From: Chloroflexota bacterium
GTDB taxonomy: Bacteria > Chloroflexota > Anaerolineae > JAAYEA01
DNA length: 47,400 nucleotides
Assembly: GCA_012689325.1 (NCBI GenBank)
Contig: JAAYEA010000079.1
Location: forward strand, 1 to 47,400
Direction of reading: 5' to 3'
Under the pieces are notes generated by a model that did not search any database, was not told the DNA's origin, and worked only from the letters and a program-made list of their open reading frames with translations. The position numbers and the translations under genes were made by a program. Below are positions 1 to 47,400 of this stretch, piece after piece (within the stretch, counting starts at the first letter, position 1; each line of letters starts with the position of its first letter).

Positions 1-1
1 C

Positions 2-1042
2 GACCCCACCGCGCTCAAGACGGCGGTGGACAACTTTGACGTGCCCGGCTTTCCCAACGCCACCGCGCTGATCAATAGCGGCCTGGTGGACGCGGTGATC
101 ATCGCCACGCCGCACTATTTCCACCCCATCATTGCCGTCGAGGCGATGAAGGCCGGGCTGCACGTCATCAGCGAAAAGCCCATGGCCGTGCAGGTCTCGC
201 AGGCGGATGAGATGATCCGCGTGGCCAAAGAGACGGGCCGGGTCTTTGGCGTGATGTTCAACGTGCGCAGCGTGCCCGCCGCGCAGGCCGCCAAGAAGCT
301 GATCCGCGAGGGTCGGCTGGGCGAGATCTATCGCACCCTCCACGTCGCCGCCTATTTTCGCAGCCAGGCCTATTATGACTCGGCCACCTGGCGCGCTACC
401 TGGAAGGGCGAAGGCGGCGGCGTGATCATGAACCAGGGGCCGCATGGGCTGGACCTCTTTACCTGGCTGGGGGGCATGCCCTCCCGGGTCTTGGGCCGCA
501 CCATGACCCGCCAGCATCGCATCGAGGTGGAGGACGAGGCCTCGGCCATGCTGGAATACCCCAACGGCGCGACGGGCTATATCCACCAGAGCGTCAACGA
601 GATGCCTGGCTTTAGCCGCATCGAGATCTGCGGCGAGTACGGCAAGCTCGTGCTGGAAGATGACAAGTTGCGCTTTTGGGAGGTGCCCCAGGGCGTGCGC
701 GGCTATTCAGATTCCACCGACCAGATGTGGGGCAGCCCCGAGACCCGCGAGGTGCCCGTCGAGATCGAGCCGCGCGAGTTCGGCCACGCTGCCATCGTGC
801 GCAACGTCGCCAATGCCATCATGCACGGCGAGCCGCTGATCTCCCCCGGGGCAGAGGCGATTCTGGGGCTGGAAGTGGCCAACGCCATGTGGCTCTCCGC
901 GGACCGGGGCGGCCAGTGGGTGGACGTGCCGGTGGACCGCGCCGCCTTTGACGCCTTCCTGGAGCGGAAGAAAGCCGCCTCCAAGGACAAAAACGCCGCC
1001 GGCCCCGTCAGGCGCATCACCGATCCGCGCTTTGCCAAGTAG
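2..1042 (+). CDS. Gfo/Idh/MocA-family NAD(P)-dependent oxidoreductase, 5' end missing
   Basis: The reading frame is open to the left edge of the window, so the gene starts outside it; the GTG at 26 is internal. What remains is about 346 residues. It has the EKPMA motif that follows the Rossmann fold in this family (the Lys takes part in catalysis) and the later GVIMNQGPHGLDL segment, whose His is the usual catalytic residue. The N-terminal GxGxxG nucleotide loop would lie upstream. The family oxidises or reduces sugars, inositols and related polyols with NAD(P). Substrate cannot be read from sequence; the nearby glycosidases and sugar importer suggest a carbohydrate. A hairpin terminator follows directly. 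Confidence 0.9.
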   Translation, partial: DPTALKTAVDNFDVPGFPNATALINSGLVDAVIIATPHYFHPIIAVEAMKAGLHVISEKPMAVQVSQADEMIRVAKETGRVFGVMFNVRSVPAAQAAKKLIREGRLGEIYRTLHVAAYFRSQAYYDSATWRATWKGEGGGVIMNQGPHGLDLFTWLGGMPSRVLGRTMTRQHRIEVEDEASAMLEYPNGATGYIHQSVNEMPGFSRIEICGEYGKLVLEDDKLRFWEVPQGVRGYSDSTDQMWGSPETREVPVEIEPREFGHAAIVRNVANAIMHGEPLISPGAEAILGLEVANAMWLSADRGGQWVDVPVDRAAFDAFLERKKAASKDKNAAGPVRRITDPRFAK

Positions 1043-1054
1043 CTGGAACCTATC

Positions 1055-1100
1055 GCGAATAGCCCAGTCTTTTTTCAAGAATGGGCTATTCGCTTTTGTT
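1055..1100 (+). terminator. Rho-independent terminator of the oxidoreductase gene
   Basis: A 12-bp perfect stem is formed by 1055-1066 and 1082-1093, with a T-rich 15-nt loop and TTTTGTT after the stem. The T tract runs into the -35 element of the next promoter, so the two transcription units are packed tightly. Confidence 0.8.
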
Positions 1101-1127
1101 GCAGAATTTCAACATCTATGCTATAAT
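1099..1127 (+). promoter_or_regulatory. Sigma-70-type promoter of the PA14 protein gene
   Basis: TTGCAG at 1099-1104, a 17-nt spacer and TATAAT at 1122-1127. Transcription would begin near 1134, about 100 nt before the ATG at 1237. This rules out the longer reading frame that begins at 1081. Confidence 0.75.
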
Positions 1128-1236
1128 AAGCGGCGAGGCTAGGTTGCAGGCTAGCGGGGATGCTCGGCATGGGGCCGATTGGCATGCCGCGCGATCCCGA
1201 TGTTTGGGCCCTTGGCGCAAAAAGGAGGACAAAAAC

Positions 1237-3096
1237 ATGATCGTGCGTAAAGGATCTAGTCGGGGAAAGACCTGGCATGCGTCGTTTGGGGTGCTCCTCG
1301 CTTTGGTGATTCTGCTGCCGCTGCTGTTGCCCATGTCCGCCGCCGCGGAGGTGCAGGATGTTGGGCCGTGGCGCGGCGAGTACTATGACAACGCCAACCT
1401 CGCGGGCGCGCCCAAGGTGGTGCGCACGGACCAGGTCATCAGTTTTGACTGGGGGCTGGCCGCGCCCGATGCGGCGCTCCCCAACGAGCATTTCTCCGTC
1501 CGCTGGACCGCTTTCATCCCCTATGCCGCGGGCACCTACAATTTCCGGACCTACACCGACGACGGCGTGCGCCTGTGGATAGACGAAAAGCTCGTCCTGG
1601 ATCAGTGGCACGTCCAGGCCGCGTCCCCCTACGATGCCCAGATCAGCTTGGCCGAGGGCCATCACTATATCCGCATGGAGTATTACGATCATAGCGACCG
1701 CGCCATTGCCAAGTTGACCTGGGAGTTGGTGGGGGCGTCGCAGCCCACGGCGGGCGGCTGGACCGGCGAGTATTACAACAATGTCTATCTCAGCGGCACG
1801 CCCGTCTTTAGCCGCGCCGAGACCGAGGTCAATTTCGATTGGGGCTCCGGCTCGCCGGGCGGCGGCATCCCCACGGACAACTTTTCCGCGCGGTGGACGC
1901 GCGTGCAGAGCTTTGCCGCGGGGAATTATACCTTCTCTCTCGCCACCGACGACGGGGCGCGGGTCTGGCTGGATAGCCAGATCATCTTTGACCGCTGGTT
2001 CGACCAGTCGGCCAGCACCCAGTCCAAGACGGTCTATGTCGCGCAGGGCCAGCACAGCTTGCGCGTCGAGTACTTTGAGCGGACCGGCACGGCCAAGGCC
2101 AAATTCTGGTGGCAGGGCAGCGCCCCCGCGCCCACCACGCCCGTGCCCCCGCCGCCGCCCGCTGGCGCCACCGAGGTGGTCGTGGATAACCTCAGCGCTG
2201 GGTTCAAAAAGGGCGGCGTCGCCGCGAACTGGCACGCAGCCAACCTGGGCTATGGCGGGCACACCTTCTGGACCTACAACAGCGTCTACCAGGTCTTCAA
2301 CTATGCCACCTGGACGCCCAACCTCCCCGGCGCGGGCTATTACGACGTCTCTATCTATGTGCCGCGCAACTATGCCGACACGCGCAGCGCCCGCTACCGC
2401 GTCTTTCACAACGGCCAGCGCCACGACGTCTGGATCGCGCAATCGCTCTACTTTGACAAGTGGGTCAAGCTAGGCCAGTTCTACTTTAGCGGTCAGGGCG
2501 GCGAGTACGTCTATCTCTCGGACAACACCCACGAGACCTACGCCTCGCGGCGGCTCGCCTTTGACGCCATCAAGTTCGTGCGCGCCGGCGCGCCGTCGCC
2601 AGCGGCGCCCACGCCCGCGCCGACGCCGTCCACCTATGGCTGCGCCATCACGCCGCAGGCGGGCTTTGGCGCCATATGGACCAACAACTCGACGGTGCGT
2701 AGCCGGCTGGGCTGCGCGCTCGAGCCCGAAAAGAGCATCCAGGCCGCCGAGCAGAACTTGCAGTACGGCATCATGTTCTGGCGCTCGGACAACAAGCTGA
2801 TCTATGCGCTCTATAACAACGGCGTCTGGCAGGCCGTGCAGGACGTGTGGAAAGAGGGCGACCCCGCCTCCGATCCGGGCATGGTCCCGCCGTGGGGCTA
2901 TTATCAGCCCATCCGGGGCTTTGGCAAGGTCTGGCGTGACGAGTCCGGCGTCCGCGCGCGCCTGGGCTGGGCCACCGACCAGGAGCGCGGCTTTTCCGCC
3001 GCCGTGGAGCCCTTCGAGCGCGGCACCATGATCTGGAGCGACAAGCTGGGCACCTTCGTCCTCTACCAGGACGGCACCTGGCAGCGCTTCAACTAG
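1237..3096 (+). CDS. Secreted protein with two PA14 domains and a golvesin-like domain
   Basis: 619 residues. The ATG at 1237 is chosen because AAAGGAGG precedes it and a signal peptide follows (basic start, a hydrophobic core of about 20 residues, then an Ala-rich cleavage site before AEVQD). Two PA14 repeats begin with WRGEYYDN and WTGEYYNN and span roughly residues 40-165 and 175-300; PA14 is a beta-barrel that commonly binds carbohydrate. A Pro-rich linker leads to a golvesin/xanthan-lyase-C-terminal-like domain (about 310-450). After a second Pro/Ala linker the end holds two repeats around GFGAIWTNN and GFGKVWRDE that I cannot name with certainty. No catalytic motif is seen, so a surface glycan-binding role is an inference. 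Confidence 0.85.
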   Translation: MIVRKGSSRGKTWHASFGVLLALVILLPLLLPMSAAAEVQDVGPWRGEYYDNANLAGAPKVVRTDQVISFDWGLAAPDAALPNEHFSVRWTAFIPYAAGTYNFRTYTDDGVRLWIDEKLVLDQWHVQAASPYDAQISLAEGHHYIRMEYYDHSDRAIAKLTWELVGASQPTAGGWTGEYYNNVYLSGTPVFSRAETEVNFDWGSGSPGGGIPTDNFSARWTRVQSFAAGNYTFSLATDDGARVWLDSQIIFDRWFDQSASTQSKTVYVAQGQHSLRVEYFERTGTAKAKFWWQGSAPAPTTPVPPPPPAGATEVVVDNLSAGFKKGGVAANWHAANLGYGGHTFWTYNSVYQVFNYATWTPNLPGAGYYDVSIYVPRNYADTRSARYRVFHNGQRHDVWIAQSLYFDKWVKLGQFYFSGQGGEYVYLSDNTHETYASRRLAFDAIKFVRAGAPSPAAPTPAPTPSTYGCAITPQAGFGAIWTNNSTVRSRLGCALEPEKSIQAAEQNLQYGIMFWRSDNKLIYALYNNGVWQAVQDVWKEGDPASDPGMVPPWGYYQPIRGFGKVWRDESGVRARLGWATDQERGFSAAVEPFERGTMIWSDKLGTFVLYQDGTWQRFN

Positions 3097-3106
3097 CGAA
3101 AAACCA

Positions 3107-3141
3107 GAAGGCTCCGGGTTCTGATCGAGCTCGGAGCCTTC
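3107..3141. terminator. Hairpin between the PA14 protein and the next gene
   Basis: 10-bp stem, 3107-3116 with 3132-3141. On the plus strand no T tract follows; on the minus strand the hairpin is followed by TGGTTTTT. It may be a weak terminator or a processing hairpin. Confidence 0.4.
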
Positions 3142-3158
3142 GCCCTATGGAGCCATGC

Positions 3159-3854
3159 ATGAACAAACGATCTCGTTTCAGCCTTCCCTGGTTGGGTTTG
3201 GCGGTCCTGGCCGCGGCGCTGGCGTTGGGCGGGCTGGCCTGCACCTGCGCCGGCGGGCGGCGCACGCCAACGCCCACACCGCCCATGCCCACCGCCAAGC
3301 CGCTGGCCACCGCCACCCGGGTGCCTCCCACGCTCGCGCCCACCAAGCAGGCGGCGCCAACCCAAACCGTGCCCCAACCCACGGCCGCGCCCAAGACCCC
3401 GGAGACCCTGACCCTGCGAGACCCCAAGCTGGAGGACGTGCCGGGGCTCTTTGAGGACCTGGACGTCGGCGCCAAGTTCGAGTTGGTCCTGACCGAAGAC
3501 TATGTGACCCAGCAGGCGCTGGCCTATCTGGATAGCGCTACCGACCTGCCGATGGAGATTCAGGACGTCGCGGTCAAGTTCGACGACGAGATCGTCACCA
3601 TCAACGCGCTGATCCCGCTGGGGTTCCTGCGCGTGGACGTGCAGGCCCGCGGGCGTTGGTGGGCGAAGGATTGCCAGTTCCAGGCGGAGATCATCGATCT
3701 CAAGATCGGCGGCGGGGCCGCCCCGGCCTCGTTGCGCGAGCAGATCGAGCCGTGGCTCATCGATGGGCTCAAGGCCAGCACCTCGCTTCCTGCCTGCTTC
3801 ACCGAGGTAGCCATCGGGGATGGCGAGCTGACGGTGCGAGGGTACAAGAAATAG
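3159..3854 (+). CDS. Putative exported envelope protein, LmeA/DUF2993-like
   Basis: 231 residues from the ATG at 3159, which has GGAG 6 nt upstream; an in-frame ATG at 3147 lacks a good ribosome site. The N-terminus is a signal sequence (NKRSRF, hydrophobic core) ending in GGLACTC. The Cys could be lipidated, but the residues before it fit the lipobox poorly. Residues about 40-95 are a Pro/Thr-rich spacer typical of wall-spanning or surface proteins. The C-terminal 130 residues alternate beta strands (VTINALIPL, VDVQARGRW, LTVRGYKK) in a way that resembles the lipid-binding LmeA/DUF2993 fold; this is a weak structural impression. Function unknown. Confidence 0.75.
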   Translation: MNKRSRFSLPWLGLAVLAAALALGGLACTCAGGRRTPTPTPPMPTAKPLATATRVPPTLAPTKQAAPTQTVPQPTAAPKTPETLTLRDPKLEDVPGLFEDLDVGAKFELVLTEDYVTQQALAYLDSATDLPMEIQDVAVKFDDEIVTINALIPLGFLRVDVQARGRWWAKDCQFQAEIIDLKIGGGAAPASLREQIEPWLIDGLKASTSLPACFTEVAIGDGELTVRGYKK

Positions 3855-3857
3855 GGA

Positions 3858-4625
3858 CTAGGCGGTCGCGCGCGCGGCGATGAATTCGTACGTCCGGCGC
3901 GCGACCAGCTCCCACTCGCTATCCACCGTGATGCAGTGGCCCGAGTTGTGCAGGGTCACCAGTTCCTTGTCCTCGGAGCCCACTCCCGCATAGGCCATCT
4001 GCCCGCAGCGCGGGTCGATGGCCGCATCCCTGGTGCTATGCCAGATCAGCACCGGCTGGTGGACCTCCCGCAGCGACCGCCGCACGATCCGCTGTAGCTT
4101 GAGCACCTCGTGCGCTGCCCATGTGGGGTTGTTCTCATAGCTCCACAGCCGCTTGACGGCTTCCGGGTCAGTCAGATCGCCGTCCGCATTCGCGCCCTTG
4201 CCCCAAAAGTGGATCGCATGCTTGAGCACGGGGGTCAAGTGGATGAGCTTGTCGCTGGCGATCAAGGCTGGCGAGTAGAGGATCAGGCCAGCGATCTCGC
4301 GGTGGTGGGCGCCCAGGTAGAGCGTGATCAGCGCCCCCAACGACAGCCCTCCCACGAAAACCTGCGAGCATCTCGCTTGCAGCTCGGCCAGGGCGCGCGC
4401 TGCATCATCCGTCCAGTCCCGCCAGGAGCAGCGGTTCAGGTCGGCCGGATCGGTGCCATGCCCGGCCAGAAGCGGCGCGGCCACGGTCAGGCCCTGGCCC
4501 GCCAGGTATTCGCCCACCAGGCGCATCTCGGGCGGCGATCCGGTGTAGCCGTGAATCAATAAGCAGCCCGTTTTGCCGCCCGGAAGAAAAAAGGGACGGG
4601 GATCCAAATGCGGATAGCGCGTCAT
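3858..4625 (-). CDS. Alpha/beta-hydrolase, carboxylesterase / monoacylglycerol-lipase type
   Basis: 255 residues. The start at 4625 has GGGAGG 5 nt upstream and lies just 3' of a promoter at 4651-4678; the longer open frame upstream to 4901 is non-coding. The catalytic Ser sits in GLSLG (about residue 91), the oxyanion segment is HGYTG, the acid is the Asp of HSTRDAA and the His is in NSGHC. Size and motif order match Est30-type carboxylesterases, which hydrolyse short to medium acyl esters in the cytoplasm. No signal peptide is seen. It is transcribed divergently from the RNA gene at 4859. Confidence 0.9.
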   Translation of the reverse strand: MTRYPHLDPRPFFLPGGKTGCLLIHGYTGSPPEMRLVGEYLAGQGLTVAAPLLAGHGTDPADLNRCSWRDWTDDAARALAELQARCSQVFVGGLSLGALITLYLGAHHREIAGLILYSPALIASDKLIHLTPVLKHAIHFWGKGANADGDLTDPEAVKRLWSYENNPTWAAHEVLKLQRIVRRSLREVHQPVLIWHSTRDAAIDPRCGQMAYAGVGSEDKELVTLHNSGHCITVDSEWELVARRTYEFIAARATA

Positions 4626-4650
4626 CTCGCACCTCCCTCTCCTGAGCTGC

Positions 4651-4678
4651 ATTGTACCCTTGCGGCGACGTGCGGCAA
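4651..4678 (-). promoter_or_regulatory. Promoter of the carboxylesterase gene
   Basis: Read on the minus strand: TTGCCG (4673-4678), a 16-nt spacer, TACAAT (4651-4656). The transcript would start about 20 nt before the ATG at 4625. Confidence 0.6.
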
Positions 4679-4822
4679 GTCTCGCTTGCTCAATTGGCGC
4701 GCAGAGGTTAAAAAGATCGTAGCAGTTGCTTGAGATGGCCACTAATAAGCGCCGCACCGGCGGCTCGGATACACCGCTGGTAGTGCCATGCTTAAAAATA
4801 CGAAAACTGGGATGAAAACCCC

Positions 4823-4850
4823 TTGACATCCGGGCTTGTCTGTGTATAAT
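4823..4850 (+). promoter_or_regulatory. Consensus promoter of the structured RNA
   Basis: Perfect TTGACA (4823-4828), a 16-nt spacer and perfect TATAAT (4845-4850). Both hexamers match the sigma-70 consensus, the best match in the window. The predicted start at about 4857 falls within 2 nt of the first base of the closing helix of the RNA. Confidence 0.85.
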
Positions 4851-4858
4851 GATGGCTA

Positions 4859-5261
4859 GAAGAGGTCCTGAGGAGCTAAAGCAAACCTTAGGCGAGAGCA
4901 CCCTAAAAAGCTGAATATCGCGACTAGAGAGAAGCTCACAGAGAAGGTTTATGCGTAAGCTAGTGGAAAGGTTTCAAAAAGCCAGAAAGCTAGCGATCCA
5001 GAGTGGGGAACCGCAAGGTTCACTCGAGCTGTGGTGAACCAGGGAGTAGTAACCGAGCGAAGGCCTGGGGTCGAAAGCTGGCAAGCGGTAAGTTGGACTG
5101 TGAGATGACTCGATAGACCAGCCAGGAGCAAAATCCCTGGGTGGGATGCAAAGCCAGACCCGAAAAGGGCGATGGCGAGCATGGACGATAGGCAGCAAGA
5201 CTGGGAAACCGGCGGGGGCGCTGGAACCAAGGTAAGAGCAGAGGTTACTTGGGGCCTCTTC
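4859..5261 (+). ncRNA. Unclassified structured RNA, about 400 nt
   Basis: No protein-coding frame is plausible here, yet the stretch has a perfect promoter immediately upstream and a strong terminator 11 nt downstream. The 5' end (4859-4868) pairs with the 3' end (5252-5261) in a 10-bp helix with a single G-U, as in large folded RNAs. Internal elements: AAACCTT (4883-4889) can pair with either of two AAGGTTT copies (4944-4950 or 4968-4974); GCTAG/CTAGC (4959-4963 with 4990-4994); a GCAA-tetraloop hairpin (5001-5025); CCAGG/CCTGG (5039-5043 with 5064-5068); GCTGG/CCAGC (5077-5081 with 5118-5122); and a 3' hairpin (5227-5251). I do not find the conserved RNase P P4 sequences, the tRNA-like ends of tmRNA, the SRP Alu or GGAAGC motifs, or a group II domain V. 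The family is therefore left open. The region between 4679 and 4822 holds nothing else I can identify. Confidence 0.75.
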
Positions 5262-5271
5262 GCGTATACGG

Positions 5272-5308
5272 AAAAAAAGGAGCGCCGTGCAAGCGGCGCT
5301 CCTTTTTT
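5272..5308. terminator. Bidirectional terminator between the RNA and hpt
   Basis: A run of 7 A (5272-5278), a 9-bp GC-rich stem (5279-5287 with 5294-5302), loop TGCAAG and 6 T (5303-5308). It can stop the RNA on the plus strand and the convergent hpt operon on the minus strand. Confidence 0.92.
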
Positions 5309-5311
5309 CGT

Positions 5312-5908
5312 CTAGTTCGGCGTTGCCGGTGGGGGCGCATAGACCTCGGGCTTGAGCACGCCGATAAAGGGCAGATTGCGGTATCTCTGCTTGTAATCCA
5401 GCCCATAGCCCACCACAAAATGATCCTCGATCTGAAAGCCGCGAAAGGCGATGGGCAGGTCGATGAGGCGAAAGCTCTGCTTGTCCAAGAGGGCGCACAC
5501 CTTCAGGCTGGCCGGGTGGCGCGTGCGCAGGATGTTGAGGATGTAACTCAAGGTGAAGCCAGTGTCGATAATATCCTCGACAAAGAGGACGTGGCGCCCC
5601 TCGATCGGCTCCTCCAGGTCCTTGATCAACCGCACCACCCCGCGTGTGCGCTCGGAAGGGCCATAGCGCGAGATGGACATGAAATCCACCGAGGCCGGGA
5701 TGGTGATGGCCCGCGCCAGGTCAGCCACGAAAAAGATGACGCCGCGCAGCACGCCGATGATCAGCAGGTCCTTGCCCTGGTAAGCCTCCGAGATCTCGGC
5801 GCCCAACTCGACGACCCGCTGCTGAATCTGCTCCGGGGTGAGCAGCACGTGCGCGATATCTCGCAGCAACTCGGGCGGGCCCAGGGCATCAATCGGGGTC
5901 TTGGCCAT
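5312..5908 (-). CDS. hpt: Hypoxanthine phosphoribosyltransferase
   Basis: 198 residues; start at 5908 (MAKTPID) with GAGGAGG upstream. The enzyme joins hypoxanthine or guanine to PRPP to give IMP or GMP in purine salvage. The PRPP loop is VEDIIDTGFTL in the C-terminal half, and the family segments LLIIGVLRG and DFMSISRYG are present, as is FVVGYGLDY. The N-terminus is slightly longer than usual. It overlaps the preceding nuclease-like gene by 20 nt and is the last gene of a three-gene operon that ends at the bidirectional terminator. Confidence 0.93.
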   Translation of the reverse strand: MAKTPIDALGPPELLRDIAHVLLTPEQIQQRVVELGAEISEAYQGKDLLIIGVLRGVIFFVADLARAITIPASVDFMSISRYGPSERTRGVVRLIKDLEEPIEGRHVLFVEDIIDTGFTLSYILNILRTRHPASLKVCALLDKQSFRLIDLPIAFRGFQIEDHFVVGYGLDYKQRYRNLPFIGVLKPEVYAPPPATPN

Positions 5909-6287
5909 TGTTCTTGATCGCCTCCTCGCCCACCAGATCGTCCTCGCGGCCCTGCAGACCGTATTTGACCAGCAACTCGCCAAAGGCCCGCCGGTTCACC
6001 AGCTTGAGCTGGACCTCCGGGTACAGTTCGCGGAGCCGCCGAATCTTGCGGTGTTTTCTGGTGATGAGCTTTTGGCGCAACGTGGTCAGCTCGATATAGA
6101 GGTTATACTCCGGGAGGTAGAAATCGGGGCTGAAAGACTCGACCACCTCGCCCGCCTCGTCCCACCGGAGCGGAAAGGTGGTCGGCTCGTATTGCCACCC
6201 GATCTGGTAAAAGTCCAGAATGTGGCTGAACTCTTCCTCGCTGGGGTGCGCAAAAGCCTTGGCTTGTTTCACTTCAGGATTGTTCAT
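5889..6287 (-). CDS. Small PD-(D/E)XK nuclease-like protein
   Basis: 132 residues of unknown function. The segment SPDFYLPEYNLYIELT has the spacing of the PD-(D/E)XK nuclease core (Pro-Asp, about 10 residues, then Glu-x-Leu), but the expected Lys after the Glu is Thr; Lys residues follow a few positions later in a very basic helix (RQKLITRKHRKIRR). It could be an active variant, a dead nuclease or a nucleic-acid-binding fold. It shares a 4-nt ATGA overlap with the kinase gene upstream and a 20-nt overlap with hpt downstream, so the three are translated together, which hints at a role in nucleotide metabolism. Confidence 0.75.
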   Translation of the reverse strand: MNNPEVKQAKAFAHPSEEEFSHILDFYQIGWQYEPTTFPLRWDEAGEVVESFSPDFYLPEYNLYIELTTLRQKLITRKHRKIRRLRELYPEVQLKLVNRRAFGELLVKYGLQGREDDLVGEEAIKNNGQDPD

Positions 6288-6853
6288 GCTCTAGTCCGAA
6301 CGGCATGCAGGATCAAATCGACGGCCCAATCCAGCTCTTTCGCGCTGGCATTGATCACAAGGTCATAGAGCTGCGGGCTCAGCCAATCCGCGCCATAGAG
6401 CCTGCGCAAATAGCCGGCGCGGCTGCGGTCGCTGGCCGCCAGGCGATTGAGCGCCGAGGCTTCGTCGATGCCTTGCTCCGACATCAGCCGCCACACGCGC
6501 AGCTCCGGCGGGGCGACGATCTTGATGTGCAGAGCCGGGGGATAGTTGCGCAACACCATCTGCCCGCCCCGCCCCACGATCACGGCCTGGCCCTCGCGCG
6601 CCGCCTGCCAGATGATCCCCTCCACCTTTTGGCGATAAGCGCGCTGGGAATCGGCCGAGGGCCGCAGGTCGAGCAAGTTCAGCTCGTCGATCTCGGCCAG
6701 CGCGGCCAGCGGCGCCCCCGACGAACGGGCGGCGCGATCAATGACCTCACGGCTCAACTTGCGCCAACCCAATCGCTCGCTCAACACCTGAGCGATGGCG
6801 TCGCCGCCGCTGCCCAGTTGCCTGGATAAGGTAAGAACGCGGACCTTGGGCAT
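6284..6853 (-). CDS. Cytidylate-kinase-like protein
   Basis: 189 residues, start at 6853 with AAGGGGG 6 nt upstream; an in-frame ATG at 6874 would lie only about 10 nt inside the transcript and has no ribosome site. The N-terminus VLTLSRQLGSGGDAIAQ is the P-loop variant of the cytidylate-kinase-like family (PF13189), and VIVGRGGQ and the Arg-rich DRSRAGYLRRLYG lid are typical of that group. The family is related to Cmk but its phosphate acceptor is often unknown, so a nucleoside monophosphate kinase role is only likely. First gene of the operon with the nuclease-like gene and hpt. Confidence 0.85.
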   Translation of the reverse strand: MPKVRVLTLSRQLGSGGDAIAQVLSERLGWRKLSREVIDRAARSSGAPLAALAEIDELNLLDLRPSADSQRAYRQKVEGIIWQAAREGQAVIVGRGGQMVLRNYPPALHIKIVAPPELRVWRLMSEQGIDEASALNRLAASDRSRAGYLRRLYGADWLSPQLYDLVINASAKELDWAVDLILHAVRTRA

Positions 6854-6889
6854 GGAAACCCCCTTCGGTTCCATCCGTGGCTTGGCGCT

Positions 6890-6918
6890 ATCTTACGACA
6901 CCAGCCCCTGGCTGTCAA
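6890..6918 (-). promoter_or_regulatory. Promoter of the kinase-nuclease-hpt operon
   Basis: Minus strand: TTGACA (6913-6918), 17-nt spacer, TAAGAT (6890-6895). Start expected near 6883, giving a leader of about 30 nt to the ATG at 6853. Confidence 0.8.
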
Positions 6919-6941
6919 ACCGCTCGCGATCCGGCGATGCA

Positions 6942-8333
6942 TCAATCTCGGTCAGGGTACACCGCCGGTCCACGGGTTACGGGGGCCGCCTGCAGTATCC
7001 CCCAAACAGGATCGCCCTGCATATAGTCATGGCCGCCGCAATAGTTCGATTCCTGCTCGCCGACCACCACCCGCCCATGCCCATATTCCCAGAGCAGATA
7101 TCCATCCACGCCCTGGGCCCAGGCCCGGTCCATGTCCGCAGCGATCACCTTGGCCCGCTCATCCAGGACACCCGCATGGAGCTCGTGGCAGCCAGCGTCG
7201 TAGGCGATCGCGTGGATCTCGCCGATGAGCACGGGCTTGTCCAACTCGTGCGCGACCCGGATCTCGCCCTCCAGCCAGAGGTCAGCGGCTTTGTGGATGC
7301 TCACGACGTCGATATCCGGCAGCGCATGCAGTTGGCGATAGTGCTCCTCGGTGGGATCGATGCGGATCGTGCCCGTGGTCACCAGATGGCAGGGCGCCAG
7401 CGCCTTGATCTCTTTGGATACCGTCTCGGCCCAGGCCACCATATGAGCCGGGCAGGTGCCCAAGGTGTCGCCGGAGCAGTTCGGCTCGTTCATCAGCTCC
7501 CACATCATGATCTCCGGCCGGTCATGGAAGCGCGCCACCGCCTTTTGCACGTGCGGCAGGTATTCCCGGGTGTAGTGCTCGGAGCTGAACCACCAGGAGC
7601 CCTTATCAAAGTAATAGTTGACCAGGGTGACCACGAAACGGATGTGGTATTCGCGCCCCAGGTCAAAGAGGCGCTCGGCGCGGTCCTGGTTGTGTTGGGG
7701 AAACAGCCACACGCGCAGGGCGGTGGCGCCCGATTCGGCCAGGTAGGCCACCACCGCGGGCACCTGCTCCTCGGGGAAATAGTCCTCCAGCAGGTAAGAG
7801 ACGTTGGCGCCCACAAAGGTGAAGGGCTGCCCATCCAGCACGAGTTGTTCCCCGGCGCGGCCCACGAACCCCGCGCAGACCCCCGGCTCCTGCCCCGCCG
7901 AGAGCGCGGGCGCAAGGGAAGGCAGCGGCGTCGCGGTGGGCAGGGCGGGCGTGTTCGGCGGTGGCGTCACGGTGGGCGTTGGGGCGGGCAGGGTGGCGGT
8001 CGGCGCGCGATTCGCCTGCACATCAGGCAGGAAGGAGCGGCGCACCAGCAACTCGGTGTAGGTCACCGTATCGGGGAGCGGCTCCGAGACCGAGGGCAGA
8101 AAGTAACTCCAGGCGCGCGACGGGGTCGCCGTCATCGCATCAGCAGGTTCGAGCGGGCGCGAGGCGCGAGAGGGCAGCCACATGGTTAACAGGAACCAGA
8201 TGATCAGCGCCCATGCCGCGATCCGGCACAAGATGAATTGGCACAGATTGGCCAAAATGTCCCCCCGATGCTCCTCCGCCGGCCGATTGCGGGCAAAGAG
8301 GCTCAAGACACCCCTCGGGCCGGCGACGCGCAC
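6942..8333 (-). CDS. Secreted or membrane-anchored GH5-like glycoside hydrolase
   Basis: 463 residues from the ATG at 8333. A TTG at 8255 preceded by GGGGGG is an alternative start, which would remove a 26-residue stretch overlapping the end of rpiA and place the hydrophobic segment (AAWALIIWFLLT, about residue 39-50) close to the N-terminus. A Pro/Thr linker (about 108-145) leads to a TIM-barrel domain. The acid/base Glu is in WELMNEPN (E283) and the nucleophile Glu in VLIGEIHA (E372), the clan GH-A pattern of GH5 beta-mannanases and relatives. Many paired Cys in the barrel fit an extracellular enzyme. The exact polysaccharide cannot be told. It overlaps rpiA by 31 nt if 8333 is used. Confidence 0.82.
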   Translation of the reverse strand: MRVAGPRGVLSLFARNRPAEEHRGDILANLCQFILCRIAAWALIIWFLLTMWLPSRASRPLEPADAMTATPSRAWSYFLPSVSEPLPDTVTYTELLVRRSFLPDVQANRAPTATLPAPTPTVTPPPNTPALPTATPLPSLAPALSAGQEPGVCAGFVGRAGEQLVLDGQPFTFVGANVSYLLEDYFPEEQVPAVVAYLAESGATALRVWLFPQHNQDRAERLFDLGREYHIRFVVTLVNYYFDKGSWWFSSEHYTREYLPHVQKAVARFHDRPEIMMWELMNEPNCSGDTLGTCPAHMVAWAETVSKEIKALAPCHLVTTGTIRIDPTEEHYRQLHALPDIDVVSIHKAADLWLEGEIRVAHELDKPVLIGEIHAIAYDAGCHELHAGVLDERAKVIAADMDRAWAQGVDGYLLWEYGHGRVVVGEQESNYCGGHDYMQGDPVWGILQAAPVTRGPAVYPDRD

Positions 8334-9025
8334 CGCCCAGGGCCAGCCAGCGATCCGATCGACTTGATCCCTTCCGGCCCGCTCACGATCACCAGGTCGG
8401 CATAGCCCAGAAAGAGGCCGTTTTCGACGACGCCAGGGATGTTGTTGATCGCCTTTTCCAGGCCCGCCAGGTCATCCGCGGGCGGCATCCGGCAATCCAG
8501 GATATAGTTGCCCTCGTCGGTGACGTACGGCTGGCCCGCGGCCAGGCGGAGCTGCGGCTCCAGCCCCAAGGCGATCAGGTCGCTCTGGCACAGGTTCCAC
8601 CCAAAGGGGATGACTTCCACTGGCAACAGGAAATGATGGCCCAGATAGCCCACCAGCTTGGCGGGGTCCACGACGATGATCTCGCGACGGCTGGCGCGGG
8701 CCACGATCTTTTCCCGCAGCAGGCAGCCCCCGCCGCCCTTGATCAGGTTGCGCTGCGGATCGACCTCGTCTGCGCCGTCGATGGTCAGGTCGATGCAGGG
8801 GCGGTCTTGCAGGTTGGTCAGGGGGATGTTCCATTCCCGCGCCAGCTTGGCGGTCTGCGAGGAGGTGGGGATTCCCACGATATCCTTCAGCTTGCCCTCG
8901 CGCAAGAGCTGCCCGATCCGAATCACGGCATAGGCCGCCGTCGAGCCGCTGCCGAGCCCCAAGACCATGCCGTCCCGGCAGAACTCGGCCGCTTTTTCGC
9001 CAGCAATCTGCTTATAGTTCGTCAC
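8303..9025 (-). CDS. rpiA: Ribose-5-phosphate isomerase A
   Basis: 240 residues; GTG start at 9025 with AGGAG upstream. Interconverts ribose 5-phosphate and ribulose 5-phosphate in the pentose phosphate pathway. Family signatures are complete: LGSGSTAAYAV near residue 24-34, GIPTSS, DLTIDGADEVD with the catalytic Asp/Glu region, and KGGGGCLLREKI. The last about 12 residues (PGRCASPARGVS) go beyond the usual end and overlap the GH5-like gene. It has its own promoter and is divergent from the metalloprotease-like gene. Confidence 0.95.
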   Translation of the reverse strand: MTNYKQIAGEKAAEFCRDGMVLGLGSGSTAAYAVIRIGQLLREGKLKDIVGIPTSSQTAKLAREWNIPLTNLQDRPCIDLTIDGADEVDPQRNLIKGGGGCLLREKIVARASRREIIVVDPAKLVGYLGHHFLLPVEVIPFGWNLCQSDLIALGLEPQLRLAAGQPYVTDEGNYILDCRMPPADDLAGLEKAINNIPGVVENGLFLGYADLVIVSGPEGIKSIGSLAGPGRCASPARGVS

Positions 9026-9070
9026 TCTGTCGCCTGCTCCTTGGTTGATGCAGCCTATCAGGCCAGCCCC

Positions 9071-9099
9071 ATTCTAGCACCGTTTCGGCGGGCGGCCAA
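9071..9099 (-). promoter_or_regulatory. Promoter of rpiA
   Basis: Minus strand: TTGGCC (9094-9099), 17-nt spacer, TAGAAT (9071-9076) with an extended TGC just before the -10. Confidence 0.65.
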
Positions 9100-9123
9100 C
9101 TGGCCAACTCGTCGAGGTTGGGA

Positions 9124-9152
9124 TTGACGGCCGCGGCGTTCCTGGCTATGAT
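9124..9152 (+). promoter_or_regulatory. Promoter of the membrane metalloprotease-like gene
   Basis: TTGACG (9124-9129), 17-nt spacer, TATGAT (9147-9152). Start near 9159, so translation must begin downstream, at 9214. Lies back to back with the rpiA promoter. Confidence 0.7.
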
Positions 9153-9213
9153 CAGCGCGATGCGAAGGGCGGCGCTCGAGCCATCCATGCCCCGCAGCGA
9201 TGAGGAAACCTTC

Positions 9214-9960
9214 ATGCCGACATGGGACCCCTGGATGACGCTGGCGTGGCTGGCGGTTTCGCTGGCGCTGCTCGTCCTGTTGAGCCGGTGGCTGAACAGG
9301 CACATGCAGGGCGTGGTGCTCCTGCTGTTCAGGTCGGCCAACGTGGCCATCTATGCCCAATATCTGGTGCTCTGGCCGGGGATCGTGTTGCACGAGCTGA
9401 GCCACTGGCTGGCGGCGCAGGTGCTCGGCGTTAGGACCAAGGGGCTTTCGCTCCGGCCGCGCAAGCTGCGCGGCGGGCAGGTTTCGTATGGCTCGGTGCA
9501 GATCGTCTCCGCGGACCCGGTGCGGAACAGCCTGATCGGGCTGGCCCCGCTGCTGGCCGGCAGCGTCGCCGTCCTGTTGTGCGCCGCCTACGGCCTGGGG
9601 ATCAAGCCGCTGACCATGCCTGCCTCATGGGCCGAGCTGAGGCGCTATGTCACCTCGGCGGACGCCCTGATTTGGGGCTATCTGATCTTTTCCATCAGCA
9701 ACGCCATGCTGCCCAGCGAGAGCGACCGCCGTCCCTGGGGGCCGGTGGTGCTGTTCACCGGCATCGTGTTCGCCTTCCTTTTCGCCACCAACGTCACTTC
9801 CAAGATCCCCCCGAGCGTCACCACGGTCTCGCTGTTCGTCGTCTCTTACCTCGCCTATGCCTTCACCCTGACCATCATCATCGACGGGCTCGTGGCCTTG
9901 GGCGTTCTGGCTTTCGAAACGCTCCTCAGCTATCTCTCCGGACGCCGCGTCAAGTATTGA
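9214..9960 (+). CDS. Polytopic membrane protein with HExxH motif (M50-like)
   Basis: 248 residues from the ATG at 9214 (GAGGAAA 5 nt before). A hydrophobic segment (LAWLAVSLALLVLL) precedes VLHELSHWLAA at about residue 62-72, the HExxH zinc motif placed at the edge of a membrane helix as in site-2-type M50 proteases. About four to five further hydrophobic segments follow. The second metal-binding motif of M50 (a C-terminal Asp in NxxPxxxLDG) is not obvious; DGLVALG near the end is the nearest match. It may be a protease or a non-proteolytic relative. Stands alone between its own promoter and a terminator. Confidence 0.75.
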   Translation: MPTWDPWMTLAWLAVSLALLVLLSRWLNRHMQGVVLLLFRSANVAIYAQYLVLWPGIVLHELSHWLAAQVLGVRTKGLSLRPRKLRGGQVSYGSVQIVSADPVRNSLIGLAPLLAGSVAVLLCAAYGLGIKPLTMPASWAELRRYVTSADALIWGYLIFSISNAMLPSESDRRPWGPVVLFTGIVFAFLFATNVTSKIPPSVTTVSLFVVSYLAYAFTLTIIIDGLVALGVLAFETLLSYLSGRRVKY

Positions 9961-9985
9961 GCCGCGGCTGCTCGCCCTGAAAAAG

Positions 9986-10021
9986 AAAAAAGGGACGGGC
10001 CCGGGCCCATCCCCCTTTTTT
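9986..10021. terminator. Bidirectional terminator between the metalloprotease-like gene and the ABC ATPase gene
   Basis: AAAAA, a very GC-rich inverted repeat (9992-10004 with 10005-10015, containing GGGCCC twice) and six T (10016-10021). Serves both convergent genes. Confidence 0.85.
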
Positions 10022-10036
10022 AGCGCAATGGCCGGC

Positions 10037-11137
<1,101 letters not shown>

Positions 11138-11194
11138 GCACGGTCTCCTTTACCGGTCTCACCAGGCGCTGACTTGCATCATGGCACCGACCCG

Positions 11195-11222
11195 ATTATA
11201 TGCGGACGCCCACGCCGGGCAA
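11195..11222 (-). promoter_or_regulatory. Promoter of the ABC ATPase gene
   Basis: Minus strand: TTGCCC (11217-11222), 16-nt spacer, TATAAT (11195-11200). Located between the malG-like stop codon and the ATPase gene, which allows separate expression. Confidence 0.65.
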
Positions 11223-11232
11223 ATGGTCCGCC

Positions 11233-12132
11233 TTACCCTTTTACGCCTCCGATGGTCAAGCCGGAGACGATATAGCGCTGCAACAGGAAGAACAGGATGA
11301 CGATGGGCAAGCTCATCAGGATGGACATGGCGGCGAACTCGGACCAGGGCGTAGCAAACTGCCCTTGCATGCTGCGCAGCGCCATCGCCAGCGTAAAGCG
11401 AGAGGGATTGTCCAGGAAGGTCCAGGCCAGGATGAACTCGGTCCAGCCCGTCATAAAGCTGTTCAGCACCGTCACGGCCAGGGCCGGGACCGAGAGCGGC
11501 AGGATGATCTTGACAAAGGTCCCGGTGACGCTGGCCCCGTCGATGAGCGCGGCCTCTTCCAGCTCTTTGGGCACGGTGTCAAAGTAGCCCTTCAGGTTCC
11601 AGATCGCAAAGGGCAGGAACCCGGAGGAATAGGCCACGACCAGGCCGAAAAGGCTGGCGCGCAGCGGCTCGCTGCCGATCCTGATCTGGCTGAGCAGGAC
11701 GTAGAGGGGGGCCAACAGCCCGGTGGTCGGGAGCATGATCATCACGATAAAGAACAGCATGCCCGCCTGGCGCCCGATGAAGCGAAAGCGGGAAAAGGCA
11801 TAGGCCGCCGTCGAGCCGAGCACCACCGCCAGCAGGCTGGTGCCCAGCGCCACCAAGAGGCTATTGCGCAATAGCCCTCCGAATTTCATGCAGGTGGCCG
11901 GGTTGCTGGGGTCTCGGCATAGCAGGTTGAAAGGCTCGAACAAGACCTTGCGGAAGGACTGCAGCGACGCGCCTGGCGGAATCAGCCGCAGCTCCAGGGG
12001 CTTGTCGATATCGCGCGGGTCCAGGGCCAAGGAGACCACCCAGAGGATGGGGAACAGGACCATGGCCGTGACGAGCAGCAAGAACAACTGGATGGCGATC
12101 TGGCGGAGCACCCCTTTGAGCTTTTTAGACAT
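11233..12132 (-). CDS. Sugar ABC transporter permease, MalG type
   Basis: 299 residues with about six membrane segments. The EAA loop that docks onto the ATPase reads EEAALIDGASVTGTFVKIILPLS near residue 195-215. The C-terminus ends in VSGLTIGGVKG, the usual MalG-type ending. GGAGG lies 6 nt before the ATG. The start overlaps the end of the malF-like gene by 8 nt, so the two permease subunits are translationally coupled. An unusual 30-residue extracytoplasmic loop (LLCRDPSNPATC) with two Cys lies between the first two helices. Confidence 0.93.
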   Translation of the reverse strand: MSKKLKGVLRQIAIQLFLLLVTAMVLFPILWVVSLALDPRDIDKPLELRLIPPGASLQSFRKVLFEPFNLLCRDPSNPATCMKFGGLLRNSLLVALGTSLLAVVLGSTAAYAFSRFRFIGRQAGMLFFIVMIMLPTTGLLAPLYVLLSQIRIGSEPLRASLFGLVVAYSSGFLPFAIWNLKGYFDTVPKELEEAALIDGASVTGTFVKIILPLSVPALAVTVLNSFMTGWTEFILAWTFLDNPSRFTLAMALRSMQGQFATPWSEFAAMSILMSLPIVILFFLLQRYIVSGLTIGGVKG

Positions 12133-13180
12133 CGTAGGCCTCCGTGGCGCGCGTGACCCGGTTGTTGATCAAGGTAAAGCTCAGCAGGATGAAAAAGACC
12201 ACGATGGAAAAGGCGGCGGCGACGCCGTACAACCGCTGCTCAGCGACCAGCTTGTAAGCCTGGGTGATCAGGATCTCGGTGCGGCCGAAGGGGTTGCCTT
12301 GCGAGATGAAATAGATCACGCTGAACTGGTTGAAGGTCCAGATCGTGCCCAGCATGATCGCCGGCACCATGGCGGGCCGGATCAGGGGCAGGGTGACCTT
12401 GCGGAGCTGCTGCCAGCCGCTAGCGCCATCGATGGAGGCGGCCTCGTAAAGCTCCTTGGGGATGGACTGCAGCGCGCCGGTGGCGACCACGCTCATGAAC
12501 GGCCAGCCCAACCAGATGTTGGCGAGCAGCACCGCATAGAAAGCCAGCGGTAAAAAGCTCAACAACCCCCCGATCGGCGGCTCGCTGATCACGAACCAGC
12601 GTGTATCGGTGGGAAAGCTGGTGCCGATCAGGCGGTTGATCACGCCGAACAACTGGTTGATCGCGCCGAAGCGATCGTCGTACATGTTGCGCCAGGTCAG
12701 CGCCGCCACGTAGCCAGGCATGGCCCAGGGGAGCACGAAAAGCGCCCGATAGACCCGCCTCAACAGGACCGTTTTGCTATTCAGCACCAGGGCGATGAGC
12801 ACGCCCAGCGCCACGTGGAAAACGATATTGGCCACCGTCCAGGTGATGTTAAAGAGCAGCAGCCGCCAGAAATCATAGTTTTCGATGGTGAGCTGGTTGG
12901 TCAGGATCCGGACAAAGTTGTCCAGCCCCACGAAGGGCGGCGCGTACCGCGCCCAGGTTTCCGGGTTGAGCAGGTTGAAGCGGAGGTTCCGCACCCGATA
13001 GTCGGTGAAAGCCATGAAAAGCTGATAGATGTAAGGAAAGAGGGTGACAAACAACATGATCAAGGCAGCAGGGGCGATGTAGAGCCAGGCGGTGCGCGAG
13101 GACTTGATGCGCTCGCGCAGGCTGGGACGCTTGAAGACCGGTTTAGGCCCTGCGTCCGCTGCGACGGGACGGACAGCCAT
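12125..13180 (-). CDS. Sugar ABC transporter permease, MalF type
   Basis: 351 residues from the ATG at 13180 (MAVRPV), which has AGGAGGAG 4 nt upstream; the in-frame ATG at 13198 has no ribosome site. Six predicted membrane helices; the EAA loop is YEAASIDGASGWQQLRKVTLPLIRP. Pairs with the MalG-type subunit to form the membrane channel for a carbohydrate taken from the binding protein at 13300-14499. Substrate unknown. Confidence 0.93.
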   Translation of the reverse strand: MAVRPVAADAGPKPVFKRPSLRERIKSSRTAWLYIAPAALIMLFVTLFPYIYQLFMAFTDYRVRNLRFNLLNPETWARYAPPFVGLDNFVRILTNQLTIENYDFWRLLLFNITWTVANIVFHVALGVLIALVLNSKTVLLRRVYRALFVLPWAMPGYVAALTWRNMYDDRFGAINQLFGVINRLIGTSFPTDTRWFVISEPPIGGLLSFLPLAFYAVLLANIWLGWPFMSVVATGALQSIPKELYEAASIDGASGWQQLRKVTLPLIRPAMVPAIMLGTIWTFNQFSVIYFISQGNPFGRTEILITQAYKLVAEQRLYGVAAAFSIVVFFILLSFTLINNRVTRATEAYDV

Positions 13181-13230
13181 GCGACTCCTCCTACTCATGA
13201 CGCGTGCAACAACGCGTTACGCTGCGCCGC

Positions 13231-13258
13231 GCAGGCGGGGCCCACGAGCCCCGCCTGC
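13231..13258 (-). terminator. Strong intercistronic hairpin after the binding-protein gene
   Basis: 11-bp GC-rich stem (13231-13241 with 13248-13258) and a 6-nt loop in the gap between the binding-protein gene and the malF-like gene. No T tract follows on the minus strand. Such hairpins often protect the upstream message from 3' decay and raise the level of binding protein over permease. Confidence 0.65.
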
Positions 13259-13299
13259 GGTCACACGAAGGTGTTTCTAGCCCTTACGGGATCGGGCTG

Positions 13300-14499
13300 T
13301 TACTGCCCTGCGCGAATCTCTTTGATCTTGGCGGTGATGTTGTCGCTGGCCGTCTTGAGCGTCGCGGCCGGGTCCGCGCCCTCGTTGAGAATCGACTTGA
13401 GTGCGTTATCCATGGATTCCCAGTAGGCGCCCATTTCCGGGATCACCGGGAACGCCGTGCCCCGCTCGAACGCCTTCACGGTCTGTTCCATCAAGGGATC
13501 CGCGACCTCCACGCCTGCGATGGCGGGGATATGCCCGGCCTTGACCAACGTGGTCTGCGCATCCTTGCCCAGGAAGAACTCCATGAAGGCCCACCCGGCG
13601 GTCTCGGCCGCATCCAGCGCGTTGGCGCTGAGATAGATGTTTTCGGTCTGCACGTAGCCGGAGAGGTGCCCGCCGCTGGTCGTCGGCCAGGGATCGATGG
13701 CCAGATTGGCCGCGCCGATGGCCTCGGCCAGGCCGGTCATGTTCCAGGAGCCATCGATGATGATGCCCGCCTTGCCGGCTTTGAAGAGGTTCACGTCGTT
13801 ATCGGTATAGTACTCGCCCAGCCCGGTCTTGCCGAACGTGGCGAGCATCTGGGCCCATTCCACGCCCTTGGCGCTGCTAAAGGCGGGGTCGCCATTGGCT
13901 TCCATCAGCTTGCCGCCGATGCCATTCAGGTGCGCGGCGGAGAAGAAAAAGCCGGCTTCCAGGTCCGTGTTATAGACGTCGCCTTTGGGCGCCGCGCTGT
14001 GCAGTTTGAGCAGATCGTCCAGGGTGGCTGGCGCGGTCGGCACAATCTGCTTGTTGCGGAACATGACCACGCCCTTGATGGTTTGCGGCAGGCCGATTAG
14101 CGCATCCTTGTACTGGACGGCGCCGAGCGCGGCCGCGTTGATCGTTTTGAGGAAACCGGACTTGGCCAAATCCGAGACATCGGCGATCAACTCGGCATCA
14201 TAGAGGGCCGGGCCCCAGTCGGCAGCGCCGATGAGCACCGTTGGCCCGCCGCCGGTGGCGACGGCGGTCTCGTACTTGCCGCGCAGATCATCAAAGGGGA
14301 CGTAGAGCACGTCAAAGGTGACTTCGGGGTACTTGGCCTGGAAAGCGGCGATCACTTCATTGAGCGCGGGGATCTCGCTCTCTTTCCAAGAGTGCCAGAG
14401 GGTGATATTGCCCGTGGGGGCGGGACCTGAGCTGCATGCCGCCAGCGCGACCGAAAGGACCAGCAGCGCAACCAACAAGGCCCCTAGCTTTTTGAACAT
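13300..14499 (-). CDS. Sugar ABC transporter substrate-binding lipoprotein, MalE/UgpB type
   Basis: 399 residues; GGAGG precedes the ATG. The signal peptide ends in the lipobox LAAC (Cys about 22), so the mature protein is tethered to the outer face of the membrane. The start ITLWHSWKESE and the later GIIIDGSWNM are typical of family-1 extracellular solute-binding proteins for oligosaccharides; several Trp (WHSW, DWGP, GSWN) would line the binding cleft. First gene of the importer operon, with a palindromic operator candidate about 125 nt upstream. Confidence 0.95.
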   Translation of the reverse strand: MFKKLGALLVALLVLSVALAACSSGPAPTGNITLWHSWKESEIPALNEVIAAFQAKYPEVTFDVLYVPFDDLRGKYETAVATGGGPTVLIGAADWGPALYDAELIADVSDLAKSGFLKTINAAALGAVQYKDALIGLPQTIKGVVMFRNKQIVPTAPATLDDLLKLHSAAPKGDVYNTDLEAGFFFSAAHLNGIGGKLMEANGDPAFSSAKGVEWAQMLATFGKTGLGEYYTDNDVNLFKAGKAGIIIDGSWNMTGLAEAIGAANLAIDPWPTTSGGHLSGYVQTENIYLSANALDAAETAGWAFMEFFLGKDAQTTLVKAGHIPAIAGVEVADPLMEQTVKAFERGTAFPVIPEMGAYWESMDNALKSILNEGADPAATLKTASDNITAKIKEIRAGQ

Positions 14500-14623
14500 G
14501 AGAATCCTCCTGATCGAATAGTATCTCTGCCTGAGCAGAGGTGTCTTCAGCGACTCGACAAGCGATGAAAACCGTGGGGTCAGAGCCTAAGCAACCCCCT
14601 CGCCTCACCTCCTATCTTGATTG

Positions 14624-14643
14624 TGTCACAACGTTGTGGCACG
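14624..14643. promoter_or_regulatory. Candidate LacI-family operator upstream of the sugar importer
   Basis: A 20-bp inverted repeat with one mismatch: GTGTCACAAC (14624-14633) followed by GTTGTGGCAC (14634-14643), with the central CpG (AACGTT) that LacI-family regulators prefer. Its place upstream of the importer fits control by a sugar-responsive repressor. No LacI-type gene lies in the window. Confidence 0.45.
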
Positions 14644-14815
14644 GGCGCGACCAGGCTATATTGTGATGGTGCAGGTTCGCTCTCGCAGCCCGCCTGTGGC
14701 CCGTTTCATGTCCCTGTCCCCAGAGATGGACATGATCCGTCAGCCCGCAAGCTCACCCATGGATGACATGGAGAACCGAGGCCAGTATACGTTCCTTTGT
14801 TCAGATTGTCAACTT

Positions 14816-14845
14816 TTGCGCGGAGCGCCCGCCAGGTGGTAGAAT
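14816..14845 (+). promoter_or_regulatory. Promoter of the MFS transporter gene
   Basis: TTGCGC (14816-14821), 18-nt spacer, TAGAAT (14840-14845). Start near 14852, which excludes the earlier in-frame ATG at 14797. Confidence 0.6.
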
Positions 14846-14916
14846 GCACGCATCCACTTGTTCGAGTATGCGCGTGTCCGACCGCCCATCCCTTCTCGAC
14901 AGGCCAGGAGGCCGAG

Positions 14917-16191
14917 TTGCCCGACCATCCGCACAGGAAACGCATCTTTCGCCTCGGCGTGGCGGAGGGGTTCTTTTTCCAGACCGGCATGTCCACCAGC
15001 CACGAAAGCCTGGTGCTGTCGGTCCTGCTCAAGATGCTGGGCGCGCCAACCGCGATCATCGGCAGCCTGCCAGCGATACGCTTCGCCGGCTGGAGCCTGC
15101 CGCAGGTCTTGGTCGCCAACGCCCTGGAGTCGCGCCGCTACCGAATGCCCGTCTATTCCTTCGGCAACGGCGTTCGCTTCCCGCTCTACTTTATCCTCGC
15201 GGCCCTGGTCGCCTTCCTGAGCCCCCAACAGCCCGGGCTGACCATCGGCCTCTTCCTGGTGATCTATGCCCTGGGCCGGATCACGGCCGGCATCGGCGCG
15301 GCGGCGCGCTCCGAAATCCTCGCCAAAGTGCTGGCCCCCGGCGACCTGACCCAGTTTTTCGCCATGCGAGACCTGGCCGGCAGCATCGGCGGCTTTTTGA
15401 CCGGCTTTCTCATCAGCGCCATCCTGGGCGAGCGCGGGCTGGCCTTTCCCTGGAACTTTGCCGCCCTGCTCACGTTGAGCGGCGTCCTTTTCGGCTTGGC
15501 CTGGGTCATCTTTTGCCGCATCCCCGAGCCCCCGACCGAGCAGCTCAAGGACAATTGCACGCTCGCCACGCAGTTCGGCGAGATCAGGACCCTCGTCCGC
15601 CAGGATGGCAACTACCGGCAGTATCTGTGGGTTCGCCTGTGCCTGGCCGCGGTGCAGATCGTGAGCCCGTTCTACGCCCTGTATGCCATCGACCGCCTGC
15701 AAATCGAGACGGCGCTGGTGGGCGTCTACCTCTCCGCCGTAACCTTTTCGCACATGGTCGCCAGCCCGCTTTGGGGCCAGATGGGCAAACGGTGGGGATC
15801 CCCGGCGATTCTGCGCGGCTCGGCGCTGCTATCGGCGCTGGCGCCGCTGGTAGCCGTCGTGCTGCCGATCCTGGGCAGCCGGGCGGGCTGGCTCGACGCA
15901 CCCGCCTTCGCCTACCTCTATGCGTTGGTTTTCCTGGTCACCGGCGCCGCCACGCCGGGGCGCGAGATCGGCTTCACCTCCTACCTGCTGGCGATTGCGC
16001 CGCCGGAGCGCCGCCCTACCTACATCGGCCTGACCAATACCCTGCATGGGGTGCTGGAGCTGGCGACCATCGGCGTGGGCCAGGCTATCGACTCCTGGGA
16101 CTATGCGCCGATCTTTGTCGCCGCGGCAATCATCGGCGTGGTTGGCGCGGCCCTGGCCTGGCAGCTCAAGGGCAGGGGGCAAAAACAATAG
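14917..16191 (+). CDS. Major facilitator superfamily transporter
   Basis: 424 residues with a TTG start at 14917, chosen because AGGAGG lies 5 nt upstream and the promoter is downstream of the first in-frame ATG. About eleven to twelve hydrophobic segments are visible. The loop between helices 2 and 3 is replaced by a Tyr/Arg-rich ESRRYRMPVYSFGN stretch seen in a poorly studied MFS group. A large cytoplasmic loop (KDNCTLATQFGEIRTL) separates the two halves. The substrate is unknown. The stop codon lies inside the terminator stem. Confidence 0.85.
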   Translation: MPDHPHRKRIFRLGVAEGFFFQTGMSTSHESLVLSVLLKMLGAPTAIIGSLPAIRFAGWSLPQVLVANALESRRYRMPVYSFGNGVRFPLYFILAALVAFLSPQQPGLTIGLFLVIYALGRITAGIGAAARSEILAKVLAPGDLTQFFAMRDLAGSIGGFLTGFLISAILGERGLAFPWNFAALLTLSGVLFGLAWVIFCRIPEPPTEQLKDNCTLATQFGEIRTLVRQDGNYRQYLWVRLCLAAVQIVSPFYALYAIDRLQIETALVGVYLSAVTFSHMVASPLWGQMGKRWGSPAILRGSALLSALAPLVAVVLPILGSRAGWLDAPAFAYLYALVFLVTGAATPGREIGFTSYLLAIAPPERRPTYIGLTNTLHGVLELATIGVGQAIDSWDYAPIFVAAAIIGVVGAALAWQLKGRGQKQ

Positions 16192-16215
16192 CGGGCCGTT
16201 TTCCGCCCGCTATTG
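16186..16215 (+). terminator. Terminator-like hairpin after the MFS gene
   Basis: 11-bp stem, 16186-16196 with 16205-16215, loop of 8 nt containing TTTT; only a short T run (CTTT) follows. The MFS stop codon is within the 5' arm. Confidence 0.6.
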
Positions 16216-16248
16216 CGCTTTGGTGATCAAGCTCGTTTGGGGAAGCGA

Positions 16249-16458
16249 CTAGGAATCCTCGTCTTCGTCCTCATCCTCACCGTCGTCGTCATCGTCCCAG
16301 TCGTCATCATCGTCGTCGTCCAGGTCCCACTCCTCGCCCTCATCGTATTCGTACATGTCGAACAAATCCGCCGCCGCGCCGCACTCGGGGCACTTGGTGG
16401 GGGGGCGAGGCCCTTCGTGCTCATACCCGCAATCGGTGCATTCCCAAACCTTGGTCAT
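16249..16458 (-). CDS. Small rubredoxin-like protein with a polyacidic tail
   Basis: 69 residues; start at 16458 (MTKVWECTD), preceded by AGAAGGAG. Two CxxC knuckles, ECTDCG and KCPECG, 13 residues apart, form a rubrerythrin-type rubredoxin-like Fe or Zn site. From about residue 36 the protein is nearly all Asp and Glu: a run of seven Asp, Trp, five Asp, then alternating Glu/Asp to the end. Such a tail is expected to be disordered. The tail coding DNA is a GTC/ATC-rich low-complexity stretch (plus strand 16255-16320). Function unknown; electron transfer or metal handling is possible. Confidence 0.85.
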   Translation of the reverse strand: MTKVWECTDCGYEHEGPRPPTKCPECGAAADLFDMYEYDEGEEWDLDDDDDDDWDDDDDGEDEDEDEDS

Positions 16459-16515
16459 CTGAGGCCTTCTCCTTCTGATGCTTCTGTCAAGTGGCGCATT
16501 GTCCACTGCTAGGCC

Positions 16516-16545
16516 AGTATAAATCAGGCAGCCAGGTCTTGTCAG
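16516..16545 (-). promoter_or_regulatory. Promoter of the rubredoxin-like gene
   Basis: Minus strand: CTGACA (16540-16545), 18-nt spacer, TATACT (16516-16521). Places the start about 50 nt before the ATG at 16458. Confidence 0.6.
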
Positions 16546-16617
16546 TAGCCGATCAGTGAATCTTTGGTTGCAAACCGGTTACAGGCTGGTTGCGAAATGG
16601 TAAACGTGGGCCGCCTG

Positions 16618-17322
16618 CTATGCGGTTCCCCCCGCCGCCGGCTTGGGGGCGGGACGCGGCCCGGCCAGCATATAGCCAAAGCCGCGCGCCGCGTGCAGAT
16701 GAGGCGGCGCTTCCGGCGCGGCGGCCTTGAGCTTTTGGCGGATGCGGTTGATGTGCACCTTGAGCAGCTCGCGGGCCTCCCCCGCATCGCCCTCGATCCC
16801 CCACACCTGCTCCAAGAGGTCGCGATATTCCACCACCCGCTTGCTATTCAGCGCTAGGACGCTCAGGAGTTTGAACTGCAGCGGCGTCAGAGGGAGCGGG
16901 TTGCCGTAAAAGCTGGCGCGCTTGCGGTCGAAATTCAGGGAGAGCCCGCCGACGCGAATCCGCGAGATCCGGCCCCGCCGAACTTGGCGCAGCCGGGCGA
17001 TGATGCCCTCGGCGAGCTGCCGCTGGGGGTTGGGCGGGGTGGCGTCCGCGCCAACCGCGGCCCCCGAGATCGCCCGCTCCAGGTGCGGCAAGGGCATGAT
17101 CAGGGGAACCCGGGCCAGGTCTCCTTCGTCGGCCAGGGGGCGCGCCCCGGCGATCTCGATGGTGTCGCTGGCGGTGATCACCAGGTCGGGCGATTCTTTC
17201 TTGAGCGCCTCGGCCAGCGCATCCACCGCCGGGATGACCAAGACCTGATATCCCGCCTGCTGCAGATAGTAGCGCAGCCCACGGGCCAAAGAAGCATCGG
17301 GTTGGACAAGCAGTATTTTCAT
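16618..17322 (-). CDS. OmpR/PhoB-type winged-helix regulator with a degenerate receiver domain
   Basis: 234 residues. The C-terminal half (about 125-220) is a complete OmpR-type DNA-binding domain: FYGNPLPLTPLQFKLLSVLALN, VVEYRDLLEQVWG, VHINRIRQKL and the wing GFGYML. The N-terminal 115 residues have the layout of a receiver (KILLVQPDAS, then PDLVITASDTIEI), but the acidic pair at the start is Gln-Pro and the phosphoacceptor Asp position is Ala. It should therefore not be phosphorylated in the usual way. No kinase gene is adjacent. It follows the zinc-ribbon gene with a 33-nt gap, probably in the same operon. Confidence 0.88.
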   Translation of the reverse strand: MKILLVQPDASLARGLRYYLQQAGYQVLVIPAVDALAEALKKESPDLVITASDTIEIAGARPLADEGDLARVPLIMPLPHLERAISGAAVGADATPPNPQRQLAEGIIARLRQVRRGRISRIRVGGLSLNFDRKRASFYGNPLPLTPLQFKLLSVLALNSKRVVEYRDLLEQVWGIEGDAGEARELLKVHINRIRQKLKAAAPEAPPHLHAARGFGYMLAGPRPAPKPAAGGTA

Positions 17323-17355
17323 GGCCTACCCCGCTGGCTTGGCCAAGCCGCCCAG

Positions 17356-17661
17356 CTATTCTTCATCGTCCTCGGATAGCGCATCCTCTATGACGGGCGG
17401 GTCCAGCTCGGTGATGCGAAAGGCGCCGCCGCAATCGCGACAGCGCACCCGCTTGCCCAGCGTGATCCTGGGCGGCAAGGGGATCCAGTCGCCGCACTCG
17501 GGACACTCGACCCCATACTCGTCCTCTTCCTCATCGAGGTCATCACCCACGGCCTCGAAGCTGCTTTTGGGGGCGCCGCAACGCGGGCACCGCGGCGGAG
17601 GCGTGACCCGCCGAAGCGTCGCCCCACACGCGCCGCACTCCCATTCTTGGACATCGGACAT
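17356..17661 (-). CDS. Small double zinc-ribbon / rubredoxin-like protein
   Basis: 101 residues; start at 17661 (MSDVQEWEC) with AAGGAGG 8 nt upstream. Four CxxC knuckles form two ribbons: ECGACG with RCPRCG (about residues 8-32) and ECPECG with RCRDCG (about 54-80). An acidic linker (DDLDEEEDE) separates them and the tail is acidic (LSEDDEE). The first ribbon resembles the rubredoxin-like protein at 16249-16458, so the two small proteins are probably related. Metal-binding is clear; function is not. Upstream of the degenerate response-regulator gene. Confidence 0.85.
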   Translation of the reverse strand: MSDVQEWECGACGATLRRVTPPPRCPRCGAPKSSFEAVGDDLDEEEDEYGVECPECGDWIPLPPRITLGKRVRCRDCGGAFRITELDPPVIEDALSEDDEE

Positions 17662-17720
17662 CAAAACTGCCTCCTTGTCGAGATAGCGATGAAAGCCAGG
17701 CGAAGCGGCCCGCGAGAGGA

Positions 17721-19157
17721 TCAAGTGATGATGATCACCCGTGGGGCCAATGTACCGCTTTCCCCCGTAAAGTCAAACTGCCCAAGGCCCGGGATGGGCC
17801 GCTGGCCCGACAGCTCTTCCAAGGAAAAGGGCTCGAGATCGCGGCGATCGGCGGGCAAGAAGGGGTTGGGCGGAAAGACCTTGATCCCGGGAAAGGCCCA
17901 GCGCCCCAGACCAGGATAGGCGGCGGGGTCCATGGCTTGCTGGTAGCGGCTGTACTTGCCCGCGGGCCCGCCGTAGCTGGCCGGGTGGACGCCGTCATAG
18001 TCAAAGACGATGGTCACCCCGGGCACCTGCTCGATTTGCTCCTTGCCGACGATCATGGTCTTTTGGTCGGCATAGGGCGTGCCTTTGCCGATATTCAGAT
18101 CCCGGAACTGGTGAATGCCCAAGATCACCTCGGCCGTGCCGCCCTCGCGCAGCCGCCAGGGCCCCAGGTCATGCGCCGCGACGTACTCCCGGATCAGCCG
18201 CTGGGCCCGGTTGATATCCCGGGCCTCCACATAGCCCACGGGCACGCCCGGCGCCAGCTCTTGGCCCGCGGCGATGGAAGCCTTGTGTTCCGTGGTCACG
18301 CGGAACTCGGGGTCGACGAAAAAGTGCAGGTTGGGGTACCGCCGCAAGAGCGGCAGCATCTCCTCGATCGCCCGGGTCACCGGATACTCGCCGCCATAGC
18401 CCAGTTGGTGATCCAAAAAGATCAGGAAGGGCTCCGCCAAAGCGGGCGGGCTGAGCGGCTCCAGGTGGGTAGCGGCCCAATCCACGCCCCCGATATATTC
18501 ATAGAGCTCGGGGGCGCTGATCAGGAAGTCCTCGTCGGCCAGGTTGGGCCGGAGCGCCGAGCCCTCATAGACCACAAAGATGGCCGGGAGCGCGCCGATC
18601 TCGGGTCCGTTCAGCTCGTCCAGCCGGGCGGCGCGGGCGAGGATGCCCTCGCGCTCGTCGTTGCCGTGCAGGTATTCGGCCGCGTCGCCGAAGAACCCGA
18701 CATGCCCCAGCTTGCGCAGCTTGAGCTCGTGCGAAGGGCAGCAGTTAAAGCCGCGGCCATAGTCGCCGATCACCTGGTTGCGCGCCAGGATCGAATCGCC
18801 CTCGGCCACCGGCAGGGGCGCCGCGCTGACGGCGCTGGGCGTCGCCGATGGCGTGGCCGTGGGCGGCTCGGTTGGGCTGGCGGTGGCCGCGCCGGTAGGA
18901 GAGGCCGTCGGCGGGGCAGTGGCGGTGCCCGTGGGTGTGGCCGTAGCCACAGCTACCGTGGAGCTTGGGAAGCTCGTCGGCGAAGAGGTGACACTGGGGA
19001 AAGGTGTCGCCGAAGCCGTGGCCGTCGGCGCGGGCGGCTCGGTGGGCAGCGCGCCGGCGCAGCCTGAGAGCATCTGGGAGCAGAGCAGGGCTCCGGCCAG
19101 CATGTATAGAGCAAGTCGCAAACGCCAAGCAACTGCTTGACGAGAAGGGACATCCAT
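17721..19157 (-). CDS. Pro/Thr-rich lipoprotein of unknown function
   Basis: 478 residues. The signal peptide ends with the lipobox LSGC (Cys about 33). A Thr/Pro/Ser/Ala-rich linker of about 80 residues follows, with repeated ATP, ASPT and TEPP units. The folded domain of about 360 residues starts near GDSILARNQ. It has an unusual FNCCPSH motif, HFFVDPEFRV, GIHQFRDLNIGKG, and VFDYDGVHPASYGG; several conserved-looking Asp, His and Glu suggest an enzyme or a glycan-binding domain, but I recognise no family. It has its own promoter and is divergent from the zinc dehydrogenase gene. Confidence 0.8.
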   Translation of the reverse strand: MDVPSRQAVAWRLRLALYMLAGALLCSQMLSGCAGALPTEPPAPTATASATPFPSVTSSPTSFPSSTVAVATATPTGTATAPPTASPTGAATASPTEPPTATPSATPSAVSAAPLPVAEGDSILARNQVIGDYGRGFNCCPSHELKLRKLGHVGFFGDAAEYLHGNDEREGILARAARLDELNGPEIGALPAIFVVYEGSALRPNLADEDFLISAPELYEYIGGVDWAATHLEPLSPPALAEPFLIFLDHQLGYGGEYPVTRAIEEMLPLLRRYPNLHFFVDPEFRVTTEHKASIAAGQELAPGVPVGYVEARDINRAQRLIREYVAAHDLGPWRLREGGTAEVILGIHQFRDLNIGKGTPYADQKTMIVGKEQIEQVPGVTIVFDYDGVHPASYGGPAGKYSRYQQAMDPAAYPGLGRWAFPGIKVFPPNPFLPADRRDLEPFSLEELSGQRPIPGLGQFDFTGESGTLAPRVIIIT

Positions 19158-19191
19158 GCTATGATTCTCCGCACTGACGAGGTCGCAGCGG

Positions 19192-19221
19192 GTATTAAAC
19201 GCTCCAGGGTGGTTTTGTCAA
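19192..19221 (-). promoter_or_regulatory. Promoter of the Pro/Thr-rich lipoprotein gene
   Basis: Minus strand: perfect TTGACA (19216-19221), 18-nt spacer, TAATAC (19192-19197). Confidence 0.65.
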
Positions 19222-19260
19222 ATCCCAGCCGCAGCCAACGAGGCGGCAAGATGAGGCGCT

Positions 19261-20334
19261 ATGCAAGCTTGTGTGCTCCGCGGGGCCAATGACCTGGCCG
19301 TGCAGGACGTGCCCCGGCCCACCGCCGGGCGCGGCGAGGTGGTGATCCGGGTGCGCGCCTGCGGCATCTGCGGCAGCGACCTGCGCTACTGGCGCGGGCA
19401 CAACCCGTGGGCCCGGCAAACGCTGGGTATCGACGCGCCTAACCCGCCCAACATGATCCTGGGCCACGAGGTGGCCGGCGAGATCGTGGAGGTGGGCGAG
19501 GGCGTGGACCCCCGCCGGATCGGCGAGCGGGTGGCGCTGCTGGCCTACAAAGGCTGCTGCGTCTGCCGCTATTGTCGCCGCGGCCAGGAGAACCTCTGTG
19601 AAAATACCCTGCACCTGGGCCACGGCGCGGGCTGGACCGCGCGCGAGTATTACCCCGGCGGAATGGCCGACTATTGCCCCGTCTGGTCCGAGATGGCCTA
19701 CGTCATCCCCGACGCGATCTCGTATGACGAGGCGACCTTCTTGGATGGGCTGGGCGTCGCCGTGCGGGCCGTGGCGCGCTCCCAGGTGCGCCCCATGGAC
19801 AACGTGGTGGTGTTGGGCGCCGGGCCCATCGGGCTGCTGATCTTGCAGGTGGCGCAGGCCTATGGCGCCCGCCAGGTCCTCTGCACCGAGGTCAGCGAGG
19901 CCAGCATGGAGATCGCCTGGGCCTGCGGCGCCGACGGCGTGCTCGATGCGCGGCAAGGTGGCCTGGTCGAGGCGGTGCGCGAGGCCACCCAGGGCCACGG
20001 CGCGGACGTGGTGCTGGACACCGTGGGGCACGAGGAGACCCTGCGCGACGGGCTGCGGATGCTCGCCCGCGGGGGCCGCCTGGTGGCGCTGGCCATCAAG
20101 CCCGAGGAGGTCCGCTTCGATGCCGCGCTCCTCTCTGGCGAGCGAACCATCACCACCACCGCCAACTCGCCCTACCCCGATTTCCAACACGCCATCGATC
20201 TGATGGCCGCTGGCAAGATCAACGTCACGCCCATGATCACGCACGGCTTCCCGCTGTCGCAGGCCCTCGAAGCCTTTTCCACCGCGGAGGACCGGGCGAA
20301 CACGGGCGCGGTCAAGGTGATCATTCACCCCTAG
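19261..20334 (+). CDS. Zinc-dependent medium-chain dehydrogenase
   Basis: 357 residues. Catalytic zinc ligands are the Cys of CGICGSD (about 37) and the His of LGHEVAGE; the structural zinc lobe has four Cys (CCVCRYCRRGQENLC). The nucleotide fold starts with VVVLGAGPIGLL (about 180-191), an NAD(H)-type GxGxxG. The family includes sorbitol, threonine and related polyol/alcohol dehydrogenases. The insertion WARQTLGIDAPNPP before the catalytic His is longer than usual. First gene of a plus-strand run with a methyltransferase, an acyltransferase and a ceramidase-like gene; no clear promoter is visible. Confidence 0.92.
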   Translation: MQACVLRGANDLAVQDVPRPTAGRGEVVIRVRACGICGSDLRYWRGHNPWARQTLGIDAPNPPNMILGHEVAGEIVEVGEGVDPRRIGERVALLAYKGCCVCRYCRRGQENLCENTLHLGHGAGWTAREYYPGGMADYCPVWSEMAYVIPDAISYDEATFLDGLGVAVRAVARSQVRPMDNVVVLGAGPIGLLILQVAQAYGARQVLCTEVSEASMEIAWACGADGVLDARQGGLVEAVREATQGHGADVVLDTVGHEETLRDGLRMLARGGRLVALAIKPEEVRFDAALLSGERTITTTANSPYPDFQHAIDLMAAGKINVTPMITHGFPLSQALEAFSTAEDRANTGAVKVIIHP

Positions 20335-20358
20335 CGCACCTGGCAAAAGCGAGACAAC

Positions 20359-21246
20359 ATGCCAAGAACCCAAGAACTATTAGCGTATTTGCAGAGCCGG
20401 GCCATCCTGCTGGCCGATGGGCCGACGGGGACCATGTTGCAGTCCATGGGGCTGCCCGCCGGCAAGGTTCCCGAGCAGTGGAACCTGGAGCGGCCCGATC
20501 ACGTGACGGCGCTTTACCGGGCTTACCTGGACGCCGGCTCCCAGATCATCCTGACCAACACCTTTGGCGGGAGCCGCATCAAGCTGGCGCGCGCCGGCTG
20601 TCCCGAGGTCACCGTGGAGGCCAACCAGGAGGCCGCCCGCCTGGCCATCCAGGCTGCCAATGGACGCGCCTTCGTCGCCGGGGATATCGGCCCCTGCGGC
20701 GAGTTGTTGGAGCCGTATGGCACGCTGGCGTATAGCAGCGCCGTCGCCGCCTTTGCCGAGCAGGCCGACGCCCTGGCTCAAGGCGGCGTCGACTGCCTCT
20801 GGATCGAGACGATGATGGCGCTGGAGGAGGCTCAGGCTGCCATCGAGGGCGCCAAGGAGGTCACGGACCTCCCCATCCTCTGCAGCATGAGCTTTGGTCC
20901 CAGCGGCCGCACCATGATGGGTGTGACGCCGGAGCGGGCCATCACCACGCTGTGGCCGTTGGGCTTGGCGGCCTGTGGCGGCAACTGCGGGCAAGGGCCA
21001 GAGCACATGGTCAAGACCGTGGAACGCATGGCGGCAGCGCAGCCCGAGGCCGTGCTCATCGCCAAGCCGAACGCCGGGCTCCCCCGCCTGGTGGACGACC
21101 GCTCGGTCTTTGACATGACCCCGGAGGCCATGGCGGAGCACATCCTCTCCTGTGTCAGGGCGGGCGCGCGCATCGTGGGCTCTTGCTGCGGCGGCTCACC
21201 CGCGCACATCCGCGCCATGGGCCAAGCCCTGGCCAAGGTAGGGTAG
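20359..21246 (+). CDS. Homocysteine S-methyltransferase-family protein
   Basis: 295 residues, equal to the N-terminal homocysteine domain of MetH without the folate and B12 domains. The GPTGTML start motif, LTNTFGG, and the three zinc-binding Cys (GGNCGQGP, then GSCCGG) are all present, so the zinc site is intact. The family moves a methyl group to a thiol such as homocysteine; the donor may be a separate corrinoid protein, S-methylmethionine or another methyl compound. The ribosome site is weak (GCGAGA). It ends 1 nt before the acyltransferase gene. Confidence 0.9.
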   Translation: MPRTQELLAYLQSRAILLADGPTGTMLQSMGLPAGKVPEQWNLERPDHVTALYRAYLDAGSQIILTNTFGGSRIKLARAGCPEVTVEANQEAARLAIQAANGRAFVAGDIGPCGELLEPYGTLAYSSAVAAFAEQADALAQGGVDCLWIETMMALEEAQAAIEGAKEVTDLPILCSMSFGPSGRTMMGVTPERAITTLWPLGLAACGGNCGQGPEHMVKTVERMAAAQPEAVLIAKPNAGLPRLVDDRSVFDMTPEAMAEHILSCVRAGARIVGSCCGGSPAHIRAMGQALAKVG

Positions 21247-21247
21247 C

Positions 21248-22003
21248 GTGCCCATAACCGATACGCGTACCTTGCGCATTGCCCGAGCCAGACGCCGGGT
21301 CCAGGACTGGCAGTACCGCGCGCGGCGCGCCATCAATGGCCTCATCCGCTTGCTCATGCGGGTTGTTTTGCTGCGCATCACGGTGGAAGGGCTGGAGAAC
21401 GTCCCCGCGCAGGGCCCCACCATCGTGATCTTTAACCACGTCAATTTCCTCGATGGCCCCCTGGCGCTCGGGCTGATCCCCCGCGACATGGTGGGCATGA
21501 CCAAGATCGAGACCTTCGATACCCCTATCCTTGGCACCCTGGCGCGCTGGTATGGCATCTTTGGCGTCCGCCGGGGCGAGGTGGACCGCCAGGCGCTGCG
21601 CCAGGCCCACGAGATCCTGGCTGAGGGCAAGGCGCTCCTCTACTCGCCGGAAGGGCACCGCAGCGGCACGGGCAACCTTCAGGAGGCCAAGGACGGCATC
21701 GCGCTCATCGCCATGCGCGCCAACGCGGCTATCGTGCCGATGGCTTTCGTCGGGCTGGAGCGCTTTAAAGAGAATGCCAAGCGGCTGCGCCACACGGAGA
21801 TTCGGGTCATCATCGGCGAGCCGTTTCGTCTCAAGGCCCTGCCGCACGTGGGGCGACGCGAGATGCTGCGGCTCATGACGACTCAGGTGATGTACCGGCT
21901 TGCTGCCTTGCTCCCCGCCGAATACCGCGGAGAGTATCATGATCTTCGGCAGGCCTCGCTCACTCATCTGGACTTCCTGGGCCAGGAAGCCAACCTATCC
22001 TGA
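21248..22003 (+). CDS. 1-acylglycerol-3-phosphate acyltransferase-like protein (PlsC family)
   Basis: 251 residues with a GTG start directly after the preceding stop codon. The HX4D acyltransfer motif is NHVNFLD (about residue 63-69). The second motif reads YSPEGHRSG, with His in place of the usual Thr of FPEGTRS. An amphipathic basic N-terminus (RARRRVQDWQYRARR) and one hydrophobic stretch would bring it to the membrane surface. The family acylates lysophosphatidic acid in phospholipid synthesis; the neighbouring ceramidase-like gene may extend the lipid theme. Confidence 0.88.
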   Translation: MPITDTRTLRIARARRRVQDWQYRARRAINGLIRLLMRVVLLRITVEGLENVPAQGPTIVIFNHVNFLDGPLALGLIPRDMVGMTKIETFDTPILGTLARWYGIFGVRRGEVDRQALRQAHEILAEGKALLYSPEGHRSGTGNLQEAKDGIALIAMRANAAIVPMAFVGLERFKENAKRLRHTEIRVIIGEPFRLKALPHVGRREMLRLMTTQVMYRLAALLPAEYRGEYHDLRQASLTHLDFLGQEANLS

Positions 22004-22022
22004 TTCACGGAGACGATGCCTC

Positions 22023-23330
22023 ATGTCCACGCCACTGCGAGTTGGCCTGCAACGCGTGCCCATCACGCCGCCGGTGGGCATCATGCAGATCGGCTATTTC
22101 GCGCGCACCCACGGCTGTGAATACGTGCACGATGACCTCTATGCCACGGCCCTGGTGCTGGACGACGGCCAGACCAAGCTGGCCTGGGTGACCTGCGACC
22201 TGCTCTTTCTTCATGCCGAGAGCGTCGCGCGCATCCGCCAAGAGGTGGCCCAGCGCACCGATATCCCCGCCGAGCATATCATGCTCAGTTGCACGCACAC
22301 CCATTCCGGCCCCATCCCTTACGCCGGTCCAGCCCAATCGGAGCGCGACCACCTTTATACCAACGGGCTGGTCTATCAGATCGCCGGAGCGGTCTGCGCC
22401 GCGTGGGCGCGGCTGGAGCCAGCCAAGCTAGGCTTTGGTCGCAGCCAGGCCCATATTGGCGCCAACCGGCGCGAGCAGCGCTCCGACGGGCAAGTGGTGC
22501 TGGGCAACAACCCCGCCGGGCCAACCGACCCGGAGGTCGGCGTCTTGCGCATCGACCGCGCCGACGGCTCGCCGCTGGCCGCGTTGGTCAACCACGCCTG
22601 CCATGCCGTGGCGCTGAGCGCGGCGAACTATGGCATCTCGGCGGATTGGCCGGGGGCCATGCGCCGCACGGTGGAGCAAGCCACCGGGGCAACCTGTCTG
22701 TTTGTGCAGGGCGGGTGCGCCGATATCAACCCGGTGGGTGGGCCGCAGGCCGGCTACGAGCGGGTGCAACAGCTCGGGCAGGCGGCCGGCGGCGCTGCCA
22801 TCCAGGCCTGGGCGGAGAGCGCGCCTCTGCCGGACCCGGTCACGCTGGGCGCCGCCTTGCGCCCGCTCGCGCTTCCGCTCCTGGGCCCGCTGGACGCCGC
22901 GGGCCAGCCCGTGATGCCCGTGGAGCAGGTGGCCGAGACCAGGGTCCGCATGCCTTGGGCCGATTATGTCCGCGCCAGGGCGGAGCGGTTCCCCTGGAAG
23001 GCCATCATCCAGGAGAGCGCCGACGGCTGGCATATCGCCGCCGAGGTGCAGGCTTTCCGGATCGGCGATATCGCCGTGGCCGCGGCGCCGGTGGAGCCCT
23101 TTGTCGAGATCGGTTTGCATATCAAGGACCAGTCGGCGCTGCCGAAGGTGGTCTTTGCCGGTTACAGCAATGGCCTGGTGGGATATCTGCCGACCCCCTC
23201 CGCCTATGATATCGGCGGCTACGAAGTGGACCTCTCCTACATCTATTACCATCTCCCCGCGCCCCTGGCGCCCGCTTGCGCCCCGCTGATCGAGGACACG
23301 CTAACGAGCCTGATCCGCGGCCTCGCCTGA
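22023..23330 (+). CDS. Neutral/alkaline ceramidase-like hydrolase
   Basis: 435 residues; start at 22023 (MSTPLRVG), with CGGAGA upstream; the open frame back to 21900 overlaps the acyltransferase gene and is not coding. The N-terminus GLQRVPITPPVG and the motif CTHTHSGP match the neutral ceramidase N-terminal domain (PF04734), and VNHACHAV and FVQGGCADINP match the zinc and active-site regions. There is no signal peptide and no C-terminal immunoglobulin-like domain, so it is probably a cytoplasmic relative acting on an amide other than classic ceramide. Last gene of the run. Confidence 0.85.
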   Translation: MSTPLRVGLQRVPITPPVGIMQIGYFARTHGCEYVHDDLYATALVLDDGQTKLAWVTCDLLFLHAESVARIRQEVAQRTDIPAEHIMLSCTHTHSGPIPYAGPAQSERDHLYTNGLVYQIAGAVCAAWARLEPAKLGFGRSQAHIGANRREQRSDGQVVLGNNPAGPTDPEVGVLRIDRADGSPLAALVNHACHAVALSAANYGISADWPGAMRRTVEQATGATCLFVQGGCADINPVGGPQAGYERVQQLGQAAGGAAIQAWAESAPLPDPVTLGAALRPLALPLLGPLDAAGQPVMPVEQVAETRVRMPWADYVRARAERFPWKAIIQESADGWHIAAEVQAFRIGDIAVAAAPVEPFVEIGLHIKDQSALPKVVFAGYSNGLVGYLPTPSAYDIGGYEVDLSYIYYHLPAPLAPACAPLIEDTLTSLIRGLA

Positions 23331-23335
23331 CCGAA

Positions 23336-23361
23336 GGGCCTGGCCTCAGCCAGGCCCTCAT
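23336..23361 (+). terminator. Terminator-like hairpin after the ceramidase-like gene
   Basis: Perfect 9-bp stem (23336-23344 with 23349-23357), CTCA loop, followed by TCATTTG. The T tract is short. Confidence 0.65.
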
Positions 23362-23390
23362 TTGACCTGCCTCACCGATCTCGGTATAAT
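23362..23390 (+). promoter_or_regulatory. Promoter of the sulfate activation operon
   Basis: TTGACC (23362-23367), 17-nt spacer, perfect TATAAT (23385-23390). Start near 23397. Confidence 0.8.
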
Positions 23391-23465
23391 GGGTCCGGCT
23401 TTCACTGTCCTTGACACATCATTGATATGAGACGTATCGTTGTTTGGCCCGAGCAAAGGAGGCAC

Positions 23466-24647
23466 ATGGCTACCCCAGTTCGCAACATCCCCGCCCACGG
23501 CGGCACACTCGTCAACCGCGTGTTGCGCGGCGCCGAGCGCGAGCAAGCCCTCAAGCGCGCAGCATCCTTCCCCAAGATCATCCTGAGCGAGGTCGCCATC
23601 TCGGACTTGGAGATGATCGCGGTGGGCGCCTTTAGCCCGCTGACCGGCTTTATGAACGCCCAGGACTATGCCAGCGTCGTGGACAAGATGCGCCTGGCCA
23701 ACGGACTGGTCTGGTCCATGCCCATCACCTTGCCAGTCTCGGAAGAGATGGCCGCCTCGCTCAAGGTCGGCCAAGAGATCGCCCTCGCCGAGCCCAGCGG
23801 CCTGATCCTGGGCACCTTGCGGCTCTCGGACAAGTTCGGCTATGACAAAAGGAAGGAAGCCGTCAACGTCTACCGCACCGACGAGGAAGCGCATCCGGGC
23901 GTGGCGCGGCTCTATGCGCAGCCGGATGTCTTGCTGGGCGGCGAGATCGCTTTGCTCAACCGACCCAGCGACATCACCTTCCCCACCTACCGCCGCGATC
24001 CCGCCGAGGTGCGCCGCCTCATCGTCGAGCGCGGGTGGCGCCGCGTGGTCGGCTTTCAGACCCGCAACCCCATCCACCGCGCCCACGAGTACATCCAAAA
24101 GTCCGCCCTGGAGATCTGCGATGGCCTGCTCCTGCATCCGCTGGTGGGGGAAACCAAGCAGGACGATATCTCGGCTGCCGTGCGCATGCGCAGCTATGAG
24201 GCCATCCTGTCCGCCTATTACCCCGCAAACCGCGTGCTGCTCTCCGTCTATCCGGCGGCCATGCGCTATGCCGGCCCGCGGGAGGCGATCTTTCACGCCA
24301 TCGCCCGCAAGAACTATGGCTGCACCCACTTTATCGTGGGCCGCGACCATGCCGGCGTGGGCAAGTACTATGGCACCTACGATGCGCAACTGATCTTTGA
24401 CGAGTTCGCGCCGGAAGAGCTCGGAATCACGCCGCTCTTTTTCGAGCACTCGTTCTATTGCCGCCGCTGCGAAGCCATGGTCACCTCCAAGACCTGCCCG
24501 CACGACAATTCGGAGCACGTCTTTTTGAGCGGGACCCAAGTGCGCGCGATGCTATCGCAAGGCCAGCGCCCGCCGATGGAGTTCACCCGGCCCGAGGTGG
24601 CGGATATTCTGATCGAGGCGGCCCGGGCGGACAAGCAGGGAGCCTGA
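23466..24647 (+). CDS. sat: Sulfate adenylyltransferase (ATP sulfurylase)
   Basis: 393 residues from the ATG at 23466, with AAAGGAGG just upstream; an ATG at 23427 in frame would add 13 residues that do not look like the family. Makes adenosine 5'-phosphosulfate (APS) from sulfate and ATP. The nucleotide motif [12 protein letters not shown] (HxxH) and [12 protein letters not shown] are intact. [12 protein letters not shown] and TCPHD near the C-terminus hold Cys and His residues that form a zinc site in the homodimeric bacterial/archaeal enzyme. No kinase domain is fused; the kinase is encoded by cysC two genes downstream. Confidence 0.96.
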
Positions 24648-24648
24648 G

Positions 24649-26025
24649 ATGCCCAAGCTGGCGATCATCGGTCTCGATTGCCTGGCCCCGCAACTGGTCT
24701 TTGAGCAGTACCGCGAGGAGATGCCCAACCTGAAGCGACTGATGGAGCGGGGGATGTGGGGCCGCCTGGAGAGCACCATCCCGCCCATCACGGTCCCCGC
24801 CTGGACCGCCATGATGTCCAGCAAGAACCCCGGGACCCTGGGCTTCTATGGCTTTCGCAACCGCGCCGACTATACCTACGACCGCATGACCATCGCCAAC
24901 TCCAGCGCCGTGAAGGACGACCGCGCCTGGGATATCCTCTCGCGGGCGGGGAAAAAGGTGATCGTGCTGGGCGTGCCGCAGACCTACCCGCCCAGCGAGG
25001 TCAATGGCCAGATGGTCACCTGCTTCCTGACGCCCAGCAAGCAGAACCAGTATACCTGGCCTCCCGAGCTGCGGGACGAGATCGACGCCGTGGCGCCGGA
25101 TTACATGATCGACGTCGAAGAGTTCCGCACCGAGGACAAGCTGGCGCTCCTGGAGAGCATCTATGCGATGACCAGGCACCGCTTTGTCCTGGCCAAGCAT
25201 CTGACCGCCACCAAGCCCTGGGATTTCTTTATGATGGTCGAGATGGGCCCGGACCGGCTGCATCACGCCTTCTGGAAGTTCTGCGACCCCCAGCACCCCA
25301 AGTATGAAAAGGGCAACAAGTTCGAGAACGTGATCCGCAAGTACTACCAGTACCTGGACAGGCAGATCGGCGACCTGCTCGCCACCTTGGGCCAGGACAC
25401 GGTGGTCATGATCGTCTCGGACCACGGCGCGCAAAAGATGGATGGCGGCATCTGCATCAACGAGTGGCTGCTGCGCGAGGGCTACCTGACCCTGCTGGAG
25501 CGCCCCGCGGGGGTGGTGCCCCTGCACAAGGCCAAGGTCGATTGGTCGCGGACGGTGGCCTGGGGCGAGGGCGGATACTATACGCGGCTGTTTATGAACG
25601 TCAAGGGGCGCGAGCCGCAGGGCGCCGTCCCCGTCGCGGATTACGAGCGGGTGCGCAACGAGCTGGTGGTCCGGCTGGAGGCCATGGTGGATCCCCACGG
25701 CAAGAACATCGGCACCATCGCCTTCAAGCCGGAGGAGATTTACCGGCAGACCAACGGCATCCCGCCGGACTTGATCGTTTACCTGGGCAACCTGGCCTGG
25801 CGCTCGGTGGGCGGCATCGGACACGAAAGCGTCCACACCTTTGAGAACGATACCGGCCCGGACGACGCCAACCATGCCCAGCACGGCGTGTTCATCATGG
25901 TCGACCCGCACAAGCCCGCCCGGGGTCAAGTGGAGGGCCTGCACATCACCGATATTGGCGCTACTGCCGTCAGCCTGTTTGGGCTGCCGGTGCCAGACGA
26001 TATGGAAGGAAAGGTAATCGTATAA
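24649..26025 (+). CDS. Alkaline-phosphatase-superfamily phosphodiesterase / nucleotide pyrophosphatase-like protein
   Basis: 458 residues, ATG 1 nt after the sat stop codon, with GGGAG as ribosome site. Type I phosphodiesterase features: [10 protein letters not shown] (metal Asp), [13 protein letters not shown] with the nucleophile Thr, [21 protein letters not shown] (metal Asp-His) and ANHAQHGVF (metal His). The metal set looks complete and a signal peptide is lacking, so it should act in the cytoplasm on a phosphate diester, pyrophosphate or sulfate ester. Its position between sat and cysC suggests a substrate from sulfate activation (APS, PAPS or PAP), which is an inference. Confidence 0.85.
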
Positions 26026-26630
26026 TGGAGCACAAAGGGTTCACGCTTTGGTTCACCGGACTTTCCGGCGCGGGCAAGACCACGCTGGCGGTCCAGGTGC
26101 GGGACATCCTGAAGGAGAGCGGCTACAAGGTCGAGCTCTTGGACGGCGACGTGGTGCGCACCAACCTCAGCAAAGGCCTGGGCTTTAGCAAAGAGGATCG
26201 CGACACCAACATCAAGCGCATCGGCTTTGTCTGCCACCTGCTGAGCCGCAACAACGTCATTGCCATCGCCTCGGCTATCTCGCCCTATCGCGACGTGCGG
26301 GACGGCATCCGGGAGCAGATCGGCGATTTCGTCGAGGTGTACGCCAAGTGCCCGCTGGAAGTGCTGGTGGAGCGCGACGTCAAGGGGCTGTATAAGAAGG
26401 CGCTGGCCGGCGAGATCCAGAACTTTACCGGCGTCTCCGATCCCTACGAGGAGCCGCTGAACGCCGAAGTGGTGGTTGAGACGGACAAAGAGACCGAGGC
26501 CGAGTCGCTGGCCAAGATCTTTGTCAAGCTGAAAGCGCTGGGCTACCTGGCCTCCACCGGCGGAGACGGCTACACCAAGGAAGAGGAAAAAGCCGTCGAG
26601 GACCGCCTGCGCGCGCTCGGGTACCTCTAG
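26025..26630 (+). CDS. cysC: Adenylylsulfate kinase with an added C-terminal tail
   Basis: 201 residues; the ATG overlaps the preceding TAA by 1 nt. Phosphorylates APS to PAPS. P-loop GLSGAGKTT (about 12-20), [11 protein letters not shown] and ISPYRDVRD (the APS-binding segment) are present. The kinase core ends near residue 172. The last about 30 residues contain [10 protein letters not shown] and then [20 protein letters not shown], a tail I associate with the C-termini of sulfatase and phosphodiesterase (alkaline phosphatase superfamily) proteins rather than kinases. The gene directly upstream belongs to that superfamily and lacks the tail. Confidence 0.95.
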
Positions 26631-26654
26631 TCCAGCGCTCCTCTCGATAGACAA

Positions 26655-26686
26655 CACGCCGGACTGCCAAGGTGCAGCCCGGCGTG
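26655..26686 (+). terminator. Hairpin after cysC
   Basis: 8-bp stem CACGCCGG/CCGGCGTG (26655-26662 with 26679-26686) with a loop that itself has CTGC/GCAG pairing. No T tract. Confidence 0.45.
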
Positions 26687-26730
26687 ATCTGTCCTAGCAC
26701 ACGCCAGGGACCAGATGTCGCTGGCTGAAG

Positions 26731-26758
26731 CTGGCAAATCCCCTCAGGGATTTGCCAG
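26731..26758. repeat. Perfect 12-bp inverted repeat between convergent cysC and gatB
   Basis: 26731-26742 pairs perfectly with 26747-26758 around a CTCA loop. A second, imperfect 10-bp inverted repeat with one mismatch follows at 26780-26802. Neither has a T tract on either strand, so they may be processing or 3' protection hairpins for the two convergent messages. The rest of the 217-nt gap holds nothing I can identify. Confidence 0.6.
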
Positions 26759-26847
26759 AACTCCATTTCATGGCGGGGAGCCGGCGAATTCCATTCGGCG
26801 GCAAGACCGTGCTCGAGCTTGTTGGAAACAACCAGCCCTGTTGTCCG

Positions 26848-28284
26848 TCAGCCCAGCTTGGCCCTCAGCAGCTCGCTGACCACCTGCGGGTTGGCCTTGC
26901 CGCGGCTGGCGCGCATCACCTGGCCCGTCAAAAAGCCCACCGCGGCCTTTTTCCCCTCGCGATAGTCCTGCACCGCCTTGGGGTTGGCGGCGATGGCCTC
27001 CTCCACGATCCGCTCCAGCTCGCTCGAATCCGAGATTTGCGCCAGGCCCCGGGCCTCGACGATGGCCGCGGCGGGGCGGCCGGTGGCGAACATCTCTTCC
27101 AACACCTGCTTGCCCGCGGCGGCATTGATCGCGCCCCGATTCACCAGGCCCACCAGCGCCGCCAGCTCGCCCGGCGCGACCTGGATCGTCGCGATATCCT
27201 GGCCGCTCTCCTTGAGCAAGCGGAACAGCTCGCCCATGATCCAGTTGCTGATGGAGCGGGCGTCGGCTCCCGCCGCCTGGCCGGCGCTCAGCGCCGCGTC
27301 CACATACTCGGCGACCTCGCGCTCCTCGGTGAGCACCTGGGCGTCGTAGGGGCGCAAGCCCGCGGCGATCAGCCGTTCCTGCCGGGCGTCGGGCAGCTCG
27401 GGGAGCCGGGCGCGCAATTCGTCCACCCAGGCGCGGCGGGCGCGCACCACGGGAAGGTCCGGCTCGGGAAAGTAGCGATAGTCGTTGGCCTCTTCCTTGC
27501 TCCGCTGCACGACGGTGCGCCCGGCGTTCTCGTCCCAGCCCATGGTGACCTGTTCCACCTGGCCGCCTGCATCCAGGATGGCCGCCTGGCGCTTGATCTC
27601 ATAGTCGATGGACTGGCGCACCGAGCGAAAGCTATTGAGGTTCTTGACCTCCACCTTGGTGCCAAAGGCCGCGCTGCCCGCCGGCCGCAGCGAGATATTG
27701 ACCTCGCAGCGCATGGCGCCTTCCTCCATGTTGCCCGAGGCGATGCCCAGGTAGCGCAGGATGGCGCGCAGCTTGGTCAAGTAAGCCCAGGCCTCCGCGC
27801 CAGAGCGGATGTCCGGCTCGGTGACCACCTCCATGAGGGGCATGCCGGAGCGGTTATAGTCCACTAGGCTATAGGCGCCCATGTGCGTGGACTTGCCCGT
27901 GTCCTCTTCCAGGTGGGCGCGGCGGATGCGAATGCGCTTGGCCGTGCCATCCTCCAATCGTATCTCGATCCAGCCGTCCCGCGAGAGGGGCATGTCGTAT
28001 TGGGAGATCTGATAGCCCTTGACCAGGTCGGGGTAGGGATAGTTCTTGCGGTCGAACTTGGCCTCCTCGGGGATTGCGCAGTTCAGGGCCAGGCCCGCCA
28101 TGAGCACATACTCGATGGCGACACGGTTCATCACCGGCAGCGCGCCGGGCAGCCCCAGGCACACCGGGCAGACGTGGGTATTGGGCGGCGCGGCGGCATA
28201 GTTGGCATCGCACCCGCAAAACATCTTGGATGCGGTCTTGAGCTGCGCGTGCACTTCCATCCCGATGATCGCTTCATAGTCCAT
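26848..28284 (-). CDS. gatB: Asp/Glu-tRNA amidotransferase subunit B
   Basis: 478 residues; start at 28284 ([15 protein letters not shown]) with AAGGAGG 8 nt upstream. GatB amidates Glu-tRNA(Gln) and Asp-tRNA(Asn) with ammonia delivered by GatA. The N-terminal catalytic domain has [15 protein letters not shown] with CPVCLGLPG (zinc Cys) and [19 protein letters not shown]. The C-terminal tail domain ([22 protein letters not shown]) binds tRNA. Single gene: gatA and gatC are not next to it. Confidence 0.97.
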
Positions 28285-28309
28285 ATGGCCGGCCTCCTTG
28301 TGGGAGCCT

Positions 28310-28315
28310 ATTATA
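28310..28315 (-). promoter_or_regulatory. Probable -10 element of gatB
   Basis: TATAAT read on the minus strand, 26 nt before the gatB ATG; no good -35 at the expected distance. Confidence 0.45.
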
Positions 28316-28349
28316 CCCCAAAAAGAGCAGGAGGCCATCTGTGCGTCGG

Positions 28350-28378
28350 TTGCGCGCGGCCGAGTCTGGGCCTATAAT
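28350..28378 (+). promoter_or_regulatory. Promoter of the GH3 gene
   Basis: TTGCGC (28350-28355), 17-nt spacer, TATAAT (28373-28378). Leader of about 30 nt to the ATG at 28417. Confidence 0.75.
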
Positions 28379-28416
28379 GCCCCCATAGCAGTCCGAAACG
28401 CCACAAGGAGGGGTGC

Positions 28417-31002
28417 ATGAGCGCCAAAGCCGCCTATCTGGATACCTCGCTGCCCGTCGAGCTGCGGGCCAAAGACCTGGTCTCGCGGATGACCCTGGAG
28501 GAAAAGGTCTCGCAGATGGTGCACGACGCTCCGCCGGTGGAGCGCCTGGGCATCCCGGCGTATGACTGGTGGAACGAGTGTCTGCACGGCGTGGGCCGGG
28601 CGGGCATCGCCACGGTCTTTCCGCAGGCTATCGGCCTCGCCGCCACCTGGAACGCCGATCTGATGCATCGCGTGGCCACGGTGATCTCGGACGAGGCGCG
28701 GGCCAAGCATCACCGCGCCCTGCGCGAAGGGCAGAGCAACTGGTACACCGGGCTCACCTTCTGGAGCCCGAACATCAATATCTTTCGCGACCCCCGCTGG
28801 GGGCGCGGGCAGGAAACCTATGGCGAGGACCCCTACCTCACCGCGCGGCTGGGCGTGGCCTTTGTGAAGGGCTTGCAGGGCGACGACCCTCGTTACCTCA
28901 AGCTGGTGGCCACCGCCAAGCACTATGCCGTGCATAGCGGCCCCGAGGCCGACCGCCACCATTTCGACGCCCGGGCCAGCGCCCGCGACCTGCGCGAGAC
29001 CTACCTGCCCGCCTTTGAGGCCACGGTGCGCGAGGCCAAGGTCCACTCGGTGATGGGCGCCTATAACCGCACCAACGGCGAGGCCTGCTGCGCCAGCAAG
29101 ACCTTGTTGCAGGACATCCTGCGGGACGAGTGGGGCTTTGACGGGTACGTGGTCTCGGACTGCGCGGCCATCCACGATATCTGGGCCAACCACAAACTGG
29201 TGGCGACGCCGGAAGAGGCTTCCGCGCTGGCGGTCAAGAACGGTTGCGAGCTGAACTGCGGCGAGACCTACCCGGCGTTGGTGGAGGCGGTCCGCCAGGG
29301 GCAGATCGACGAGGCGACCATCGACCTGGCCCTCGTCCGGCTCTTCACGGCGCGCTTCAAGCTGGGCATGTTCGACCCGCCCGAGATGGTGCCCTTTGCC
29401 CAGATCCCTTACGAGGTGAACGCCTGCCCGGCGCATCGCGCGGTCTCGTTGCAGGCCGCCCGCGAGTCCGTCGTTCTGCTGAAGAACGAGGGCGGCTTCC
29501 TGCCGCTGCGCAAAGACCTGGGCGCCATCGCCGTCATCGGCCCCAACGTCGACGACCTGATGACCCTGCTGGGCAACTATAACGGCACGCCCACCGCGGC
29601 CGTCACCGTCCTGGAGGGCATCCGCCGCAAGGTGTCGCCGCAGACCAAGGTCTATGCGGCCAGGGGCTGCCCCATCGCCGAGGGCGTGCCGCCGCTGGTC
29701 CCCATCCCCGCCGCTTGCCTGCGCCCCTCGCTCGCCGATGCGGAGCAAACGGGGCTGGCCGCCGCCTATTACGCCCAGGCCAAATTCGCCGGCGAGCCGG
29801 TCCGCGCGCAGGTGGACCCGCAGATCAGCTTTTTCTGGAAGGGCGTTTCGCCGCTCAGCGGCCGCGTGGGCGACCCCTTCTCGGTGCGCTGGGAGGGCTA
29901 CCTGGTCCCGCCGGTCAGCGGCACCTACAAGCTGGGGCTCAATGGCTTTAACGACTGCCGGGTAGAGCTGGATGGGGAGGTGGTCCTGCAATATCGCCTG
30001 GTGCATCACGCGGTGCTGCGCACCAAGGACGTGGCGCTGGAGGCCGGCCGGCTGTACCCCCTCCGCGTCGAGCTATCCAGCTATGGCGCCGACCCGCAGA
30101 TGCAACTGCTGTGGGCGGTCCCCGGCGTGGATTACCTGACGCCGGCGCTGGAGGCCGCTCGCCAGGCCGACGTGGTGGTCATGGCTTTGGGCCTCTCGCC
30201 CAACCTGGAAGGGGAGGAGATGCCCGTGCATGTGGAGGGCTTTAGCGGCGGCGACCGCACCGACATCAAGCTGCCGCGCTCGCAGCAAGAGCTGCTGGAA
30301 AAGGTCCACGCCCTGGGCAAGCCGCTGGTGGTGGTGCTGCTCAACGGCAGCGCCCTGGCGGTGAACTGGGCCAACGAGCACGCCGCCGCCATCGTGGAGG
30401 CCTGGTATCCGGGCGAGGAGGGCGGCGCCGCCGTCGCCGATGTCCTCTTTGGCGACTATAACCCTGGCGGGCGGCTCCCCGTGACCTTTTACCGCTCGGT
30501 GGACCAGTTGCCGCCCTTTGCGGATTACGACATGGAGGGCAAGACCTACCGCTACTTCCGTGGCGAGGCGCTCTATCCCTTCGGTTTTGGCCTTTCCTAT
30601 ACCAAGTTCCAATACAGCGACCTCCAGCTCGAGTCCGGGGTCGTGGCGGGCCAGCCGGCCCGGGTGAGCGTGACGGTCCAGAACGTCGGCCCGGTGGCCG
30701 GCGATGAGGTGGTGCAGCTCTACGTGCGCGACGTGGCCGCCTCCGTCCCTGTGCCCATCCGCCACCTGGAAGGCTTCCAGCGCGTCTCCCTGGCCCCTGG
30801 CGCGAGCCAGCAGGTTAGCTTTGCGCTGCGGCCTCGGCAGATGTCCATCGTGGACGAGGCGGGCCGCCGGGTGGTGGAGCCCGGCGCGTTCGAGATCGCC
30901 GTGGGCGGCATCCTGCCCGAGTACGCCAAGCTGGCCCAAGGCACGACCGGCGTCTTGACGGCGCGCCTCGAGGTCAGCGGCGAGGCATCCGTCGTCGAGT
31001 AG
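28417..31002 (+). CDS. Glycoside hydrolase family 3 enzyme with inserted PA14 domain
   Basis: 861 residues; AAGGAGGGG precedes the ATG. The N-terminal barrel has YDWWNECLHGVGRAG, a pattern common in GH3 beta-xylosidases and some beta-glucosidases, TAKHY with the Lys-His pair at 168-169, and the nucleophile Asp in VVSDCAA (D248). The second alpha/beta domain is split by a PA14 domain at about 445-590 (AAYYAQAKFAGEP to DGEVVLQ), as in some sugar-binding GH3 enzymes. The fibronectin-like C-terminal domain starts near YPFGFGLSYTKF. There is no signal peptide, so it acts on imported oligosaccharides. Probably releases beta-linked glucose or xylose. Confidence 0.93.
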   Translation: MSAKAAYLDTSLPVELRAKDLVSRMTLEEKVSQMVHDAPPVERLGIPAYDWWNECLHGVGRAGIATVFPQAIGLAATWNADLMHRVATVISDEARAKHHRALREGQSNWYTGLTFWSPNINIFRDPRWGRGQETYGEDPYLTARLGVAFVKGLQGDDPRYLKLVATAKHYAVHSGPEADRHHFDARASARDLRETYLPAFEATVREAKVHSVMGAYNRTNGEACCASKTLLQDILRDEWGFDGYVVSDCAAIHDIWANHKLVATPEEASALAVKNGCELNCGETYPALVEAVRQGQIDEATIDLALVRLFTARFKLGMFDPPEMVPFAQIPYEVNACPAHRAVSLQAARESVVLLKNEGGFLPLRKDLGAIAVIGPNVDDLMTLLGNYNGTPTAAVTVLEGIRRKVSPQTKVYAARGCPIAEGVPPLVPIPAACLRPSLADAEQTGLAAAYYAQAKFAGEPVRAQVDPQISFFWKGVSPLSGRVGDPFSVRWEGYLVPPVSGTYKLGLNGFNDCRVELDGEVVLQYRLVHHAVLRTKDVALEAGRLYPLRVELSSYGADPQMQLLWAVPGVDYLTPALEAARQADVVVMALGLSPNLEGEEMPVHVEGFSGGDRTDIKLPRSQQELLEKVHALGKPLVVVLLNGSALAVNWANEHAAAIVEAWYPGEEGGAAVADVLFGDYNPGGRLPVTFYRSVDQLPPFADYDMEGKTYRYFRGEALYPFGFGLSYTKFQYSDLQLESGVVAGQPARVSVTVQNVGPVAGDEVVQLYVRDVAASVPVPIRHLEGFQRVSLAPGASQQVSFALRPRQMSIVDEAGRRVVEPGAFEIAVGGILPEYAKLAQGTTGVLTARLEVSGEASVVE

Positions 31003-31025
31003 CCACCCCACGCACCAGACAGTCA

Positions 31026-31060
31026 GACATCCAGGCCGTGCGTCCGGCCTGGATGTCCCT
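31026..31060 (+). terminator. Terminator of the GH3 gene
   Basis: 13-bp perfect stem (31026-31038 with 31045-31057), 6-nt loop, followed by CCTTTGT. Confidence 0.75.
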
Positions 31061-31161
31061 TTGTCCCGGCGCGGCGCCCGCCTGGCCCGTGTAACGCTGG
31101 GCGCCGTCGCCGCGTATAGTAGATGAGGCGGGCGTGCGGATCCCTCAACCGGTGCGGGTCG

Positions 31162-31190
31162 TTGGTGCCTCCCCAGTTTGATGCTATAAT
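31162..31190 (+). promoter_or_regulatory. Promoter of the two-component system
   Basis: TTGGTG (31162-31167), 17-nt spacer, TATAAT (31185-31190). Start near 31197, which excludes the reading frame start at 31123. Confidence 0.7.
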
Positions 31191-31221
31191 CCATAGGCAG
31201 CGGACCAGTGGAGGGCGGCCC

Positions 31222-34200
31222 TTGGGCACGAGTTTGCGAACCAAGATCATGCGCTTGGCGCTGATACCTACCGTGATCATGCTGGTAGCCGTCAGCGGCG
31301 TCACCTATATCGCCTATCAACGCACCTCGCAGCAGATCATGCGCGAGCAATACGGCCTGCTGGCTGCCGAGGCAGCAGCGCGCCTGAGCGAGAGCCTGGC
31401 CTTTTACGGCGAGACGCTCCAGCAACTGGCGCAGGAGGAAGACCTGCGCTCTGCCACCAATATTGCCCAGTATCGCCAAGTCCTGGAACGGTGGGGCGGT
31501 CGCCTCTACCCCTTCGACGCTGGCGTGGCCGTGGTCAACGCCCGCGGCGTCATCGCCTGGTCGCAGCCCCTGCGCTTTGACTGGATCGGGCACGATCTCT
31601 CCCAGACAGAGTGCTTTCGGGCTACCCGGGATGGGGAGCCGACGGTCTTTGCCGATACGCTCAACGTCGCGGCCATCCTGGGCGACGACGTGACCATGGT
31701 GGGCGTGCCTTTCCTCAACGAGGATGGCCTGTTCGGGGGCATGCTGGCGGGAGTCTTTCACATCAGCTATTCGCAGCTCAGCCCGATGTATGCCGAGGTG
31801 CTCAAGATCGGTATCTCGCACCGGAGCTATGTCTACATCGTGGATCGCACTGGACGGGTGATCTACCATCCAGACACCGCCAAGATCGGTGAGGATTGGT
31901 CGGCTTTGCCCGCTGTGCAGCGGGCCCTGCGCGGCGAATCCGGCGCCATGCGCCAGGTCCGCGGGGCCGATGACGACCTGGTGCTGGGTTACGCGCCCGT
32001 CGCCGGCGCGCAATGGGGGTTGGTGGTGCAGGAGGACTGGGCGCGCTCCATGGCCCCCATGCGCAGCTTTATCGGCTTTTTGCTGGCGGCCTTGCTGATC
32101 GGCTTGCTGGTGCCGCTGGCGCTGGTCTATGTGGGCGTGGACCGCCTGACCCGCCCCCTGGCCGCGCTGGCCCTGGGCGCGGAGCGGATCGCCCGGGGTG
32201 AGTTCAGCCACACCGTCACGGTCCATTCGGGGGACGAGCTGCAAAGGCTTTCCCACCAGTTCAACGTCATGGCGCGGCGGCTGAGCGCCTCGTATGCCAA
32301 CCTGGAGACCAAAGTCGCCGAGCGCACCCGCGAGTTGGCAACGCTCAACGCCGTGGCCGCCACGATCAGCGAGTCGTTGGAGCTGGAGGCCATCCTCAAC
32401 GGCGTGCTCGATCAGGTGATCCAAGCGGTGGGCGTGCGCGCGGGCGGCATTTACCTGCAGGACCCCGCGCGGCGGGCGCTCAAGCTGGCCGCCCAGCACG
32501 GAATCGACCCGGCCGTGGTCCAGCGCATCGCCAGCCTGCCGGCCAACGAGGGGCTTTTGGGGCGCGTGGTGCAGAGCGGCGAGCCGCTCGCCCTCACCGA
32601 TATCTCGGCCGATCCGCGGCTCACCCGGGAGGTCATTGGCGAGACGGGGATGGGAGCGGTGGCCATCGTGCCGGTGCAATCCAAAGGGGCCACCTTGGGC
32701 GCGCTGTTCGTCTCCGCCTATACCTTCCGCGAGTTCACGCCGGACGAGCTAAAGCTGCTCACCGCCATCGGCCAGCAAGTGGGGATCGGCGCCGAGAACG
32801 CCAGGCTCTTTGCGGAGGAGCAGCGGCAGCGCGAGGAGGCGATGGCCCTGGCCGAGGTGGCCGACATGGTCAGCGGCAACCTCGATATCGACGAGATGCT
32901 CCAGCAGGCCGCCGAGCGGGTGGCGCGGATTCTCAAGGCGGACCGCTGCGCCATCCTGATGCGCCAGAACGGCACGGGCCTGGTCCCCAGGGCCTGCTGC
33001 CGGGCCAACCAGCAAACGAGCGACAACCTCGTGGCGCAATTCGAAAAGCATCCGCTGCACCTGGAGAGTCACTATCCCTTCTCCCAGGCCCTCTCGTCCC
33101 TGGCGCCCATCCTCATTGCCGATTTGCCGAGCGATCCGGGCGTCGACCCCGCGTTGCGGCAGGCCCTGGGCCCCGTCTCGGCGATGTTGCTCACGCCCAT
33201 TTATACGGGGAACCGGGCGCTTGGCCTGCTCTACCTGGACATCCAGCAACCCAATGCTCGCAGCTTTTCCGAGCGCGACCGCGATCTCGCCATGGCGCTC
33301 TGCAACGAGATCGCCGTGGCCCTGGATAATGCCCGTCTCTTTGCGGATTTGGAGCGGCGCAACGCCGAACTCTCCGCGCTCAACGCCATCGGAACCATCG
33401 TCAACGAGTCTTTGGTGCTCGATCAGATCCTTTCCGACACGCTATCCAAGACCCTCGAGCTGTTGGGCGGCGATATGGGCGAAGTGCTTTTGCTGGAGCC
33501 GCGCTCCAGCAGCCTGGTCCGCCGGGCGCAACAGGGCTTCCAGCCAGCCGGGTCGGCCGATGAGAGCCTGCCGCTGAAGGACTCGCTCGCCCGGGCGATT
33601 CACCAAGGCGCCGTGGTGATCTTGGAGCACGAGGACCCCGAATTGGCCCAATACTGGGCCGCGAGCCAGGACGTGCGGTCCCTGGCCATCTTGCCCCTCC
33701 GCGCTCAGGAGCGCGCCATGGGCGTCATGGTCATCGCCAGCCGCCAGGAGCGCCGGTTCACTCGGACGGATATCACGCTGCTGCATTCCGTCGGCAACCA
33801 ATTGGGCATCGCCACCGAGAACGCGCGGCTCTTTGAGCGCGAGCGGATGCGCGGCAACCAGTTGCGCATCATCAACCAGATCGGCCAGCGCGTCGCCGCC
33901 ATCTTGAGCCTGAACGAGCTCTTGCCTTTCGTGGCCAGGACCCTGCAAGAGGCTTTTGGCTACTATAACGTCAACATCTTTATGCTGGATCCCGAGGCCC
34001 GCGAGCTGGTTTTGCGCGCGTGCGCGGGTGCCTATGCCGCTTGCCTGCCCATCGGCCACCGGCTCAAGCTCGATAGCGGGGTCGTTGGTAGGGTGGCGCA
34101 GACCGCCCGGCCCACCCTGGTGCGTGACTTTAGCCAGGAGCCGCACTATTGCTCCCTGGGCGTTGCCGCGACCTCGCGCCCAGGGGTGGTCCTGCCGATC

Positions 34201-34983
34201 AAGCTGGGCGGGCAATTGCGCCAGGCCATGCCCATGGGCGCGCTGGAGGTCCAGAGCGCTGGTCAATTGCCTCTGGGCGACCTGGAGCTGGGCCATTTGC
34301 AGACGCTGGCCGACCAAATCGCCATCGCCATCGAGAACGCCCGGCTATATGAGCAGAGCCGCGACCTGGCCATCGTGGAGGAGCGCACGCGGCTGGCCCG
34401 CGAGCTGCACGACTCGGTGACCCAGTCGCTGTTCAGCATCGTGCTCAACGCCGAGACGGCCGGCGCCCTGGTCAACGCGGACCCGGACCGCTCGCTCAAG
34501 CAGATCCAGCGCCTGCAAGAGGTCGCCCAGGACGCGCTGGCCGAGATGCGCTCGCTCATCTATGAGCTGCGCCCGCCCTCGCTGGGGCAGGAGGATTTGG
34601 AATCGGCCCTGCGGCGGTATGTGGATGTGGTGCAAAAACGCTACCACTTGACCGTGGATCTGCGCGTCAGCGGCGAGCGCCCCCTGACTCGTGAGGTGGA
34701 GCAAGCGCTCTATCGCATCGCCCAGGAAGCAGTCAACAATGTGATCAAACACGCGCAAGCCAAGCACGTCAGCCTCGAGCTGGCGCTGGAGCCGCACGGC
34801 GTCGCCCTGGTGATCGAGGATGATGGGGTGGGGTTCGACCTGGATTCCGTCTCGACCAACGAGAAGCATTTCGGGCTGGGCAGCATGAGGGATCGCACCG
34901 AGCTGCTGGGAGGCATCTTTGAGATCACCTCTGCGCCTGGCAGCGGCAGCCGCGTGCACGTGGATATCCCGCTAAGCAACTAG
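31222..34983 (+). CDS. Sensor histidine kinase with Cache-like, HAMP and four GAF domains (NarX/LiaS class)
   Basis: 1253 residues with a TTG start at 31222 (GGAGGG 6 nt upstream). Membrane helices at about 11-31 and 280-302 flank an extracytoplasmic Cache-like sensor of about 245 residues. A HAMP segment follows, then a short coiled coil and four GAF domains, each starting with a SLELEAIL- or NLDIDEML-type helix (about 365-540, 545-715, 725-885, 895-1045). The HisKA_3 motif ELHDSVTQSL has the phosphoryl His at about 1063, and the ATPase domain has EAVNNVIKHA, DDGVGFD and GLGSMRDR. Four GAFs suggest several internal small-molecule or redox inputs. The partner regulator follows 28 nt downstream. 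Confidence 0.93.
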   Translation: MGTSLRTKIMRLALIPTVIMLVAVSGVTYIAYQRTSQQIMREQYGLLAAEAAARLSESLAFYGETLQQLAQEEDLRSATNIAQYRQVLERWGGRLYPFDAGVAVVNARGVIAWSQPLRFDWIGHDLSQTECFRATRDGEPTVFADTLNVAAILGDDVTMVGVPFLNEDGLFGGMLAGVFHISYSQLSPMYAEVLKIGISHRSYVYIVDRTGRVIYHPDTAKIGEDWSALPAVQRALRGESGAMRQVRGADDDLVLGYAPVAGAQWGLVVQEDWARSMAPMRSFIGFLLAALLIGLLVPLALVYVGVDRLTRPLAALALGAERIARGEFSHTVTVHSGDELQRLSHQFNVMARRLSASYANLETKVAERTRELATLNAVAATISESLELEAILNGVLDQVIQAVGVRAGGIYLQDPARRALKLAAQHGIDPAVVQRIASLPANEGLLGRVVQSGEPLALTDISADPRLTREVIGETGMGAVAIVPVQSKGATLGALFVSAYTFREFTPDELKLLTAIGQQVGIGAENARLFAEEQRQREEAMALAEVADMVSGNLDIDEMLQQAAERVARILKADRCAILMRQNGTGLVPRACCRANQQTSDNLVAQFEKHPLHLESHYPFSQALSSLAPILIADLPSDPGVDPALRQALGPVSAMLLTPIYTGNRALGLLYLDIQQPNARSFSERDRDLAMALCNEIAVALDNARLFADLERRNAELSALNAIGTIVNESLVLDQILSDTLSKTLELLGGDMGEVLLLEPRSSSLVRRAQQGFQPAGSADESLPLKDSLARAIHQGAVVILEHEDPELAQYWAASQDVRSLAILPLRAQERAMGVMVIASRQERRFTRTDITLLHSVGNQLGIATENARLFERERMRGNQLRIINQIGQRVAAILSLNELLPFVARTLQEAFGYYNVNIFMLDPEARELVLRACAGAYAACLPIGHRLKLDSGVVGRVAQTARPTLVRDFSQEPHYCSLGVAATSRPGVVLPIKLGGQLRQAMPMGALEVQSAGQLPLGDLELGHLQTLADQIAIAIENARLYEQSRDLAIVEERTRLARELHDSVTQSLFSIVLNAETAGALVNADPDRSLKQIQRLQEVAQDALAEMRSLIYELRPPSLGQEDLESALRRYVDVVQKRYHLTVDLRVSGERPLTREVEQALYRIAQEAVNNVIKHAQAKHVSLELALEPHGVALVIEDDGVGFDLDSVSTNEKHFGLGSMRDRTELLGGIFEITSAPGSGSRVHVDIPLSN

Positions 34984-35011
34984 CCATTTCGCCTCAAAGG
35001 AGGAGCACACC

Positions 35012-35677
35012 ATGCAACCAGAAGAAAAGCTCTCCGTCCTGCTGGCCGATGACCATGCCGTGGTGCGTCAGGGCTTGCGCGCCTTCCTGGAGCTGCAAGG
35101 GGACATCACGGTGGTGGGAGAGGCTGGGGATGGCCAAGAGGCCATCGAAATGGCCCAAGAGCTGCTGCCGGACGTGGTGCTGATGGACCTGGTGATGCCT
35201 CATCTGGATGGGATCGAGGCCACGCGGCAGATCTGCCGGCTTAGCCCGGGCACGCGCGTGATGGTCCTCACCAGCTTTGCCGAAGATGACAAGCTCTTTC
35301 CCGCGATCAAGGCCGGCGCGATGGGGTACCTGATGAAGGATGTGTCGCCGGCCGAGCTGGCCGAGGCGGTGCGCGCGGTCCATCGCGGGGAGACCCCCCT
35401 GCATCCCGAGATCGCCAAAAAGCTCATGCGCGAGTTCGCCGATCCCGCGGTCGGCACGTTGCAGCGGGAAGACCTGACGGACCGCGAGATGGATGTGCTG
35501 GCGCTCATCGCGCAGGGCCTCAGCAACCGCGATATCGCTGTCCAACTGGTGCTCAGCCCCAAGACGGTCAAGACCCACGTCAGCAATATCCTCAGCAAGC
35601 TGCACCTGGCCGACCGCACGCAGGCGGCCATCTATGCCCTCAAACGAGGCATCCTGCCCTCCGATAGACCCAGGTAA
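35012..35677 (+). CDS. NarL/LuxR-family response regulator
   Basis: 221 residues; AAAGGAGGAG precedes the ATG. The receiver has the acidic pair in LLADDHAVV, the phosphoacceptor Asp at about 59 in VVLMDLVMPH, the Thr/Ser in VLTSF and the Lys in YLMKDVSP. The C-terminal LuxR-type helix-turn-helix reads LTDREMDVLALIAQGLSN, then KTVKTHVSNILSKL. Cognate output of the kinase upstream. Its targets are unknown. Confidence 0.95.
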   Translation: MQPEEKLSVLLADDHAVVRQGLRAFLELQGDITVVGEAGDGQEAIEMAQELLPDVVLMDLVMPHLDGIEATRQICRLSPGTRVMVLTSFAEDDKLFPAIKAGAMGYLMKDVSPAELAEAVRAVHRGETPLHPEIAKKLMREFADPAVGTLQREDLTDREMDVLALIAQGLSNRDIAVQLVLSPKTVKTHVSNILSKLHLADRTQAAIYALKRGILPSDRPR

Positions 35678-35741
35678 GGGTCAAGGCGTACATCCTTTGA
35701 TGTAGGGCGCTACGCCTTTCGTGGTATCTCACTCCTCTCCA

Positions 35742-35767
35742 GGGCCGATCAAAAGATCGGCCCTTTT
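35742..35767 (+). terminator. Terminator of the two-component operon
   Basis: Perfect 9-bp stem GGGCCGATC/GATCGGCCC (35742-35750 with 35755-35763), AAAA loop, TTTT. A second hairpin of 8 bp plus an inner 6 bp lies just upstream at about 35688-35719. Confidence 0.88.
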
Positions 35768-35867
35768 GGCGTCCCAGAATGGTGCATTATCCCGATGCGC
35801 AAGCGCGGGTCAAGCGCTACAATAATAGAAGGATGACGAAAGGAAAGCACTGAAGGAGGTGAGCCTC

Positions 35868-36089
35868 ATGTTGAACAACCGGTATCTGTATCTGGAGAGC
35901 TGGACCGAGGGACGTCTGGCCGAGCTTCGCCGTGTTGCTGCCACGGAGGCTCAACTGCGCGCCCTGCGCCAGAGTCGCGGCGAGCTCACCTGGGTCAGAA
36001 GGATCATGGCCCAGCTTGGCCGGGCGCTGGTCTCTTGGGGGACGCAGCTTCAGGGCCACGGCAGGCTGCAGCCGCGCGCAGAGCACTAA
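35868..36089 (+). CDS. Small basic protein upstream of the ECF sigma factor
   Basis: 73 residues; ATG at 35868 with a near-perfect AAGGAGGTGA ribosome site 5 nt upstream, stronger than most in the window. The protein (MLNNRYLYLESW start) is rich in Arg, Leu and Trp, predicted helical (LAELRRVAATEAQLRALRQ), with a second, more hydrophobic helix (IMAQLGRALVSWGTQL). It has no Cys or membrane segment and I recognise no family. Its place 120 nt before the sigma factor gene, with a hairpin between, suggests a shared transcript. It could be a sigma regulator, but that is a guess. Confidence 0.7.
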   Translation: MLNNRYLYLESWTEGRLAELRRVAATEAQLRALRQSRGELTWVRRIMAQLGRALVSWGTQLQGHGRLQPRAEH

Positions 36090-36111
36090 CGATCGGATAG
36101 ACACACCAAGC

Positions 36112-36141
36112 CCCGCTGGCCGGGCCATTCCAGCCAGCGGG
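36112..36141 (+). terminator. Hairpin between the small protein and the sigma factor
   Basis: 9-bp stem CCCGCTGGC/GCCAGCGGG (36112-36120 with 36133-36141), no T tract; possible attenuator or processing site. Confidence 0.5.
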
Positions 36142-36209
36142 ACCGCGCATCTCGCGAGAAGGCCAGCCATGGGCCGAACGGCGAATGGTCCGGTTAGGAG
36201 GATTGGCAA

Positions 36210-36779
36210 ATGACGGAAATCGAGCTTGTTGAGGCCACGCTGGCTGGGGATGCCTCCGCTTTCAATGACCTGGTGCGGCAATACCAAGTCGCCGTCTATA
36301 ACCTGGCCTTTCGCATGTTGGGCCGCGCTGCCGACGCGGAAGACATCGCGCAGGAAACGTTCTTCCGAGCGTATACCAAGCTGGGGACATTCGACCTCGA
36401 GCAAAAGCTCTCCACCTGGCTTCTGTCCATCACCGCGCACCTGTGCATCGATCATCTTCGCCGCAAAAAGGCCGTCTGGCTGGAGGAAGGCGAGTACCTG
36501 AGCTGGATGGCCAGCAACGAGGAAGCGCCCGAGTCCGCCACCCTGCGCAAAGAGCAGGAGCGCGAGGTGCAACGTCTGATGGAGACGCTGCCGGCCAAGT
36601 ACCGGCTGATCCTCGTCTTGCGCTATTGGCATGACCTCTCTTACGCCGAGATCGGCGAGGCCACCCACTTGGCGGAGGGCACGGTCAAGACGCGCCTGCA
36701 CAGAGCCCGCCAAATGCTCTTGAAACAGGCCGGCACGGTGCCCAGCCTGAAACCCGTGCTTCACCCCGCTTCCGCCTGA
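36210..36779 (+). CDS. ECF-family RNA polymerase sigma factor
   Basis: 189 residues; AGGAGG precedes the ATG. Region 2 contains VYNLAFRMLGRAADAEDIAQETFFRAY and the DNA-melting STWLLSITAHLCIDHLRR. Region 4 contains LPAKYRLILVLRYWHDLSYAEIGE and AEGTVKTRLHRARQ, the -35-reading helix. SigW/RpoE-like layout. No zinc-finger anti-sigma gene follows, because a strong terminator comes directly after the gene, so the sigma factor must be controlled by an unlinked protein or by the small protein upstream. Confidence 0.95.
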   Translation: MTEIELVEATLAGDASAFNDLVRQYQVAVYNLAFRMLGRAADAEDIAQETFFRAYTKLGTFDLEQKLSTWLLSITAHLCIDHLRRKKAVWLEEGEYLSWMASNEEAPESATLRKEQEREVQRLMETLPAKYRLILVLRYWHDLSYAEIGEATHLAEGTVKTRLHRARQMLLKQAGTVPSLKPVLHPASA

Positions 36780-36821
36780 TTCGGTCGCGCGCATCGTTGC
36801 GCATACCCCTAGAAAACTAGA

Positions 36822-36849
36822 AAGCCCGCCTCATCGGCGGGCTTTTTTT
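36822..36849. terminator. Terminator between the sigma factor and the convergent M23 gene
   Basis: 9-bp GC-rich stem (36822-36830 with 36836-36844), TCATC loop and T7. On the minus strand it is followed by CTTTCTAGTTTTC, so it can act weakly both ways. Confidence 0.9.
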
Positions 36850-36860
36850 CTGCGTCCCAG

Positions 36861-38033
36861 CTAGGGTAAATAGTTCAGGGGATTGACCCGGACTCCGTCC
36901 TTGCGGACCTCAAAGTGCAAATGCGGCCCGGTGGAACGGCCGGTGTTGCCCATGAGCCCGATCTTGGCGCCCTTGGCCACCGACTGCCCGACCTCGACGT
37001 AATAGACCTTGAGGTGGGCATACAGCGTCTGGAGCCCGTGGCCATGGTCGATCATCACGTAGCGGCCATAGCCGGTTGGGTCGTTGGCGATCTTGCAGAC
37101 ATATCCCGAATCGGAGGCGATGACAGGGGTACCCTCATCCCAACCGATATCGAGGGCCGGATGCTGCGCCCAGTACTTGGTGGTCAGGATGCCGGTCGCC
37201 GGCCAGACGAACGCCCCAGTCCCCGCCTTGGCGCCCTGCGGAACGGTCCCTTGCCAGGCCGTCACGGTCCGCGGCACGTAGGGTTTGGAGCCGTTGGGCA
37301 CAATCAGGGCTTGTTCCTCTATGAGGATAGAGGACTCGGTTAGGCCATTGGGCTCATAGGCGACGATCTCCTCCACCTTGGCCTTGTAGGTCTTGGCGAT
37401 GGCGCCCAACGTATCGCCCTTCTCCACGATGTGCAGAACGCCGTCGGTGGGCAGGATATAGAGGTGCTGCCCCACGCTCAGATAATCGGGGTTATCGGCC
37501 AGGCGGCCATTGGCCCAACAGAGGGTGTTCTCGCTGATGCCGAATTTGCGGGCGATGCTGCCCACAATGTCTCCCGCCTGCACTTCGTAGGTGATGATCT
37601 CGGTGCGCGCCACGACCTCGGTGGCTTCGGGGGAGGGGGAGGCGATGGTAACTGCCAAAGTGGTGTCCGTGGGGCTGGGCAAGGCTGTGGGCGTGGGGGA
37701 CGGGTCATGCTCGGCGAGCTCGGTATGCACCACGCCGGCCAGGGCCAGCACATCATCATTGCTCATGCGGCTGCCGCCGCGGGAAGTCACCAGGCTCTTG
37801 CTGGCTCGCACCTGGGGCGTCGTCTCTTCCATCGCCCCGCTGGCCGGCGCGGACCATTCGATCCGCGAGAGCGCCACCCCCGCGACCACCACGACCAGGG
37901 CCGTGAGGTGCCTGGCATAGCGTGCGAGGATCATCATCCATTCTTGGCGCTGTTCGCGCTTGTCCCTACTATCGGAGCCGTTGGTGCCACAGGGCGCCGG
38001 GCAACTGGGGGGCAAATCCGATTTTGGGTCCAT
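36861..38033 (-). CDS. LysM-domain M23-family peptidoglycan peptidase
   Basis: 390 residues from the ATG at 38033, 2 nt after the rho stop codon; no clear ribosome site, so translational coupling to rho is likely. A single membrane segment at about residue 42-57 anchors it. A Ser/Pro/Thr linker follows, then two LysM modules (YEVQAGDIVGSIARKFGIS, about 147-190; HIVEKGDTLGAIAKTYK, about 197-240). The M23 domain has HPALDIGWDEG (zinc His and Asp), YAHLKVYY and PHLHFEV (zinc His pair). A wall-remodelling endopeptidase, or an inactive regulator of the EnvC/NlpD kind; the zinc ligands look intact. Confidence 0.93.
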   Translation of the reverse strand: MDPKSDLPPSCPAPCGTNGSDSRDKREQRQEWMMILARYARHLTALVVVVAGVALSRIEWSAPASGAMEETTPQVRASKSLVTSRGGSRMSNDDVLALAGVVHTELAEHDPSPTPTALPSPTDTTLAVTIASPSPEATEVVARTEIITYEVQAGDIVGSIARKFGISENTLCWANGRLADNPDYLSVGQHLYILPTDGVLHIVEKGDTLGAIAKTYKAKVEEIVAYEPNGLTESSILIEEQALIVPNGSKPYVPRTVTAWQGTVPQGAKAGTGAFVWPATGILTTKYWAQHPALDIGWDEGTPVIASDSGYVCKIANDPTGYGRYVMIDHGHGLQTLYAHLKVYYVEVGQSVAKGAKIGLMGNTGRSTGPHLHFEVRKDGVRVNPLNYLP

Positions 38034-38035
38034 GC

Positions 38036-39289
38036 CTAGACTGCATCCTTGTTTAGAGTCTCTAGAAACTCGCGATTGGACTTGGCTTTGGTCATCCGTT
38101 GCAGGAGCAACTCGGTTCCATCGATGCCGCCAATGGCCGAAACCATCCGGCGCAACGTGTATACCCGGCTCAGGGTCCAGGAGTCCAGCAGCAGCTCTTC
38201 GCGGCGGGTGCCGGACCGCTCCACATCAAAGGCGGGGAACACGCGACGCTCGGAGAGCTTGCGGTTGAGGTGCAGCTCCATGTTGCCGGTGCCTTTGAAC
38301 TCTTCGTAGATCATATCGTCCATGCGGCTGCCCGTATCAACCAGGCAGGTGGCGATGACGGTGAGGCTTCCCCCCTCCTCGATGTTGCGAGCCGCGCCAA
38401 AGAACCGCTTGGGGGGATAAAGCGCCGCGGGATCCAGGCCGCCTGAGAGCGTGCGGCCGCTGGGCGGGACGGAGAGGTTATAGGCGCGCGATAGACGGGT
38501 GATGCTGTCCAGCAGGATCACCACGTCCTGGCCTTGCTCCACCAGCCGCTTGGCGCGGTCCAGGGCGATCTCGGCCACGCGCACATGGTCTTCCACCGGC
38601 TCGTCAAAGGTAGAGCTGACCACCTCGGCTTCCACCGAGCGGTCCATGTCCGTGACCTCTTCAGGCCGCTCGCCGATGAGCGCGACCATGAGGTGCACAT
38701 CCTCATAGTTGGTGCTGATCGAGTTGGCGATCTGCTTGAGGATGGTGGTCTTGCCGGCTTTCGGCGGGGAGACGATCAGGCCGCGCTGGCCGCGCCCGAT
38801 GGGCGCCACCAGGTTGAGCAGGCGCATGGACAAAACGTTCTGCTCGGTTTCCAGGTTGAACATCTTTTCGGGAAAGATGGGGGTCAGTTCTTCAAAGTGG
38901 GGGCGTTTCTTGGCGATCTCGGGGTTCAGGCCGTTGACGGCCTCGACGCGGAGCAGGCTAAAGAACTTTTCCGTCTCTTTCGGCGGACGGACCTGCCCGA
39001 TCACCATGTCGCCGGTGCGCATCCCGAAGCGCCTGATCTGCGACTGGGAGACGTACACGTCATTGGGCCCCGGCAGGAAATGCTCGGCGCGCAGGAAACC
39101 GATCCCCTCGTTCGTGATCTCTAGGATTCCTCCGCCAAAGATGTAGCCCAGCTCTTCGGCTTGGGCGCGAAGGATCCGCAACATGAGATCGCTTTTCTTG
39201 AGGCGGCTAAAGCCAGAGATATTGCTCTGCCTAGCCATTTCGCGGAGACCGGTGAGGGTTAACTTTTCGAGTTCAGCGATATCGACCAT
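38036..39289 (-). CDS. rho: Transcription termination factor Rho
   Basis: 417 residues. The N-terminal RNA-binding domain contains [11 protein letters not shown] and [10 protein letters not shown]-like segments ([10 protein letters not shown]). The ATPase core has [15 protein letters not shown] (P-loop), [18 protein letters not shown] (Walker B/Q-loop side), RLSRAYN and SGGLDPAAL, as well as the Arg-rich end. It unwinds and ends RNA transcription at C-rich sites. The ATG has no clear Shine-Dalgarno site (AAAGTG), and the leader is long and structured. Followed by the LysM/M23 gene. Confidence 0.97.
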
Positions 39290-39452
39290 GAAGCCGCACT
39301 TTCAGGGAAGGACGTTAGGGTCTCGTATGGGCGAAAAACTCTATCGATGGCTAACGTTGAGGTACAGATACAGAAGACCAGAGAAACCGCACGGTTACAG
39401 GGTTAGGTTTGCCCTTGGAGGGTCCCATCCGAATGGGCAAGGTCAAATCTTG
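39290..39452 (-). promoter_or_regulatory. Structured 5' leader of rho
   Basis: About 163 nt from the predicted start to the ATG, with no gene. Read on the minus strand it can form TTGCCC/GGGCAA around CCCAT/ATGGG (about 39412-39442) and an ACGTTAG/CTAACGT pair (about 39311-39357). Long rho leaders mediate autogenous termination in several bacteria. Confidence 0.5.
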
Positions 39453-39458
39453 GTCCCC

Positions 39459-39487
39459 ATTATAACATCGTTTATCCAATCCGTCAA
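39459..39487 (-). promoter_or_regulatory. Promoter of rho
   Basis: Minus strand: TTGACG (39482-39487), 17-nt spacer, perfect TATAAT (39459-39464). Confidence 0.8.
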
Positions 39488-39518
39488 GTAGCAGAAATGC
39501 GAAAACTTGCAAGAGCTT

Positions 39519-41681
39519 TCAATCTGGCGTCGCCACGAGCAGAATGTGGCTCTGGAACCGCGCCCGCAACCTGGGCGCCTCTCCGCGCACCACGCCCAGC
39601 TCCTCGCCTGTCTCCACGTTGCGCAGCGTGTAGCGCCTCCTCGCTTGCAGCCCCCGCAACTCGACGACGCCCTGGTACGTCTCGCCCACCGTGTCTGTGA
39701 AAAAGGCGTAATAGAGCGACTCGCCCTTGGCGATGACGTGCCCTTCCGGCGCGTCGTGAATGACGTCGTACAGGTTCAGGTATTGCCCCTCGGAGAGCCG
39801 CAACGCATCATAGAGCGCCAGCCAGCGCCGCCAATGAGCCTCTTTCTCCGGCGTCAGCAGGTGATAGGACTCGATCAGCCGCTGGTACACCGCCTCATCG
39901 TCCGGCCAGACGAACTTGGTGCCCGGCACGCCGCCGGTCCCCACCATGGAGGCAAAGTCCTGCCCATTATCGGTCAATTCGACGTGATCGGCAAAGACCG
40001 GCGCGGTGGGGCCAACCAGCGCCTTCAGGATCTTGACCCGCTGCCGGATCTGCCAGGAGCCGTAGGGATCGGACATCATGGGCTGGTCCACGTAGGGCAA
40101 CAGATAGACGTTGGGCGTGGAGCCACAAGGCGAGAGCAGGGTCACCGCTGCGGGCCTGAGCCCCTTGGCCGTCGTCTGGATCAGCCGATAGACCTCCGGC
40201 AGCGCCTCCACCGATTCCGCCGGGCGGGCGTGGCGGTGGGCGGGATTGTGGCAGGGCGGCACGGTATAGATGTTGTCCAGCTTGAGCCCATCCAGGCCCC
40301 ATTCGCCGATAAAGCGCTCGGTTAGCGCGACGATATAGGATTGCACCTCCGGCAGCGCCGGGCAGAGAATGGCGAGATTCCGATTGTTCCGCGCGGGCCG
40401 CCCCTCCTCGTCCAGGATGAGCCAATCGGGATGCTCGGCCACCACAGAGGAGAGCCCATAGGCGTGCGAGGGCCACGCGCCCACGTCGTCCTCCGCGGCC
40501 AGGGGGTACCACCACAATTGCGCCAGCAGCCCCGCTTCATGATAGGCCTGCACCAGGCGGCGCAGATCCGCCTCGCCGCCGGGAAAGGTGTCTCGGCGAG
40601 GCTGCCAATCGCCGTAGGCGTCGAACCAGCGGTCGTCTATGGTGGCCCAGCCGAGGCCCAGCTCTTGGAGCATGGGGATCACGCCCAGCATTTCGTCCAT
40701 GGTGAAATCGAACTCGTAGCCCCAGCCGCTCCAGACTGGGGCGTAGGCAGCGGGAGATGGGTCAGGCATGCGCCAGCCCTGCGCTGCCATCAGCTCGGCG
40801 TAGAGCCTCAGCGCGTCGTAATAATCGCCCCGATGCGTCGAAAGCATGGCCAGCACCCCGTCGTCACGCTCCCCAGGGCGCAGGGTCGCCGCCTCGCGCC
40901 GCTCCAAGCCCATCCAGGCGCGCCCGCGCTCGTCCACCCGCAAGGGCATGTGCCAGAGCTGCGGCTGCATCTCCAGGTGGGCCAGGGCCAGCCCCGCCTG
41001 CTGGTTCCAGTGGTAGACCAGGGGAATGCCGCCGCCCTCGCCGGAATCCGACTGCCCAAGATAGTTGTCTTGGTCCAGCCCGTCGCGCAGGGGAAAGACG
41101 ATGCGCTGGCCCCATTGCCAGGAGGCCCCGGCAAAGGCCCAAAAGCTATGGGGGTTGTTCAACAGGTGCCACAAGGAGGCGTCCAGGCACAGCTCGCCCT
41201 GGATGAGGCGATCCAACGTGACCGGCCGTGGCCCGAGGTTTTCGTAGGAGGCGCGCCAGAGCAGCGCCTGGGGATAGCTCTCGTACAGCTCGATCACCGT
41301 GGTCTGGCGCAAGAGGGCGGAAGGTGATTCGGCCTGCACCGTCCACCGCTCGCCGCGGCCCCAGACGGCCTCCACCGGCTCGGCGCGCGCGACCTGGCGC
41401 TGGAAATCGATCACTGGCTGCCCCGCGACCATCACCCGCTGCGGCGGTGCCTGGGGCTCGGCCCGGTTCGCGGCGCGCCAGCGGCGCCCTTGCCGGATAT
41501 AAAGCTGCCAGGACATGCGGCCATCGATGGAAAGGGCGATCTGCCGGTTGGCGATCCACAGCAGGTCGCTGCCCAGCGGGGAGAGATTGCTGGCCTGGAG
41601 AAGCGCCAGGCACGAGGCCAGGACGGCGGCGAGCAAGGCGACGCGGAGCCAGCGCGGCCAGCCGCTCACCGCGCGCCACAT
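39519..41681 (-). CDS. Alpha-galactosidase-like glycoside hydrolase (GH36/clan GH-D type)
   Basis: 720 residues; the ATG at 41681 overlaps the stop codon of the previous gene (TGATG). An N-terminal hydrophobic segment (VALLAAVLASCLALL) marks export or membrane anchoring. The first 290 residues form a beta-sandwich, followed by a TIM barrel. The nucleophile candidate is the Asp of DGLKLDN (about 469), the clan GH-D KxD motif, and the acid/base candidate is the Asp of MMSDPYGSW (about 537). WATIDDRWFDAYGDW and LAQLWWYPL match barrel strands of GH36. A small C-terminal beta domain ends the protein. Activity on alpha-linked galactose is likely but unproven. Confidence 0.8.
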   Translation of the reverse strand: MWRAVSGWPRWLRVALLAAVLASCLALLQASNLSPLGSDLLWIANRQIALSIDGRMSWQLYIRQGRRWRAANRAEPQAPPQRVMVAGQPVIDFQRQVARAEPVEAVWGRGERWTVQAESPSALLRQTTVIELYESYPQALLWRASYENLGPRPVTLDRLIQGELCLDASLWHLLNNPHSFWAFAGASWQWGQRIVFPLRDGLDQDNYLGQSDSGEGGGIPLVYHWNQQAGLALAHLEMQPQLWHMPLRVDERGRAWMGLERREAATLRPGERDDGVLAMLSTHRGDYYDALRLYAELMAAQGWRMPDPSPAAYAPVWSGWGYEFDFTMDEMLGVIPMLQELGLGWATIDDRWFDAYGDWQPRRDTFPGGEADLRRLVQAYHEAGLLAQLWWYPLAAEDDVGAWPSHAYGLSSVVAEHPDWLILDEEGRPARNNRNLAILCPALPEVQSYIVALTERFIGEWGLDGLKLDNIYTVPPCHNPAHRHARPAESVEALPEVYRLIQTTAKGLRPAAVTLLSPCGSTPNVYLLPYVDQPMMSDPYGSWQIRQRVKILKALVGPTAPVFADHVELTDNGQDFASMVGTGGVPGTKFVWPDDEAVYQRLIESYHLLTPEKEAHWRRWLALYDALRLSEGQYLNLYDVIHDAPEGHVIAKGESLYYAFFTDTVGETYQGVVELRGLQARRRYTLRNVETGEELGVVRGEAPRLRARFQSHILLVATPD

Positions 41682-43405
41682 CAGGGCTTCTTGCCCTGCG
41701 TCTTTTGATGATAGATGGCAAACCACTCGGCGATCTCGCCCTCGCGCTGGCGCCGCTCGGCCTCCTGCTTGCGTTGTCGAAGCACCTCGAGCCGGTTAAA
41801 GATCTCTCGCTGCACGACCGAGGGGTCATAGATCGAGTCGAAAGTAAACTGGCCTTGGCCTGCCGTCTCGATCACCACGTTGCCCCGCTTGATCAGCGAG
41901 GCCCAAAAGTTGGGGACCACAAAGTGGACGTCCTGGATGTTTTCGAGGTTGGCCTGGCGGCGCGTCTCGCGGGCCAGGAACGGCGTCCGCTCGATATCGA
42001 TGATATCCGTGGGCGTGACCACATAGAGATCGTTGCGCCAGTCCTCGTACTGCCACGTCAGCCAGAAGAAGAGCCCGGCCAACAGAGGCAGCGCCAGCAA
42101 CAGCACGGCCACCCAGGAAAGGCCCGGCAAAGGTTGCAGCACCAGCAGGATCGTCGCCGCCAGGGCCATGGAGAGGAGCACCAGCGGCGGCAAGACGTTC
42201 TGCAACAGGACGATCCAATGCTTGCGCCAGATGATGGCGCCCCTCTCCTCGATCACACTCAGGCGCGGCAGGTGCGGGCGCAAGATGAACGAGTACAAGC
42301 CCGTATCCAGCAGGATGCGCGAGCAGCCTTGCCCCCGCGAGAGGAGGGACATCACGTCACGCCGCGGCTTGGAGGGGCTGGCCTGCGGCGGAATGGGCGG
42401 CGTCTCCCCTTCCGGGGCCGGGGGAATGGCCGCCTGGTCTTGTTTGGCTTCCAGCCGCGCTTCCAGGGCCAGGGCGATCTCTTGGTACTCCTGGTCGCGG
42501 TGCTGCAACTTGAACCGCCGGACCTGCTCGACCAGCACCTTGCTCACCAGCTCGGGCTGGGTGGCCCACATAAAGTCCACGCGGCCCAGGTGCGCCCCCG
42601 CCGTGGAGATGGACATGTGGGCAAAGCCCAGCGCGTTCCCCACCAACCCTTGCCGCGTCGAGATGTTCTGGACCTTATCCAGCGGGGCCTCGGCGCGCGA
42701 TTCGAATTGCAGCAGCACCTTTTCCACGTGGGCAATCCGCTGGTCTGTGATCACATGCCAGTCGTTTTGCCAGTCGATATAGGTCCAGACCACCCAGGGC
42801 AGCAGCACCACCGTCGCGACCAGGCCCACCCAGAACATGTGCCAGGAGGCCACGAGCTCGGCCAGCGCAAAGACCAGCATGATGGCTAGCCAAAGCACGA
42901 CGACGACGGCCACGCTCCGCGCAAAGATGTACCAGTGCTTGCGGCCGAACCACTCGACCCTTTCTTCCTTGCTCATCCAGGCAAAGCGGGGCGCCATGAG
43001 CTTGATGCGCACGTCCGGGCGTATGGTCAGCTCTGACCACATGGACGGGTAAGCGTCCACCAGTTCGTCAAAGTCCGCCTTGCGGATGTAAAAGAGCTCG
43101 GCGTCCTGCTGGACGACCATGGTGGCATCGCGAGGCTCGCTGATCAGCAGCGAGGTCTCGCCCCAAGCGTCGCCCGCGCGCAAGTAACGAGGCGGCGTCT
43201 GGTTGCCGCGCTCGTCCACGGCCATCGCCACGACCTCGCCGGAATGGACGATGAAATAGGTCGTGCCTCGCTGGCCCTGGCGCACGATCACCGAGCCTCG
43301 CGGGATGCGCCGGCGCTTGACGATCTCGGCCAGTTTTTCCTTATTCCATTGCGAGAGGGAGGCAAAAAGGGGCAGTTGGTTCAACCGCCCGACGATCTCC
43401 TCCAC
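41681..43405 (-). CDS. Membrane protein with a cyclic-nucleotide-binding domain and two bacterial PH domains
   Basis: 574 residues; GTG start at 43405 with AAGGAG 8 nt upstream. Residues about 8-125 are a cNMP-binding domain (GSVIVRQGQRGTTYFIVHSGEV, then GDAWGETSLLISEPRDATMV, the phosphate-binding cassette). Two membrane helices (about 165-220) lead to a first PH-like domain (DWHVITDQRIAHVEK). After an acidic Pro-rich linker, a second pair of helices (about 400-450) leads to a second one (DLYVVTPTDIIDIE). This YdbT/bPH2-like layout repeated behind a nucleotide sensor is unusual. Function unknown; a cytoplasmic ligand may control a membrane complex. Its stop codon overlaps the glycosidase start. 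Confidence 0.85.
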   Translation of the reverse strand: MEEIVGRLNQLPLFASLSQWNKEKLAEIVKRRRIPRGSVIVRQGQRGTTYFIVHSGEVVAMAVDERGNQTPPRYLRAGDAWGETSLLISEPRDATMVVQQDAELFYIRKADFDELVDAYPSMWSELTIRPDVRIKLMAPRFAWMSKEERVEWFGRKHWYIFARSVAVVVVLWLAIMLVFALAELVASWHMFWVGLVATVVLLPWVVWTYIDWQNDWHVITDQRIAHVEKVLLQFESRAEAPLDKVQNISTRQGLVGNALGFAHMSISTAGAHLGRVDFMWATQPELVSKVLVEQVRRFKLQHRDQEYQEIALALEARLEAKQDQAAIPPAPEGETPPIPPQASPSKPRRDVMSLLSRGQGCSRILLDTGLYSFILRPHLPRLSVIEERGAIIWRKHWIVLLQNVLPPLVLLSMALAATILLVLQPLPGLSWVAVLLLALPLLAGLFFWLTWQYEDWRNDLYVVTPTDIIDIERTPFLARETRRQANLENIQDVHFVVPNFWASLIKRGNVVIETAGQGQFTFDSIYDPSVVQREIFNRLEVLRQRKQEAERRQREGEIAEWFAIYHQKTQGKKP

Positions 43406-43425
43406 GTGCGATGCTCCTTCCGCGG

Positions 43426-44196
43426 CTAGGGCAGGACGCGCGCCACGATCTCCCGGACCCGGGCCACCATCTCGGGCGCGAGGTCATACAGCGCCTGGCC
43501 GCTCATGTCGGCCTCGATGGCCCGCTCCGTATAAGGCAGCATACCCACGACGGGCAAATCCGTCAAACTTGAGCGGATAAACGCCTCGTCGCGCTCATTG
43601 CGCACCTTGTTGCCCACCGCCCAGAGCTTGCCGATGCCCAAGTCGCGGGCCAGCCGGGTGATGTCCTTGGCCGTCTGGATGCTGCGCGCCCCCGGCTCCA
43701 CCACCATGAACATGGCGTCCACCGCGCCGGCGGTGGCGCGCCCCATATGCTCCATCCCTGCCACCATGTCCAGGATGACCGCCTCTTTCTCGCGCAATAG
43801 CAGATGGGTTACCAGCATCTTGAGCATGGCGTTTTCCGGGCAGATGCAGCCCGCTCCCGCGCCGCGCACGGTGCCCATCTGCAGCAGGCGGATATTGCGA
43901 TATTCCACGGAAAAACGCTCCGGGATATCGTCCACGCGCGGGTTGAGCTTGAACATGCGGCCGGACTCGCCGGGCCGCGCGCCGGTCCGCTCCTCGATGA
44001 GGTCGTCCATTTCGATGATGGGGGTGACCTGGGCCGCCAGCTCGGGGGGGAACCCCAGCGCCTGGGCCAGGGTGGCGTTGGGGTCCGCGTCGATGGCATA
44101 GACGCGATTCCCCTGCTCGGTCAGGACATAGGCCAACAGGCTCGCGAAGGAGGTTTTCCCCACTCCCCCCTTGCCGGAGACGGCGATTTTGGGCAT
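43426..44196 (-). CDS. cooC: CooC-type nickel-insertion ATPase
   Basis: 256 residues; GAGGAGAG precedes the ATG. The deviant Walker A is GKGGVGKTS, the Walker A' region YAIDADPN and the metal motif CICPEN is the CxC pair of the CODH/ACS accessory protein family. CooC binds nickel at the dimer interface and drives its insertion into the carbon monoxide dehydrogenase C cluster or the acetyl-CoA synthase A cluster. A second paralogue begins beyond the right edge. The gene is in the minus-strand run with acsE and the DfsP-like gene. CODH catalytic genes are not in the window. Confidence 0.9.
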   Translation of the reverse strand: MPKIAVSGKGGVGKTSFASLLAYVLTEQGNRVYAIDADPNATLAQALGFPPELAAQVTPIIEMDDLIEERTGARPGESGRMFKLNPRVDDIPERFSVEYRNIRLLQMGTVRGAGAGCICPENAMLKMLVTHLLLREKEAVILDMVAGMEHMGRATAGAVDAMFMVVEPGARSIQTAKDITRLARDLGIGKLWAVGNKVRNERDEAFIRSSLTDLPVVGMLPYTERAIEADMSGQALYDLAPEMVARVREIVARVLP

Positions 44197-44213
44197 GGTG
44201 CTCTCCTCAGAAT

Positions 44214-44384
44214 TCAGGATGGGTCCAGCAGGGTGCGCAAGCGCGCCAATTCTTCTTCCAGCTCTTCGATCTCGATCAGCATGGAGGGGCGCGGCGTATG
44301 CTTGGGCAAGCGGGCCTTGGCGTCCGCCAGCTTGAGCGCGACTTGCTCGATGCGCCGCAGGATTTCGTCTCGCGTCTCAACCAT
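44214..44384 (-). CDS. Small coiled-coil protein of the CODH/ACS accessory cluster
   Basis: 56 residues; start at 44384 (MVETRDEIL) with GGGAG upstream, overlapping the end of the DfsP-like gene by 8 nt. Almost wholly helical with heptad-like leucines (EILRRIEQVALKLADAKARL, then IEIEELEEELARLRTLL), consistent with a short antiparallel coiled coil. I recognise no family. It lies between the DfsP-like gene and cooC with a 17-nt gap, so it is likely a partner in the same job. Confidence 0.7.
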   Translation of the reverse strand: MVETRDEILRRIEQVALKLADAKARLPKHTPRPSMLIEIEELEEELARLRTLLDPS

Positions 44385-45096
44385 CGTCTTCTCCCTGGGG
44401 CGGGTCGCCCAGCTCCTGGATCGCGCGCGCCACGGCTTTTTGCGAGATGGTGGCGGCGATGTGCAACAGGGTGTGCGTCCCATGCACCGGATCCTCGTCC
44501 ATCCCGCCCCAACAGGGGTAATAGTGGTGGAGCAGCCCGGCCTGCTCGGCGGCATCAGTCAACCGGACCTCCGCCAGACGCTCGGCGATGTAGCGGGTAT
44601 TGCCGCAAGGGGCCTCGCGGCAGATCCCACAGGAGGCTACGCGGCCATCGGTCGCCCGGATGCTCAGCAGAGGGGAGCCGTAGCGTTGGGCGAAGGCTCG
44701 GATCAGGGGGTGCTGGCGTGGGTTGGGCGCCAGGCTGCAAAAGGGCGCGGGAAAGGCGCTGGCGAGGCCCGCTGCCTCCAGGCGCTGCCGCACCTGTTGG
44801 ATCAGCCCTGGCGGGGCCCAGGCGCGCCGGTCCACTGGCACGATCACCGCCCGCGCCCCGGCGCGCTGCGCCAGGTCCGGCGCCAAGTCGGTCAGCCCGG
44901 GGCTCTCGGTGAGGACAAGCAAGAGATCGGCCGCGGGCAGGCTGGGGGGCAGCCAATCGCCCGGCTCGTCGATCACGCGCGGCAGATTGGCTGGCCCTGT
45001 CCAGCAGGTGATCTGCCAATCCGGCGGCGAGGTTTTCAGGATGTGATCGGCGATGCGCTGTCCCCAGTCGCCTTGGGTTACTGCCGTCATACGCAC
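44377..45096 (-). CDS. DUF166 / DfsP-like protein
   Basis: 239 residues from the GTG at 45096; the ATG at 45090 is an alternative. Residues about 10-110 resemble a flavodoxin-like or Rossmann start with the acidic LLLVLTESPGLTDL. The middle contains the Cys-rich SCGICREAPCGNT that I associate with DUF166 family proteins, some of which are selenoproteins in methanogens and acetogens, linked with CODH/ACS loci. The last part (YPCWGGMDEDPVHGTHTLLHIAA) has Cys and His. Molecular function is not known. It overlaps the following small gene and ends the coupling from the GNAT gene. Confidence 0.75.
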   Translation of the reverse strand: MRMTAVTQGDWGQRIADHILKTSPPDWQITCWTGPANLPRVIDEPGDWLPPSLPAADLLLVLTESPGLTDLAPDLAQRAGARAVIVPVDRRAWAPPGLIQQVRQRLEAAGLASAFPAPFCSLAPNPRQHPLIRAFAQRYGSPLLSIRATDGRVASCGICREAPCGNTRYIAERLAEVRLTDAAEQAGLLHHYYPCWGGMDEDPVHGTHTLLHIAATISQKAVARAIQELGDPPQGEDDG

Positions 45097-45099
45097 GAA

Positions 45100-45672
45100 C
45101 TAGAACTCTCCCGTGTGGTCCACCAGATACAGCACCAGCTCGGCCACATCGAGCGTCCGGCCATCATGCATGATGGCATAGTCCTTGTGCACGAATTCGT
45201 TCCGGAACCCCTGGTTCTCGAAGGCCTTGACCACCTGGGGCTGGTCCGTGGGCACCAAGGCGATGAGCTGATGCAGCCCTACCTTGCGGGCGATGTCTAT
45301 GGCGGTGCGGATCATCAGCGTGCCGATGCCCCGCCGACGAAACTCGCGATCCAAAAAGAGGCGCACCCAGCCGACGTGCTGCTGAAACTTGGCCCCGAAG
45401 TGGATGGTGGCCTGCCCGACGATGCGGTCGTTGACTTCGACGACCACGGGAAAGACCCGGCTCAGGTCGCGTTGCTGCACCCAGCACTCGATGATCGTCC
45501 GATCCGGAGGCTCGCTGCGAAAACGCTCCAGGTCATCCGGCGTGGCCCGCGAGAACATCTCGTACAGCCGGTCGGCATCGCCATCGGCCAGGGGACGCAA
45601 CAGAACGCGTAAGCCTTCGGGCAGCACTTTCAATTGGCGAAAGCGCGCCAACTGCACCCACATCTCGGCCAT
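45100..45672 (-). CDS. GNAT-family N-acetyltransferase
   Basis: 190 residues; GGGAGG precedes the ATG. The acetyl-CoA pyrophosphate-binding loop is FRRRGIGTLMI (about 109-119), preceded by the beta-strand WVRLFLDREF. GNAT enzymes move an acetyl group to an amine of a protein or small molecule. The 3' end lies 3 nt from the DfsP-like start, so the genes are co-transcribed. In this cluster it might acetylate a CODH/ACS or methyltransferase partner, which is an inference. Confidence 0.88.
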   Translation of the reverse strand: MAEMWVQLARFRQLKVLPEGLRVLLRPLADGDADRLYEMFSRATPDDLERFRSEPPDRTIIECWVQQRDLSRVFPVVVEVNDRIVGQATIHFGAKFQQHVGWVRLFLDREFRRRGIGTLMIRTAIDIARKVGLHQLIALVPTDQPQVVKAFENQGFRNEFVHKDYAIMHDGRTLDVAELVLYLVDHTGEF

Positions 45673-45696
45673 AGAACCTCCCTATTAGGCGCTGAG

Positions 45697-45783
45697 GGAG
45701 GACAGGAGGACTTCCCTGTCCTCCAAAGACAATACGCAAGACAACAGACACTGATTCGCGGCGCGCCCCCGCGGGGGCGCGCC
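45697..45783. repeat. Two inverted repeats in the acsE-GNAT gap
   Basis: First, 45697-45706 pairs perfectly with 45715-45724 (10 bp, 8-nt loop). Second, a perfect 24-nt GC-only palindrome at 45760-45783 centred on CCCCG/CGGGG. Read on the minus strand the second comes first after acsE. Neither has a T tract; they may slow or protect the transcript between acsE and the GNAT gene. Confidence 0.65.
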
Positions 45784-45798
45784 AGTGCAGGCGTCAGC

Positions 45799-46719
45799 CT
45801 AGCGCAGATAGGCGTCGGTGTAGATGACCTTGTTCAGCAAGACTTGGACGGTCTTCCAGATCTCGACCTGCTGCGGGTCGCTCATGTCCACGTCCTCGGG
45901 CTGCAACTGCTCCATGGCTGCCACGCGATCGCTGAGCGTCAGCAGCAAGCGGTTGAAAGCCGAGGATTCGTCGCGCTGCTCGACGACGCGGATGAACTCC
46001 TTGAGGTCCTTGTCCAGCGGGTCGGCGATGACGCAGTCGATCCCCGCGCCCATGAGCATCACCATATAGACGCGGTTGAGCAACGGGCGCATCTCGGCCG
46101 GCACGGCATTGGACACGTTGGAGAGGCCGCCATTGGTGAGCGGGGCGGGATCCCAGGCAAACTTGAGCATCTGCACCGCATTGATGCACTCGGGGCAGTA
46201 CTCCTGGCAACCGGAGACGGTGAGCACCAGCGGGTCGATGATCAGGTCGGTGATGGGAAAGTCCAGCTCGACCATGGCGGGGATCAATCGCTCGATGGCC
46301 AAGTTGACGCGCTCCTCCGCGCTCACCGGGATCAGCCCCTCGGCCATGGTCAGGCCGACCAGCCGGGTGTTGTACTTTTTCGCCAGCGGCGGCACCAGGG
46401 CCAGGCGCTCGGCCTTGCAGTCCGTCGAGTTGATGATGGGCTGCGCCTTGGACACCGTCTCGCAGGCCGCCTCGATCGCCATCAGGTTGGTGGTATCGAA
46501 GCAGAGCGGTAGGTCGGTCACCTCTTCGGCGAGCTGGACCAGCCAGGGCAGCACCTCATGCCCCGCCTTTTTGTTCGGGCCGATGTTCAGGTCAATGGCG
46601 CTGGCGCCGGCCGCCTCCATGCGCGCGATCAGGTCGCGGAAATACTTGGCGTCCTTGTTGGCGATCGCTTCCTTGACCCGCGGGGAAATAATGTGGATGT
46701 TCTCGGCGATAATGTACAT
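45799..46719 (-). CDS. acsE: Methyltetrahydrofolate:corrinoid/iron-sulfur protein methyltransferase
   Basis: 306 residues, longer than the about 262-270 of the classical enzyme, with an extra C-terminal part (DRVAAMEQLQPEDVDMSDPQQ). AGGAGGAGAGG precedes the ATG. It moves the methyl group of methyl-tetrahydrofolate to the cobalt of the corrinoid protein in the Wood-Ljungdahl pathway. Pterin-barrel motifs: IDLNIGP, CFDTTN, NSTD, LIIDPLVLTVSG and NGGLSNVS with the key Asn. Placed between two CooC-type ATPases. Confidence 0.92.
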   Translation of the reverse strand: MYIIAENIHIISPRVKEAIANKDAKYFRDLIARMEAAGASAIDLNIGPNKKAGHEVLPWLVQLAEEVTDLPLCFDTTNLMAIEAACETVSKAQPIINSTDCKAERLALVPPLAKKYNTRLVGLTMAEGLIPVSAEERVNLAIERLIPAMVELDFPITDLIIDPLVLTVSGCQEYCPECINAVQMLKFAWDPAPLTNGGLSNVSNAVPAEMRPLLNRVYMVMLMGAGIDCVIADPLDKDLKEFIRVVEQRDESSAFNRLLLTLSDRVAAMEQLQPEDVDMSDPQQVEIWKTVQVLLNKVIYTDAYLR

Positions 46720-46787
46720 GGCCCCTCTCCTCCTATCCTCTTGTAGACCCTCATAACCTTTCGGCGTCCTGGAGCGAAGCGCCAGGA

Positions 46788-47400
46788 TCAGGCGCCGTTG
46801 AGCAAGCGGGCCGCGATGCCATACACCGCGCGGACCACCGGCGCATCGGCGGGCAGCTCGATCAGCGGCTGCCCATTCATCTCGTATTCGGACATCAGGG
46901 GGTCGGTGGGGATCGTGCCCACCAACTCGATACCCAAGCGGCCCGCCGCCTCGGCCAAAGCCGGCGGCAGGCTCTCCCCGTTCAGCCGGTTGAGCACCAG
47001 GTACATCTTGGCGACGTGGATGTCCAGCCCCGGCACCATCTCGATGATGCGCTCCACGGCGCTCACCCCGCGCTGCGAGGTGTCCGTCACCAAGAGCAGG
47101 TGGTCCACATCGCGGGTGGTGCGGCGGCTGAGATGCTCCATGCCCGCCTCGTTGTCGATCACCACATAATCATAATTACCTGCCATGCGATCGACAATCA
47201 CCCGCATCATCTGGTTGGCCGCGCAATAACAGCCTGGGCCCTCCGGCCGGCCCATGGCCAGCAGGTCCAGGTTATCCCCCTCCACCAGCGCCATCTGGAT
47301 CTGGTAGTCGAGGTACTGCTGCTTGCTCATCCCGCCGGGCATGGAGCCCGCCGCTGCTGCGCTGGTCTGGACCTGGTCCAGCATGTCCTCGCGGATATCG
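46788..47400 (-). CDS. CooC/AcsF-type ATPase, 5' end missing
   Basis: The frame is open to the right edge; about 204 C-terminal residues are present, without the Walker A start. The CxC metal motif is GCYCAAN, DYVVIDNEAGMEH is the Walker B region, and LLVTDTSQRGVSAVERI matches the family. It differs from the CooC at 43426-44196 (CIC), so the cluster has two paralogues, perhaps one for CODH and one for ACS. The ATP-binding N-terminus lies outside the window. Confidence 0.88.
   Translation of the reverse strand, partial: DIREDMLDQVQTSAAAAGSMPGGMSKQQYLDYQIQMALVEGDNLDLLAMGRPEGPGCYCAANQMMRVIVDRMAGNYDYVVIDNEAGMEHLSRRTTRDVDHLLLVTDTSQRGVSAVERIIEMVPGLDIHVAKMYLVLNRLNGESLPPALAEAAGRLGIELVGTIPTDPLMSEYEMNGQPLIELPADAPVVRAVYGIAARLLNGA

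Follow-up and report, generated by a model that had tools for sequence, protein, structure and literature searches.

The raiA motif RNA is a stand-alone structured bacterial RNA of unsettled function, present in other phyla and next to a different neighbor gene than the RNA analyzed here, and 6S RNA has a long closing helix formed by its two ends. Among the large orphan structured RNAs of bacteria are OLE, GOLLD and ROOL (PMC12286853, PMC9723947), which are families included in Rfam (PMC12286853); OLE is around 600 nt long and forms a dimer, and one ROOL RNA that has been studied measures 659 nt (PMC12286853, PMC9723947). Structured RNAs have also been reported earlier from Chloroflexi, namely the Chloroflexi-1 and pan motifs (PMC2864571).

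In this work we have analyzed a locus in a 47,400-nt stretch of DNA from a Chloroflexota bacterium (contig JAAYEA010000079.1, hereafter the window), for which the letters alone had led to the proposal of a structural or catalytic RNA of large size, belonging to a new family or to a known one that has diverged. The lack of any Rfam match and the strong covariation described below support the first of these options and, as far as can be judged from sequence, we consider it nearly certain that the window RNA represents a real new family of structured RNA.

Structure and transcription signals of the window RNA

According to its fold and to a full-length homologue in the genome G001, the RNA spans 405 nt of the forward strand (4858 to 5262), from the 5' to the 3' strand of a helix, P1, that closes it. 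P1 is formed by 18 pairs between positions 4859-4877 (GAAGAGGUCCUGAG-G-AGCU) and 5243-5261 (GGUUACUUGGGGCCUCUUC, the most conserved stretch in the family), with one internal mismatch. The original prediction of a 10-bp helix joining both ends (4859-4868 with 5252-5261), a GCAA-tetraloop hairpin and the absence of a fitting protein agrees with what we observe: the helix is present, with one G-U pair, and extends to the full 18 pairs; the hairpin (GAACC-GCAA-GGUUC) lies at 5008-5021; and no open reading frame of at least 60 amino acids exists within the RNA on the forward strand, where the three frames contain 4, 7 and 8 stops. The counterpart of the GCAA hairpin in G001 is made of other stem pairs, several of them changed on both sides. 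A second interior hairpin, H (4959-4994, forward strand), consists of a stem GCUAG/CUAGC, an A-rich internal loop UGGAAA/AGAAAG and an upper stem GGUUU/AAGCC. The minimum free energy of the whole molecule is -153.2 kcal/mol, compared to -123.6 (sd 5.8) in dinucleotide shuffles (z -5.1), a much stronger deviation than that of the reverse strand (z -2.5).

The promoter, start site and terminator anticipated for this RNA were likewise found. A sigma-70 type promoter (TTGACA at 4823-4828, spacer of 16, TATAAT at 4845-4850, forward strand) matches the consensus at 12 of 12 positions, is the only such site in 3.5 kb and places the predicted start around 4857, just before P1 at 4859; G001 has an identical 12/12 promoter at equal distance from its RNA. 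In the 37 members examined the best promoter reached at least 11 of 12 positions in 28, the maximum in 370 shuffles being 10, and predicted starts either coincide with P1 or precede it by 37-50 or 135-150 nt. Several members (for example L121 and L130-L133; around 4790 in the window) also have a CTTAAA sequence some 20 nt ahead of the -35 box, present within 70 nt in 9 of 37, which is possibly an upstream activating element.

Behind the RNA, a strong intrinsic terminator that folds as a hairpin (5279-5308, forward strand) has the stem GGAGCGCCG/CGGCGCTCC (5279-5287/5294-5302) and a T run at 5303-5308, so that the window transcript probably ends around 5308, past P1. In many members a T run directly follows P1, and the window uses this separate hairpin instead. 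Given that an A run precedes the stem and a T run follows it, the window terminator would be able to act in both directions. In the region between 5270 and 5309, A and T runs lie on either side of the terminator, which could be shared by the RNA and the hpt gene on the reverse strand. Promoters and terminators are evidence of intended transcription rather than proof of it and, without RNA data, transcription of the locus remains an inference.

Members of the family and their distribution

When 60 related genomes were searched with BLAST, a single match was informative, that in G001 (same taxonomic family as the window), where both RNA ends were matched separately, in the right order and with the right spacing. 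Its contig JAIOAV010000016.1 harbors a complete 422-nt homologue, whose first 15 and last 19 bases are identical to those of the window RNA and which is also accompanied by a terminator and a convergent hpt. The two interiors differ widely; of the 80 pairs retained by RNAalifold for these two sequences, 19 are changed on both sides. Another BLAST match, in G049, adjoins an hpt but shows no P1 pairing and was discarded as a relative.

Further members were sought in two steps: 396 genomes of the class were searched with the conserved 3' arm, mismatches being tolerated, and afterwards the hpt flank was inspected in 199. The 3' motif alone was rejected as evidence, because it matched 42 of the 396 genomes and a reversed control pattern matched about as many; the true members, in around 30 of those 42, were told apart by 5'-arm pairing, promoter and site. 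In a two-arm scan nearly all members scored above 36, with reversed sequence reaching no more than 28.7 in 106 loci. Altogether, 49 member sequences were collected, counting tandem copies, with P1-to-P1 lengths from about 163 to 417 nt; one of them (L009/L140) is located in contig DYEI01000274.1 of Anaerolinea sp. They represent 19 family-level groups of class Anaerolineae; the presumed Chloroflexota origin is supported and becomes narrower, with Anaerolineae as the class. In 28 hpt loci from other Chloroflexota classes no paired-arm match stood clearly above the reversed-sequence background, although only hpt surroundings were examined there. None of the plasmids searched contained a member, and the sole 5'-motif match in viral contigs was a chance one, in a phage coding gene. 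Since genomes were sampled, prevalence figures are approximate, and divergent members have surely been missed.

Two genomes carry tandem copies (L140, 896-1434; L141, 2151-2682), each copy of about 265 nt with its own P1, under one promoter and with one terminal T run; as a sign of homo-oligomeric assembly this is only a hint. At L145 (G164), a promoter-like site and the 5' domain are kept and the core between the P1 arms is seemingly deleted, a possible natural loss, which indicates that the RNA is not indispensable everywhere.

Genomic site

The window RNA is followed by its terminator and then by a convergent purine-recycling gene outside the RNA, hpt, encoding hypoxanthine phosphoribosyltransferase (5312-5908, reverse strand; TIGR01203, 204.6 bits, cut-off 150). 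As no gene in the sense orientation lies behind it, the RNA is not a leader and a riboswitch is disfavored. A convergent hpt is located just beyond the RNA in most members, including those found by RNA motif alone, and the RNA does not overlap the coding sequence, lying mostly 20-170 nt from the hpt stop. Of the class loci having hpt and an endonuclease-like neighbor, about 23 of 29 contain a detectable RNA. Other classes show the hpt neighborhood without detectable RNA, which suggests that the RNA was probably acquired, or arose, in this class beside an older operon.

The window also encodes a 132-aa protein (5889-6287, reverse strand) that matches nothing in Pfam or NCBIfam. When ten relatives were combined into a profile, T7 endonuclease I was found (3cae, E 5.9e-6) and this, along with the conserved E...PDF...ExT...K, points to a PD-(D/E)XK-type, junction-resolvase-like family. 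This endonuclease-I-like neighbor was rejected as a specific partner of the RNA, since in other classes it also adjoins hpt where no RNA is present.

This arrangement raises the possibility that the RNA regulates the neighboring hpt operon, with the convergent transcript or the shared terminator setting hpt mRNA ends or levels, through antisense action or collision. The idea is favored by the bidirectional terminator of the window and by the fact that the convergent organization with hpt, endonuclease-I-like and cytidylate-kinase-like genes is kept across many families, even in members found without using hpt. However, the RNA stops 28-285 nt short of the hpt stop codon, in seven loci (L119, L120, L121, L260, L263, L274 and L275) hpt lies at a distance of 2-4 kb, is on a different contig or was not detected within 1.5 kb, and such regulation would not need a covarying fold of 400 nt. 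We regard it as improbable, without being negligible.

Interior of the RNA and subfamilies

Interiors do not align across subfamilies, between which they differ greatly, and only P1 and a few motifs are shared. The window subfamily (the window, G001, L260, L263 and both copies of L140 and L141, from four family groups) shares the motif UUGGCAAGCGG and hairpin H, in the form of CGURAG, stem, A-rich loop and stem. For this hairpin, eight arms were cut by hand around the conserved CGURAG and the A-rich loop; all cells are paired in the eight sequences (100%), three of the five outer pairs are changed on both sides and the covariation score is 0.643, compared to 0.206 in shuffles. In the other subfamily members the motif and hairpin H follow each other in the opposite order to that of the window and G001, whose longer RNAs may therefore contain an inserted segment or the remains of a second unit. 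A second subfamily (f21, f23, f28, f38, f39 and f50) has CUCAAAGCGAUGAAGCUUC at about 0.4 of its length, and a third (f31) is compact, its core measuring 180 nt and including a CCAG-GAAA-CUGG hairpin, and has an additional 5' domain. AGUARG was tried as a universal interior motif and turned out to be subfamily-wide only (17 of 40, with 8.6 in shuffles).

The size of the RNA, its multi-branched, A-rich interior and its closed ends resemble those of large catalytic RNAs, and it could be a ribozyme of unknown chemistry. This seems rather improbable to us, given that the interior is not kept across subfamilies, the part conserved in sequence is P1, and no known ribozyme model matches.

Covariation of P1

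Covariation was evaluated on the first set of 37 sequences, which had been picked by sequence motifs and not by pairing, with the arms joined in register; cells count sequences rather than independent events. In P1, 94.1% of cells are paired and 13 of the 18 pairs are changed on both sides. Over the entire structure, pairing is 89.7% and falls to 35-57% when the partner is slid, and none of 500 shuffles equaled any of five measures. With P1 and hairpin H both above their controls, the covariation test proposed for this RNA is passed. One manual choice was involved, in that a bulged base after the first pairs was dropped or kept in each sequence according to which gave the better lower helix. 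This can favor the lower helix only and leaves untouched the upper one, where seven pairs are changed on both sides. Besides pairing, P1 keeps sequence (an A-U pair in 37 of 37 members and U-G pairs in 33 and 28 of 37), and the conservation of both suggests that something binds P1.

Above P1, many members show a symmetrical purine loop of two opposed GGAA strands and also P2 (GGC/GCY), a short helix that in the register used pairs in only 63% of cells; the window RNA has AAA facing AGA instead of the GGAA loop. In many members the 5' arm could also fold into an alternative hairpin, CCAA-GNRA-UUGG, that would exclude the upper half of P1, and this leaves room for a switch, in which the nascent 5' arm adopts the hairpin and must open for P1 to form, a ligand or protein choosing between the two. 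It would account for the constant U-G pairs of P1 through the double use of the U's, and 84.5% of cells do pair in the alternative hairpin, with one pair going from A-U to G-C. The double changes, however, largely go back to a single inherited event in one family group, and only two of the four pairs are made by the window RNA (4865-4877); P1 is far stronger. A switch is a reading in which we place little confidence.

Relation to known RNA families

No match above the gathering threshold of Rfam 15 was obtained with the window RNA or its relatives; when the threshold was relaxed for the window RNA and several relatives, the only matches were short and at chance level. Covariance models of OLE, GOLLD and ROOL did not match at either level, nor did the window RNA match Chloroflexi-1 or pan, both of them in Rfam (RF01698 and RF01749). 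RNase P RNA, tmRNA, 6S RNA and SRP RNA, whose conserved parts had not been recognized from the letters, are each encoded elsewhere in the same genome: RNase P RNA (RF00010) at G000:C508 (288 bits), tmRNA (RF00023) at G000:C562 (173.9 bits), 6S RNA (RF00013), present in 19 of 21 genomes searched, at G000:C65 (63 bits) and bacterial SRP RNA (RF00169) at G000:C369 (66.3 bits). ARAGORN found no tmRNA in the window. Within the open-access literature searched, the family has not been described.

Divergence from a known family (RNase P, tmRNA, 6S, SRP, OLE, GOLLD, ROOL, raiA or an intron) could be invoked, as the RNA resembles the large orphan RNAs in both size and architecture, yet the absence of matches in the RNA and its relatives and the separate presence of the four housekeeping RNAs already disfavor this option, to which we give very little credit. 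That the locus is non-functional, a chance fold or palindromic element, could be argued from its fast-evolving interior sequence and the lack of an observed transcript, but covariation, promoter and site conservation over 19 family-level groups refute it at the sequence level and leave it next to no support.

Proposed role

We favor the explanation that the RNA belongs to a new family of stand-alone structured non-coding RNAs and acts in trans, likely as a scaffold of a ribonucleoprotein; taken as a whole, this statement has in our opinion even chances of being correct. A strong vegetative promoter would give rise to an RNA of 160-420 nt, both termini of which would come together in the long P1 and enclose variable, A-rich hairpins, transcription stopping at P1 or soon after. 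The finished RNA would then act in trans, most likely as the scaffold of a ribonucleoprotein that may recognize P1 and the purine loop above it, although no partner protein is known.

Three considerations favor a scaffold. As the sequence constraint falls on P1 and its U-G pairs, a binding surface seems more likely than a concealed catalytic core. The combination of a strong promoter and a closed RNA suggests a stable and abundant product, for which there are no expression data. Finally, tandem copies each with its own P1 indicate that the P1-closed unit is a module, perhaps with pairing of two units. A bolder version, the RNA core of an unknown Anaerolineae ribonucleoprotein or ribozyme that is dimeric, with two molecules or, in some lineages, two modules per transcript, is possible but doubtful. 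Computational evidence establishes the family, P1, the promoters, the location by hpt and one interior hairpin. The ribonucleoprotein function, and anything that might be said about a target, are inferred only.

An RNA family absent from Rfam thus spans much of an abundant and little-studied bacterial class and, if it were a housekeeping ribonucleoprotein, it would correspond to a cellular machine, so far unnamed, in the whole class. Probing, pull-down and expression tests are feasible now, thanks to an existing alignment, to named sites and to compact forms of 160-180 nt.

Comparison with known systems

The novelty of this RNA resides at the level of the RNA family, since it fits in no described family tested, while orphan large RNAs as such have precedents in OLE, GOLLD and ROOL. 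It differs from these three in its smaller size (160-420 nt), its hosts, the absence of a known partner and of an Rfam match, and the long conserved helix that joins its ends. Lack of an Rfam match also separates it from the raiA motif RNA. With 6S RNA it shares a closing helix from both ends and its own promoter, but sizes differ and a genuine 6S RNA exists elsewhere in the genome. As OLE, GOLLD and ROOL, the new RNA is stand-alone, highly structured and of unsettled function, and the two copies per transcription unit found in two relatives could be set beside the dimer of OLE.
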